Position numbers and translations under genes: made by a program | Notes under the pieces: generated by a model | What the model was told of the DNA's origin: nothing | Databases searched by the model: none | What the model saw: only the letters and a program-made list of their open reading frames with translations | Source: Tribonema minus | Lineage: Eukaryota > Sar > Xanthophyceae > Tribonematales > Tribonemataceae | Reading direction: 5' to 3' | Length of the DNA stretch: 64,000 nucleotides | Assembly (NCBI GenBank): GCA_017506865.1 | Contig: JAFCMP010000536.1 | Coordinates: forward strand, 1,822,452 to 1,886,451 | Part shown: positions 1 to 64,000 of the stretch, piece by piece | How positions within the stretch are numbered: position 1 is the first letter of the stretch | How the letters are laid out: every line of letters begins with the position of its first letter

Positions 1-1620
1 CAAAAGATCGTAGAGCTGTAGGTGACAAGGTGTGATCAGCCGTCAGATTAGGTACCTTCTACCAACAACCGTGGTCGCCGCTACTGCGGAATTGGCCACG
101 AGTCAAACAATGCCACCGTATCCACAGTAGTCAAAAGACTTGTGCGTGCAGGCTTTTTAGCCATATAGTATACATCACCTCTTGCATGCGCGGTTTACGT
201 CGTTCGATGCAGTTCGCGCTGCGCTAGTCGCTGGTTGCGCCCGGCAGAGTACAGCAGAGTACATGTTCACTGATCTCATGCAGCGACGACAAGGGTTGCG
301 ATAGCAATGGCTTGTGTCTATTTGTGATGCAGTACATGGGCGCAAAGCCATATTGTGAAGACCGCGTATGCTGCCCACAGTCAATTTCTCAGAGCGGGCT
401 AATCTTGTATCCTTGGGCAAGTTGTACATCGTTGCAGCGCAACCATGTGACTCCCCCTTCTTGAACAGTGGGTTACGATGACAGACGGGGGTGGTACCAA
501 TGCACACGACACGATCTGATGAGCCAGCAAGTAGGTACAACATATCTATGGACGCATGCTGTATCGGGCCTTCAATTTCATGATTGCAGTTCGCAGATGA
601 GACATCCCGCTTGAGGTGCTCAGGACACGTGGCTTGAGTACCGTGATGTATGTGTTCAGCTCATGTCGACAGGAATGCAAAATACAAGGTTGCAAGAAAC
701 ATCGACGCTTTGAGTGTTCCACATGCCATACGGCCAACAGCGACTGCTGAACTCGTCATACCTTCAATGCAGACCAGACGCATAACATACTGCTTGGCTA
801 GAGGTGAGAGAGACTGCAAAACAGCTCTGCAGGTCCATGGCGCCGCTCTCAGCGAGGCCTCTCCAGCACCAGTCCCTCCATAGAGCCTGCAGATGCAGGG
901 CCGTGCGATGTGTGAGGTAGCTTGCAGGCGCTTGTTGCTGCAGTGTCATGAGCATTCCCCAACAAATCCTTGACCTCAATACAGGGTAGAAGCTTATTTT
1001 TCCGAAATCGAGATATCTACAAGAAGGACAAGCACACTCCTGATGCAGACGGCGTTGACCATTCCAAGCATTTTCACTGATTTGATTGTCTACACAGGTC
1101 GTCCAACATAAGAACCGTAATGCACACCTGTCCAGAGACTCTGATGGCAGCGTCTGCAGTATAGCGAATATATCACCCTCATCGGGAATGCCTCCGTCGT
1201 CTTCTGCAGCTGCTCCCATCCTAGATGTGACTGACGGCCGCGTAAAGACCTAGCCGTCCAGGATCCTGCTTCACAGCCAACGATGTGTGTGCACGGACAC
1301 AAACTTCAAACGCAACTTCAAACGCAACTTCACGCCCGGTGTTCTCTGTACACCCACATCCGCGCCTACCCACTGTGTACGCCAGCACATACATGTTGGG
1401 ACATCCTAGAAAAGATGCACGAAGCGCCAGCCGCTTGCCTTGATTCAAAGATTGGGGGGGGGTGAGGTCTCCTGTTGACGTTCTCGTTGAGATCTTGGTG
1501 ACCGATAGCCAAGTTCCAAAGCATGCTGTTCTGCAAGCTGCAAGCAGCAACAGCCGCTCGGCTGCAGGTTGAACGCGTCGATGCTGACTTGATTCGTCGA
1601 AGGCAGCAAAGCTGGGCAAC
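1..1620. other. No gene recognised at the left edge
   Basis: I see only short overlapping open frames on both strands with no recognisable domain, and no consistent splice pattern. A run of near-identical AACTTCAA elements lies at about 1302-1333, an instance of the dispersed TTCAAC motif described in the findings. The segment may hold the 5' flank of the gene that starts at 1621. Confidence 0.4.
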
Positions 1621-3035
1621 ATGACGATCAGACACGCGATTGTAGCAGCGCTCGGCGTGGCGCTCTGCTGCCTAGTCGCCTTTTGCTCTGGGGAAGAAAC
1701 ACAGCTAAAGGAACCTACTAAGACGCCTTTCAGAGACCTGCTGCTGGGGCCACCGCCGGTGCCATTTCCTCCCCCTGCTCCTGTCAACTGGCGAACGGTG
1801 AGTTGGCTGCATTAGCTGAGTCTTATCTGACCCTCGCGCTGTTCACCTCTGAAAAAGAGAGAGGCGTGACATCAGAAGCAATTCTCTTTGCAGCAACTCC
1901 AGAAGCCTGGGCGTTGACCCTCTCTTTGTGGCGGTGTGCCTTTCACAGCCTGACGACGTTGAGGTAATTATCAGACCACTTACCGTCACCAGCACGTATC
2001 TGCACGCTGGACAACACCACGTGAGACCAAGCCATCATTTCGTTGTCCATTCGGAGCACTTGCTGTGCCACGTGTTCATCATCTTGTTTGAGATGGTGTG
2101 CCGTCAGCCGCACACTTATTGCCTTCGCCCTCCTCAAAGTAGAAATGGGTGTTGCACATGCCCTATCAGACAAAGACAAAGACGCAGTGGAGGTGATTTA
2201 TCTCAGTGCCACAACAAGCTCACAACGCTGTTGCATCGATGTTTCAGTTTCGTCTGAAGGCAGCTGTGGCGCGTTGGCAACAACTTGCCAGTGCCAATCA
2301 CGAGAGAACCATACATATTCCAGCAGCAGGCGCACCGTTGTAGACCCCTCAATTCTGCACGCGCTCGCAGGGCGCACCACCACGACATATATGGACTCGC
2401 TTGCTGACTGCATGCCGTTCATTCGTTCGCACCAGTGCGCTGCAAAGCTGGCTTCATCGCGCGTCCGGCTTTGCGTCCTGTGGACTGCAAAGCGATTGCT
2501 ATAACTGCGCACTGGGCCGTCAAGGTCTGGTGTCCAGGATTTCCCATTGCCAGCGTCTGGGGCGACAGCCAGGGCACGAAGACAGAGGCCCCCCTTTATG
2601 CTGGTGACCTCAGTTCATGCGATCTACGGCACCAGCATTCCCTTTGCCTGCCGGCAACCTCAATCATTGACGCATCAAACGTCTCCTGTCGCGCCTCCAC
2701 TAGGTATGCTGCAATCTTCGCCTGTTGGTTCCTATCGGTCCCTCTAAAGCATCACATGCTGCACCATGGCATGCTGCCATCTGTCAGGTGTTCAGGTACC
2801 CCTACCGCAGCCTCTGGGGCCTCTAACACATCATGTACTGCACCGCGTTGCGCTGCCATCTGTCAGGTGTTCAGGTACCCCTACCGCAGCATCTATGGCC
2901 GCGGGTACGTAGGGCCGTACGGCTACAGCTTCCCACCGTTTGGCTACGGCTGGGGCTACGCTGCCAACTACAACGGGATGCCGCTGTACAAGCTGGCGCC
3001 GCGCGTACCCATAGTGGACGCCGCCATCGGCGGAG
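1621..3035 (+). CDS. Small secreted Tyr/Gly/Pro-rich protein (3' end unresolved)
   Basis: Exon 1 (1621-1797) starts with ATG and encodes a classic signal peptide: MTIRHAIVAALGVALCCL, then a small-residue stretch and a proline-rich tail (LLLGPPPVPFPPPAPVNWRT). It ends in phase 0 at a GTGAGT donor. The next exon with a matching phase follows a CTGTCAG acceptor, covers 2867-3035 and encodes a Tyr/Gly-rich segment (YGRGYVGPYGYSFPPFGYGW) ending DAAIGG, with a GTGAGC donor in phase 1. I could not place the last exon firmly; splicing to the acceptor before 4030 would add two residues and a TGA. The composition resembles extracellular-matrix or cell-covering proteins, but no family is recognised. Exon 1 is secure, exon 2 probable. 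Confidence 0.55.
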
Positions 3036-3400
3036 GTGAGCACAGGGTAGTACACTGCACAGTTCAGGAGTACACGTCACTGCGTGAGTACAGCATGCTT
3101 ACTACGTTGAGATGTGACAAGGGGCTACGCGGGCAACTACAACGAGATGCCGCTGTACAAGCTGGCGCCGCGCGTACCCATAATCGACGCCGCCATCGGT
3201 GGAGGTGAGTGGGGATGCGGACAGGGTAGTACACTGTACACTTCAGGAGTACACGTCACTCCGTGAGTACAGCATACTTGCTGCTCTGTGATGTGACAAG
3301 GGACCACACGAGTGCAGGTTCAACCAGCGAGTGCAGGTTACCTAGTACGCTGTACAGAAGACATTGGGTAGTATACGCCGCCATTGGCGGAGGTGAGCGG
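2779..3400 (+). repeat. Partial tandem copies of the Tyr/Gly-rich exon
   Basis: The acceptor and first codons of the exon at 2867 (TCTGTCAGGTGTTCAGGTAC) also occur about 88 bp upstream, near 2787. The 3' half of the exon with its donor (from NYN.MPLYKLAPRVPI to the GGAGGTGAG donor) recurs at about 3120-3210, and a shorter, more decayed copy of the exon end lies at about 3367-3397. The downstream copies lack an acceptor in the right phase, so they look like dead or decoy exons. Confidence 0.7.
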
Positions 3401-6206
3401 AGACGAGTACAGGGTTGTACTGGTGGACTTGTAATTGATCAAGGCCCCAAGGGAGGCCGGGTGTCCCATGCATTCCTAGGGTTCACTCCTGTGCAGCAAC
3501 CAGGGTGGTAGTACACTGTTCAGTCCGTGAGTACACGTCACTCAGTAAATACTGCGTACTACCCTGTGACAGGGGACTGCATGAGTGCAGGTTCAAACTG
3601 CGGGTACAGGGTAGTACACTGTACAGGATGAGACATTCGCAAGCGTAGTGTGCACTGTCAGGGCAGTACACTGTCAAATCCATGTTAATGTGCTGCAGTG
3701 CTGCCGGGTACATGAGTGCACAGCCTCATCCCTGCCTTGACAGCGGTCCACAACGTGACTTGTTTAACGGACGTCAGCTGAGCTCCAAGTGCAATAAGAA
3801 GCTACCGTACATTTGCTTCTGCCGGTTCAGCAGCGGAATCAACTTGATTCCAGGTGGCTGGACCCGAACCTGCACCCTCAGGAGTCGCTACTTTGATGCG
3901 CTTACATACATGCAGTCTACTTTTGTCGCGAAAACACTTATTTCCTTCATGTCCTTCAGCACCCATTTTCATGCGCCTTCACCTAATCAACATATCTTCC
4001 GTGACGTGCTCCTCACTTCGCTGCTGCAGGCCCGTGAAGCGCAGCGTCCGGGGGACATTCGTCGTGCAGCCGGGAGCCTGCGCGCTGCCTACTTCAACTT
4101 GACGTGGTCAACGCGGCCACACATCGAGCTGCGTAGGGGCAGCAGTGATCAGCGGTGGCCTCAGCGCTCACATCTTCCTCCACCGATCTGCGCTCGTGGG
4201 AACGTAGTGTTTTTCAATGAGCGAGCGAGAGACGGGCGGCGGGCATACATGATGGTATCAGGGGCCAGTAGGGGCTGGAGTAGGGGGCTGGGGGTGCAAA
4301 CTTCAAGGGGGGTGATTGCTGCCGCTGGTGCAAGTTGAAGTGGTAGATGGTGCCCGCTTCCCACTGTACATGTACATGACAATACGGCGTGTGGCACCGC
4401 GAATCAGTGGCAGAATGGACGCGCATGCTGTGTGTACTGGTGACGTCGGTGTGTGGTCGAACGCATACTTCCGCGCTTTTGTCGTATGCTCATGCTGTGA
4501 TGCAACACCCAACAGCTTTGCTGCATATCACTGGCTAGCGTGGCCGTGACACGCATGCCACGAACAACTGACGACACATGCCCGCATCGTGTGCTTTGCA
4601 GACTTGTTGCTTGTTAGGTTCGTGCATGCGAAGCAACGCATTGCTAGCGAGTAACCCGCCAGTCGCCATGTGCTAGCCACTGCACCGCACGACGTTGATA
4701 CTGTTTGATACGCCATTGTATCCTGCACGAAATGTGAGGCTCAGAATGCGCACGGTCTTCTCTGATGTGAAATCAGGACAAACACCCTCCAGGGGGCAAG
4801 ATTTCAGGGTCACTGCTCAGTGATGAACCATACAACAAGCATGTCTATGAAGACACATCTTCTTTGCAGTACAGAGCATACTCAAGCGGAGCGCGAATGC
4901 TGGGCTGTATTGCAGCACCAGCTTCCAGGCCGAACACAGTACCAGCCAAAATTGTGCATATGATGCAAGCTCGAGGAACACACGGGACACTCGGCCTCCC
5001 CTGGGGCCTTCCACTACTTCGAAGTATGAACAAATGAATACGAAGTACAAAGCCATGGGTACATGGTAGCTGATGAAGGACACCGAGGACCCTGCGCGTG
5101 TGGTCAGTTCACGCAACATGCATAGGCGTGGTATGCTGATATGGGCAAGCGAGCGTGCATGCCATCTATCAGCGACGCCGCATGCAGATGGCACGCTTCC
5201 AATGCTGAGACGCGTTACTGCAATATCTTGATTCATCGGGCCAACGCAGGCAGGCTGTGCAACCTCTACTGCATACTCGTGCAGCATAAACACACAATAT
5301 GGCAGCAAACAGCGTGCAAAGAGGCGCAAACCGCTGTGCAGCGTCGCCTGAACTGCGCGCGGCATCACGCATGCGCATCACACGGGCAGGTGCGGCCAAC
5401 GCCGCAGACAAGCCCCAACAGACTCTGCAGAGCAAGGCATGATGTAGAAACAATGCATTAAATTAACACAAGCGCCTTGCTCTGGTCGCACGGCAACGGT
5501 CACGCGCACTCGCTCGCCCTGCTCTGCAAGGAGTGCAGAAAGGCGGCGAGGGGGGTTCAGGGGGGGGGGACGGGGTGTGGGGCGGGGGAGGGGGTTTGAT
5601 GTGGTGCCCTGTTGTTCAGGGCCGAAAACCCCTCTTGCCCGCTTGCACACTTACGTCAAAGTCTAGCTGCAGATCGCCAGGACGCCGCAAATGACAACAG
5701 CCGGCACTGTCGGACACACGACAGGTCACAAAAACCCGCGCCCGCCGCTCTCGCGGGGGGCCCGCTACTACTGTGCGCCCTTACACACACATCTGGGGGG
5801 GGGGCAAGTAGGATAGAAAGCTACTTGATGCTACGTCTGTAACGAACAACACTCGGACGCGCACGCGCCCCGCCGTGCGCGCCCCCGCAACAAGGGGGCG
5901 CGCGGGGGGGCGGGGGGGGGAGAGGGGGGTGTTCTTCGCTGTACAACACGGCGGCAGTGCAGTTGAGCTGCAACTTCACCTCTCAATGCATCTTGTATAC
6001 GGGGCGGGGGGCAAATGTAATCGTTGCGGGAGGGGCGGGCAGTGCGGGGCACTGCCGCCGCCGAGCGGTGTCATTTCGCGCGCGCGCGCGCGCGCGCCGC
6101 CACCGCCGCCGCCGCCGCCGCTCTCTTCCCGCTACTACTGTGCAGTAACTAGTCGGCCGCTGTGGTCGCTCTGGCGCTCTCTCGGCCGCGCTCCTGTCGC
6201 GCTCGC
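3036..6206. other. Low-complexity and G-rich sequence, no clear gene
   Basis: Apart from the exon copies listed above and a possible terminal exon near 4030, no coding pattern is convincing. Between about 5540 and 6120 the + strand carries long G runs (G4-prone), and an alternating CG tract lies at about 6077-6098 beside GCC-triplet repeats. These lie just beyond the 3' end of the minus-strand gene at 6207. Confidence 0.4.
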
Positions 6207-7295
6207 TCACGCACTGGCGGGGGCACCTGTGTTCTTCCCCGCCTCGGACGGCACTTGAAGCATCATCCAGTCGCCGCCGCCGCCGCCGTCGCTGCTGCTG
6301 AGCAGGCCAAAGGCGTCGTCGTCGCACGCGTCGGCGCTGCTGCTCGCGTCTCCGCCGCTGCTGCCGCCGCTGTCGCCGCTGCAGCTGATGTAGCTGCTGC
6401 CAGCGCCGGCGCCGGCGCCGCCGTCTCCGCCAGCAGCACGCACGCCAATAGCATTGCCGCCGCTGCCGCCGCCGCTGCCGCTGCCGCCACCGCCGTTGCG
6501 GCCGCGCGCATCGCCCTGGAGGAACGATCGCGGTGATGTGATAAAGTACGAGGTGGTGGCGGCGCGCCGGGCCTGCTGGGCGTGGTGCCGCCGCTGGTGC
6601 TGCTGCTGCTGGAGCTGCTGCGGCGGCGGCAGCTGCGCAGCGGCGCTCTGCTCTGCGGGCCGCCTGCTGCTCAGCGGAACGCCGTCATGTGGGGCCATGC
6701 TCACGTCCATGTTGTAGGGTGTTGAGGGCCAGGTGCACGAACCCGCGGGGCCTGCGGGGAGCGCAGGATCCCCCGCCCCTGCTTGCACGTGAGCTGATCT
6801 AAAGTCGAAGACGGGGCTGCTGCTGGCGATGGCCCAGGGAGAGCAGGAGCCCTCGCTGCTTGAGGTGGTCTGGCTGAGCTCCCCGTAGGAGGGCATTCGA
6901 TCGTGCAGCGGGCGGGAACTGTGCAGGAGCTGATGTCGCTGCAGGTGGTGCAGCTGCAGGGGCTGAGGCTTGCCTGTGGAGTGTAGCTGGTGCTGCGGCG
7001 CAGGGGTCGGAGCCGCCGTCGCACCGGCAGGCACCGTCGCCATGCGCTGGTTGCGGGCCCTGAAGAGCGCGGCGCGTATTTGCCCATGCTGCCTGCGGGA
7101 GGGGCTCTTGCGTGATATGGAAGGAGAGCTGATTTTCGGGCCCGCGCCGGCTGCTGCTGCCAGCAGCTGCTTCGATGAGATCGCTGCGGGATACACGTCA
7201 AGAGCCTGGGCCCTGATGCTCTGCTGAACGTACAGGCGGCGCTGGAGATCATCTGCGTCCATGGCGGCCGGGTGTCTCCACATGTGCAGGTGCAT
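6207..7295 (-). CDS. Intrinsically disordered Gln/Ser/Gly-rich protein, unknown function
   Basis: An uninterrupted 362-codon frame. From the first ATG it reads MHLHMWRHPAAMDADDLQRR; an in-frame TGA lies upstream, and ATG at 7262 (MDADDL) is an alternative start. The first 75 residues are charged and could form helix. The middle is rich in Gln, His and Pro; then comes a Ser-rich motif (PSYGELSQTTSSSEGSCSP), a Gln block, a Gly/Ser block and an acidic tail (DACDDDAFGLLSSSD). Biased composition and no fold suggest a regulatory or scaffold protein, but no family is recognised. It follows the aminotransferase on the same strand. GCC-rich strands give long open frames by chance, so confidence is moderate; extra 5' exons are possible. 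Confidence 0.5.
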   Translation of the reverse strand: MHLHMWRHPAAMDADDLQRRLYVQQSIRAQALDVYPAAISSKQLLAAAAGAGPKISSPSISRKSPSRRQHGQIRAALFRARNQRMATVPAGATAAPTPAPQHQLHSTGKPQPLQLHHLQRHQLLHSSRPLHDRMPSYGELSQTTSSSEGSCSPWAIASSSPVFDFRSAHVQAGAGDPALPAGPAGSCTWPSTPYNMDVSMAPHDGVPLSSRRPAEQSAAAQLPPPQQLQQQQHQRRHHAQQARRAATTSYFITSPRSFLQGDARGRNGGGGSGSGGGSGGNAIGVRAAGGDGGAGAGAGSSYISCSGDSGGSSGGDASSSADACDDDAFGLLSSSDGGGGGDWMMLQVPSEAGKNTGAPASA

Positions 7296-8214
7296 GGCGA
7301 GAGCGCCGCTGCGTGCTCTCGCTCAGCAGGTGCAGCCCCAGCACCCACGAAGCCTTGCAACGCCACCCTGGGGTATGGACTGCAAGCTGGCCTCACCTCA
7401 TGCCTGTGTGCGCAAGTGCCCGAATCCTAGGTTGATGCTGTGCGATGGGGATCTGGGCCTGATCTGCGTGTGTGTGCGTGCCACAGTCTGTGCGTCTGCT
7501 TGCGGAGGAGTACAACACAGTGTGTTTATCGCACGCTTGGCGGAGCTTCTTCTCGCGCCAGCAGCAATCTCAAAGCCGCTTTCTTTATTATGTTGCGCTT
7601 CAGCACGAAATGTTACTGTCGTCGAAGAGAAAAACCGTTACAGAACGTGGTGGAAGTTGTGCCGCAAAGCGTTTAGCGTTGTTTGTGTCGGCTGACCCGC
7701 GCAATGGCGCAACATAGAATTAGCGAGTCAGCAGTAGCCACAACAACACTTATAGACCCAGGGGGCATTGGCAGGAGAAGTAGTTTGCACGCTCGGGATG
7801 CACGCTAATCAGGAACCACGCACGACGTCAGCAAAGGCCGACCATTCATACATACACCGACTGCATTGCATAGCCACCGCTAGGCCGTACATGCCACACC
7901 TCCAGCTGATCTCCACGTCTGCTGCCCTGACCATCGCTGACAGCCTGCCCCACAGCTTGGATGATTTCTTTGTCAAACTCGAGTGTTCTTTGAAGTTTTC
8001 AGTTTTCAATTGCAGTGCACTGCACACCAGTGCTGGTGGCGAGTTATAATCTGATCATCACATCAATCAGTGCAGATACTTGCTCGGCCTCGGTGTTTGT
8101 TTCGTAGCACAGAGGAGCAGCGACGTGGCAGAACTACACAGCACGTGTTACCAGCAGCTCGTCCAGATTGGATTCACGGGAAAAAGGCCGTGCAGTCTCT
8201 TTTTATTGCGTGTG
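7296..8214. other. Spacer between two minus-strand genes
   Basis: No exon or repeat is recognised. It should contain the 3' untranslated region of the aminotransferase (stop at 8215-8217) and any promoter of the gene at 6207-7295. Confidence 0.4.
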
Positions 8215-15718
<7,504 letters not shown>

Positions 15719-16154
15719 GGTCACACACTCTCACAAACAAACTTCAACTCTCATCTCAACTTCAAGGCGGGAAAAGCGAAAGAGGTGAAAAAAGCAAAGC
15801 AGCAGGCAGCGACGACAGCCGCTTGTTTGGAGTGGAGCAAGCACCGGAATCTCATTGGTTGAAGGATCTGTCGGTGGCGAAGTCGTCGGCGTGGAACGGC
15901 TCGCACACGAGTTTGGCTCTGAGCAAGTGACTGAGGTGAGAGCTGTTCGACTCATGACCTCGTCGCGCTCTGCCGCTGTGCCAGGAGCTGCATGTCTTAT
16001 CTGTCGTCGCATCACTATAATGCACACTTCCTTTTTAACCTTGATGTGCCTACCTGCGTCACGTTCGCCAACAGAGGGACCAACGGCGATTTCCTTGGAG
16101 AACTAGAGAGAGTAAAGGACATTCGCGGAGCCTGAGAGGCAGGCGAAGGGCACC
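15719..16154. promoter_or_regulatory. Divergent intergenic region, aminotransferase / RAD21
   Basis: The start codons of the minus-strand aminotransferase (15718) and plus-strand RAD21 (16155) face away from each other across 436 bp. Both promoters and 5' untranslated regions must lie here unless upstream non-coding exons exist. Two AACTTCAA-type elements sit at about 15740-15766. No TATA box is evident at a canonical place. Confidence 0.5.
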
Positions 16155-19100
16155 ATGTTCTATTCCAGTACTATCCTCTCGAAGAAGGGGCCTCTGGGGA
16201 AAATCTGGCTGGCTGCGCACTATGACAAAAAGCTCACTAAGAATCAGGTGAGTTCAGGTGCTTTTGCATGTTGCTCTGTCCTGCAATTGTGCTCCGACGC
16301 TAGCTGTCTGGCACAGCACTTTGCATTGGAATGCAGCAGAATTGCAGTGATCAGTGACACATCTAGTTGCCGCTGTTGATGAGACCACCGGCATGCATGG
16401 TGCCCGTCCGGCACCGATACTCATGCAGCCATAATGATTTGGCGCTGGCATAGTTTCCTCTTCCACTACCCTGTACCCCTCTGTCTTCTTCATGCCCTTC
16501 ATTCACGCAGCTGACGATTCTGCAAACCATGCACACATTTGTTCACAAAGACTCTGGTGTTGGCCTTTCTCTCATCGAACCGCTGCTCAGATCTATGCCA
16601 TGGATATCACGGAGAGCGTGGACTCCATTGTGCACCCCAACGTCCCCCTGGCGCTGCGCGTCAGCGGGCACCTGCTGCTCGGCGTGGTGCGCATCTACTC
16701 ACGAAAGGTGGGCCATTTTCACCTCTGCTGTCGCACCCCTGCCATGTGAGAACATAAGGCACACTCCTTACGGCCTTCATTTTCAGATGCATCTGGCAAT
16801 CCTGTTTGTTGGCTGACGTGTTGGTGCACACATCGCCGTGGAAGCTGCATGCATGCGCCTCAACCCATGCTGCAAGCAGTCTAGGCGTGCGTCCCGCAGG
16901 TCTGATTTGAGTCCTTGTTTTGCACGTGGTGTGTGTCGTGGGCCTGCAAGTACCCAAAAGATGTGCTGTTTGCGATCCCCTGGCGCATGGTTTATGCCGG
17001 CAAGTGCTGACTGCCACGTCACATCATTTGCCTGCACCCTATTCAAACAGGTCCAGTACTTGCTGAGCGACTGCAGCGAGGCGCAGGTCAAGATGAAGAT
17101 GGCCTTCAGGCCTGGCGTGGTGAGTGACGTGTGCACTGCCCATGTTGCTGCTGTTGCTCGCCTGGTGCCAGCAATGCTGCTGCTGGTCACGCTTGGTGTG
17201 TGTGTGTGGTCACAGCCGCACGCATCTCGTTCCGTCTGCTCTGGTTCATTTGATTGTGTGCACTTCACGCATATGGCCCTCACTTCATGTCCATCATATG
17301 GTTTCATGTCCTTGACGCTGATGGCACTCGACTCGTGTCCTGTATGGTGCACAAGGGCACAAGACTCCCCCGCACTCTGCTAATGGTGCGTGGGCACTTG
17401 TGCGCCAGTTTGTCATCTCGCCTCAATAGTGCACGGCGCCAGCAATTGACCTACTCCTTGTGTGCAATGGTTTTCTGACGCAGGTGGATCTGCCAACTGG
17501 AGCATCTGAGGCCCCTGCAGCAGCGATCAACATGCCGGTGAGTTGTTGCAACAAATGCGCGTGCAATGCGTGGTCTGTTGCCCAATGACGTAATCATGTC
17601 TTTGTTCCTGGTAACCATTGCGTATGGATGTTCAGCCATTGCCATGTGTCTCTGAAGTGGCTCAACAACCAGCCTCATTTCTGTGATATGACAAGAGACT
17701 GAGCTTGGCAAATCAGCACTGCGACGCACGCCATGAAATGCATGTGCTGGCATTACTGACATTCTGTGCTCACGAAATGTCGTACAAGAATGCAGCGCTC
17801 AATCGCCGGAAGCGCACATCATATGCCATTCCGTTTGCAACTTCATGTCTATGATGTGTCATGTGTATGCATGGCCTTCCTGTTGCTGCGCATCGTACAT
17901 CATGTCACCAGCTATGGCTCAGCTTCACGCTTCACCCACCACCCATACCGTGGCCAGTCAACCCTCATGCAGCGGACCTAACCCCCATCGCACCACTCTC
18001 GCAACCTGCAGGGCTGGGGTGAGTTTGACCTGACGCTCAGCGGCGGCGACGACTACGGCGGCTTCTTTGGCGGCGGGCGCATGAGCATGCCGCTGGCGGA
18101 CACGTGGATGGCGGCGGCGGCTATGACGGTGGCGCGTCCGCAGGTGCGTGTCGCGTGCGCGCTTGACTCTGGCAGGCAGTAGATACAGAGCGGAGCGTTG
18201 TGGCTGGGGTGGGTGGGGTAAGCCGGCGCTGTCGTTGAGGTGACGGTGGCGCAGCCGCAGGTGCGCGGCGTGTGCACGCTTGTGTTCGGCCAGCAGTGCT
18301 TGCCATGTCAAGAAAGCGCGGAGCGTTGAGGACTGGAGTGGGTGGGGATATGCAGGCATTGTCATTGAGGTGACTGACAGTCGCGCGTCCGCTGGTGCGT
18401 GGCGTGTGCGCGCTTGTGTTTTGCCGGCACTGCTCGCCGTGTCTAGACAGCGGCTTGCTGGCCCCTGCGTGTACCAGTGCTGACCTCTCGCTTCACGCCC
18501 CAGAGCCTCGAAAGAAGTGTAGCGTTCTCTCTTCAATCCCCAGCCGAACACCCCTGATACCCCTCGCTACCACACGCCCCCCCCCCCGACTCAGGACATC
18601 ACACTGTCGGACCCGGAGAGCCTGGCCCTGCTCGGCAGCGCGCGGCGCAGCTCTGGCGGCTTTGGCGACGGCTGGATGGACGTGAGCGGCGGGCCGGGCA
18701 GCGCCGCGGGCAGCGCGCGCAAGGGCGACAGCCGCGTCAGCGACATTGAGCAGCTGCGCGACGGCAGCGTGGACGGCAGCGCTCTGCGCCGCGCGCAGCG
18801 CCCCAGCATCGACCTAGGGTGAGCACCGAGGGGGTGTCGTCTTGCGGCGCGCGTGGAGAGTGGGGCTGGGGCTGTGTTGGGAGTGCGTGATGGTGTTGAT
18901 GGCACCTGGGGCATGTATTGATGTTGAGTGTGCGCGGCACGAGAGAGGCGCAGCTGCTACTGCAGGGTTTCAAGCAGTGTGCACGTGTCTCGTGATGCTA
19001 GACTGGTGTGTTCGGAGAAGTTTTGGGCCGGGACAGGGCCGTTGCTTCAACGCAGCGCTCCGCGCAGAGTGCTGGTTCAGAGTGCAGGGGGCGCGCCTCT

Positions 19101-22100
19101 GCCGCAGCAGCTGGCTTTGGAGGGGGCTGAGGTCTGCAATGACCCCTTTGTTTGCCCTTGGTGCCACCGCTGCGCCACTTGGTCCACGTCTTCAACTCAA
19201 ACTTTGGTGGCCACGCCAGATTGCATCTGCTCACAGTGCAGGCGTTGGTCGGCTCTGCGGACTTACAGTTGTACCGGCGCCCCTATCTACCTTCGCGTTT
19301 CCACTTTCAACATGGCCAATGCCAGCTGAAGTCGCTCTAAAGTGCAGGGAGATGCCCTTTGTGAGCGGGCCCAGCGCTCTGCAGGATCTGATCACTGCGC
19401 TGGTCCTGTCTACACGCCTTGCGCCTTCGCACTTTTGCTGATTCCACCGGTGCTTGTCTCGACTGAACCCACAAACTTCACTTTTGCTGCAACCCCCCCC
19501 CCCCCCCCCCCCTTTTACGGAAGGGGGCGCCCCTCTGCAGCCGTCTTCGACAACGTAGAGACGGAGTGCTACGACGACCCTTTCTGCACATCATTATGTT
19601 GTCGAAATGTTTCATCCCACCGCCGCAAATGCCACCAGCGCTTGTCTCCGCCCTGCAACCTCCACCTCACGCCGCACCGCAACACAACGCCCGCCCCCCC
19701 CCCCCCTTGGCCTGCAGGGGGCGCCCTTCCACGGCTGGCTTTGGCGATCTGGACACGGAGCGCTATGACGACCCTCTCCACATGCTATAATATAAATGTG
19801 CCTCCCCACCTCCGCAAATGCCACCAGCACTCATCTCCAACCTTGCAACCTCAACCTGATTCCGCACCGTAAACGCCACACAACCCCCCCTGGACTGCAG
19901 GGGGCGCCCCTCCACGGCCGGCTTTGGCGATCTGGACACGGAGCGCTACGATGACCTCGGGGAGGGCATGCCCACGCTGCCCGCCGAGTTCCTGGAGGAG
20001 GAGGGGGGGGCGGCGGCGGCGGACCTGGGCGATGGTTACGGCGGTTATGACTACGAGCCGGAGCCGCTGGCGCAGGACGAGTCGGCGGTGCTCGGCGGCG
20101 CGCCCGTCAGGATGAGCTTCGCGTGAGTGCCGGTAGCAGAGAGTGTGTGTCATAAGAATATTGCCGCGGCACGGCGTGAGCGTGAGTGTGGAGTCAGTGA
20201 TGATCGATGTCGCGAGACGCAGCGCCTCACGCAGCCGCTGTATCGGTACGGAGGTGCAGCGGTCGTGTGCAAATTTGCTGAAATTGCGGCGCAGGACCAG
20301 TCTGCAGGCACACGTGGTAGCCTGGCAAGCGGCATCAAGCTCTGCATAAGTGCTGAGCGTTGATCGTGGTACTTGTGCGCCAATGCGCAACTCATATGGA
20401 CGTAATGCGCGACAATGTAATGGTTACCTGCTGCCGTTGTGTACGCGTAAATGTCTAGAGTATGGCATTGCTGTAGTAACAACGTACCGTCTCTTGTGTC
20501 GCTGATGTATGTGTCATGAGCGCTGTGCAGTCATCAGGCAGTCACTTTGCAACCATACATTCCGTCAAAGGCACCTGTTGAACACCCGTACTGCGCCCGC
20601 TTCGACTGCTGCTAATGCCTGTTCATCACCCAACACTCTGTGTTGCCTGTTGGTGCGCTGCAGCGGCGAGAGCGACATGGAAGTGAGCAGGCGCGAGGGA
20701 GAGGAGTTGGAGGGGTGAGTCACAGCCATCTCATTGTGCGGCATTGTGAACATGAGGAGTGTGGTGTCTAGCTAATGGCAAGTCCTAGACTCAGGGTGAG
20801 ATCATTTGCCGTCCCAAAATGCGGCCGTTTTTAGATGCCGGGAAGCGCTTGCAAGGGTATACTGCAGCGTATGGGTCCCACTGAATGCATTGATGGCTTG
20901 TGGCTCCATGAACATAAATACATGGTCATATTGCAGCACGTGCATGCCGACATCAACCGTTGATGTCGGCATGCACGTGCTGCTATATGACCATCTCATG
21001 TGACCGCGCCGCAGTGAAATGCACGCCAGGGCTCTGCAGCACAGCGTGCTGGTGCGATGACCCGTCCTCCGCTGATTACTGCGCTGTCCATCCGGTCGCC
21101 GCTTGCATTGAATTGTGCTTGAGCAGCCCCCCTCACACCCTCACACACCCACCCACAAGGCGCCGAAGCGCCTCTGCACTGCTCGTGTTCTCAATTGTAA
21201 GTGTGTGCTTGACTGCTTGCAGGGGTGACCTCGGCCCTGGCGAGCTCCCTGCGGATTTTGACGAAATGCCGCAGGAGCCAGAGGCAGAAGTGAGTTTGAG
21301 CACTGTCGATGTATACAACTTGTGCCATACTGCAGCATGAAAGTGGGCAGTACAAGTCTGGACGCCTTCAATATGCAGAATGGGTCACCATATCGCAATG
21401 TGATGCACAGATGTGTCTTGTGACTCCGCGCATGTCCAGCGGCTTGCAGGGAACTTCAGGTGTTGATACGCTGCTCGTCTCATCGTGCCCACCCTCTCTG
21501 GTTTGAAATCAGGTCCATGTCTATTTTTTGTCATCAGAAGTCAGCCGCGCAGCGGTTAGGGTTAGGGTTAGGGTCACACTCGCCTTGAGGGGCGGTCGCA
21601 GCGCGTCCATCGCCTCAGTCATTGAGCTGACGCGCACATGCACTGCGTTTGCATTCGTGTTGTGCAGGGCATGAGCAAGGTGGAGAGGGCGCGCGCTGAG
21701 GCCGAGGCCGAGGCTGAAGCAGACATGGAGGTATGTATGTATGCATGGGATTGTTAGTTGCGGTTTCGCTTTTGTGCTTTTGTGCTTACCAACTAGTGTG
21801 TGTGAGCGAGTGAGTCGTGTGGGTATGCTGGAGATTCATGTTTGTGCAAGTTTTGCAGCTTTTGCACGAGCGGGGATTTGCGCTCTGCATCGCACCGGGA
21901 TCATCTTGCGTACCTGAACACTTGAGGTAGGTCTTGAAGTGATATGCCATGTGGTGGCCCAAAAGTCTGAGCAAGGGTGCACTTGCACTTTCTCCACGAG
22001 CGCACCAGCCCCCCCACAAGCTTCTCCCTGCGACTTCTGCCGTGTATACCCCTTCTGTGATTGCCTACCTACCTACCGTGCTGACACTGCAGGAGGGCGC

Positions 22101-25100
22101 CGAGGCGGGCAAGAAGCGCGGCGCGCCGCCCGGCAAGCAGAAGCGCGGCGCCAAGAAGCGCCGCGCCATACAGCTGGACCAGCGCGCCGCCATGGACAGG
22201 AAGGTAAGTCGCCAGCGCACAAGCGCGCGCACTGCGGACGCAGTCGGTCAGCCTTGTCATGTCTGCGTGCTCGCCATGGTATGGGTATGTATGCATACAG
22301 GCGCCGAGCGCTGGCGCGCGGTGGAGCCTGACGCGTGCGTGGCCGTTTTGCAATGGCGAAGGGCACGAGCATGTAGGTAAATATGGGTATGTAGGCACGC
22401 TTCCAGTGTGGCACCGCTCAGCCTGGGCGCACGCTGGCAGTGTCATGTGCGCGCTGCACGGCGAGCGATCTGTGTGTGTGGATGCGATGGGCGGGTCTAG
22501 CGTTCGCGACACGCAGCAGGCAGCAGGAGGCGGCGGTCCCGGCTGCATGCGGGGCGGTGCCGTGGAGTTGGAAGCGCAGGATGCGCCGACTCTGATGCAA
22601 GTACTTTGAAGTGTGGCGTTAGGTGATTCACTTCATGACATGTAGGACAGCACAGCTTGCAGCCCTGCACGTGACCCTGCGCCCATGCACACAAGCAGCG
22701 ACCGTTGAGTTTGGTCGACTGGAGCGCTGCCATGTGCAATCGAGTGGGGCTAGGGCTGGGGGGCATGGCAGCTTCACGGTTGTTGACTGCAGGGGTGTAT
22801 GCACACACACCGGCACAAATCTGCTTTTGCGACAATCATAGATTGGAAAGGCACACTTGGCCTTCCATGCAGTCACCAAAACTGAGCGCTGTATAGTCTA
22901 CACATCAGCATTTACTTGGCTGATACGAGTGCAATGTAGCGTTCTGATCGCTCAGTCTATGCAGAGGCAACGCTGGAGTTCAGTTCAGCGGCATGGCTTG
23001 CGTCGTAGCATGCCACCATGGCCAATCAAGTTGTCATTGCTCAGTGTGCCAGCACTGCCCTGAGCACGACAAATTGACAATACCGCAGCGCTCAACCACC
23101 CGCTGGCTTGTCATTCCCAGTTGCCAAGACAATATAGCCCATTGTCCCGACCGCTTTTACTGAGCTGCAATCGAGACCAAATGGTTCGCCCCTGTGCGCA
23201 CTTAAACCCCTGCACTGTAAGACGTGCCCGCGCGCGCACACGCTGCCACGATCCTGACCCTGCCTTCCCCACCCCCCCCGTGAGCAGGAGTTCAGGGCCA
23301 TGGGCCTTGCCGCGGAGCAGACGCTGCGCGAGCGCCGCTACCCGCTCGCGCCCCCGCCGCAGCGCGCCGCGCCGGCTTTCGTCGCGGAGCAGCTGTCGGA
23401 GCCCCTGATGGCGGGCCTCGCGCCGGAGCTGATGGAGCTGCTGTCATGGACGATGCAGCCCGGGCCCGTGCCCCTGCGGCTGCTGCGCATCAAAGTGAGC
23501 GCGCGTGCGATGTGGGGGAGGGGGGGGGGTCTGGCTGCTTGAAGGGGGTGGGGTGATTGTGAGAGTGAGGGCCCCGGGTCGCGAAGGCTGCTGCGCGTCA
23601 AGGGCAGCGCGCACATGCCGCTTGTTGTGACTGTTGTGGGTGTTGAGGTGCTGCCTCCGGATGATTGGCCGTGGTGGACGTGTGGAGCGCTGCTGGTACA
23701 GTCTATAATGGTAGTGATACTTTGCTGCAGCGGGCCTGGCGGTTGTTGCGAGGAACGTTCTGTCCTTTATGCATGTGCGCTGCTGGGGGATGAGGACAAC
23801 TGCGGACGACGTCAAAGCGCCGTGGTGAGCAGCAGCGCTCAGGGCGTTTTGACGTCCGCAAGGGTGCTACACGCGCGCACACACTTGCCACAATAGTGTT
23901 ACGCTGCAAGTGTGACTCCAGCACGCATGAGCCACGGAGGGGCACATACACAGCTTCGGTTGACCTCACCCTCACCTGATTCTAACGGACACGAACGCTA
24001 CCGTTGCGCGCCGCCCAATCGCCGCACGCAGGAGCGCGAGGCGCCGCCGCCCACGCCGCCGCGCGAAGGCGCGCCGGACGAGACCATGGAGGACATTGAG
24101 GTGACGCGCCGCGAGGCAGAGGGGCTCAGGTCTGCGGGCAGGCCCAGCATAGGCGTATCCAGACTGGATGTCAGCGGCGCAGGCGAGGGGGTGCTGCCGG
24201 GGGAGGAGCAGCACGACTTTGACTTTGGCGGCGGTGAGTCACGAGTCGTGGCACGCGCCGTGTATTGGACAGCTGAGAGGTTGTGGCTGACTGTAGCACA
24301 AGAGTCGTCAGCTCGAGGGCGAGGGAGGGGGGGGGGGGGCTGGTGTGCATCTGTGCAGGGACTTGGGGGCGGGTGATGGCCAGGGTTGCGAGGCGCTTGC
24401 AGTACCAGCGTGCAATGATGCTCTTATTGTGCATGGCTGTCAGTGACGCACCTTCTCAGGAGGGCGACGCAGCACATATGCGATTCATGAACAAGGGGCG
24501 TTTATTCATGAATGCATGAGCATTTGTCCATGAATGCGTGAACATCCAGAATGAATGAATGAATGAGCATTCACTTGTGACCATTTGAGTTCGGCACACA
24601 GGTGCCTGCGCGATTCAAATGTCCACGGCATGCCCAGCAACTGATGTAGTGGCTGTTTGCGCTGCCAATGCCAATCCTGCTGCCTCTGATTGCAGGCGGC
24701 GGGGAGGAGTTCCTGCAGGAGGAAGGTATGGACATGGGCGGGCCGGAGTATGACCCCCCAATGGAGGAGGTGAGTGTATGCCCTACATACCCTTGAACAG
24801 CCATGCATGCATACATGCGTTTTCAACCACATATCGTTTTGTTGACACTACCTGCGATCCTGAGGGGTTTTTCAACACCATGTGTGACGTGATGCTGTGC
24901 CGCTCACAGATGCCTGCGGCGAAACAGTCCTTATGCACTCACACACATTTGCCATCACGTCGCGACGCCCCGCAGCAGCCGCTCGCGGAAGAGGAGGGCG
25001 CCCTCGGCGCCGTCGACGACCTCGACTACCTGCGCGAGGGCGAAGAGGAGCGCGCGGCGCAGGCCGCTCGGAAAGCCAAGGCGGCGGCGGCGGCGGAGGG

Positions 25101-26017
25101 GGAGGGGGGCGAGGGGGCAGAGGGGGAGGGGGGTGCGGGCGCGAGCACGCGTCCCACGGCCATCATGCTGCGGCTGCTGCGGAAGCACGTGGACGGCGGC
25201 GGCGGCGCGGCGGCGTACGGCGACATTGCGCGCGGCGCGAAGCGCGGCGCGAACCGGCGGCGGAACATCGCCGCCGGCTTCTTCCAGCTGCTGCAGGTGC
25301 GGGGCGAGCGCGTGTCGTGAGAGAGGGTTGCTGTCGCTTGATGTCGTGGCGGGGCAGCGGGCGTGTTACGGCGGTTTGAAGCAGTTGGAGGGGGCGGGGT
25401 AATGATGGTGTAGGGACAGCTGCGCTGTTTAGTGGTCGGCAAATGGCAGCAGCGAGGTCGCACCATCACTTGCAGGCCCTTTTGCCTGCGGAGCGTGGTG
25501 GAGAGGGGATGGCCGTGTCATACTCAACGTGATTTCATGTAGAGTGTGCAGGTTTATGGTAAGATGCACAACAGTGCGGACTGGCGCGATGCAACATTGC
25601 TGTCGCATTCTTGCAGCTGCTGCACTTGAAATGGGCAATGAAGCGGCTCAGGGTTCATTACTGCTGGACTGCAAGGTACATCATAAGCGGCAGTATTGAA
25701 GTTCTACAGATGAGGCCAATGTAATGTGCATGCCGAGCATGCCCCTCCCGCTGATTGCCCCAACACCGGCGCATCGCTTGCCCAGCAAAGGCGACATCAC
25801 CACTGTCTGTCGTAGCGTCCTATGTACTTCGAAGTTTTGATGTTGACTTCTCAAATAGTGTGGCTCTCCTTCTGGTAACAATAATCCGTGCCCTGGGCCC
25901 TCTCCCTCCCCCTTGCAGCTCAAGACGTGGGACTTTGTGGAGCTGACGCAGGGCGAGCCCTTTGGCGACATCACCATCACCGCGGGGCCGCGCTTCGAAG
26001 AGGAGGTCCCGCAATGA
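16155..26017 (+). CDS. RAD21: Cohesin subunit RAD21/SCC1 (alpha-kleisin)
   Basis: Sixteen exons join in phase: 16155-16247, 16591-16707, 17051-17119, 17484-17537, 18012-18143, 18595-18818, 19901-20122, 20664-20714, 21223-21289, 21668-21730, 22093-22203, 23288-23494, 24032-24233, 24696-24769, 24976-25296, 25919-26017, giving 701 residues. The N-terminal Rad21/Rec8 domain (1-93) reads [20 protein letters not shown]...[20 protein letters not shown]...[14 protein letters not shown] and binds the SMC3 head; the C-terminal winged helix (about 619-701; [30 protein letters not shown]) binds SMC1. The middle is acidic and disordered with a basic [17 protein letters not shown] block. Exon 15 starts at a NAGNAG acceptor (24976 or 24979). 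EVSRRE (Glu310) and EVTRRE (Glu493) match the ExxR separase pattern. The protein closes the cohesin ring for sister-chromatid cohesion and DNA repair. Introns 5 and 6 carry tandem copies of neighbouring exon ends. Confidence 0.95.
18124..18420 (+). repeat. Triplicated exon-5 end and splice donor in RAD21
   Basis: The end of exon 5 with its donor (GACGGTGGCGCGTCCGCAGG, from 18124) is repeated with change near 18241 and again near 18372. The following 90-110 bp (CGGAGCGTTG...GGGTGGG) are duplicated too. The period is about 117-131 bp. The copies create additional potential 5' splice sites inside intron 5. Confidence 0.75.
19084..19900 (+). repeat. Three decayed upstream copies of the RAD21 exon-7 start
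   Basis: The acceptor and first 60-70 bp of exon 7 (19901 on; [18 protein letters not shown]) occur in degenerate form at about 19084-19160, 19509-19590 and 19716-19790. The last two copies are each preceded, like the real exon, by a related pyrimidine-rich stretch with the motif CGCAAATGCCACCAGC; the unit is about 190-205 bp. The copy at 19716 runs into an in-frame TAA after DPLHML and has no donor, so it should not act as an internal exon. C runs of 14 and about 20 bases lie within the array. Confidence 0.8.
20922..20994. repeat. Near-perfect 73-bp palindrome in RAD21 intron 8
   Basis: Two 36-bp arms (ATGGTCATATTGCAGCACGT... and its complement) meet around a single central C at 20958, with one mismatch (ATATTG against ATATAG). 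It would form an uninterrupted hairpin in the intron RNA or a cruciform in DNA. It does not match any splice site. Confidence 0.9.
21556..21573 (+). repeat. Interstitial telomere-like repeat (TTAGGG x3)
   Basis: Three exact TTAGGG units lie in RAD21 intron 9. Further CCCTAA-type tracts occur at about 13148 (within the MITE) and at 36181, 36490 and 36757. They are short and may be chance or scars of break repair by telomerase. Confidence 0.7.
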
Positions 26018-26490
26018 GGCGCGCACGCCGGCGCAGCGCGCACGCACGGCGAACGCAGAGACAGAGGAACCGCACCGTTACGTAGAACAGATGAGAGACA
26101 GAGGACAGGCGTAGTGGCCCGGCATCAGTCCCTGCAACGCTGCAAGACACTTCGAGTATACCAAGAGCAGGGGCTGTGCTGGCTGCGCATCTGGGGTCCT
26201 ACACGATATGCATCGCAGCAGCAGGCGGCAGCGTTTGAGCACTGCTGCGATCGGTTGAAGTTGGAGCGTGCATAGATACGCGCATGGCCTGCGGCAGCGC
26301 AGTCGCGGCAGGGTTGCGCGATGCAGTGAGCCTGGTATTACGTGTGAACGGGCGGCAGCGAAATGCCATGCACTGCAGTCGCGTGTGCTACACTGTCGCG
26401 GACCGCGTGCATCGCAATGTGTGTACATGACATCCTGTGTGAGGTTCCTTCATGGCGGGCTATCTTGTGTCTTGTGCTACCGCCGCTTGC

Positions 26491-28218
26491 GTGTTGTACC
26501 TACATAAAGGCTGTATGAATTACGCTCAGCGCAAATGCACCACATGTTTTGCACACAGGCGGCCGTTGTGCATGATATAGATCAACCTCAAGTTGTGCGC
26601 TGCAGAAGCAAAAGTTGGAAGCGCAGATTCCTGCACTGATGCTGAAATAATGCACCAGCACGTTCAACGTCAGAGCGTTTCGTGGCACATCACTGTGTCC
26701 ATCAACTACCGTGTGAAAATGCAGGACAAGCATGGCCGGCGCAAAGGCATGTGTGGTAAAAGACCACACTGGCATGCATAGGCAAAACTTTACTCCACCA
26801 CACTACAACACGGCGCTGTTTCCTGCCAGTCAGTACGTATGGACTTGTATTTAGCCAGTCAGTACTGTACCAGCTCATGGTTGATGATCCGACAAAGCAA
26901 TGTTGCACTGAGGCACCACAACACGCTTGCTGTCGGCAGGATTGATCAAATGCGAATGTGAACAGTGCGCCATGCATGCATATCACGCCATATGGCAGTA
27001 GTCATTTGCTGCTATTGCGTTGATGTACACAAAATGTGTTGGAATGATGTACAGATGCAATTCCCACCAGCGGGCCACTGCTCTCTGCGCCCCTGGAGCA
27101 TTGAATTACTTGCTGGAGTGTTACATAACCACCTACAAACCACTAGGCATTGCAGACAGACACAGCAGCAGGTCCCGCAGCGACGCATGTAGGACAAATG
27201 TAAACTTTATCGCGCGAGAGCATATTGCACGTGCGCGCATGAGCACCAAGATGCTTCAAACGGCAAGAACACGCAAGTGTTGTACCTAGTACAGGCTGTA
27301 TGAATGCTTTCTGTGTCGTCGCACCCAATGGTGGTTGCACACATGCGGCCGTTGTGCATGATGCAGATCAACCTCAAACTGCGCGCTGGATATGTTGGAA
27401 GCGCAGATTCTAGCACCGAAAACATGGTGCAACAACATTGATGGCATATGGCTGTGTCCATTGATCACCATGCTTCAAAAGGTATGACAATGCAGGACCA
27501 AGAACGCATGTGCGAAGGCTGCGTGCGGGTGAACGACCATTGGCATGCACAAGCGAGATACTCTACCTCATTTTTGTGCTGTTTGTTGCCAATTACCATC
27601 AGCACCAGCTCACACGTGCATGCGATCTGACAACGCAATGTTACCCTGAGGCACCACAATACTAGTACGCGCTTGTGTCGGCAGCATTGAATGTAAACAC
27701 TGCCCAATACATGCATATCACTCCATAAGTCAGTAGCCATTTGCTGCCATTGCACTGTACTTCGAAGTATGTATTGCAATGATGTGCATACTTCTATGAA
27801 AATCGCACCCGTGCCTCACTGCTCTCCGCGACCCTGGAACATGGTGATTACTCGCTGGAGGAGTGCATGTGGTCACCTAGCACTCGGCGAGCATTGCTTT
27901 GCGTCGCCAGACGCTGTAGCAGGTCATGCATGCGACTCACAATTGTACTTTTTATTAATTCTCGCTCAGGGCGCGAAAAAGCCCAGATGATGGTATGAAT
28001 AACTTGATGCTGCTGTACGGAATCTGCATGTCGTGTGACTTCTGTAAGTGTCTCAACGACAACCACTCAAACGCCGCCGCCGCCAAATGGCATCTCGGGA
28101 TCCTCCTCTACGTCCTCCTCCATGTGCCCCCCCCCCCTGGATTCTTGATCACGCAAGAGCACATCGCACATGCACGCATATGCATCGAGATGCTCCATAC
28201 GGCAAGAGCACGCAGGAA
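26491..28218. repeat. Tandem duplication, unit about 0.8-0.9 kb
   Basis: Unit 1 (26491-27276) and unit 2 (27277-about 28218) align along their length. Both start GTGTTGTACCTA followed by AGGCTGTATGAAT, share GGCCGTTGTGCATGAT and TTGGAAGCGCAGATTC, then GAGGCACCACAA and CATTTGCTGC, and end in a block with CACGCAAG or CACGCAGG. Divergence with several indels indicates an old event. No coding capacity is conserved between copies. Confidence 0.7.
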
Positions 28219-30477
28219 GCAGGCACAAACGCCAGTCTTGAAGGGGAGAGAATCGTGCTGCTCTGAAACTTTGAAGTACAACAAGAATGTATTTACATGT
28301 TTTGAGTTGCTGCTGCTCACTAACGACAAAGGTTAAAAAGGGGTCATGAAAACTGCTACAGGTCATAAACCTCAATGAGGCAGAGGATGAGCCCTGCTGC
28401 GCGTAACGACGCGCGAAGACAGCAAACGAGACTGTACTGCTGCGGGGTTGAGGTGCCACGTGAGCTCGCAATCCCGCTGTCACAGATGGCGCATCTACTA
28501 CTGCTGATGCCATGGACCACGTGCAGCTGTATGATGATGGTGAGCTGCTGTTGGGCGCTGCCGCTGCCGCGATGCCGTGATGACTTGAGATGCAGCACTG
28601 CAGCGGCGGAGCAGTGCAGCTCACAGATTGCCGCGCTGCCACGGCGTTGAACTTGTAGTTGAAGACTTGGTGCTGGTGCTGACGCCTTGCGGTGAGCAGA
28701 CTGCTGCATGTGCCCTTCGCTGCCGCAGCCATGCGAGCAGTGGCGGTGCAAGTGATGCTGCTTGCGAAGACTACGTGCCGCAGTTCTGCCCCGCCGCTAG
28801 CTGGTGCCGCTGGCTGCCGCGCGATGAAGCGCACCATCGCGCAGCAGAGCAACGGCGGCGGCAGTCACCGGGGCGGCGCAGCGGTCGACGCAGCAGCGAC
28901 GGCAGCAGCAGGAATCGCTGAAGCGGCGGCTATGGCGGAGGCGGAGGTGCAGCAGCCGAACGTCCTCATGACAGGTGGTGACTTGCCGTAGATGTGCTGG
29001 TGATTTGCGGGGTGGTGAAGCGGCGGGGTGCGCTGGTGGCGCTGTCTGCTGCTGACGCCACGCCAGCAGCACGAGCGCGGAGCGCGTGTGTGTTTGGTGG
29101 GCAGATGATGCCCGTTGTTGTTGAAGTAGATGGTGCTGTGCTTGCTTTGTAGTCGGCGCCGCAAAAGATCCAGGCACCGCGCACGTGGCCAACGGTCCTT
29201 CCTCAGCTTCCTCGCCATGAATTGCATGCAAGGAGGGCACGGCAAACAGGCACACGAGTTAATGAGGGCGCGTTGACAAGGAGGTCAAGAAGCAGCGCTG
29301 CGCTACGGTTTTGAAGCCTGCAAGTGAAAAAGGCACAAGTGCCAGCAGGCATACTTGGTGGCACAGTGTTTACTCGTACGTTATCTGGCAAACATGTGAG
29401 AGTACGCGGCAGCACACTTGTCGCTATCCAAAAGCGGCTACCGCGCGCCGACTACCCTATGGTGCGTGCGGCACTCTGCATCGTCTACCTGCGTCTATGG
29501 CCTGGAGTGACCGACACGCCCCGTCTACGTCTGTGCCACCCGATGACGTCACCTTGTGGTGAGCTGCACCTACAGTACAAAACTAGCTGTAGTAAAGGAG
29601 GTACACAGAGCTAAAGCGCCCGCTAGCTAGCGCGCAGGGAAGAGAGGGGACCGGATGTAAGCATGGGGCTGTTTTTACGCCCAGAGGCCAATACCGAGCG
29701 CGGAGGATGTCACCGTGGCTCTTCAGCCGCAAAGGCATTCTACAAGCCACCACTACGACTCCTCGCAGCTGGGCCGGCCAGGATCATGGTTAAGGTCCTG
29801 ACCGACACAGCCAGGGGCGCCAGCACACGAGGCTGACCTCTCCATCGATGTGGGCAGCAACTTGTGCAGGCGTCCCTGGCAGCATAAGGCTACAGACAAG
29901 GAAACAAGCAAAGTTGCGAGATTGCAGCATTCGCTCTCTCAGCACCCCATCTGCCGGGTCATGGCTTGGATGCAGCCGAGCACAGGCTCATACAGCCGAA
30001 GCACGAGTACCGTCGCACATGTCGCCGTCGGAGCTTGTTAAGCGGCTGCCCCCATGGGCGTCCTCCGGCAGCGTGCGGGCCTCTACTAGCTCCTCGAAAG
30101 GTACGACCTACACCTCAGCCGCCCCCATACTCTCGTCTATCCCACTACTCTCTCTTCCCGCGAGCAACTACACGTCTACTTGAAGCAGCGGCAGCAGACA
30201 CCGTCGTCTCAGATCAGCTGCTGCCATTCGAATACAACAGGCGAACAACGCACAACTTGCCTGCACTTTCATTCGACGCCTGCTGCCTTCAAGTTGGCGA
30301 GCGCGAGGATGGCTGGTCAGCTTGATGGTCGGCCATGGATGAAGTGCGGTCGTGATGCGATAGCGTGCGATATTGTGGTGTGTATCTTGCTCCTGCCCTG
30401 CGCTCACGTTCAGCAGAGCGTCTAGAGCGTCTAGATGGTCTAGAAAGTCGAAACAGAGAGATGGCATTCTGTCCGCG

Positions 30478-30910
30478 CATTTGAGGGAACGTGTGGGACG
30501 GTAGTCGTCCGTCTCGCGTGTTCCTCACGTATGTGCGTATCTGATCCGCAGCAGATGGTGTTGCGTGTTTGGCAACGTGTGGCTGGCCTCGCTGGTCCGT
30601 AAACCCTCTACCCGCTTGTATTCCCTGTGTATTCCCAAAACAATGTCACACTTCAACTTCAACTCGGCAGAAACCGGCGAACGTTCAAAAGTGTGTGCAC
30701 GTTTTTCGTTCGGAGGATTGCCCGAACTAGCGATCGTGCATCCGCTGCATGACACAGCAGAGCTGCAGGTTCTCGCAGAGAGAGATGCATTCTGTCCGCA
30801 ATGAGGGAACGGGACGGCAGTCGTCCGTCTCGCGTGTGTTCCTCGCGTATGTTCGTATCTGATCCGCTCAGCAGATGGTGTTTCGTGCTTGGCAATGCGT
30901 GGCTGGTCCC
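30478..30910. repeat. Direct repeat, about 110 bp, spaced about 320 bp
   Basis: The block GAGGGAACG...CGTCCGTCTCGCGTG...TATCTGATCCGC...CAGATGGTGTT...TGGCTGG occurs at about 30482-30590 and again at about 30800-30907 with a few substitutions and small indels. The second copy ends beside a CAACTTCAACTTCAAC motif; the same motif lies between the copies near 30651. Confidence 0.7.
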
Positions 30911-31027
30911 AACTTCAACTTCAACATGGGCAAAGTGAACGTCAATCCACTTCAAACGTTCATGCACTGCCTTGGACACAGATGCATGTGACGCTTGATT
31001 GAACACAATCTGATGTATATAGACTAG

Positions 31028-31750
31028 CGCATGATGGAGACGGCCTCGGCAGGCAAGGAGCGGGCACTGGAGGGCCAGGATGTTCCATCAGCCGACGACG
31101 TGCAGCAGAAAGTGGCCTGCACCGCTTGACGCAGAGGAGCAGCAGTCCTACATCAATGTGTTCGAGCCTGTGAAGAAGAGGCCGAGAGCTGAGCATGCTT
31201 CTCGGGGACCGCTGGAGCCTGCGCAGGCAGCTCTCGCCTCGAACCATCATCGGAAGGAGTCCTCAAGCCAGCGCTGCCCAGCACCAAGCCACCAACGCAC
31301 AAAGAGGCAGAAACAGGCGAAACCCCACCAGCACCTTGCAAAGCTGGTGCATCAAGGAAGCACTGCCCCGCAGCGGTCTCCCGCAACCAGCACCACGCAT
31401 ACAGGCGTGGCGTGGACGACTTGCTTCCATGATGCATCACCTTCGAAAGTTGCTGAGGTTTCGCCTGCTTCTGCCTCTTTGTGCGTTGGTGGCTTGGTGC
31501 CGGGCAGTGCTGGCTTGGCAATGGTTTGGGACGAGAGCTGCTGCCTGCGCAGGCTCCAGCGGTCCCGGAGCAGCACGCCCTTGCTCAGCTCTCTGCCTCT
31601 TCTTCTCGGGCTCGAGCGCTTTGTAGGGTTGCTGCTCCCCTGCGTTAGGCGGTGCAGGCGACTCTGCTGCAGCGTCCGCGGCAGATGGAACTTGGCCCTC
31701 ACCCTCCGATGCCCGCTTCTTGCTGGCCATGGCCGTCTCCATCGTACGCT
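31028..31750. repeat. Large inverted repeat, about 310-bp arms
   Basis: The left arm (about 31028-31345, + strand, beginning ATGATGGAGACGGCC) matches the complement of the right arm (about 31430-31750). Shared landmarks read in order are GAGACGGC, GAGCAGCA, GAAGAAGAGG, GACCGCTGGAGCCTGCGCAG and GCACCAAGCCACCAACGCAC. The spacer is about 85 bp. On the minus strand the right arm encodes a short Ala/Glu-rich frame (METAMASKKRASEGEGQ), whereas the left arm carries an early stop in the equivalent frame. A transcript across it would fold into a long imperfect hairpin. Confidence 0.8.
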
Positions 31751-33323
31751 ATTCAATATGCATCAGCTTATCTTCTTGCATGCTAATTATAGCTACGCGT
31801 CGCATGCTGGCAGTTGTGTCTAAAGCCGGCAGGCTAGTTAGTGGTGCATCATGTTGCTTTGAGTAGGTCACACCTTGGAACGTTCCGGTATTTCGCTGAA
31901 GTTGAAGTTGAAGTTGACTATGTGCTGTGCGTCCTTGCAGCTGTTGTGCACTTGGTACGTCCAAGGCAGCTGCACGCCATATCATTGCAGCTTGCTGTGC
32001 ACAGCCCATGGTGGAGAGGTTCGCTTCATGCACAGCACAGTTCGTGCAAGCAGTCAAAGTGACGCAACAAGCAGGGCACTTTATTGTGATGGCATGCCTG
32101 GCTTTATTGTGATGGCATGCCTGGCTGAATCAACAGAATATGGCTCAAGCCAGCGCGATCGTGCAGCCGCAGCAGCATGACACAGAAGCGTCTGCAGGTG
32201 CTTGTACGAGGTCAGCCGTCATCATGTAAAAGCCGCCACAGCATCCGGCACGGAGCACGTCGCTAGCACAACCAAGCAGCAGAGCGCACCAAGGTAATGC
32301 GACAAGCGTTGGCGGACGCAACATGAGAATGACGTCGGTGTGAAATGCAAGTAACATAGGTCATCATTATCCCGTCGAATGAATGACAATTCACTGATGG
32401 CCACCGCCCAACAATACTGCCTCGCGTGTACATGTCCATACAGTACAACACCAGCGGCAGCACATATAAAAAAACATGTGCCACCACTCTACACGACCCG
32501 CTGTATACTGCAGTCACCGTTGGACACATAGCTGGTGTTCTGTGCCAAGAGCGCCCAGCGGCAGCTTTCCTGCCATGGCAGTGTGTGTACCTTTGTACCC
32601 CAACTGCCTTAGCCGCAGCGGTGTGAGGGGGGAGGAGGAGGGGGGGCGTCGCACTGACAAGTCATCTAACGCCCTACTCGCACCATAATTTCGTCGGTCA
32701 TTGCAGTCTACTGAGTGATGCTGCTTAGTCTGCAACAGCCAAAAGCAGCGGACGCTATGCTTGGAAATGGCGTTCTGCCTGCCTCATGATCTTGAGGGAC
32801 AGCATATGCGAGCGCCATTCCCACTGCCGCCGCAGCCACCACTGCAGCAGCAGCTGCGTGTGTGCACGAGCAGCACCGAGCATGGCGTCTTGAAGCCAGT
32901 CGTGTTGTTGCTGGCGCACCACAATGCTGACAATGCGTAACTACCCGGTGATACCGGTGATGTTGGTGTTGATGGTGCTGGGAGGGAATCGGTGCTGCTG
33001 ACACCGCCGCTGAAATTTGTGCCGCAAGGCACAGGAGGCAAAGAAATGCACACCTGATTCCCCCCATGCCTTGGTTAACCTGCCCCCTGCCGTGCTGTGT
33101 GCCATTAATCCCTAGACCCCTGAGCACTGTTTCTGCTGGTTGTAGAATCATCCTGCGCGCCGAGTGCTCTGCTTCACGCCCCCGCGAGGGGGGGCGACCG
33201 CCTCAGAGGCAAACGCCCCTGCCCCCTTGCCGCGCTGCCCCTGCTTGCCCCTGCGCCCGCCCGCCTTGGTCTCGGCGGCACGTGGCGCGTGCGCCGCACC
33301 AGATCGCGGCGCGCCATCAGTGC

Positions 33324-35574
33324 TCAGCGCTGCCGCAGGAGCGCCAATGCGCTCGGACGGACCATTCCGCGCCCTGTTGCGCAGCTGCCGCAGGGCCTGC
33401 GGCGCCGCCGCCGTCGACGCCACGGCGGCCCACGTTTTCTGTGGCTTGCGTTGCTGAGCGCTGCTGCTGGGCCTCGCAGGCGACGTGCTGCGCTGCTGCT
33501 GCGGGCGGCCCGCCTGCGGCGCCGCCTGCTGCTCGCTGCTGCGCCCCCGCACCTGAGCACTGCTCCGTGAGCGCTGCGCTGCGGCTGCTGCTGCTGCTGC
33601 GGCGGCGGCGACGGCGGCGGCGCCCACTTCCCGAAGTTCTGCTGCTGCCGCTTCCGCTGCTGCTGCTGCTGCTGCAAATGGCGGGGGCGCTGCCGCTCCT
33701 GCTCGCGCTGGTACTGCCGCAGCTCCTGCGAAGTCATCTTGCGGTTCTCTTTGCCTGGCGCAGACGTCGCCGGCGCGGGGACCTCCTGGAATTGAGCAAC
33801 AAAGGCAACACAGGCGATATGAGTTCCTGTTGTGATGTGATGCTATAGGGTCCACTTCTTGCATGTGCACACTGCTGTTGCTCAAATGTGAAGCTCTGCC
33901 TTGCAATTATTTCACTTGAGCTTTGGCATTGAAGTTGACGCTGCTGCGCGCCGCACACGCAATGGGGTGCTGGTGACAAGCCTCCTGCAGGTATACTTGC
34001 ACTGCATCGGTGTTCTGCATCGCAATGGTATGATGCAATGCTCTTGCCAGTTCCTTGCACACAAGCCACAATGGTATGATGCAATGCTCTCACCAGCTCC
34101 TTACACACAAGCCACCACGGCATTAACTCTCCGCACTCACTGCTCATTCACGTCTTCAATCATGGATCCATCCACATCAGCAATGAATGAGCCTGATGGC
34201 TAACTCTCTGTGGCGCATCTATGTGTAAGTACTGGCACAGACGTGCATGACGCTTCATTGCAGTCAGGCACTACTTAGGGTCCTACAAATACGGCCAACG
34301 CCCTCGAATGAACCTGTGACACTCACGTGCGCGTGAGCCAGAGACAGTTCCATGGCGCGCTGGATGTTGCGCTGGAACTGCAGCTCCTCCGGGTCCTGCG
34401 ATGAGCATCAAGTTGCAGTTGCCATGTGGCATCAAATGTTGGAGTAGTTCAGGCAATTGTGTACACGGATGCAGCAGCGCGTTTGAGCAGGCACTATGCG
34501 CCCAAATCTACTGTACACAATCTGCTGCACTAACGCGCTGCACGTGGCGGATGCTCAGCTGAGTATGGTGGTAGGTATGCATACAGCTATGTGCGACCAT
34601 ATGTTCCGACAACATGGCTCCACACAAAGGCACGAGAAAAGCCAGCTGCGCACAAGGCTCATCAGAACTTCTTTGGGGGGGGGGGGCAGTTGATGGTTTA
34701 GCCGCAATGTCAGTCATGTCAGTCATGGAGGTGGAATCAAAATTCGCTGATTCCGTGGGTTGATCACTACGTGTAGGGTGGGCCACTAGCACCAAGTGCA
34801 GCGGGGAGTATACTTGTGTGCCCACCTCCTCCAGAGACGCCCTGATGACGGCGTTGAGTCCCTCATCCTCTGCCTCCTCTTGGTTCTGCCCCTGTGATCC
34901 CTGCGCAATTCGCGAACGCAGGCACGTGGGATGAGCTAACGGCCATTTTCAGTACTCAAGTTGTTGCGTGCTATTTCTACACTCCGTTAGCAATGACAGA
35001 GAGGTCACGAGTAGTGTAGTGCTCCTTTATGCAGGGCTTACTGCAGGTTGATAGTTGGCTGATCGTGGTTGTACCACCGCAATGAAAAGGTTGCTGATCG
35101 TGATTGTACCGCCCGCCAGCGGTGATACCTGCGCCAACTGAGCCCCTCAGCATGCCTCGCACCGGTAGGTAGTGCTCTACCATGTGATTAGCTTAGTTTC
35201 ACTAGTAGAAAAAGTACCTTTAGAGCAGATCCTTATGCCATCACAGGCAACGGTTGAGCAGGCAAACAGACCTTGCTCACCTCCCACTCTGAGCCCGGCG
35301 CTGGCGCGCTGACAACGACGCGCAAGCTGCTCGCTGCGGCGGCGGCGCTGTGCGCGCTCTCGCCGGCGGCAGCATCGGCGCCAGACGCGCCCTTGACGCG
35401 TGCCTCGCTGCCGCGCTTCAGCTCAGGAGTCCGTGCGCCAGCGCCGGGCGCGCTGACCGCCTGCTCGCGCTTGACGGCGGCGACGGCGCCCTCGCCGCTG
35501 TGCTTGCCGTTCTTTGCAGACTCTGGAGCCCTGGCGATGCCACCGCCCGAAGCGTCAAACAGCTGCGGGCCATC

Positions 35575-35606
<32 letters not shown>

Positions 35607-38600
35607 GCGGAGGAGCGCTGCTGCCAGCGGGCGGCTGCGCCGCTGCGGCGCCAGATCCGTCCGCCGCCTGGACGAGAGCGGCGCGCGCGCTGGCGGGGCG
35701 TGGAGCAGCGCTGCCCTTGTTGTTGAGCGCTGCCGCAGCTCTGCGCGCCTTCTTGATGCTCTTGCTGCTGATGGTGCGCTCCGTGACAGCCGCCGTGGGA
35801 GGCGTGGCGGCGACGCTGCAGGGCGCTGCCAGCGTGGCAGCGGCACCGGTGCCGCCGCTTGGCACCGGCGATGGCTTCACGGCCGCGGCGGCAGCAGTGG
35901 CGGCGGCGGCAACGGCGGCAGCAGGCTTGGCAGCGCTGAGATCCGGCACTTGCACCGCCGCCTTGAGGTCGCACGCCGCAAGCGTTGCCGGCGCTTGCAT
36001 CACTCCGCACGCAGCAGCAGCTGGCGTCATGGCGGCGGCAGCGATGCAGGCGACGGCAGCAATGGCCTTGGCCTCGGCGCGCGCGCTTGTCGCCTGGTGC
36101 GCACAGAGAGCAGCGCGCAAGAGCAGAAACCAGGTGGCATCAGCTCCTTGATGAACGAAGAGGTTTTTGTGAGCGCGCCAGTAACCCTAACCCTAGCACG
36201 AGCCCCAACCCTAACGTCAGGACTTCACACATGTCCTTGCATGCTGTCACGCTGCTCTGGCAATGCTGGAGTCTTCAGGTGGCTCTAGTGCATTTGTGCA
36301 GTGAGCACTGCGGCGCGCATGGTGACATAGCCCCGGCGAGTGCAGGAAGGGCCTCACTTGCGCAACGGGTCCAAACATATGGTCTTGCGCGGAAACACCT
36401 TTGATTTATGAATGGCGCATCAGCAGTAGCACCACATCAAAAGCTCAACCCACTGGTCTCTGGTGTATGCATGTGAACGAGAGAGCAGATAACCCTAAAC
36501 CCTAAGTGACGAACCCGGTGGGTTCGCACTCTATCAGTATTCCGGCTCAACGATGCAGCATTGTGCCTGCGTACTGCAAATCAATTGCGTGCAAGTGCAA
36601 GTACGGCTTGATGTTGAAGTGTGTGACTTGGGTCCAATCACGTGGTCTCGCACGGAAGCACTCTTGATTCATCAAAGGCGCATCAGCAGTAGCACTGCAT
36701 CACAAGCTCAACTCGCTGGTCGCTGGCGTGTGCACGCACAGAGACAGCAGATGACCGTAACCCTAACCCTACCCTGAACGCTACAGTCAGTGATGGACCT
36801 GCTGGGTTTGTACTCACATCAGCACTCCGGCTCAACGAAGCTGCTGCAACGTGCCTCGCGTACTACAAGTCAATCGCGTTGAAGGGCAAGTACGGCTGAT
36901 GTTGAAGTGTGTGACTTGCCTTCCTGCCCGCGCGGCCCAGACTCTTGGGCTCAGCCACAGCCGGAGTCCCCATGGCGCGCCGACCTTCCACACCGGTCGA
37001 GCGCGCCATGGCACCGGGACTGACGGCGGCCACTGCCTGCTGAGCATCTTCTGCGACCGCCTTGAAGTTTTTGTTGAAGTTAATGCTATCACTGAGCGCT
37101 GCTGCGGGTGTGCTGGGTAGTGTCGCTTTGCCCTCAGCTGCAGCGGCGGCACCGCAGTCGGCCAGCTGCGCTGCGCCTCGCACGGGGGTTTCCACGAGCG
37201 CGTCTGCGGGGCGTCGAGGGGCATAATGCAAAAAAGTGTCAACTTCTGCTTGCAGGCTAATGATGCGCTGTCGTCATGTGTAGTTGGTGCTTTATCAGCG
37301 GGTTGGCTAGCGAGGCAACACCGTGATGTGAAGGATGCAGCCGGCTCGCTCACAGTATTTGTCACGACATCCGCATTACTAGGAGGGGGGGAGAAGGAAG
37401 GAAGGCAAACGCATCGCACATCTTGCACGCCATCGCCGCTGCTGCAGCTGCCTGCGGCCGTACCCATGCCTAAGTGCATATTTTCATTAACAAGGCTGCA
37501 AGAAACATCATCAGTGACATTCCATTGGCATGACGCGAGCTCACCGTCGACGGCCCCGTCAGCGTAGCAGCAGCTCAGCAGCCTGTGCCACGTCATCACC
37601 ATATTGTTGAAGTTGTGCATGATGGTGACGTGCCACGGCGTCGCGGCCGCGGCAGGCGCGGCGGCAGCAGAGGCGCCGTCCCTCGCCTCTGCAGCGTTGC
37701 TCAACTCGCGCTGCACCAGAGAGCCCCAAGCATGCGGCATGGAAAAGGCATGGTCAGATATGAAGGCAGCGGTCGGACAATGGAATGAGCGAGCGACTCT
37801 CTTTGCTGGTTTGCATACTCAAGCTCTGTTGTGCTCAGAGTTGGGAGTTGCTGCATCGTGTGGGCGCTTTAAAGCCGTGGCTTTGGTGCGAGCGTGTGAA
37901 CGGCGGCATGAAACAGTTTACAGAGCAAGAGTCATTCTGGCACACATGTACTTAAACAACAGCATTGCCACAAGTGTCTGCTTCGAATAAATCAACAGAC
38001 ACAGTGTGATGACAAGGCTGCACATGATGCTGGACAAGTGGGCGACGTGTGCATACATACGTACATACTTTGAAGTATGTGTACATGACAGCAGCAGCGC
38101 TTAGGCATATCAACCCATGCCCGACCTGCACCATTGCTCGGGCCATGTCTGATGGCTTCGTAGACGAACACATGGGCGTCCGGTCTGTACAAAGCATTGT
38201 ATTGACAATGCACATGGGTGGCAACAGGAACTGAAGATTTGTTAAACAATCCTTATTGCGCAAATTAAGATGTGACCTGAGCACGTTGAGCACAAGCTTA
38301 TGGGGCTCAAAAACCGAAAAGATTGGGTTACACGGTTTGGAGCACAGTCAGCCGCCTCTCAACTTCAACTCGAAGCTCTTGAGCGTGGCACACACGTGTG
38401 CTGCGAGAGTCGCTTTGGGTGGCACCTATGCGTGCTGCGCGCGACACAAGTGTTGCAGCATCCGCAGCGTCGACGTCACTCACCTCTCTAGTGGCGTGCT
38501 TCGACGTCTCGCACAGAGCCAGCGCCGCGGCCTCTTCACCGGCCCTGACTGCAGCGCTGACGACGAGCACTGACTCACGCGCCTCGTCATCCCTGGCGGC

Positions 38601-41281
38601 GCGAGGCGCCGCTGCAGCAGCAGCGGCGGCGCCAGCTGCTGAGCCGTGCGACGCGCCGCTGGCCGGCAGCACGCTCGCCGCCGCTGCGGCAGTGCACGCG
38701 CTGGCGACGGCGGCGCTGATCTGCGCGGCGGCGCCGACGCGAGCGTCTGCTGCCGCGTGGGCCGCTGCTGCTGCCGCTGCTGCCTCCTTGTTCTTTCCTT
38801 GCTGACTGCTTGTCGCAACGTCAGCGGCCGCCGCCGCCGCCGCAGCAGTAGCAGCCATGGGAGCGGAAGCGGCGACGGCGCCGTTGTCGGTGGCCGCAGG
38901 GCCGGCAGTCGCGGTATTGGCAGCAGTAGCAGCGGCGATGGCGGCGGCGGCGGTGGCGGCGGCCTTCTTGGCAGCAGCCTGATGTGCAGAGCGTTGCAAT
39001 CGGGCAAGCGGCAGATGTGAGCGCAGTGATCTCACATACTCCTTGAAGTAACTGAAACCTGTCACTGAAATGTTTCATCTCGTACATGACAAGTGTCTTT
39101 GGATCAGTAACAACAGAGTGGTGCACTGCACGTTCGCTGTGCAGATGTAGCACAATGTCTGGTTCTCCAGCGTCGTTATGTAAAAGCATGTGTGAAACGC
39201 ACGGAAATGACACTGCAAATAACAAAAGCGGGGGCATTCAATGTTTACTGCTATGTAGTGGTGATGAGCACAATGAAAAGTTGGCTGCCTAGCACATTGC
39301 ACAGCTTTCGTAGCGCAACAAACAAATGCTCATGAAAATTGGGTTCAAGTACATCAAGGATGTGCATACTCAGGAGTGCGTTGATCCTTGTTGAAGCATG
39401 TGCCCAAGCGCGCATGATGACGGCACTTCACTTGATGATGTCACGCTTGATGCATAGCTGCCCTCTATTGTGAATGCACACACAATGGCGCATCCCGCAA
39501 GTTGACAGAGCTCTGCGCGCTCCCTTGCTGTCAAAACATGTCAAAACTTATGCTCGCCCGTCAGCTTCAACTGCTGACATTCTTCGACCTTCAACTTTAT
39601 TTGCAAGTACACTCTTCGCTTGCGGCCAGCGTCAGCACCAACGACCGCCTCACAAGGCGCTCGTGCACAGACAACGACCCACCACGTCCCAGTGCACACG
39701 TGACCACACTCACCCTGAATACACACACACACGATGAGTACACACACCATGCTGCGTGCGGTCAAAATCGACTCGCCTTCTTCTTCTTGGCCTGGCCGCT
39801 AGACAGCTTGACCGCGGGGGTGACGGCAAGCTCCGGTGTGTCGCGCGCTGGCGTGTTGAACTTCAAGTTGAAGTTTACACGGCCGTTGTTGCTGTTGGCA
39901 GCCGCTGCGTGCGCGCTGCTCTTGAGTGCAGGCATAGTGGCAGCGGCCTTGCTGTTCTTGGTGCTTTTGCGGGCTCCATCGGCGGGCGCTGCTGCTGCGG
40001 CGACGGCGGCTGCTGCGACATCGTCGTCTGTCGACTCGTCCTCTGAGCGCGAGGCGCTGCAGCCAGCATCCTTGCCTCCTGACAAGCAGCGAAAGGGCAC
40101 ATGCGCATAAGCCGGAGTCGAAGTGAACGTGTGTCCGTATTGTCCAGATATACGCAAGAAGAAATACTTTGAAAAGGCAGGTTGAGTACGAAATCGCGAT
40201 GCATATCTGGCAATCACAACAATCAAATGCAGTCCAATGACGGCATCTTGTCAGCCTCGTAACGTCAGCGGCCCTTTGCGCCTCACAGGCATTGAGCAAG
40301 GTGGTCACGTGCTGCACTGCATACTCAGCAATGAGCAAAACAATGCGTCTGCAATTTCAGCTTGTACCACAGCGGAGGTGCATCAAAAGGGCAGCCTGTC
40401 GCAACGGCGATGTATCTTCATGACGATTGCTGTCTCATATCATGCAGCAGAATCAGAGCTATAGAATGTCGAGACGTCCTCAAGTTATTACATGCAGCAT
40501 GAAGCACGTACCTCCCAACACCTTCAGCACTGCTGCCCCGATGCCATTCCATGTCCTCCCGACGTCATCGCAGAACCTCGTCCAGGGGTGGCACTGCGCA
40601 GCAAGCGGCAGGCATGGTGCGGTGTTGCAGTCCTGTTGGCTGGGCGTGCAGCACGTCACACGTGGCGGGCGGCGCGCCATGGCAGCGTTTTGACGTAATC
40701 GTCTGTTGCGTTTCCCCATGCTCTTGCAAAGGCACAATGCTGCAAAGGCACACAAAGGACATGGACAAACAGGGTCAGTATGAGCACTACCGGGTGGAAT
40801 TACTACTGCACTACATACATGGAATGAATCCATTTGCTGCAAGGCTATCCACATAGCGTGATCTGTGCTGCAGTCAGTTCATAGCTGCTGTAAGTCCATG
40901 CCAGGCCCTGCAGCTCTATCAGTCATGGAGCCCTAACTAGGACCCTCTGAACAAACACTCTGTCAATGGGAAACTGCTTTGATGCTTGCAATCTTTGAGC
41001 ACCCTGCCTTGACTGTCCGCCCTCCGTCGCTTGCTGCACAGCACGGCGTTGCCTCACAGCAGACACGGCCCTATTTCTGCAGTTTCTTGGTCCCTGGGGC
41101 TGCTGACAGCGCGGCTGCTATCAGCGAGCGCGCTACGAAGTGAAGCAAGGCTGAGGCCGTGCCCTTGCAGGCCGTGCTTGAACGCAGCGCAAAGACGCTC
41201 TGCCTGCTTGCTTACCTTGCGTTTGCTGGGAGAGTGAGGCACGGCAAGGCTCTCATGCCACCGCCCTTGCGTCAGTTCCAT
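33324..41281 (-). CDS. Alanine-rich protein with two ubiquitin-interacting-motif-like segments
   Basis: Ten exons join in phase: 41281-41216, 40722-40512, 40078-39777, 38978-38484, 37710-37545, 37203-36920, 36093-35281, 34900-34826, 34395-34327, 33785-33324, about 980 residues. Exons 3 and 6 end at likely GC donors (AAG|GCGAGT, AAG|GCAAGT). It starts MELTQGRWHESLAVPHSPSK. Exon 2 is basic and ends with RTWNGIGAAV, weakly like the end of a SANT/Myb repeat. Exons 3, 4, 6 and 7 encode long Ala-rich low-complexity stretches with Lys/Arg patches. Exons 8 and 9 encode EDEGLNAVIRASLEE and DPEELQFQRNIQRAMELSLA, which fit the UIM pattern (acidic, L, AI, S) of ubiquitin-binding proteins. Exon 10 is Gln/Arg/Pro-rich (TSQELRQYQREQERQRPRH); an overlapping frame to a stop at 33148 (KPQKTWAAVAS) is also protein-like, so the C-terminus is uncertain. 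A nuclear ubiquitin-reader role is only an inference. Confidence 0.65.
36181..36915. repeat. Tandem 266-bp repeat with telomere-like tracts in an intron
   Basis: About 36355-36630 and 36621-36915 are related copies sharing GGCGCATCAGCAGTAGCAC, CCGGCTCAACGA, and GATGTTGAAGTGTGTGACTT. Each has a CCCTAA-type tract (TAACCCTAAACCCTAA; TAACCCTAACCCTACCC), and another lies at 36181-36215. The array occupies the intron between exons 7 and 6 of the UIM gene and abuts the GC donor at 36919. Confidence 0.7.
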
Positions 41282-43054
41282 TTCAAATGAACAGCCGCCG
41301 TCCAGTTTTAAAACGCCATCTGGCTCCAGAACAGGCTTCTCGGTGCGAAAAGCAATCGTCGATCCATTCTATCAGAAAAAATTGTTACAACCAAACCGCT
41401 GCTCCTGAGCATGAGCATGACGACAGGATACTGCGACACGGCGAGGTCTACGCGGGTCAAATAGTGACAAAGTATGCTGCTGGCGCAATGGATGGAGGCC
41501 AGGCAAGCACAGATCATGTTCCGCATGCAAGTTGATTTGCAGCGAGCGACAATCACACAAAAGCAGGTTGGTGATAGCGTACACAGGTGCTCTGCGCTTT
41601 ATATACTCCTGGTATTTTTGAGAATTTGACGCGCATTGACACGTTGATGGCGAACAGGAGCAGGACATTGCAAGTTGTCAGAAACAGCTTGAATACATGA
41701 TAGCCGCAAGATGTGAGCAGCAGGCATCTCACATCACCCCACAGCAGGCACACCTCTACCTACTTCCAAGCTGCCGCGGCGCGCGGGAGAGCACTTGAAG
41801 CTGAAGTTGCAGAGGCTCAGGAAAAATGGTGCACTCGTTCAAGCCCTTGTAGCGCAGACAGAGAGCAGACAGACAGCCCAGACGGCAGTCTTGCTGGGAG
41901 CCCAGCATTTAGTGCTGTGGGCATTCCTTGCAGTCAGTTTCTTTCCATGTAGACTGTTTCCTTCGTGGTGTCACCTTTCCCAACGACCACGAGTTTAATG
42001 TCGGACGAGCTTCTTCACGCAACGTGGAGCTTAGCTCGATGAGTGAGCTGCTAAGCAGGTCAGTGAGTGAAAGCAGACCGTTCCCAAAGTTCTGTGTACA
42101 TGTTCTGCAACAGCAGTCTGTGAGCCACAAGGTGCCTGGCAACATGAGCAACAAGGTCCTCTGTATACCAAGTGAAGGCCAGCCTTGTGGCTTGCTTGCC
42201 AGTATACTTTCCAGCTCAGCCAAGTTTATGGCCTCAAAGACATACCGTGGGCATTGAGTCCGGCATTGAAAGCATGCCTCACCACCATGCGTCGTTTCTG
42301 CTGCAGGAGTGAGCACAGGCGCCGCGGCACACGCTAAGCTGGAGCAGATTATGGCAGAGCCGGCGCCTGCTCACAGCGGCGCAGGATTGGCAGAGGATCG
42401 GCCCAGCACACCCCTTTGGTACAGCGGTGGCTGCAGTGCGCAGGGTGGCGGTGACACAGCTCCGTGTCGCAGGCGGCAGTGCTGGTGAGCCGTCCCACGC
42501 ACTCCACAAGCGCGCTTGAGCTCGTGCGCACCGCAACGCCGGTTGAGTGAGCGTTGCCATCGAATTGGCTGCAGAGGTGGTGATGGTGGTAGCGACGTGT
42601 GCGGCTCCCTTCTGTCAAAGTCATCTTCGAGTGCAAGTGCGCGCTTCGCTGCGGCCGTCAGCAAATCAATGAGGGTCGTTCACGGACGACGAGCCACCAT
42701 AGTGCAATTCATATGTGAGTACACACACCCTGAATACCCACACACACAGGATTCTATACACCAAGGCAGGGTGCTCGCAAAACAGATCGCAAGTGAATTT
42801 TCCAGTGACAGATGTCTGTTTACAAGGGTAAAGGGTCTATCAGTAGAAGAGCTGCAGACCTGGCAGTACGAACTGACAACAGCAGCTGAGAACAGACTGC
42901 ATCACAGATGTCACCAGGTGGCCAGCCTTTCAGCAATTGGATTCATGTAGTGTATGTAGTGCATAGTTCCTCCACCAAGTCAGTAATGAAGCTCATGCCG
43001 ACCCCCGTCTTGTCCATGTCCTTTGTGTGCCTTTGCAGCATTGCGCCTTTGCAG

Positions 43055-43277
43055 GAGCTCATGGGCAGACGCAACAAACGGTTGCGTCATCAAATTGCCG
43101 CCCGCCACACGTGACGGGCTGCACGCCCACCCAACAAGACCATGCAACAGCCAGCGTGCCAGACACAGCACCATGTCCGGCCACTCGATGCGCAGTGCCA
43201 CCCATGGAGGAAGTTCTGTGATAACGTTGGGAGGACTTGGAACGGCATCAGGACAGCAGTCATGAAGGTATGTGGAG
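43055..43277 (+). pseudogene. Decayed inverted copy of UIM-gene exon 2
   Basis: After a TTTGCAG acceptor it reads ELMGRRNKRLR, then an indel brings a TGA after AARHT. The second half (PLDAQCHPWRKFCDNVGRTW) continues in another frame and reaches a donor-like GGAG|GTGCAG. The similarity extends beyond the exon to about 42980-43340, so genomic DNA was copied rather than mRNA. Confidence 0.7.
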
Positions 43278-43527
43278 GTGCAGTACGTGCTGAATGCTTC
43301 ATGTACCAAGGCATCTCGACAGCCTATGGCTCTAATTCCGCTGCATGACATGAGACAGCAATCTGTATGGCGATCACAACAATCAGAGGCCGGCCACCGG
43401 CAGCATCTTGTCTTGCATTTGCCACACCAGAGGTGCATCAAAAGGACCGGCGAGACATCTATAGAAGTATGACGGCCGCTATCTCATCTCATGCGGCAGA
43501 ATCAGAGCCTTAGGATTTAGCACGCAC

Positions 43528-43744
43528 CCCCAAGCAACTTCGATGCTGCCCCGATGCCGTTCCAAGTCCTCCCAAAGTCACCACAGAATTTCTTCAAGGG
43601 GTGACACTCCGCATCGAGCGGCAGGTATTGTGCAGCGTTGCGGTCCTGTTGGCTGGGCGTGCAGCCCGTCACGCGTGGCGGGCGGCGCGCTATCATTGCA
43701 GCGTTTGAATTACGCAACCGTCTGTTGCGTTTCCCCATGAGCTC
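43528..43744 (-). other. Intact extra copy of UIM-gene exon 2
   Basis: It has a CTTGCAG acceptor, then ELMGKRNRRLRNSNAAMIAR, RPPRVTGCTPSQQDRN, PLDAECHPLKKFCGDFGRTW and NGIGAASKLLGG, and a G|GTGCGT donor. The frame is open and the phases (0 in, 1 out) equal those of exon 2 at 40722-40512. It lies upstream of the predicted start codon of that gene on the same strand, so it could be an exon of a second copy, an alternative 5' exon or a remnant. Similarity with the 40.2-40.86 kb region extends into flanking intron (to about 43860 and 43360). Confidence 0.55.
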
Positions 43745-44215
43745 CTGCAAGGCACAATGCTGCACAGGCACACAGAGGACATGGACCAGACGGGGGTCGG
43801 CACGAGCTTCAGTTTCAACTACTGTAGTGGATGAACTAATTGCGTACATTCGCTGCTAGGCCACATGTGGCCAGCCTAGCAGCAACTGGATTTACCATCT
43901 GCGGCGTCGTTGCTGCTGCGGGAGCGCGCACACAAGCGCGGCGCACGCTGCTGCTTAGGTGGATGAGATGATAGCAGCGTCGGCGCCTGCTCGCAGTGGC
44001 GCAGGACTGGCAGAGGATCGGCAAAGCACATTCGTTTGGTGCAGAGCGCGGCGGTGCGTTAACACCGGCGGTTCAGCGGTGGCTGCACTGCACACAGTGG
44101 CGGCGACACTGCTCAGTGTCGCGGGCGGCAATGCTGGTGAGCCGTGCCATGCACTGAGCAAGGGCGCCTGAGCTCATGCACACCACAACGCCGGTTGAGT
44201 GAGCGTTGCCGGCAA

Positions 44216-44352
44216 AACGACTGCAGAGGCGACGGCGCTGGCGATGGTGTTAGCGGCGTGCGGCAGCTGCATTTAGGGGGGGCTTGTGCGTGTGGAACTG
44301 GTCTGGCGATGGTGTCAGCGGCGTGCGGCAGCTGCATTTAGGGGGGGCTTGC
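44216..44352 (+). repeat. Tandem duplication, unit about 65 bp
   Basis: The unit CTGGCGATGGTGT(T/C)AGCGGCG, then TGCGGCAGCTGCATTTAGGG, then GGGCTTG(T/C)GCGTGTGGAACT occurs twice in a row with almost no change, indicating a recent event. Confidence 0.85.
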
Positions 44353-45566
44353 GCGTGTGGAACTGGGTGCACGCCAGAACAGCTGGCGGTTTGCAGCGCC
44401 CGATGCACGCATTCGACGCAGCCCAGAGTGGCTCCCTGAACTGTTGTCACCGTGATGCAGGCACATGCAGGCGCTGGTGTGTTGAGCTTGGACCCCGGGT
44501 GGGCGCGCATTTGGGCTGCAAGTGGCGCTGGGAACAGGTGCTGCATGCGATTTAGGGAGCGCAAGCTAGCTGGTGGTGAGGCGCTCGGGCATCGTGCGCG
44601 TGCGCTGCGAATCCAGCACTCAGCAGCGCTGACATCATGCGGGTGCGCAGGCTTCAACTCACTGCAAGAGGCGCACCGGGGTGGTACACCTGCATTGCTG
44701 GCGCGAGAAATGGGATGGGAGTGGAGCGAGTAAGCGTAGTAGCTGCTGAACCCGGCAGCGGCGGCGCGCACGGTGCTGAGCGTTGCTCTTGCTGGCACAA
44801 AAGGTCTCGTGTCTGCACACCAGCGTAATCAGCGCACTCCGGTTTGGTGCAGCTCTGTGACATCGTGGTGCCTCTGTGTCTTCATAGGTGCTCTCGGAGC
44901 AGACCATGCGCAGCCCTCGTGACACAGGACGGTGCAAGCCCTCCATTGGCCCTGGTGTGCAGGTTTTGTGACCTGAAATCATGCTGCAGAGCTGTCGTGC
45001 ATCACCGCGGCGCCAATGCGATCTGGCAGCTTCAACGCATCAGCTGGTCACACAGCGACAGCAGCTGCAAGTGGCACACACGCTGGCGACCTGCGCGGCG
45101 CCGAGCACTGGCTGCGGCTGCACTGCTGAACTCAGCGAGTGCTGGGCATTGGTGTACAGGTTGCCACTGGAATGGCAGCGGATTCTGCACGCACGCGCTG
45201 GAGCCGGTGGCAGTTGAAGTCTTCTGACTTAAGGGTCGCTTTTCCTAGTGAAAGGACTAGTTGTGCTCAGAGCTACTCCTAGCGTCGTCACCACGGCCAC
45301 CTGCACCGTAGCGCACGCACACACGCGTCGATGAAAATCAACCGACAGCACTAAGGGCCACACTTCCCAAAGCTGCACCACTCCATCACTGTTCGCACCG
45401 GAGTGCCAGAGCTTGCACGCCGCCTCCACACAAGCGCCGCCACTAGGCGACGCCCTATCACACCTCGCACAGCCACTACGGGTACGAGGTGAGCCGTTGC
45501 GCAGGCACTTGCCGCGTACTTGACACGTTTGACACGACAGTCGCAGCGCTAGACAGCTACCTCGTC

Positions 45567-45830
45567 GACAGTGCCGGAGTTTGTACGGCACATTAGCAAT
45601 AGCGATGCCGCAATGCGATGCCGAATCACACTAGTACCATCACCAGGACACGGTGCTAGCGATAGTGTCAGCACTCGACGGGCGTACATTGCAACAGTCG
45701 CAGCACTTCGGTACAAGCCTCTACCCATAGCGCTGGCGCTTGCACGGCATATTGACGGTAGCGACGGCACAATGCGATGCCGAGAAAAACTAGCACCATC
45801 ACTAGGGCGCGATAGTGTAGCGTGAGGTCT
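45567..45830 (+). repeat. Direct repeat, about 95-bp blocks
   Basis: The block from about 45575-45675 (GTACGGCACATTAGCAATAG, GCAATGCGATGCCGA, ACTAGTACCATCACC, GCGATAGTGT) recurs with change at about 45748-45828 (GCACGGCATATTGACGGTAG, ACAATGCGATGCCGA, ACTAGCACCATCACT, GCGATAGTGT). Confidence 0.65.
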
Positions 45831-45923
45831 GTCGCCGATTGCCACAATGCCTCTTCACCTTCTAGTGTCGGGGTGACGCGCCGGAGAAACAGTTGCTGTC
45901 GTGCGGGTGCGTAGACCTTGCTA

Positions 45924-46210
45924 CAGTGCCACAACTGCATACACCATCGCATCTGAGTGTGCGCAATCCAGCTATCGCCCTTCTACAGTGCCATGGCTGC
46001 AAACACCATCGCACCTGAGTGCGGGCACTCCAGATATCATTCTTGCCACAGTGCCACAACTGCACAAAAAGTTGCAAATGAGTCACTTGTGTTGTTGGGT
46101 AAACCCGCTGCAGTGCTACGGCTGCAAACACCATCGCACATGAGTGCATGCACTTTAGATATAACCTCGCCACAGTGACACAACTGCACAAACAGTTGGA
46201 AAACACTGCA
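45924..46210 (+). repeat. Tandem array, 62-63 bp period, five copies, upstream of a gene start
   Basis: Copies start with CAGTGCC, CAGTGCT or CAGTGAC at 45924, 45986, 46049, 46111 and 46173. Odd copies read CACAACTGCA and even copies GGCTGCAAACACCATCGCAC, so an A/B alternation is visible. The array ends about 95 bp before the predicted start codon at 46305. Confidence 0.85.
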
Positions 46211-46304
46211 CAAGCTGACATTGGCAGTGCCATACACGCCCGTTGTACGCACGGTAAGCGATAGTGCTAATGCTGCCTCTGTGTCATTGCACCCTCACAG
46301 AATC

Positions 46305-49300
46305 ATGGTCTCTCCCCTGAGTGCCTTCGACGAATACGGCGTGAACGCACCTCCTGGGACACTGCGGCTCGCGAACAAGACCTCGTTCATTGGTGATCTG
46401 CAGAAGGCCCTTGCCAACAGGGCTATCGCCAGGGCCAATGGCATCAAGGTGACGGAGAACCGCGGTGATATCAGGCCGGTGGCCATCACGTTCAGAAGCG
46501 CGGAGGCGATCATCAATGGCCAGGTATGCATCACTAGAATGCTTGCAGTAACACATGATGACTCAGCGGTCGCCAGCATATCGAATGCTTGCATGTCACA
46601 CAGTCAATACACGATGGAATCTTCTGCGAAGCCAACATGGTACGAAAATGTGAGCAATTCAAATCATGGAAGCGGGCTGACAGCTTCTATTAAATTTGTT
46701 TTCACAGCTGAGCTTTGAGCGCTCCGAGAAGTACGACCAGGAGATCATGGCGGGCGACGGCGACACCCCTACTCTCTGGTGCACCAGCCGCCCCGGCGGC
46801 GCTGGCCAGGCATGGCTCATGGACGCGTATCGCTGCGCCGATCCTGCCGCCCACGGCATCGGCGTTGGCGTTCGCCTGCACGATGGTGGTGTTGTGATCG
46901 GCACGGCTGGGCTCTTCTTCAAGGTCGCATACGGCCTGCCAGATGATGTGGTGCAGACAGCCAGCACCGTCAACACCGCCGAGACGCGCGCCGCCGCCAG
47001 GCGTGCTGCTGCTGACCACGCCGCCGCTGCTACCCGCCAGTCACACCCTGCGCCGGCGCTCGCTCCCACACAGGGGTTCAACCCCATCACCAATCTCAAC
47101 AAGTTTGGCGGCGACGCCTCTGTCGGCCTGGTCATCGAGTACCGCAACAAAGAGGGCGATTGGGTTCGCGGCACCCTCATCACCGTCAGCGACCTCATCA
47201 CCAAAGCGGCTCAAGGCCGTGCCACACGGAAGGCAGTGGCGGCATCGTACGCGGTCACATTCACGCTGCACAGCAGTGGCGAGCAGATCAGCACCAACCT
47301 TGACCCCCTTCTGTTCTTCCAGACCAAGCCCGATCCCGCCCAGCACCGCTCGTGGATACTCTTCAGCCCCATCATCACCGCTGACACGCCCACAGCAGCC
47401 AACGGCGTCGACACCAACAGCACCACTGCTGATGGCGATGATGATGAGGCCGACAGCGACAATGAAGACGACGAGGCTGCGGATGCGGCCGACGACGTCG
47501 CTGAGCTGATGGAGGATGCCGACGACGAGGAGCCGGCCGCGTCCATCACCGTTGATGACAGCAGCGACACATACGGCGGCAGCGGTGTCGGCGAGAATGG
47601 TGAGGTCGTCAAGCTGCTGGGCCTGTCACGGGTCCTGCGCGACGCTTGTCCTGGACAAGGGGTCCAGGCCCTTGCTGAGGCTTGGAAGCACTTCTTGTGC
47701 GTCATGGTGGCCTGTTGGTTCAAATCGGTGCAAGTGATGCACAGGTGAGAGTACATCCGTTACAAATGTATGCACTCTCTGTGATTGTGCAGCACCGGCG
47801 CAGGCGCATTGTATCACCGCAATGCTACAACAACAACTGCTTACAGTGCAGCTTGCAGTACACAATGCAATTTTTCCATTCATTCACATAATGCACACCT
47901 CCACTATTGCGCGTGCAGGCAGCTGCATGACACGCAGAAGAAATGCCGCGCCTACCACACCAACAAGGTCGACTCCTGCCTCACGCCGATAGTGCTGCGC
48001 AAAGGCGCTCAGCCGCCTACGGTTCGCACCGGTGGCAAGGCGCAGGCCGTGCTCAAAGGCCTCAAGTGTCGCGACCTCCTCTGGGCGGGCATCCACCACC
48101 CTTACAGCGATGAGGCGGACGCTGTTCCCTACCTCTCTTACTGCTGGCCTCGCTTCAACTGGCAGGACTTCGAGACCTTTGACCTCATGACGAGGCCCAC
48201 CAAGACCATCAAGAGCACCAACAACAACGCGTCATCTGACGTCATCAAGCTACTGCTGGTCGCCTCCACCATCAACCGCATCCCTGACAGCAGCACGCTC
48301 TTTATTCCTGTGACTAACACTGAGATGGCCATGGTCAAGTCGCGCATCAGTGCCGATCTGGTCTGCCCTGACGAGACTGCCACCGCTGTGGGGTTTCCCC
48401 AACCAGATTTGGATGTAAGTACAGTGCGTGCGGGTTGAGCTGTTTTGATTGCATGTTTGTGTACACGTTTATTTGGCGGCACCAGACTTGGAAGTGTGTA
48501 TATGACCACAATGGTTTGGAAGGTGACCAGCTCACTCCTGCTGCCTTCAACACAGAGCGGCCTGCCACATGCTGTCAGTATCCTGTTGAGTATGCAGCAA
48601 CCATATGTCGTGTTGGCTTATACACTTTGCTCCCCTGCAACATGCCCTTGTTGTGGTAGGTTGCGGCCAGGCTCCCCAAATCGCTAGTCGACCTTCTGGG
48701 CGGCTCAGCAATCCTCTCTTGCCCCATCAGTCGAGTTGAGAACCTGGTCAAGGCGACAGACACTCGGCGGACCAGCAACGACGAGACCAACGGCTACTCA
48801 CCGAGCGCAGTGAACAACCTCAACACCAAGTGCAGCCATGCTACCGGCGCAGTGTCCTTTCACGTCCTCGACATCATGCCACGCAAGTACCTGAAGAAAC
48901 TCAGGAAGTACTGCGCGACATTCGTCCAGGACATCCGCAACATGCAGGCCAAGTATGATGCCGAAGCTCAGGAGTTTGCCAAGAAGGAGCAGGACGGGCG
49001 CCTCCCGATGTCGCTGCAGGCACCTGCGCTCTACCGCGACATGTGGGCCACCATCAACGCTGGCGTATGGTGCCCGATCCGCAATGCCATCACTGCGCAC
49101 CTCCAGGAGCGCAACCTGGAGTGGGAGGCGTTTTTGAAGCCTTGCATCGAGCGGCTCATTGGCAACAAGGGCAAGACCACCAATAACGACGGCACCCACC
49201 TCATCACTGAGCTAGGCGAGGCCCTCGCAAAGGACCTGATCGCGGACGGCTTCAACGCATACGACGCCGCTGCACTCGAGACATACGTCAGCATGAAATG

Positions 49301-50960
49301 GATTGCCAGGGTCTCTGAGCGCGGGCAGTCGTTCTTCGACAACAAGGCATCGCTCGTGTACTGCAGCCGGACGCAAGCGGGCATCGAGTACAAGCAGGTG
49401 AGCACTTCTCAAAGCGTGTTTGCTCTATGGCGGCTTTGGCGCTCTTGCTGATAGACTCAATGGTGTCAACTTTGAATATCACATCTACTAGTGTAGTGAT
49501 TTGTCCTTCACTAGTCATTCCTTGGGTCATACACTTGGAAGTGTGGCTGCTGAACAGGATGATGCCGCTTCACTTCCTAAGTTGACGCCAATGGATAGAA
49601 TAGCACGATCAACATTATACTATACATCATCATCATGGTCAGACATACATGGCCTGATATTTCATTTGTTTAGGAAGTGCGTTCCAACACATTGAGGCAA
49701 CTTTGCTTCAGACAACCGCACCGCCATTTGCACATCACATTTGCTAGAAGAGAGTGACGTGCCATTCACATGAAAGCTGTTATTTGAATCAGAGCTCTGC
49801 CAACAGTTGATGTGGTGTGCAGTTCACATACCTTGTCTCACTGCCATGTGCAGGTTATCAACAAGCCACTCGAGAAGAAGCAAGTCTCCTGCCACAGCGG
49901 TGCGAACGCCGCCAACAACGGCGCGCTCCATGTGACAATATGTGCGCCCAAGGAACTCCATGAGGCCATCATCGTCATCCTCTTCATCCTCAGAAGGCTT
50001 CGTGCCATCATGTTTAACGAGGAGCCGGCAGACGTCCTCATAGGGCTGCCAGGCAACGGCTCGGCGCAAGTCAACAGCAGATGCTACACTGACTTCATCA
50101 ATGAAATCGGCCGCCTCCACCTTGCGATTGACCGCTATGGCGTGTTCTCGATGCGCAATGCTACTGCGACGGCAATCTGCACCACTGCAAGGATTCAAGA
50201 GGCTCAAGGTCAGCACCAGCTCGCGGCCACGACGCGTGCACGCGGTGCCCGCATGCTAGACACGTCTCTCGCCAGGTTCGAGACAGCTTACGACCAAAGC
50301 GCTAGCCGGGACCTGTCCATGCTGCCGAGCGCAGACATGACCTACATCGTCATGCAAGAGTTCTCCATGAGCATCGCGCAAGGCACGCGTGCGCCGACGG
50401 CGGTCACACAGGGCGTGGTGGGCCACGGGCACATTGGTGAGGCAGGCATGTCTGTTAACACAGTGGTGCAGCAGCAGCAAGCGTGGCAGATGCAACAGAT
50501 GCAGCAGTACTTCAGTCAAATTCAAGCTGCTGAGGCGGCGCGTACCGAGGCTCTTGTCAACGCCTGGCAGAGGCAGCACACTGCGCAGTGGCAGCAGTGG
50601 CAAGAATGGCAGATGCAGCAGTATATGACAGTGCAGTACATGTTTGACCGCATGCAGGCAGCAGAGGCATCACGCACGCAAGCTCTGATGTCTTTCCAAG
50701 AGAACCTCGTCAACCGTCTGCTGGGCCCTCAGCCACGTGTGGCGGGTGCAGCAGGAGACGCGGTAGGCATTGATGAAGCGAATGTCAATGTTGGCGGTAA
50801 GCGCAGGGCGGTATCGACTCCTATCACTCCTCAAGCCAAACGTGGCACTGTGGCTTACCCTGGCTACCCGTACATGCCTATGCTAAGCCACAACACTCAG
50901 AACACAGGCAATGTCATGCTGACGGGGGGTGCTGGCACCATGCCATCTGCGCAGCCCTAG
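46305..50960 (+). CDS. Unrecognised 1198-residue protein, acidic region and Gln-rich coiled coil
   Basis: Five exons join in phase with GT-AG introns: 46305-46523, 46708-47744, 47919-48414, 48660-49397, 49854-50960. The start ATG lies 4 bp after a CCTCACAG acceptor-like site, so a 5' untranslated exon is possible. The first 300 residues look globular (TLRLANKTSFIGDLQKALAN; RPGGAGQAWLMDAYRCAD). An Asp/Glu-rich stretch follows (about 315-361), then three globular segments (SYCWPRFNWQDFETFDLM; MPRKYLKKLRKYCATFVQDI; EAIIVILFILRRLRAIMFNE). The C-terminus has a Gln/Met/Trp-rich probable coiled coil (about 1035-1120) and two basic clusters (GGKRRA, QAKRG) that could form a nuclear localisation signal. 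There is no signal peptide. I recognise no family; it may be lineage-specific or of mobile-element origin. Confidence 0.8.
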
Positions 50961-52289
50961 GTGTGTTGCAAGCCTACATCTCAGATGTCTGCACATTTCA
51001 CAGTTAACACGGGGAGGTACAGCTGCGCGGGGGAGCGGGTACAACTGTGAAGCCGCCACAGAGCCTGCATGGCGCAATGTAGCATAGCAGCAACTTTAAG
51101 ATGCCGAGTCTGCGAGGCTACCTAGAATGAAAGGCTGGGGCTGCAGGGCATGTGTTTTATGCAAACAATGTTTATCAATGAGTACACACATGACACACAC
51201 TGGTGCCTGGCGCTCTTGGCAGTGTTGCTGCAATTGGTTCTGTGTTTGCAATTGCATCGAGGCTCGCAGTGCCAGCGGTTGTGTCTGTGCATATGCGCAC
51301 GGTACCTTCAGCCGCTGAGATTGATGCCTTGATGCGTTTGATGTAATGAAATCTGTCTTTGAGCATGTTGCGCCTGCGGGCGTCATAGCGCGACCATTTG
51401 TAGCTGTTGACACTATTGACAGTCGCTGACACCATGGACACCCTTGAGTCTACTAGTGTCACTCTGTGTCAATTGACTCAAACAGTGTCAAGTTGCGTCC
51501 AGCTCATGTCAATAGTGTGCGCAGTGTCGACAGTGAACACGGGGCTGCGTTTCACCAAAGTGCGCCAAAGTGCGCCTGGGGCCCGCAGTGCTTGAGTGAG
51601 TTTGACGAGCGCATCACATGTCCTGTGTCTCGATTGTGTCTGAAGCTCTGTGTGTCAGCTGTTGCAATGACAAAGCTGTATACACGGTGTCAATTGCAAA
51701 TCGCTCCGCGATTTATAAGAGCGAAGCTCTTGTGTGCACATTGTCAGTTGTGTACATTGCGTCAAATGTGTAAATGGTGTGCATTGTATGTATTGTGTCG
51801 AGCGCGTAAATCATGTCAACAGCGTGTCAAAGCGTGTCATAAGTGTCAATCGTGTCTGTTGTGTGCACCATGTCAAGCAAGTGGTTCGTGTCAATTTTCA
51901 ATGTTGGCACTCGTGTCAGCGGTGTCAAGTGCAGGCATTACGCACAAGTCGTCAAAAGACTCACCTGCGTCAAGTGCTCACAAACACAAAAGTCATTGAC
52001 AAATTGGCAATGCAGGCAATCAACGATATGCTTCAAGGACGCGCAATGCCAGCACCTCAAGCAAGTGAATCAAGGCAATGCAGGCCAATCGTGTGCACCA
52101 AAGCACACGCAGACCTGACTTGACGTGTACACAAGCATCAACAGCAGCAACTAGCACCTGCGATTTTATAACATGTCAACAGCCTTAAACGCCCCAACAG
52201 CCTCAAAAGCATCAAACGATTGCGAGCGGCAACAGCGCACACAAGACACAACAGTGGCCATCCGTATCAAGTCTTACATCGTAATCTAA
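50961..52289. other. Spacer rich in degenerate TGTCAA words
   Basis: Between about 51405 and 51945 the motif GTGTCAA or TGTCA recurs at irregular 9-25-bp spacing on the + strand. No gene is evident. The two flanking genes converge, so this is a shared 3' region. Confidence 0.55.
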
Positions 52290-53654
52290 TCACAATGGTA
52301 CCAATGCGCGCTTATCCTTCGACAACATAACCTCAATGGCTGTGCGACCCGGCAACTCTGACAGCGACAGATTTACTGCGTAATCTATCCACACGTGAGC
52401 AGATTCCTTGATGAGAGTGCGAGGGGGCTTGAGCGTCAGTGCGTCAACTGCTGCTTGCATGACGCCGTCCTGGCAATTGACCACAAGCAGGCTTGTGAGG
52501 CCGGTGAGCTGGCCAATCGACTCCGGCACGATCTCGAGCACATAGCACCGAGTAAAATCAAGGCTTGTGAGGCCGGTGAGCTGGCCGATGGACTGAGGCA
52601 CGCTGTCGAGCGCATGGCACCCATCGAAACTAAGGCTTGTGAGGCCGGTGAGGTGGCCAATCGACTCTGGGACGCTCACGAGCGCCGTGCACTCATAGAA
52701 ATCAAGGCTTGTGAGGCCGGTGAGCTGGCCAATCGACTCCGGCACGATCTCGAGCACATAGCACCGAGTAAAATCAAGGCTTGTGAGGCCGGTGAGCTGG
52801 CCGATGGACTGAGGCACGCTGTCGAGCGCATGGCACCCATCGAAACTAAGGCTTGTGAGGCCGGTGAGGTGGCCAATCGACTCTGGGACGCTCTCGAGCG
52901 CCTTGCACCAACTGAAATCAAGGCTTCTGAGGCCGGTGAGCTGGCCAATGGACTCTGGCACTCTATTGAGCGCCCAGCACCCAGTGAAATCAAGGCTTTC
53001 GAGGCCGGTGAGCTGGCCAATGGACTCTGGCACTCTATTGAGCGCCCAGCACCCAGTGAAATCAAGGCGTGTGAGGCCGGTGAGGTGGCCAATCGACTCT
53101 GGGACGCTCACGAGCGCCGTGCAGTCAAAGAAACGCAGGCTTGTTGCAGATGTGATGATGCCGTAGCATTCAGGGAAATGCTTTAGCGCTTTACTTTCTA
53201 CAACAAGCGTCGGTCCCCCTTTTCTACGGCACAGTTGGGCCAGTCCCCATATTGGATTTCTTTGAACTTGAAGTGCTTCTGCCACATCTGGAACAGCGAC
53301 AAGCTCCTCCATCAGTCGCACGTTCTCCTTGTGATCATCGTCACTAAGGCGGGCCCGACGGAGATCCTTAGAGTAATCTGCTAGCCACACTGCGACTTCT
53401 CTGGCCTCATCTGCAGCTTGTTTCTTGTCCAGCATGCTCTGAATGACGTCGTGAGCATCGTCGACTAACTTGAGTTCGGCGCGGGCCGGAATTTCCTTCC
53501 ATGATACAAATGCTTCTACGGCTCTGGAAATGATGGCGAACGCAGATCCGGCGATGTTGAATGCACCAAATGTGCTGAGTCCGCTCCTGTTCGTGTCGAG
53601 GCCTGAGCTTGCAAGCTGCGGTATGTCCTCAACGCACATGTTCACAAACAGCAT
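52290..53654 (-). CDS. Leucine-rich-repeat protein (24-residue repeats)
   Basis: A single 454-codon frame from ATG. Residues 1-165 are non-repetitive and mostly helical (MLFVNMCVEDIPQLASSGLD; ADEAREVAVWLADYSKDLRR). Then come about nine repeats of the type VPESIGQLTGLTSLDFTGC.AL, a 24-residue LRR with strongly conserved ESIG.LTGLTSL, followed by a C-terminal cap (TAIEVMLSKDKRALVPL). The repeat class resembles plant intracellular or disease-resistance LRRs and the bacterial-like LRRs common in algae, which serve as protein-binding surfaces. No kinase, NB-ARC or membrane segment is visible. A block of three repeats is duplicated almost exactly. The binding partner cannot be predicted. Confidence 0.85.
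   Translation of the reverse strand: MLFVNMCVEDIPQLASSGLDTNRSGLSTFGAFNIAGSAFAIISRAVEAFVSWKEIPARAELKLVDDAHDVIQSMLDKKQAADEAREVAVWLADYSKDLRRARLSDDDHKENVRLMEELVAVPDVAEALQVQRNPIWGLAQLCRRKGGPTLVVESKALKHFPECYGIITSATSLRFFDCTALVSVPESIGHLTGLTRLDFTGCWALNRVPESIGQLTGLESLDFTGCWALNRVPESIGQLTGLRSLDFSWCKALESVPESIGHLTGLTSLSFDGCHALDSVPQSIGQLTGLTSLDFTRCYVLEIVPESIGQLTGLTSLDFYECTALVSVPESIGHLTGLTSLSFDGCHALDSVPQSIGQLTGLTSLDFTRCYVLEIVPESIGQLTGLTSLLVVNCQDGVMQAAVDALTLKPPRTLIKESAHVWIDYAVNLSLSELPGRTAIEVMLSKDKRALVPL
52488..52891 (-). repeat. 216-bp offset duplication within the LRR array
   Basis: About 52488-52675 and 52704-52891 are identical or nearly so, offset by 216 bp, which equals three 24-residue repeats. Other repeats in the array have diverged more, so this is a recent unequal crossover or gene conversion. 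Confidence 0.85.
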
Positions 53655-54764
53655 CCACCCGATGGGAATGCGCCCATCTGAGGGTTTACGAAATTGCCAC
53701 TGGCGAGGCCAGCGAGCCTCACATGTGTCGTAAAGCGGCCCCCTTATCTGGCTAGTTCAACCTAAAAAGAGGGTTTCCCCTTGGGTCGTACTTCAACTGT
53801 GTGCGGGAACGCTGTAGGGCTTAGTAATCAGACACGACTTTAACCTTCAACATGGCACAGCTTCTTCTGCTTCTACCTGTTTAGCCACGCTTGCATATCA
53901 GGGTGATATTGCACTTGGGGAGGGCGCTCCGGTCCACCTCCCACGGCACCAGGCAGTGGGCATTTCCGGCTGTTTCAAGTCAAGGTTGAGACTGAGTCTC
54001 ACACACTTCACCCTCTGTGGTTGGCACACCACCACAATGGCTGATCTCGGCAGGTGCTGACCTGTCACGTACAAGTTCGCGTAGTGCTCGGGGCACTGCA
54101 CGCACGGGAGTGTTCGCTGTTTCCGTCGGCACCTCTGCTGCACGCAACTGAGGTGGCGGCTGGGGTTCGGGTTTCTGCACCATAAGCTGTGCTGTCTACT
54201 GGCGTTCTTTCGGGAGCGGCACTTACAGCACTCGTGAGTCCAGGACTTGGGGGCCAGTCACACACGGAGTGCCGGGCAGACAGCAGCTGTAAGCGGCGAC
54301 AACGCCATCTCCGTTTTTCGGGCGGATATTTTGCTTGGGTAAGTTGCTGCCGCGCCTGCGCAGGGCACAGCAGTTGTTTACCTCTTTTGTTTGCGATACC
54401 TATCGCCTGTGTTGGTTCACGAGTCTCTGGCTCGTGTGAACGGCGTGTGCGTGCGTCAGACTGCACGCCGTGACCGTATCTTTTTTTGCGGGCGGAGCAA
54501 ATTTTTCCGTATTTGCGTAAGTTTGACAGATACTGCTCTTCACGTTCGCGTAGCTTTGCGTTCTTGCTACATTACTCTCTACGGGCTCGTTCACTTCGTT
54601 TGGGTGTGCTACTTCTGCTGTTTCGTCTAGCGTCAAATTACATTGACGGTGGGGGGGAGAACTCGAACAGCAGTCGGCACTGAACAAGCAGGGTTCAGCA
54701 AGTAAGGAGTGATACTGAATATTTCTCAATTAATTTTTCAAATATTTTTAATGAAGTAGTCAAT
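53655..54764 (+). other. Presumed 5' LTR and leader of the retrotransposon (borders unresolved)
   Basis: The stretch between the LRR gene start and the retrotransposon ORF has no coding pattern. The last 50 bp before the ATG are A/T-rich (TTAATTTTTCAAATATTTTT), unlike the surroundings. A G-rich run lies at about 54650. Without the 3' LTR, which is beyond the window, I cannot define LTR ends, target-site duplication or primer-binding site. An in-frame TGA at 54681 closes the frame upstream. Confidence 0.45.
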
Positions 54765-57700
54765 ATGTCAGACAGCGGAACTAGCTCTCAGACCAGCACG
54801 GCTCATGGAGTGCATAGGGCACCTGAGAGTGTGGGCTCGTTCACCACATCTGTGAATTCAAGCCGTAAGGCAAAAATTGAGGCGCTGGTGGAAACAGTAC
54901 CTCTGCAAGGCAGGACCATTCATAAGGAAGGTGACCCACTGACGGTAGCACTGACGCAGGTTGAGAAGCGCAATGTGGCAGCTCTTTGGCACCGCTACCC
55001 AGAGGGGTTCTTGCAGGCGCGCAGCGCACTTAAGCGTATGCGCGAGGAAGATGTCTGGCTGGTTAACCAGAGATCCGAAGTCCGGGCAGATGAGGAGCCC
55101 CACACCGGTGAGCTAGTTTTGGTGTGGTTGGAGCGTGATGAAAAACGCATTGCCCGTGTAGGGGTGGTGGTCAAGCATGATGACAAAACGTTTGCGACGC
55201 GGCTGCAGCGTGACTATGCGCGCGGAGATGATGAGCCCGCGCAATGGGAAGTTGAGTTGGTGGGGGGTATAGAGCCAAACTATGTGAGGTGGAGGCCGTC
55301 TGGGTATGAGTTGGCCATTCTACACCCAGTGAATCCGAAGGGTGCAGGTGTGAATAGGGAAGGACGACCGGACCAAGCCGTGATTGTGCAGGTTGCGCCG
55401 GCCTGGTGCCAGCCGTTGGGCCGTTTCCCTAGAGCTCATGCCATCACTGACCACATTGTTGTACGGACACTGGTGAACCCTACAGCGATGCAGGTCGCGG
55501 CGCACACTCTGACTCCTTGCATTCTCCCACAGGGTACCCCTATGAGGGCCAAAATAGGCAGGGCATGGCGCACATGTGTCATGGTGCAGGATTTTGTGGG
55601 CACTGACACTCATGTGCTTGACAGGAATGTGTTTGACCCCTTGTTGCTTGTGCGGGGCGATGACACGGGAGAAGACTTTTATTTGCCTGCGTCGTGCACC
55701 AGATTGCAAGTTGCTAGACCCTACTGGGTGCAGCCGTTGGCCCCTGCGGAGCCGCTGGCTGACGCTGCCAACTGGGCGCGCGTAGAGGGCCCATTGGCTG
55801 CTGACTGCCTTGATCCTGACAAGGGCCCTGTACTGACAGTGCCTCCCTCGGTGCCAATTGCAGGCCTTGAGTTCACTATGCCAAGAGATGCCATAACTGA
55901 CCGCTGTGTAGACCGCACTCTTGCTCAGCTCGTACACCAAATGAGGGGTAACCTCAATGACCCCATAGCTGTGAACGAGCTGCATACGTGGCGCGAGCAG
56001 GCTCACCAGTTGCAGCTGCAGCAACAGGGTTTGCCGCTGCAGCAGCACCAGCAGCAGCCGCAGCAGCAGCCGCAGCAGCAGCAACAGCAGCAGCCGCAGC
56101 AGCAGCAGCAGCAGCAGCAGCAGCCGCCGCCGCCGCAGCAGCAGCAGCAGGCTGAGCCTCAGGGTCAATGGCAGTTGTCAGAGCGGTGGCAACAACACCG
56201 GCAGCAGCAGACGGAGGACGCACAGCCGCCGCCGCAGCAGCAGCAGCAGCAGCTGGCGCCATCGCCGCCGCCGCTGCAGCAGCTGCCAGTGGCGCCGTCG
56301 CCGCCGCAGCAGCAGCAGCAGCAACCGCCGCCGCCGCCTCCTCCGCCGCAGCAGCTGACGGAGGATGACGACCCGCAAGTGATCACCAGGCAAGAGGCAG
56401 CCCAGCAACGCACGGCTGCCTTGCGCGCGATGGCTCCTCGGGCGCTCAAAGGTGTGTCACATGAAACGCTCTATTTTTTGGATGACCCCCCGGAGGCAGG
56501 TTTAGAGTACCGAGGGGTGGACAACAAGGCCATCAGCCATGAGGTCATTACGTGCATGATGCAGGAGTGGTTGGACTCGCTTGCAGCGCGTGTGTCGTTT
56601 GAAGGGGTGCAGTCGATCCCCGATCCCAACTCGGACCTGCGCACTTGTCCGTCATATGTTGCTTTGATGCTGCAATACTGCTTGTCCGCCGAGCTGCGTA
56701 GGAGCATTAAGGCGTTCCTGCACGAACATAGGGGCGCTAATGGCGACCTGTCAGGCAGGCAAATCAGTGCGTTGCATGCTCACCTCGACCGCGAGTATAG
56801 TGAGTCAATGCAGCGTAGCAAGGCAGACACAAGGTTGGAGCAGCTGCGCCTGGAGCCGGGAGTGAGCATCCAGGTATTTTTATTGGACTTTGAGAAAGTG
56901 CTGCGATACATATTGCACGGATTGGAGTTGGGAGAGAAGGTGTTCAGAGACAGGTTTGTCAGAAGGCTCATTGACACTCTGGCAAGATCCAAAGATGTGA
57001 AGGCCCGAGTTGAAAAGTTCTTGGAGGCACTGGTAGAGTTCAGGGTGGTGCTCGAGCGCCAAGGGACGGATCAAGTGGACATGGCGTCGGTAAGGCTGAA
57101 ACTGCAGCAGGCAGAGAGTGTAGTGGCTGCGACGAAGAGCATGTCAGTGCGCGCATACTTGGCGGCAGAGGTGAGTAAGAAGTCTGAGAAGCGGGGGGGC
57201 TCGACATATGCATTTAGTGGTGGCGGGTCAGAATCTGAGTCGGAAAACTCTGAGGGCGGCGCTTCTGGGGCTGACGTTCTTGCCACGCAGGGCGGCAGCG
57301 GCGCTGTGCCTAACACCCGGGCTACTGACACTAACGCTGAAACTCCGTGGAATGCAGCGCTGGACAGGTTCAGCTCCCATCTTCAACAGCATGCCAGTGA
57401 CATGAACCAGCGTTTTGACTCACTTATCCGCGCAATGAGTCAACGTCACGGTGCTCCTCTGCAAACCGCTCCTCACAGGCAGCTATACTACCCTGCTGGC
57501 AACCGCCAGGGCCCGCCCAATTACGGCAGGCAGGGCTGGGGCGCCGCGCCCAACATTGGGGGCAACATCAACTCCAGGCCAAACGGGGGTTTGATCTCCA
57601 ACACCGGGGGGGGGGCTCGTGTCGCTAACAACTTCCCCCTTGATCCCTCCAGTCTCTCCCCTGAGTTGGTGCAGGCTGTGCTGGCAATTGTACACGGCGA

Positions 57701-60700
57701 GAGGCCAGCAGTAGGCCCCACTGCGCCCACGTGGTCCACTGCGTTTGGCGTGGGGGCGGACAACGAGGCAGAGTACTTCTTCTCGGCGCGCACCTACTTC
57801 GCGTGGGATCCCTCGGCAGGCCGGGTGTGTCTGAGCTGCGACCCCGACAAGTTCGCTGAGTGCTGCTGCTTCGTGGCAGATGATGAGGTAGCAGAGGTGA
57901 GTAGTCTGGTCTGCGTGGCAGGTGCTGATGCTGGTGGCCAAATTGGCAGGATGGCCCCAGTGGTGCTCATGGTAGAGGCGCAGATTCACAATGTCATGCC
58001 TGCAGTGGTTTATCTGGATTCGTGCGCAGGCTGCGATGTGATGCAGTTCAGGGCATACTGCCTTCTGTTGCGTAAGCTGAGAGACAGGGCAGAGACGGCG
58101 CAGCAGGCAGTGCGTTTGGAGCAATCCCAGCGCCAGCCCACATTTAAGGCGATTCGTGGGGTTGGCAGGCACCTGGTAGCAGTGATGTTTATGGTGACTG
58201 TGCAGGTGGAGATTGCGGGCGTCTCAGCTCAAGTTGACTTTCATGTGAGCAACCAAATCGACCCTCAGTTCCTGCTCAGCTACAGCACCATTGCGCGTAT
58301 GCGGTTGGACATGCTCACGAGTCGCTCGCCTGCCATGGTACAGCATCCTGACTTCCCTAACAAAGCAGTCAAGTCGCTGACCCCTGATGAGGTAGCAGCC
58401 AAGCGTGACCAATGGCGTAGCGCGCGCAATGCTGGCAACCAACAGGGAGTACAGTCGGCCGAAGTTGCAGTTGACCTAGGCTCGGTGTTGAAGTTTGAGT
58501 ATGGGTCGCTGCCCGCGGAGCTGTTGGAGGAGCGTGCGGAGAATGGTGAGCCTGGCCCGAAGTTTGTGTTGAGCAAGGGCACGCAGCGAATGCAACCACC
58601 TATTGACCTTGACAGTGTTGATGATGAGAGGGTAATCAGGGTGGATGATCTGCCGAAAGCGGGATGGGAGGTAGACGTGCAGCACAGACGCTGGCACAAC
58701 GGTGAGTTGAGTGAGGTAATGTCGGTCAGCTCAGAGTCGATTGACAGTGCCTCAGAGGACGGAGAGCCGGCTGACAGGTATGTGGAGGAGACAGACTGGA
58801 CAAAGATGTCAGGTGAAGATTCAGCAGACGACAGTGACATGGAGCTCGATGCTGCGCGCACTCAGTCTTGTGATGAGACAGTTGAAGTTGAAGTTGACGT
58901 GGCACTTGCTGAGCTTGATGCAGATAGGCGCTCAGGGTGCTACGACAAAAAGGGGGGGTCAACTTGGGCAGTGCAGGATTGCCACCCAGACAGGTGGGCA
59001 GCAATTTCACCAGTGGAGCGCGGTGAGTACCCAAACGTTGAGCACATGACCGTGTCAAGCCTCACAGTGGTAGACTTGGGGGCGGGCATTGGCAGCTCCG
59101 TGAAAGGTGCGATTATGGGAGGGGCGCAGGTAGCATTGGCAGTGGAGATAGCTGATACATATGCTGCCATCTTTCGCGCATCTCACCCCAACGTGCCCTT
59201 GCTGGTGGCAGACTACACATCTGATGAGGTGTGGGACAGGATTATGGAGATAGACCCTGACCTAGTAACTGCCAGCACCCGTTGTGAAGGCGCCAGCAGA
59301 CAGCGCTTCAAGCCAGCTGGGGAGATCAGAGTTGATGCAGAAGCAAATCAGGTAACCCCAAAGTTGGTGGACAAAGCCATTCAGCGAGGCGTGAAATGCC
59401 TGATGATTGAGAATGTGCCAGAGATCAGCGAGACAATCAGCGGGCAGTTGGCGATTGCGCATGCGCACCAGGCAGGATACCATGTGTTGTCATTTGAGCT
59501 CTCAGGTGCAGACCTAGGGTTCCCTAACCTGCGCAATCGCGTGTTCTTCCTCATCACCAGGGGAGACCAAACTGTTGTAGACACCTTGCGTACAGTGGCA
59601 GGCAGGATTGAGGAGGCCAAGTATGGCGGTCACAAGCAGGAGAGAGTGCAGATTAACCCTGGTGAGATGTGGGGCGTGTCTAACCCTGTGTATGTGCTGC
59701 CGCCGCGCAATGCCACAGCTCGCTGGACACATGACGCCAAGCGCAGTGCTCCCACTCTCGTTTCACGCCACTTCCATGTGTTTCGCCAGCCTGCAGACGA
59801 CCACATGCGTCGAGGTGACATTGAGTTCTCGCTCTCACAGCGGTATGTCCCCTCGCAGGCTGACGTGATGCGAGCCAACGGCTTGTGGTGGATCAAGGTG
59901 CCGCCGGGGGTCAGTCAGACTGCCCTGGCAAACGGTTGTGGCCAGATCGTGCTGGCACCAGTCATGTCATTTATTGTGCGCATCTTGCGCACTGAGCCTG
60001 TGTTGTTTGACACGCAGCATCGCCTGCACCCAGCGGCGTCGCGTCTCATTGAGGATGGCATTTTTGTGCAGACACTTGGCCCGTATGCACTGCCTGAGGA
60101 TCACCCTCAGGGCGGCACTCTCGTGGGGCCTGTACTCATTGCCTCCTCTCTGCCTAGCACGCCTTTTTTGCGCAAGCTACGGCACATGCAGGGCTCGGTC
60201 AAGAGCGCTGGCAACAACAACCGCGAGCCAGGACCACAGCCGACCTCTACCTCAACTTCAACTTCAAGCACCAGCACCACGGCAAGAAGCACCGACGCGG
60301 ACAGCGGTGAAGACGCAAGCAACGGCGACGGCGACGCCAGCGGTGAAGACGCTGAAGGCCATCGCAGCGGCGGGGCGCGCACGCCAGGTAAGATGACAAT
60401 GTTGGAAGCATACAACCAAGTGATGGATGAGCTTGATGAGCGCTTGGGCAAGAATCACATGTCAGAAGACCCAGGCGTAGCCGCTACCGCCAATGCTAAA
60501 TTGCCAGGGTGGGACGATATTCTGCTAGTTGCTGAGCAAGGCGCATCGGCGCACAAGCAAGCTACAGTACGCGTTGCCAAACAATACCCAGTAACTGAAC
60601 CTACAACAGCAGGAGTTGCAGTGTTGGTGACGTGGACAGGGTGGGTGCCGCCGGGCAACTATGTGCTAGAAGGGGTAGTAGACCCAAAGGGGCACTGGGC

Positions 60701-63700
60701 AGTGCGGCGCCAGCGAGTGTTGGTGGAAGAAGGTAATCAAACCAGCACTATAAACATCACTATTGTGAAGCGTACCGGTAAGCTGAAACCGGGTGTTAAA
60801 GTGGGGCATCTACACTTGTTGGATGAGCGGATGTGGAAGAAGGAGGTACACCAACATGAAGTAGGCATTACACGCAGTTTGCTGAAGCTGTCCGCGGAGT
60901 CGTTGAGACAGTCTGATACACCTGCGCGTGACAGTAAATTGGCAGCGGTCAAAGCCAGGATAGCGAGTGTTGAACGCAATGATCGTTTGGCCACAGCCTG
61001 CTTCATGGTAGCGATGGGGTGTGTCACGCCTGCGGAAGCACGTGCACAGTCTGAAGGGGCCATAAATGGAACAGCTGCGGAGAATTTGTTTGCGCAGAGT
61101 AGTGCGCATGGTTGGGGGCGCCAAGTTGAAGTTGAGGGGATGAGCACTGCTGATGACAGAACAATCCCTTTAGCAGGCACGGTACCGGGGGTACGACCGC
61201 CTGCAGAGCCCCCACCAGCGAAAACTTCTTGCACTGCAGTCTCAGAAACTCACGCTGGAACTAAACAGGACGCAAAGATTGATGTAGAATCGCAACCTGG
61301 TGTTGACACTGGCGCAGGTACAGAACCTGTCAATGAGTGTACGGACGAAGAAGCAGTGCAGCGAGCGCGGGAGTTGGAGTGGTTTGCCGCGTTCAAAATA
61401 GGGGAATTGGATCACCTTACAAACAAGCAGAAAGAAATTTTAACGGATTTGCTGCGTAGCATGGCTAGGAAAGGTATCTTCTCATGTGATGGCAGGCCCG
61501 GAAAGACGTCGTTGGTCCGTCACCATATTGATGTAGGGGATGCTAGACCAGTACGTGCAAGATTGCGCAAGTACAGCTTGAAGGAGCTTGAAGTGCTATG
61601 GAAGGAGATAGATTTTTTGATTAAGAAAGGTGTGATTGAACCGTCAAATTCGCCTTGGAACTCCCCTTTGATGATAATACCCAAGCCGGATGGGGGACTG
61701 CGAGTAGTGCAAGACTTGAGGGCGGTTGATCAAGCGGTCAAAGAAAAGGGCAGCGGCCAGGATGGTTTTCCGTTGCCACGCATTGATGAGGTGCATTCAG
61801 CGTTGAGTGGCTCTGAGTGGTTCAGCTCTATGGACGCGGTAGCTGGATTCTGGCATGTTGAACTTGATAGAGAATCCAGGCCGCTAACAGCATTTCAGAC
61901 CAAATGGGGGTGCTACCAATGGAAGGTTGGACCCATGGGGCTCATGAATATGCCATCTACTTTTCAGCGTCTGATGCAGTTGGCCATGGGACATGATGCG
62001 TTGTGGGTGTATGCATTAGTGTATATGGACGATATTTTGGTTTTCAGCAAGACTTTCGAGGAACACATGAAGCATTTGAAGGTAGTGCTGAGCCGCTTGC
62101 TCTCAGTTGGTATCAAGCTGAAGCCATCAAAGTGTCATTTCGCAATGAAAGAGGTCAAGTTTCTGGGCCACATAGTGGATGCGCGAGGTAAACGTGTGGA
62201 CCCATCAAAAGTGGCAGCCATCGACAAAATACCACTTCCCACTGACCTCCATGATGTGCGTTCCTTTTTGTGTATGGCAGCATATTATAGGCAGTATATT
62301 TCCAATTTTTCTACAATCACGGAGCCCCTGGTAAACCTCACGCGCAAAGGTGTGCCGTTTGAGCTTTCTGATGATTGTGTAGCAACTTGGCAGGTTTTGA
62401 AGGAGGCGCTAAAAACGTCCCCTGTGCTAGCTCATCCAGACTTGAAAGGGATCCTTAATGGTACAGTCAAGCTGGTATTGCAAACAGATGCTTCAGACTA
62501 TGGAGTTGGAGCAGTGCTGACGCAAATTTGTCCTGTCAATGGTGAGAATCCCATAGGATATTATAGTAGGACTTTAAAAACTGCCGAGCGCAACTACGGC
62601 ACCTATGATAGGGAAGCGCTAGCGGCCGTGGAAGGGGTTCACTACTTCAGGCAGTTTTTGCATAATGGCAACACGTTCACTCTACAAACTGATCACTCTG
62701 CGCTAGCGCATCTCATGGGTGGCTCAGAACCGCGAACTAAGCGGCAAGAACGTTACATATCAGAACTGCAAGAATACAACATGGATATAGTACATAGGCC
62801 TGGTAAAGAGAATGGTAATGCAGATGCTCTCTCTCGTATCAGGGACGGTGCTTATGTCATGATGTCTGCAGGTGTTGACCTCTCTGTGAATGCAGCGCAG
62901 ACCTCGCTGCATGGGGGCGTGCAGAGGCCCACACCTGACACCAAAGAAAGAATTGCAGTGCCTGTTCTTGCTTTTAGCGACGTTGAGAAGACAGGTGGAG
63001 TGCAGTGCTCGAGAGTGCAGGTCAGCATGACAGCGGTGGCGCAATTGTGGCCAGAGGGCGAAGATGATCACCTAGGAGAACCAACGCTGGACGATGGAGA
63101 CGAGTTTGACAGTGACGAAGAAACAGGTGGTTCATTAAAGTTTAAGAAGCGGCAGCGTCCAGTTTTTCAGTCGAGTGACTTAGCAGATTCTTTGGGCAGC
63201 GATCCAGTGCTTGGCAAGGTTGTGAAATACCTCCAAGCAAAAGCCAGTAGTAGGGCTCATGGTCTAACCCCAGTTGAAGTTGAAGAGGCGCGTGCTTTTG
63301 AACGTGCAGGTTATTATATGCGCGAAGCTAAGATGTATATTGCTGCAGGGGGAAGGTCACACAGGGCAGGGACAGACTTGTTGGTTATACCAAAGGCTCT
63401 GCGCGAGCGCGTGTTGCTTGAGTGTCATGACGGTGCAATCGGGGGAGGCCACAGTGGTTTTGCTCGCACCTATGACAAGGTTAGGCGCAGGTACTTGTGG
63501 CCAGGCATGTATGCGGATGTTTTTCATTGGGTGCTTTCTTGCATGGCGTGTCAGAAGCGCAAGTCAAGGCGTGATGCACGAATTAGGGTACATGGCTTTG
63601 GAGATATTGATTTGCAACATGCATTCCAGTTGGTAGGGTTTGATATAGTAGGTCCTCTGCCAACATCAGACGATGGCAACCGTTTTATTTTGGTTTTCAC

Positions 63701-64000
63701 GGACTACCTCACTAGGTGGCCGGAGGCCTTTGCAATCCCTGATAAGTCAGCCCAGACGGTAGCGCGCATCATCGTTAGTGAAATAGTACCTAGGCATGGG
63801 TGCCCGCAGATGTTCCTGTGTGATAATGCGAAAGAATTCAGGGGAGCGTTGATGAAAGAGCTGACCAGATTGCTGGGCGTTGAGCAACGTTTCACTTCAC
63901 CCTACCACCCCGCATGCAACGGTCTCACTGAGCGCACCAATGGCTCACTTGTGAACATTTTGTCCATGCTTGTAGAAGACAATCAACGCAACTGGGATCG
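54765..64000 (+). mobile_element. Ty3/gypsy-type LTR retrotransposon carrying a DNA methyltransferase (right end outside window)
   Basis: The order Gag, protease-like, methyltransferase, RT, RNase H, integrase, with RNase H before integrase, is that of Ty3/gypsy (Metaviridae). The frame is open to the last base, so the element appears young or under selection. The 5' border lies somewhere in 53655-54764. The 3' end of integrase, any chromodomain and the 3' LTR are cut off by the window edge. Confidence 0.93.
54765..64000 (+). CDS. Gag-Pro-DNMT-RT-RNaseH-integrase polyprotein, partial (>3078 residues)
   Basis: One frame without a stop, starting at the first ATG after an in-frame TGA. Residues 1-410 are unrecognised; about 413-532 are Gln/Pro tracts; about 556-766 resemble a Gag capsid (SIQVFLLDFEKVLRYILHGL). 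No CCHC knuckle is seen. A retropepsin-like segment (about 1075-1165) has YLDSCAGCDVM where DSG/DTG is usual (Asp1085) and a later FLLSYSTIARM. About 1428-1745 is a C5-cytosine methyltransferase. A Ser/Thr and acidic linker is followed by a beta-rich post-protease segment (about 1941-2022). RT (about 2250-2480) has SPWNSPLMIIPKPDGGLRVV and YMDD (Tyr2420). RNase H has TDASDYGVGAVL (Asp2575) and TDHSAL. Integrase has the H..GGHSG...C..C zinc finger, and D,D,E in GFDIVGPLP (Asp2960), CDNAKEF and NGLTERTNG. Confidence 0.95.
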   Translation, partial: MSDSGTSSQTSTAHGVHRAPESVGSFTTSVNSSRKAKIEALVETVPLQGRTIHKEGDPLTVALTQVEKRNVAALWHRYPEGFLQARSALKRMREEDVWLVNQRSEVRADEEPHTGELVLVWLERDEKRIARVGVVVKHDDKTFATRLQRDYARGDDEPAQWEVELVGGIEPNYVRWRPSGYELAILHPVNPKGAGVNREGRPDQAVIVQVAPAWCQPLGRFPRAHAITDHIVVRTLVNPTAMQVAAHTLTPCILPQGTPMRAKIGRAWRTCVMVQDFVGTDTHVLDRNVFDPLLLVRGDDTGEDFYLPASCTRLQVARPYWVQPLAPAEPLADAANWARVEGPLAADCLDPDKGPVLTVPPSVPIAGLEFTMPRDAITDRCVDRTLAQLVHQMRGNLNDPIAVNELHTWREQAHQLQLQQQGLPLQQHQQQPQQQPQQQQQQQPQQQQQQQQQPPPPQQQQQAEPQGQWQLSERWQQHRQQQTEDAQPPPQQQQQQLAPSPPPLQQLPVAPSPPQQQQQQPPPPPPPPQQLTEDDDPQVITRQEAAQQRTAALRAMAPRALKGVSHETLYFLDDPPEAGLEYRGVDNKAISHEVITCMMQEWLDSLAARVSFEGVQSIPDPNSDLRTCPSYVALMLQYCLSAELRRSIKAFLHEHRGANGDLSGRQISALHAHLDREYSESMQRSKADTRLEQLRLEPGVSIQVFLLDFEKVLRYILHGLELGEKVFRDRFVRRLIDTLARSKDVKARVEKFLEALVEFRVVLERQGTDQVDMASVRLKLQQAESVVAATKSMSVRAYLAAEVSKKSEKRGGSTYAFSGGGSESESENSEGGASGADVLATQGGSGAVPNTRATDTNAETPWNAALDRFSSHLQQHASDMNQRFDSLIRAMSQRHGAPLQTAPHRQLYYPAGNRQGPPNYGRQGWGAAPNIGGNINSRPNGGLISNTGGGARVANNFPLDPSSLSPELVQAVLAIVHGERPAVGPTAPTWSTAFGVGADNEAEYFFSARTYFAWDPSAGRVCLSCDPDKFAECCCFVADDEVAEVSSLVCVAGADAGGQIGRMAPVVLMVEAQIHNVMPAVVYLDSCAGCDVMQFRAYCLLLRKLRDRAETAQQAVRLEQSQRQPTFKAIRGVGRHLVAVMFMVTVQVEIAGVSAQVDFHVSNQIDPQFLLSYSTIARMRLDMLTSRSPAMVQHPDFPNKAVKSLTPDEVAAKRDQWRSARNAGNQQGVQSAEVAVDLGSVLKFEYGSLPAELLEERAENGEPGPKFVLSKGTQRMQPPIDLDSVDDERVIRVDDLPKAGWEVDVQHRRWHNGELSEVMSVSSESIDSASEDGEPADRYVEETDWTKMSGEDSADDSDMELDAARTQSCDETVEVEVDVALAELDADRRSGCYDKKGGSTWAVQDCHPDRWAAISPVERGEYPNVEHMTVSSLTVVDLGAGIGSSVKGAIMGGAQVALAVEIADTYAAIFRASHPNVPLLVADYTSDEVWDRIMEIDPDLVTASTRCEGASRQRFKPAGEIRVDAEANQVTPKLVDKAIQRGVKCLMIENVPEISETISGQLAIAHAHQAGYHVLSFELSGADLGFPNLRNRVFFLITRGDQTVVDTLRTVAGRIEEAKYGGHKQERVQINPGEMWGVSNPVYVLPPRNATARWTHDAKRSAPTLVSRHFHVFRQPADDHMRRGDIEFSLSQRYVPSQADVMRANGLWWIKVPPGVSQTALANGCGQIVLAPVMSFIVRILRTEPVLFDTQHRLHPAASRLIEDGIFVQTLGPYALPEDHPQGGTLVGPVLIASSLPSTPFLRKLRHMQGSVKSAGNNNREPGPQPTSTSTSTSSTSTTARSTDADSGEDASNGDGDASGEDAEGHRSGGARTPGKMTMLEAYNQVMDELDERLGKNHMSEDPGVAATANAKLPGWDDILLVAEQGASAHKQATVRVAKQYPVTEPTTAGVAVLVTWTGWVPPGNYVLEGVVDPKGHWAVRRQRVLVEEGNQTSTINITIVKRTGKLKPGVKVGHLHLLDERMWKKEVHQHEVGITRSLLKLSAESLRQSDTPARDSKLAAVKARIASVERNDRLATACFMVAMGCVTPAEARAQSEGAINGTAAENLFAQSSAHGWGRQVEVEGMSTADDRTIPLAGTVPGVRPPAEPPPAKTSCTAVSETHAGTKQDAKIDVESQPGVDTGAGTEPVNECTDEEAVQRARELEWFAAFKIGELDHLTNKQKEILTDLLRSMARKGIFSCDGRPGKTSLVRHHIDVGDARPVRARLRKYSLKELEVLWKEIDFLIKKGVIEPSNSPWNSPLMIIPKPDGGLRVVQDLRAVDQAVKEKGSGQDGFPLPRIDEVHSALSGSEWFSSMDAVAGFWHVELDRESRPLTAFQTKWGCYQWKVGPMGLMNMPSTFQRLMQLAMGHDALWVYALVYMDDILVFSKTFEEHMKHLKVVLSRLLSVGIKLKPSKCHFAMKEVKFLGHIVDARGKRVDPSKVAAIDKIPLPTDLHDVRSFLCMAAYYRQYISNFSTITEPLVNLTRKGVPFELSDDCVATWQVLKEALKTSPVLAHPDLKGILNGTVKLVLQTDASDYGVGAVLTQICPVNGENPIGYYSRTLKTAERNYGTYDREALAAVEGVHYFRQFLHNGNTFTLQTDHSALAHLMGGSEPRTKRQERYISELQEYNMDIVHRPGKENGNADALSRIRDGAYVMMSAGVDLSVNAAQTSLHGGVQRPTPDTKERIAVPVLAFSDVEKTGGVQCSRVQVSMTAVAQLWPEGEDDHLGEPTLDDGDEFDSDEETGGSLKFKKRQRPVFQSSDLADSLGSDPVLGKVVKYLQAKASSRAHGLTPVEVEEARAFERAGYYMREAKMYIAAGGRSHRAGTDLLVIPKALRERVLLECHDGAIGGGHSGFARTYDKVRRRYLWPGMYADVFHWVLSCMACQKRKSRRDARIRVHGFGDIDLQHAFQLVGFDIVGPLPTSDDGNRFILVFTDYLTRWPEAFAIPDKSAQTVARIIVSEIVPRHGCPQMFLCDNAKEFRGALMKELTRLLGVEQRFTSPYHPACNGLTERTNGSLVNILSMLVEDNQRNWD
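59043..60000 (+). other. C5-cytosine DNA methyltransferase domain within the polyprotein
   Basis: Motifs in order: I, VVDLGAGIGSS (about 1436; SAM-binding loop); II, VEIADTYAAIFRASHP (acidic residue for the SAM ribose); III, ADYTSDEVWDRI; IV, PDLVTASTRCEGASR with catalytic Cys1507; VI, IENVPEIS (Glu1549); VIII, GADLGFPNLRNRVFFLITR (Arg1592). A divergent X is probable in WIKVPPGVSQTALANGCGQI. Spacing and about 315-residue length fit compact bacterial-type or DNMT catalytic domains without regulatory BAH or PWWP modules. Known chemistry of the family is transfer of methyl from SAM to C5 of cytosine through a cysteine adduct. The usual PPC is TRC here and the motif VIII glutamine is replaced, so activity and specificity are open. 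Confidence 0.88.

Follow-up and report, generated by a model that had tools for sequence, protein, structure and literature searches.

Does a DNA methyltransferase that lies within the polyprotein of a retrotransposon belong to the element, and if so, is it kept there for the mark that it can make? The question arises at one end of a 64,000-nucleotide stretch of DNA (referred to here as the window), for which a first-pass annotation had proposed a C5-cytosine methyltransferase (MTase) fused into a Ty3/gypsy polyprotein. The best explanation, which we regard as likely to hold as a whole, is that the window carries a recently active Ty3/gypsy LTR retrotransposon with the MTase between protease and reverse transcriptase (RT) within Gag-Pol, and that this element is one of a set of MTase-bearing gypsy families that radiated in a single stramenopile-like genome. 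One of these families, B, spread without the catalytic loop.

The MTase-bearing element and its copies

The element measures about 12.9 kb in total, from the start of the LTR in the window to the end of the LTR in copy C190, two copies being combined for this figure; in the window copy, the 3′ LTR lies past the contig end. The following features were assigned:

53726..54036, + strand: 5′ LTR, 311 bp, TGTCGTAAAG...CACCACCACA, with boundaries as in the LTRs of other copies
54037..54764, + strand: putative 5′ untranslated stretch
54765..63998, + strand: Gag-Pol polyprotein frame, stop-free, truncated by the contig end
58005..58328, + strand: putative aspartic-protease-like stretch (YLDSCAG...), upstream of the MTase
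59001..60008, + strand: C5-cytosine methyltransferase domain (PF00145, fold, phage DNA MTase families)
59277..59297, + strand: motif IV, TRCEGAS, with Cys retained at 59283-59285 and Arg for Pro at 59280-59282
59280..59354, + strand: 25 codons absent, in frame, from sister family B (L065; alignment)
59409..59417, + strand: motif VI, ENV (ENA in family B)
59532..59540, + strand: motif VIII, R-N-R
61677..62177, + strand: reverse transcriptase (RVT_1; Pfam profile)
62469..62777, + strand: RNase H (Pfam profile)
63387..63569, + strand: integrase zinc-binding domain (H2C2; Pfam profile)
63627..63911, + strand: integrase core (rve; Pfam profile)

RT, RNase H, H2C2, and rve follow one another in the Ty3/gypsy order, to which the protease of the window family can be added only as a putative member; a profile search of the polyprotein frame gave no Pfam match for the protease stretch. 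The top PDB match of the window RT was the Ty3 RT (E 1.2e-69). A TGG-initial stretch one base 3′ of the LTR is a candidate primer-binding site, and a Gln/Pro-rich low-complexity stretch lies inside the Gag-Pol frame at about 55946-56378. In copy C190, this frame stops about 950 bp beyond the point at which the window is cut. Directly adjacent to the insertion (window 52290-53756, − strand) is a leucine-rich-repeat protein in which a 72-bp unit recurs in tandem eight to nine times.

The MTase domain scored 36.7 bits against PF00145, and the whole frame 31.8 bits, as compared to a curated cut-off of 22. Together with the domain order and the fold, this bears out the fusion that the annotation had proposed. 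A structure model, of low confidence for most of the region past residue 210, and its fold matches point to a C5-MTase fold, and the phage C5-MTase families PHROG 116/363 also match the domain.

In other copies, the element is bounded at either end by LTRs of 309-312 bp with TG..CA ends. Five of ten copies yielded both LTRs, which were 98.4, 98.7 (over 238 bp), 99.4, 99.7, and 100% identical to each other, while the remaining five lacked at least one LTR within the stretch examined. Target duplications of 4 bp, read by eye, were present in all four copies for which both outer LTR ends were available. When the DNA of the domain was compared with the genome, we found 29 full-length matches of 92-100% identity and two partial ones of 97-99%, as well as nine further places at about 70% identity, which represent family B and its like. 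Across the 30 loci of the window family (family A), the 335-residue stretch was unbroken in 19, carried an in-frame stop in 2, and was shifted or cut in 9. A genome search with PF00145 detected at least 123 MTase loci; all 123 that were scored, from among 378 candidates, exceeded the cut-off, and thus the true copy number of the MTase is higher. A transcriptome-derived protein in EukProt shares 61 of 64 residues with the domain end, which indicates that a near relative of the element is probably transcribed.

As the window copy is cut by the end of a contig, the fusion might have been an assembly join or a chance frame. However, the same junction was found at 30 loci on many contigs, which rules out an assembly artefact, and the MTase-to-RT spacing was nearly constant (1584-1585 bp in 17 of 19 paired family A copies). 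We therefore regard a spurious junction as extremely improbable.

Several family A copies lie near contig ends, as expected if long, near-identical elements break the assembly. Three further loci were irregular. In L039 (the C190 copy), other DNA takes the place of the 5′ 1.8 kb of the element, and a 720-bp direct repeat marks the junction; in L041/L042 (the C91 copy), a segment of about 3.3 kb, containing two tandem copies of a 1358-bp unit, splits the 3′ part; and at C311:6661-7926, the frame around the RT match is open for 6208 codons, roughly double the usual length, which may reflect two elements in tandem.

Families, relatives, and descent of the domain

Among 48 full-length RT matches (≥91% identity), 21 were assigned by RT identity to family A, 23 to family B, and 4 to family C. 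A whole or partial MTase match was present upstream of the RT in 43 of the 48 (19/21 in A, 20/23 in B, and 4/4 in C), on the same strand and 1.6-5 kb 5′ of it. One of the five RT copies without an MTase match is at a contig start, and another has an MTase 11.5 kb away. This pairing drew on 48 of 100 RT rows, those that covered the query in full at ≥91% identity, and on 70 of the 123 MTase rows, with second pieces and remote rows left out; a partial MTase match was scored as presence. The proportion of MTase-bearing gypsy elements refers to families A-C.

More distant families of the genome also carry the domain. It is present in family D (RT identity 61%, copies decayed), in family E (RT identity 38%), and in families F, H, I, and J. 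In family G (L080), MTase and RT are neighbors in a broken frame; in family M (L089), the MTase was assigned by eye and the RT located by search; and family K (L006) was sampled through its MTase frame. Judged by eye, a protease-like stretch precedes the MTase in families A, E, and G and follows it in family M. In family H, a protease profile match, under the profile cut-off, lies 3′ of the MTase, and families I and J give weaker hints of a protease after it. Two domain orders thus appear to exist: the protease-like stretch comes first in A, E, and G, whereas the MTase does so in H and probably also in I, J, and M.

The MTase tree included 34 sequences, representing 12 genomic families, 19 database proteins, and three stand-alone MTases of the genome. 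The 12 families, together with the database proteins P0002, P0006, P0007, and P0008, fell on one side of a branch with 98/99 support, while the other 15 database MTases, several of which carry bacterial names, and the three stand-alone MTases fell on the opposite side. The Dnmt2-like row on that side is long and short of columns. From this tree, the sampled MTase families are shown to share one ancestor. The RT tree, rooted on Ty3, and the MTase tree recovered the same three groups, A-D, E-G, and H-J (H-M in the MTase tree). They differ in the sister relationship, as the RT tree joins A-D with E-G (89/88), whereas the MTase tree joins A-D with H-M (97/97). The simplest reading would be a single capture, inheritance by descent, and one relocation of the domain; less simply, a related MTase may have been captured a second time. 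P0002, P0006, P0007, and P0008 are mostly metagenome proteins. Stand-alone MTase frames of 367-390 residues (L001, L002, and L003) score 113-129 bits with PF00145, and the tree places L001 and L002 outside the retrotransposon MTase clade.

Searches of 5.8 billion proteins returned no relative at E 0.001 when candidates were chosen by polyprotein length, four at E 0.01 when they were chosen by domain length, and at least 220 at E 0.001 in a profile search (7999 candidates scored). One metagenome relative, 73% identical, keeps the Cys, the Ser, and ENV, and its frame ends ahead of motif VIII. A viral origin was also considered and rejected, as three of four scans of viral_contigs gave no relative and the fourth yielded two remote ones, of 27-33% identity.

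The best sequence match of the domain was Dnmt2, over the catalytic half only, and the PDB profile matches listed comprise Dnmt2, M.HhaI, Dcm-like enzymes, and DNMT1/CMT. DNMT3 was not found among the 53 PDB chains listed at E 1e-3 (A2) or the 49 listed at E 10 (A4), which speaks against DNMT3 as the nearest class, nor was it among the matches listed in any of the sequence, profile, and fold searches with the MTase. Judged by these profiles, the domain appears to represent a lineage separate from the published elements, as the annotation had suggested. The domain might instead target tRNA or element RNA in a Dnmt2-like manner, for example the primer tRNA. We consider RNA methylation quite unlikely.

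The haptophyte-like host that the annotation had considered is not supported. Two 18S contigs (L063 and L064), confirmed as eukaryotic small-subunit sequences, match a presumed heterokont probe exactly, while the two presumed haptophyte probes show 2 and at least 5 mismatches. On these probes, the host is probably a stramenopile, and a haptophyte is unlikely.

Catalytic residues, constraint, and CpG loss

In the window family, the motif IV Cys, the motif VI Glu, and the motif VIII Arg are present. However, the Cys is preceded by Arg, whereas 38 of 39 homologues in a 40-row alignment carry Pro-Cys. The only Pro-less homologue is P0002, a relative of the window family itself, which also has Arg; the shared Arg-Cys motif implies that related elements exist elsewhere. 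The Cys is found in 30 of 30 family A loci, with Arg before it in 29 and His in 1. Among 11 aligned genomic families, the dipeptide is Arg-Cys in A and C, Ser-Cys in J, and Pro-Cys in seven, while B is gapped at this position. Because Cys, Glu, and Arg are kept and Pro is lost, the family A MTase may be active, impaired, or inactive.

Family B lacks 25 residues that include the motif IV Cys and the loop that follows, and its motif VI reads ENA in place of ENV. Its MTase is otherwise conserved (68% amino acid identity to A), with L065 scoring 16.2 bits against PF00145, under the cut-off of 22. A deletion in B predicts that a family B query will match A and C copies in two pieces, and the matches were indeed split in this way. 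We found 27 gap-free copies at 98-100% identity to L065, one of them with an in-frame stop, and frames of 3452-3455 codons are open in four copies. The structure model of the window domain shows the piece lost in B as a less confident loop that leads from strand 88-92 to helix 114-129, and thus the remaining fold of B could stand. The absence of the Cys rules out methyl transfer by the canonical covalent route in family B, and since the family multiplied without the loop, methyl transfer in cis is not strictly needed for multiplication. A literature search, which covered few subscription papers, found no report of a gypsy MTase without the catalytic loop.

The loss of the Pro and of motif IV would also be expected if the MTase were a decaying passenger, functionless in the window lineage. 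Such decay would fit the faster divergence of the MTase as compared to the RT among families A, B, and C (59-68% versus 91-93% identity), and the A-C comparison, in which the Nei-Gojobori dN/dS is no lower for the MTase (0.23) than for the linker that follows it (0.21). Yet the frame is open across families despite a synonymous distance >1, and dN/dS was lower in the MTase than in the linker for A-B (0.17 versus 0.29, with 0.03 for RT-RNase H) and B-C (0.16 versus 0.20). These values are rough, because dS is >1 and is saturated in the RT for two of the three pairs, and with A-C reversed, the MTase is not clearly tighter than the linker in every pair. The nonsynonymous share in the MTase, derived from the three pairwise dN values, was smaller in B (0.076) than in A (0.148), so no acceleration is visible on the branch that lost the loop. 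For family B, dN/dS averages over the time before the deletion, and should the deletion be very recent, the share reveals little about what followed. On balance, a functionless relic is unlikely.

Next, we compared variants among the family A copies by cytosine context. Twenty-seven near-identical copies were entered (L037 contributed nothing), and L019, L022, and L038 were left out. C-to-T type variants numbered 42 across 442 CpG sites (0.095 per site), 12 across 554 CHG sites (0.022), and 39 across 1234 CHH sites (0.032), while transversion rates were 0.020, 0.027, and 0.018, respectively. The difference between CpG and the rest (Fisher p 1.4e-8, sites treated as independent) is only a guide, as variant types per site were counted among related copies. 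The CpG observed/expected ratio of the element was 0.74, as compared to 0.88 for window positions 1-52000. The excess of CpG transitions is the deamination scar that CpG methylation leaves, and it suggests that the copies were methylated; the variant counts cover the element only, and the enzyme may be wholly that of the host.

These observations bear on the published model of self-methylation, in which the window MTase would be fully active and would CpG-methylate new cDNA to hide or mark it, with family B as a passenger served in trans. Families A and C both retain Cys95, Ser99, ENV, and both Arg residues, the Cys, Ser, and ENV persist in the 73%-identical metagenome relative, and family J, also without the Pro, nevertheless retains the Cys. 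The transition excess is specific to CpG, and two retrotransposon DNMTs methylate CG in yeast (PMC5890265). Against this model stand the missing Pro of the window family, the spread of family B without the loop, and the same yeast assay, which was inconclusive for the gypsy-borne DNMT (PMC5890265). We rate full activity as a serious possibility that falls short of an even chance. The annotation's proposal that the element methylates its own copy is thus weakened by the Arg in motif IV and by the multiplication of family B, while the CpG scar keeps methylated copies in play without assigning the enzyme.

Under the explanation that we prefer, a radiation of MTase-bearing families, the domain would be packaged with RT in the Pol particle, where it would meet new cDNA and S-adenosylmethionine. 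Pro-Cys families would probably methylate CpG in cDNA or host DNA, and family B would have retained its domain for another property, most simply the binding of nucleic acid or of a cofactor, or a structural contribution to Pol. The main doubt is that family B could be helped in trans by the MTases of other families. More tentatively, the MTase here could be a conserved pseudo-enzyme that binds DNA, RNA, or S-adenosylmethionine or shapes Pol, with the Arg-Cys window family en route to this state and B having arrived, while families with an intact Pro-Pro-Cys persist in the genome. One genome holds a graded series, from Pro-Cys families through Arg-Cys (A and C) to the loop-less B. This natural knock-out series makes it testable whether the domain is retained for methyl transfer or for some other property, and the multiplication of B without an active site means that the mark itself may not be the reason.

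Comparison with known systems

Phage and bacterial C5-MTases are stand-alone restriction-modification or phage enzymes. M.HhaI, Dcm-like enzymes, and PHROG 116/363 have the fold and motifs I, IV, VI, and VIII in common with the domain, but carry Pro-Cys in motif IV in contrast to the Arg-Cys of the window family.

An MTase-bearing gypsy element is already known from Klebsormidium nitens. KnitGypsy-Dnmt3 is a multi-copy gypsy element with LTRs that encodes a C5-MTase within its Pol frame and for which purifying selection was reported (de Mendoza et al. 2018, PMC5890265). It differs in three respects: its MTase is of the Dnmt3 class, whereas the profiles here list Dnmt2, M.HhaI, Dcm-like, and DNMT1 but no DNMT3; its repeats are DIRS-like according to the legend, whereas ordinary LTRs and 4-bp duplications are found here; and its host is a streptophyte, whereas the present one is stramenopile-like. 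In the same paper, SymbioDIRS-Dnmt3 and SymbioLINE-Dnmt of Symbiodinium are abundant MTase-bearing retrotransposons in which, as here, two domain orders coexist, and the SymbioLINE MTases form an orphan class outside the named DNMT classes. These elements are DIRS (tyrosine recombinase) and LINE, unlike the gypsy elements with rve integrase described here, and their key catalytic positions are conserved, in contrast to family B (PMC5890265). The paper states that the role of retrotransposon-borne MTases is still unclear. A review mentions DAM- and DCM-encoding Ty3/Gypsy and DIRS elements, with stramenopiles and other groups pooled (PMC6338049). As compared to these systems, the present genome adds a seemingly non-DNMT3 class of gypsy-borne MTase in another host group, with two domain orders and a prolific family that lacks the catalytic loop.
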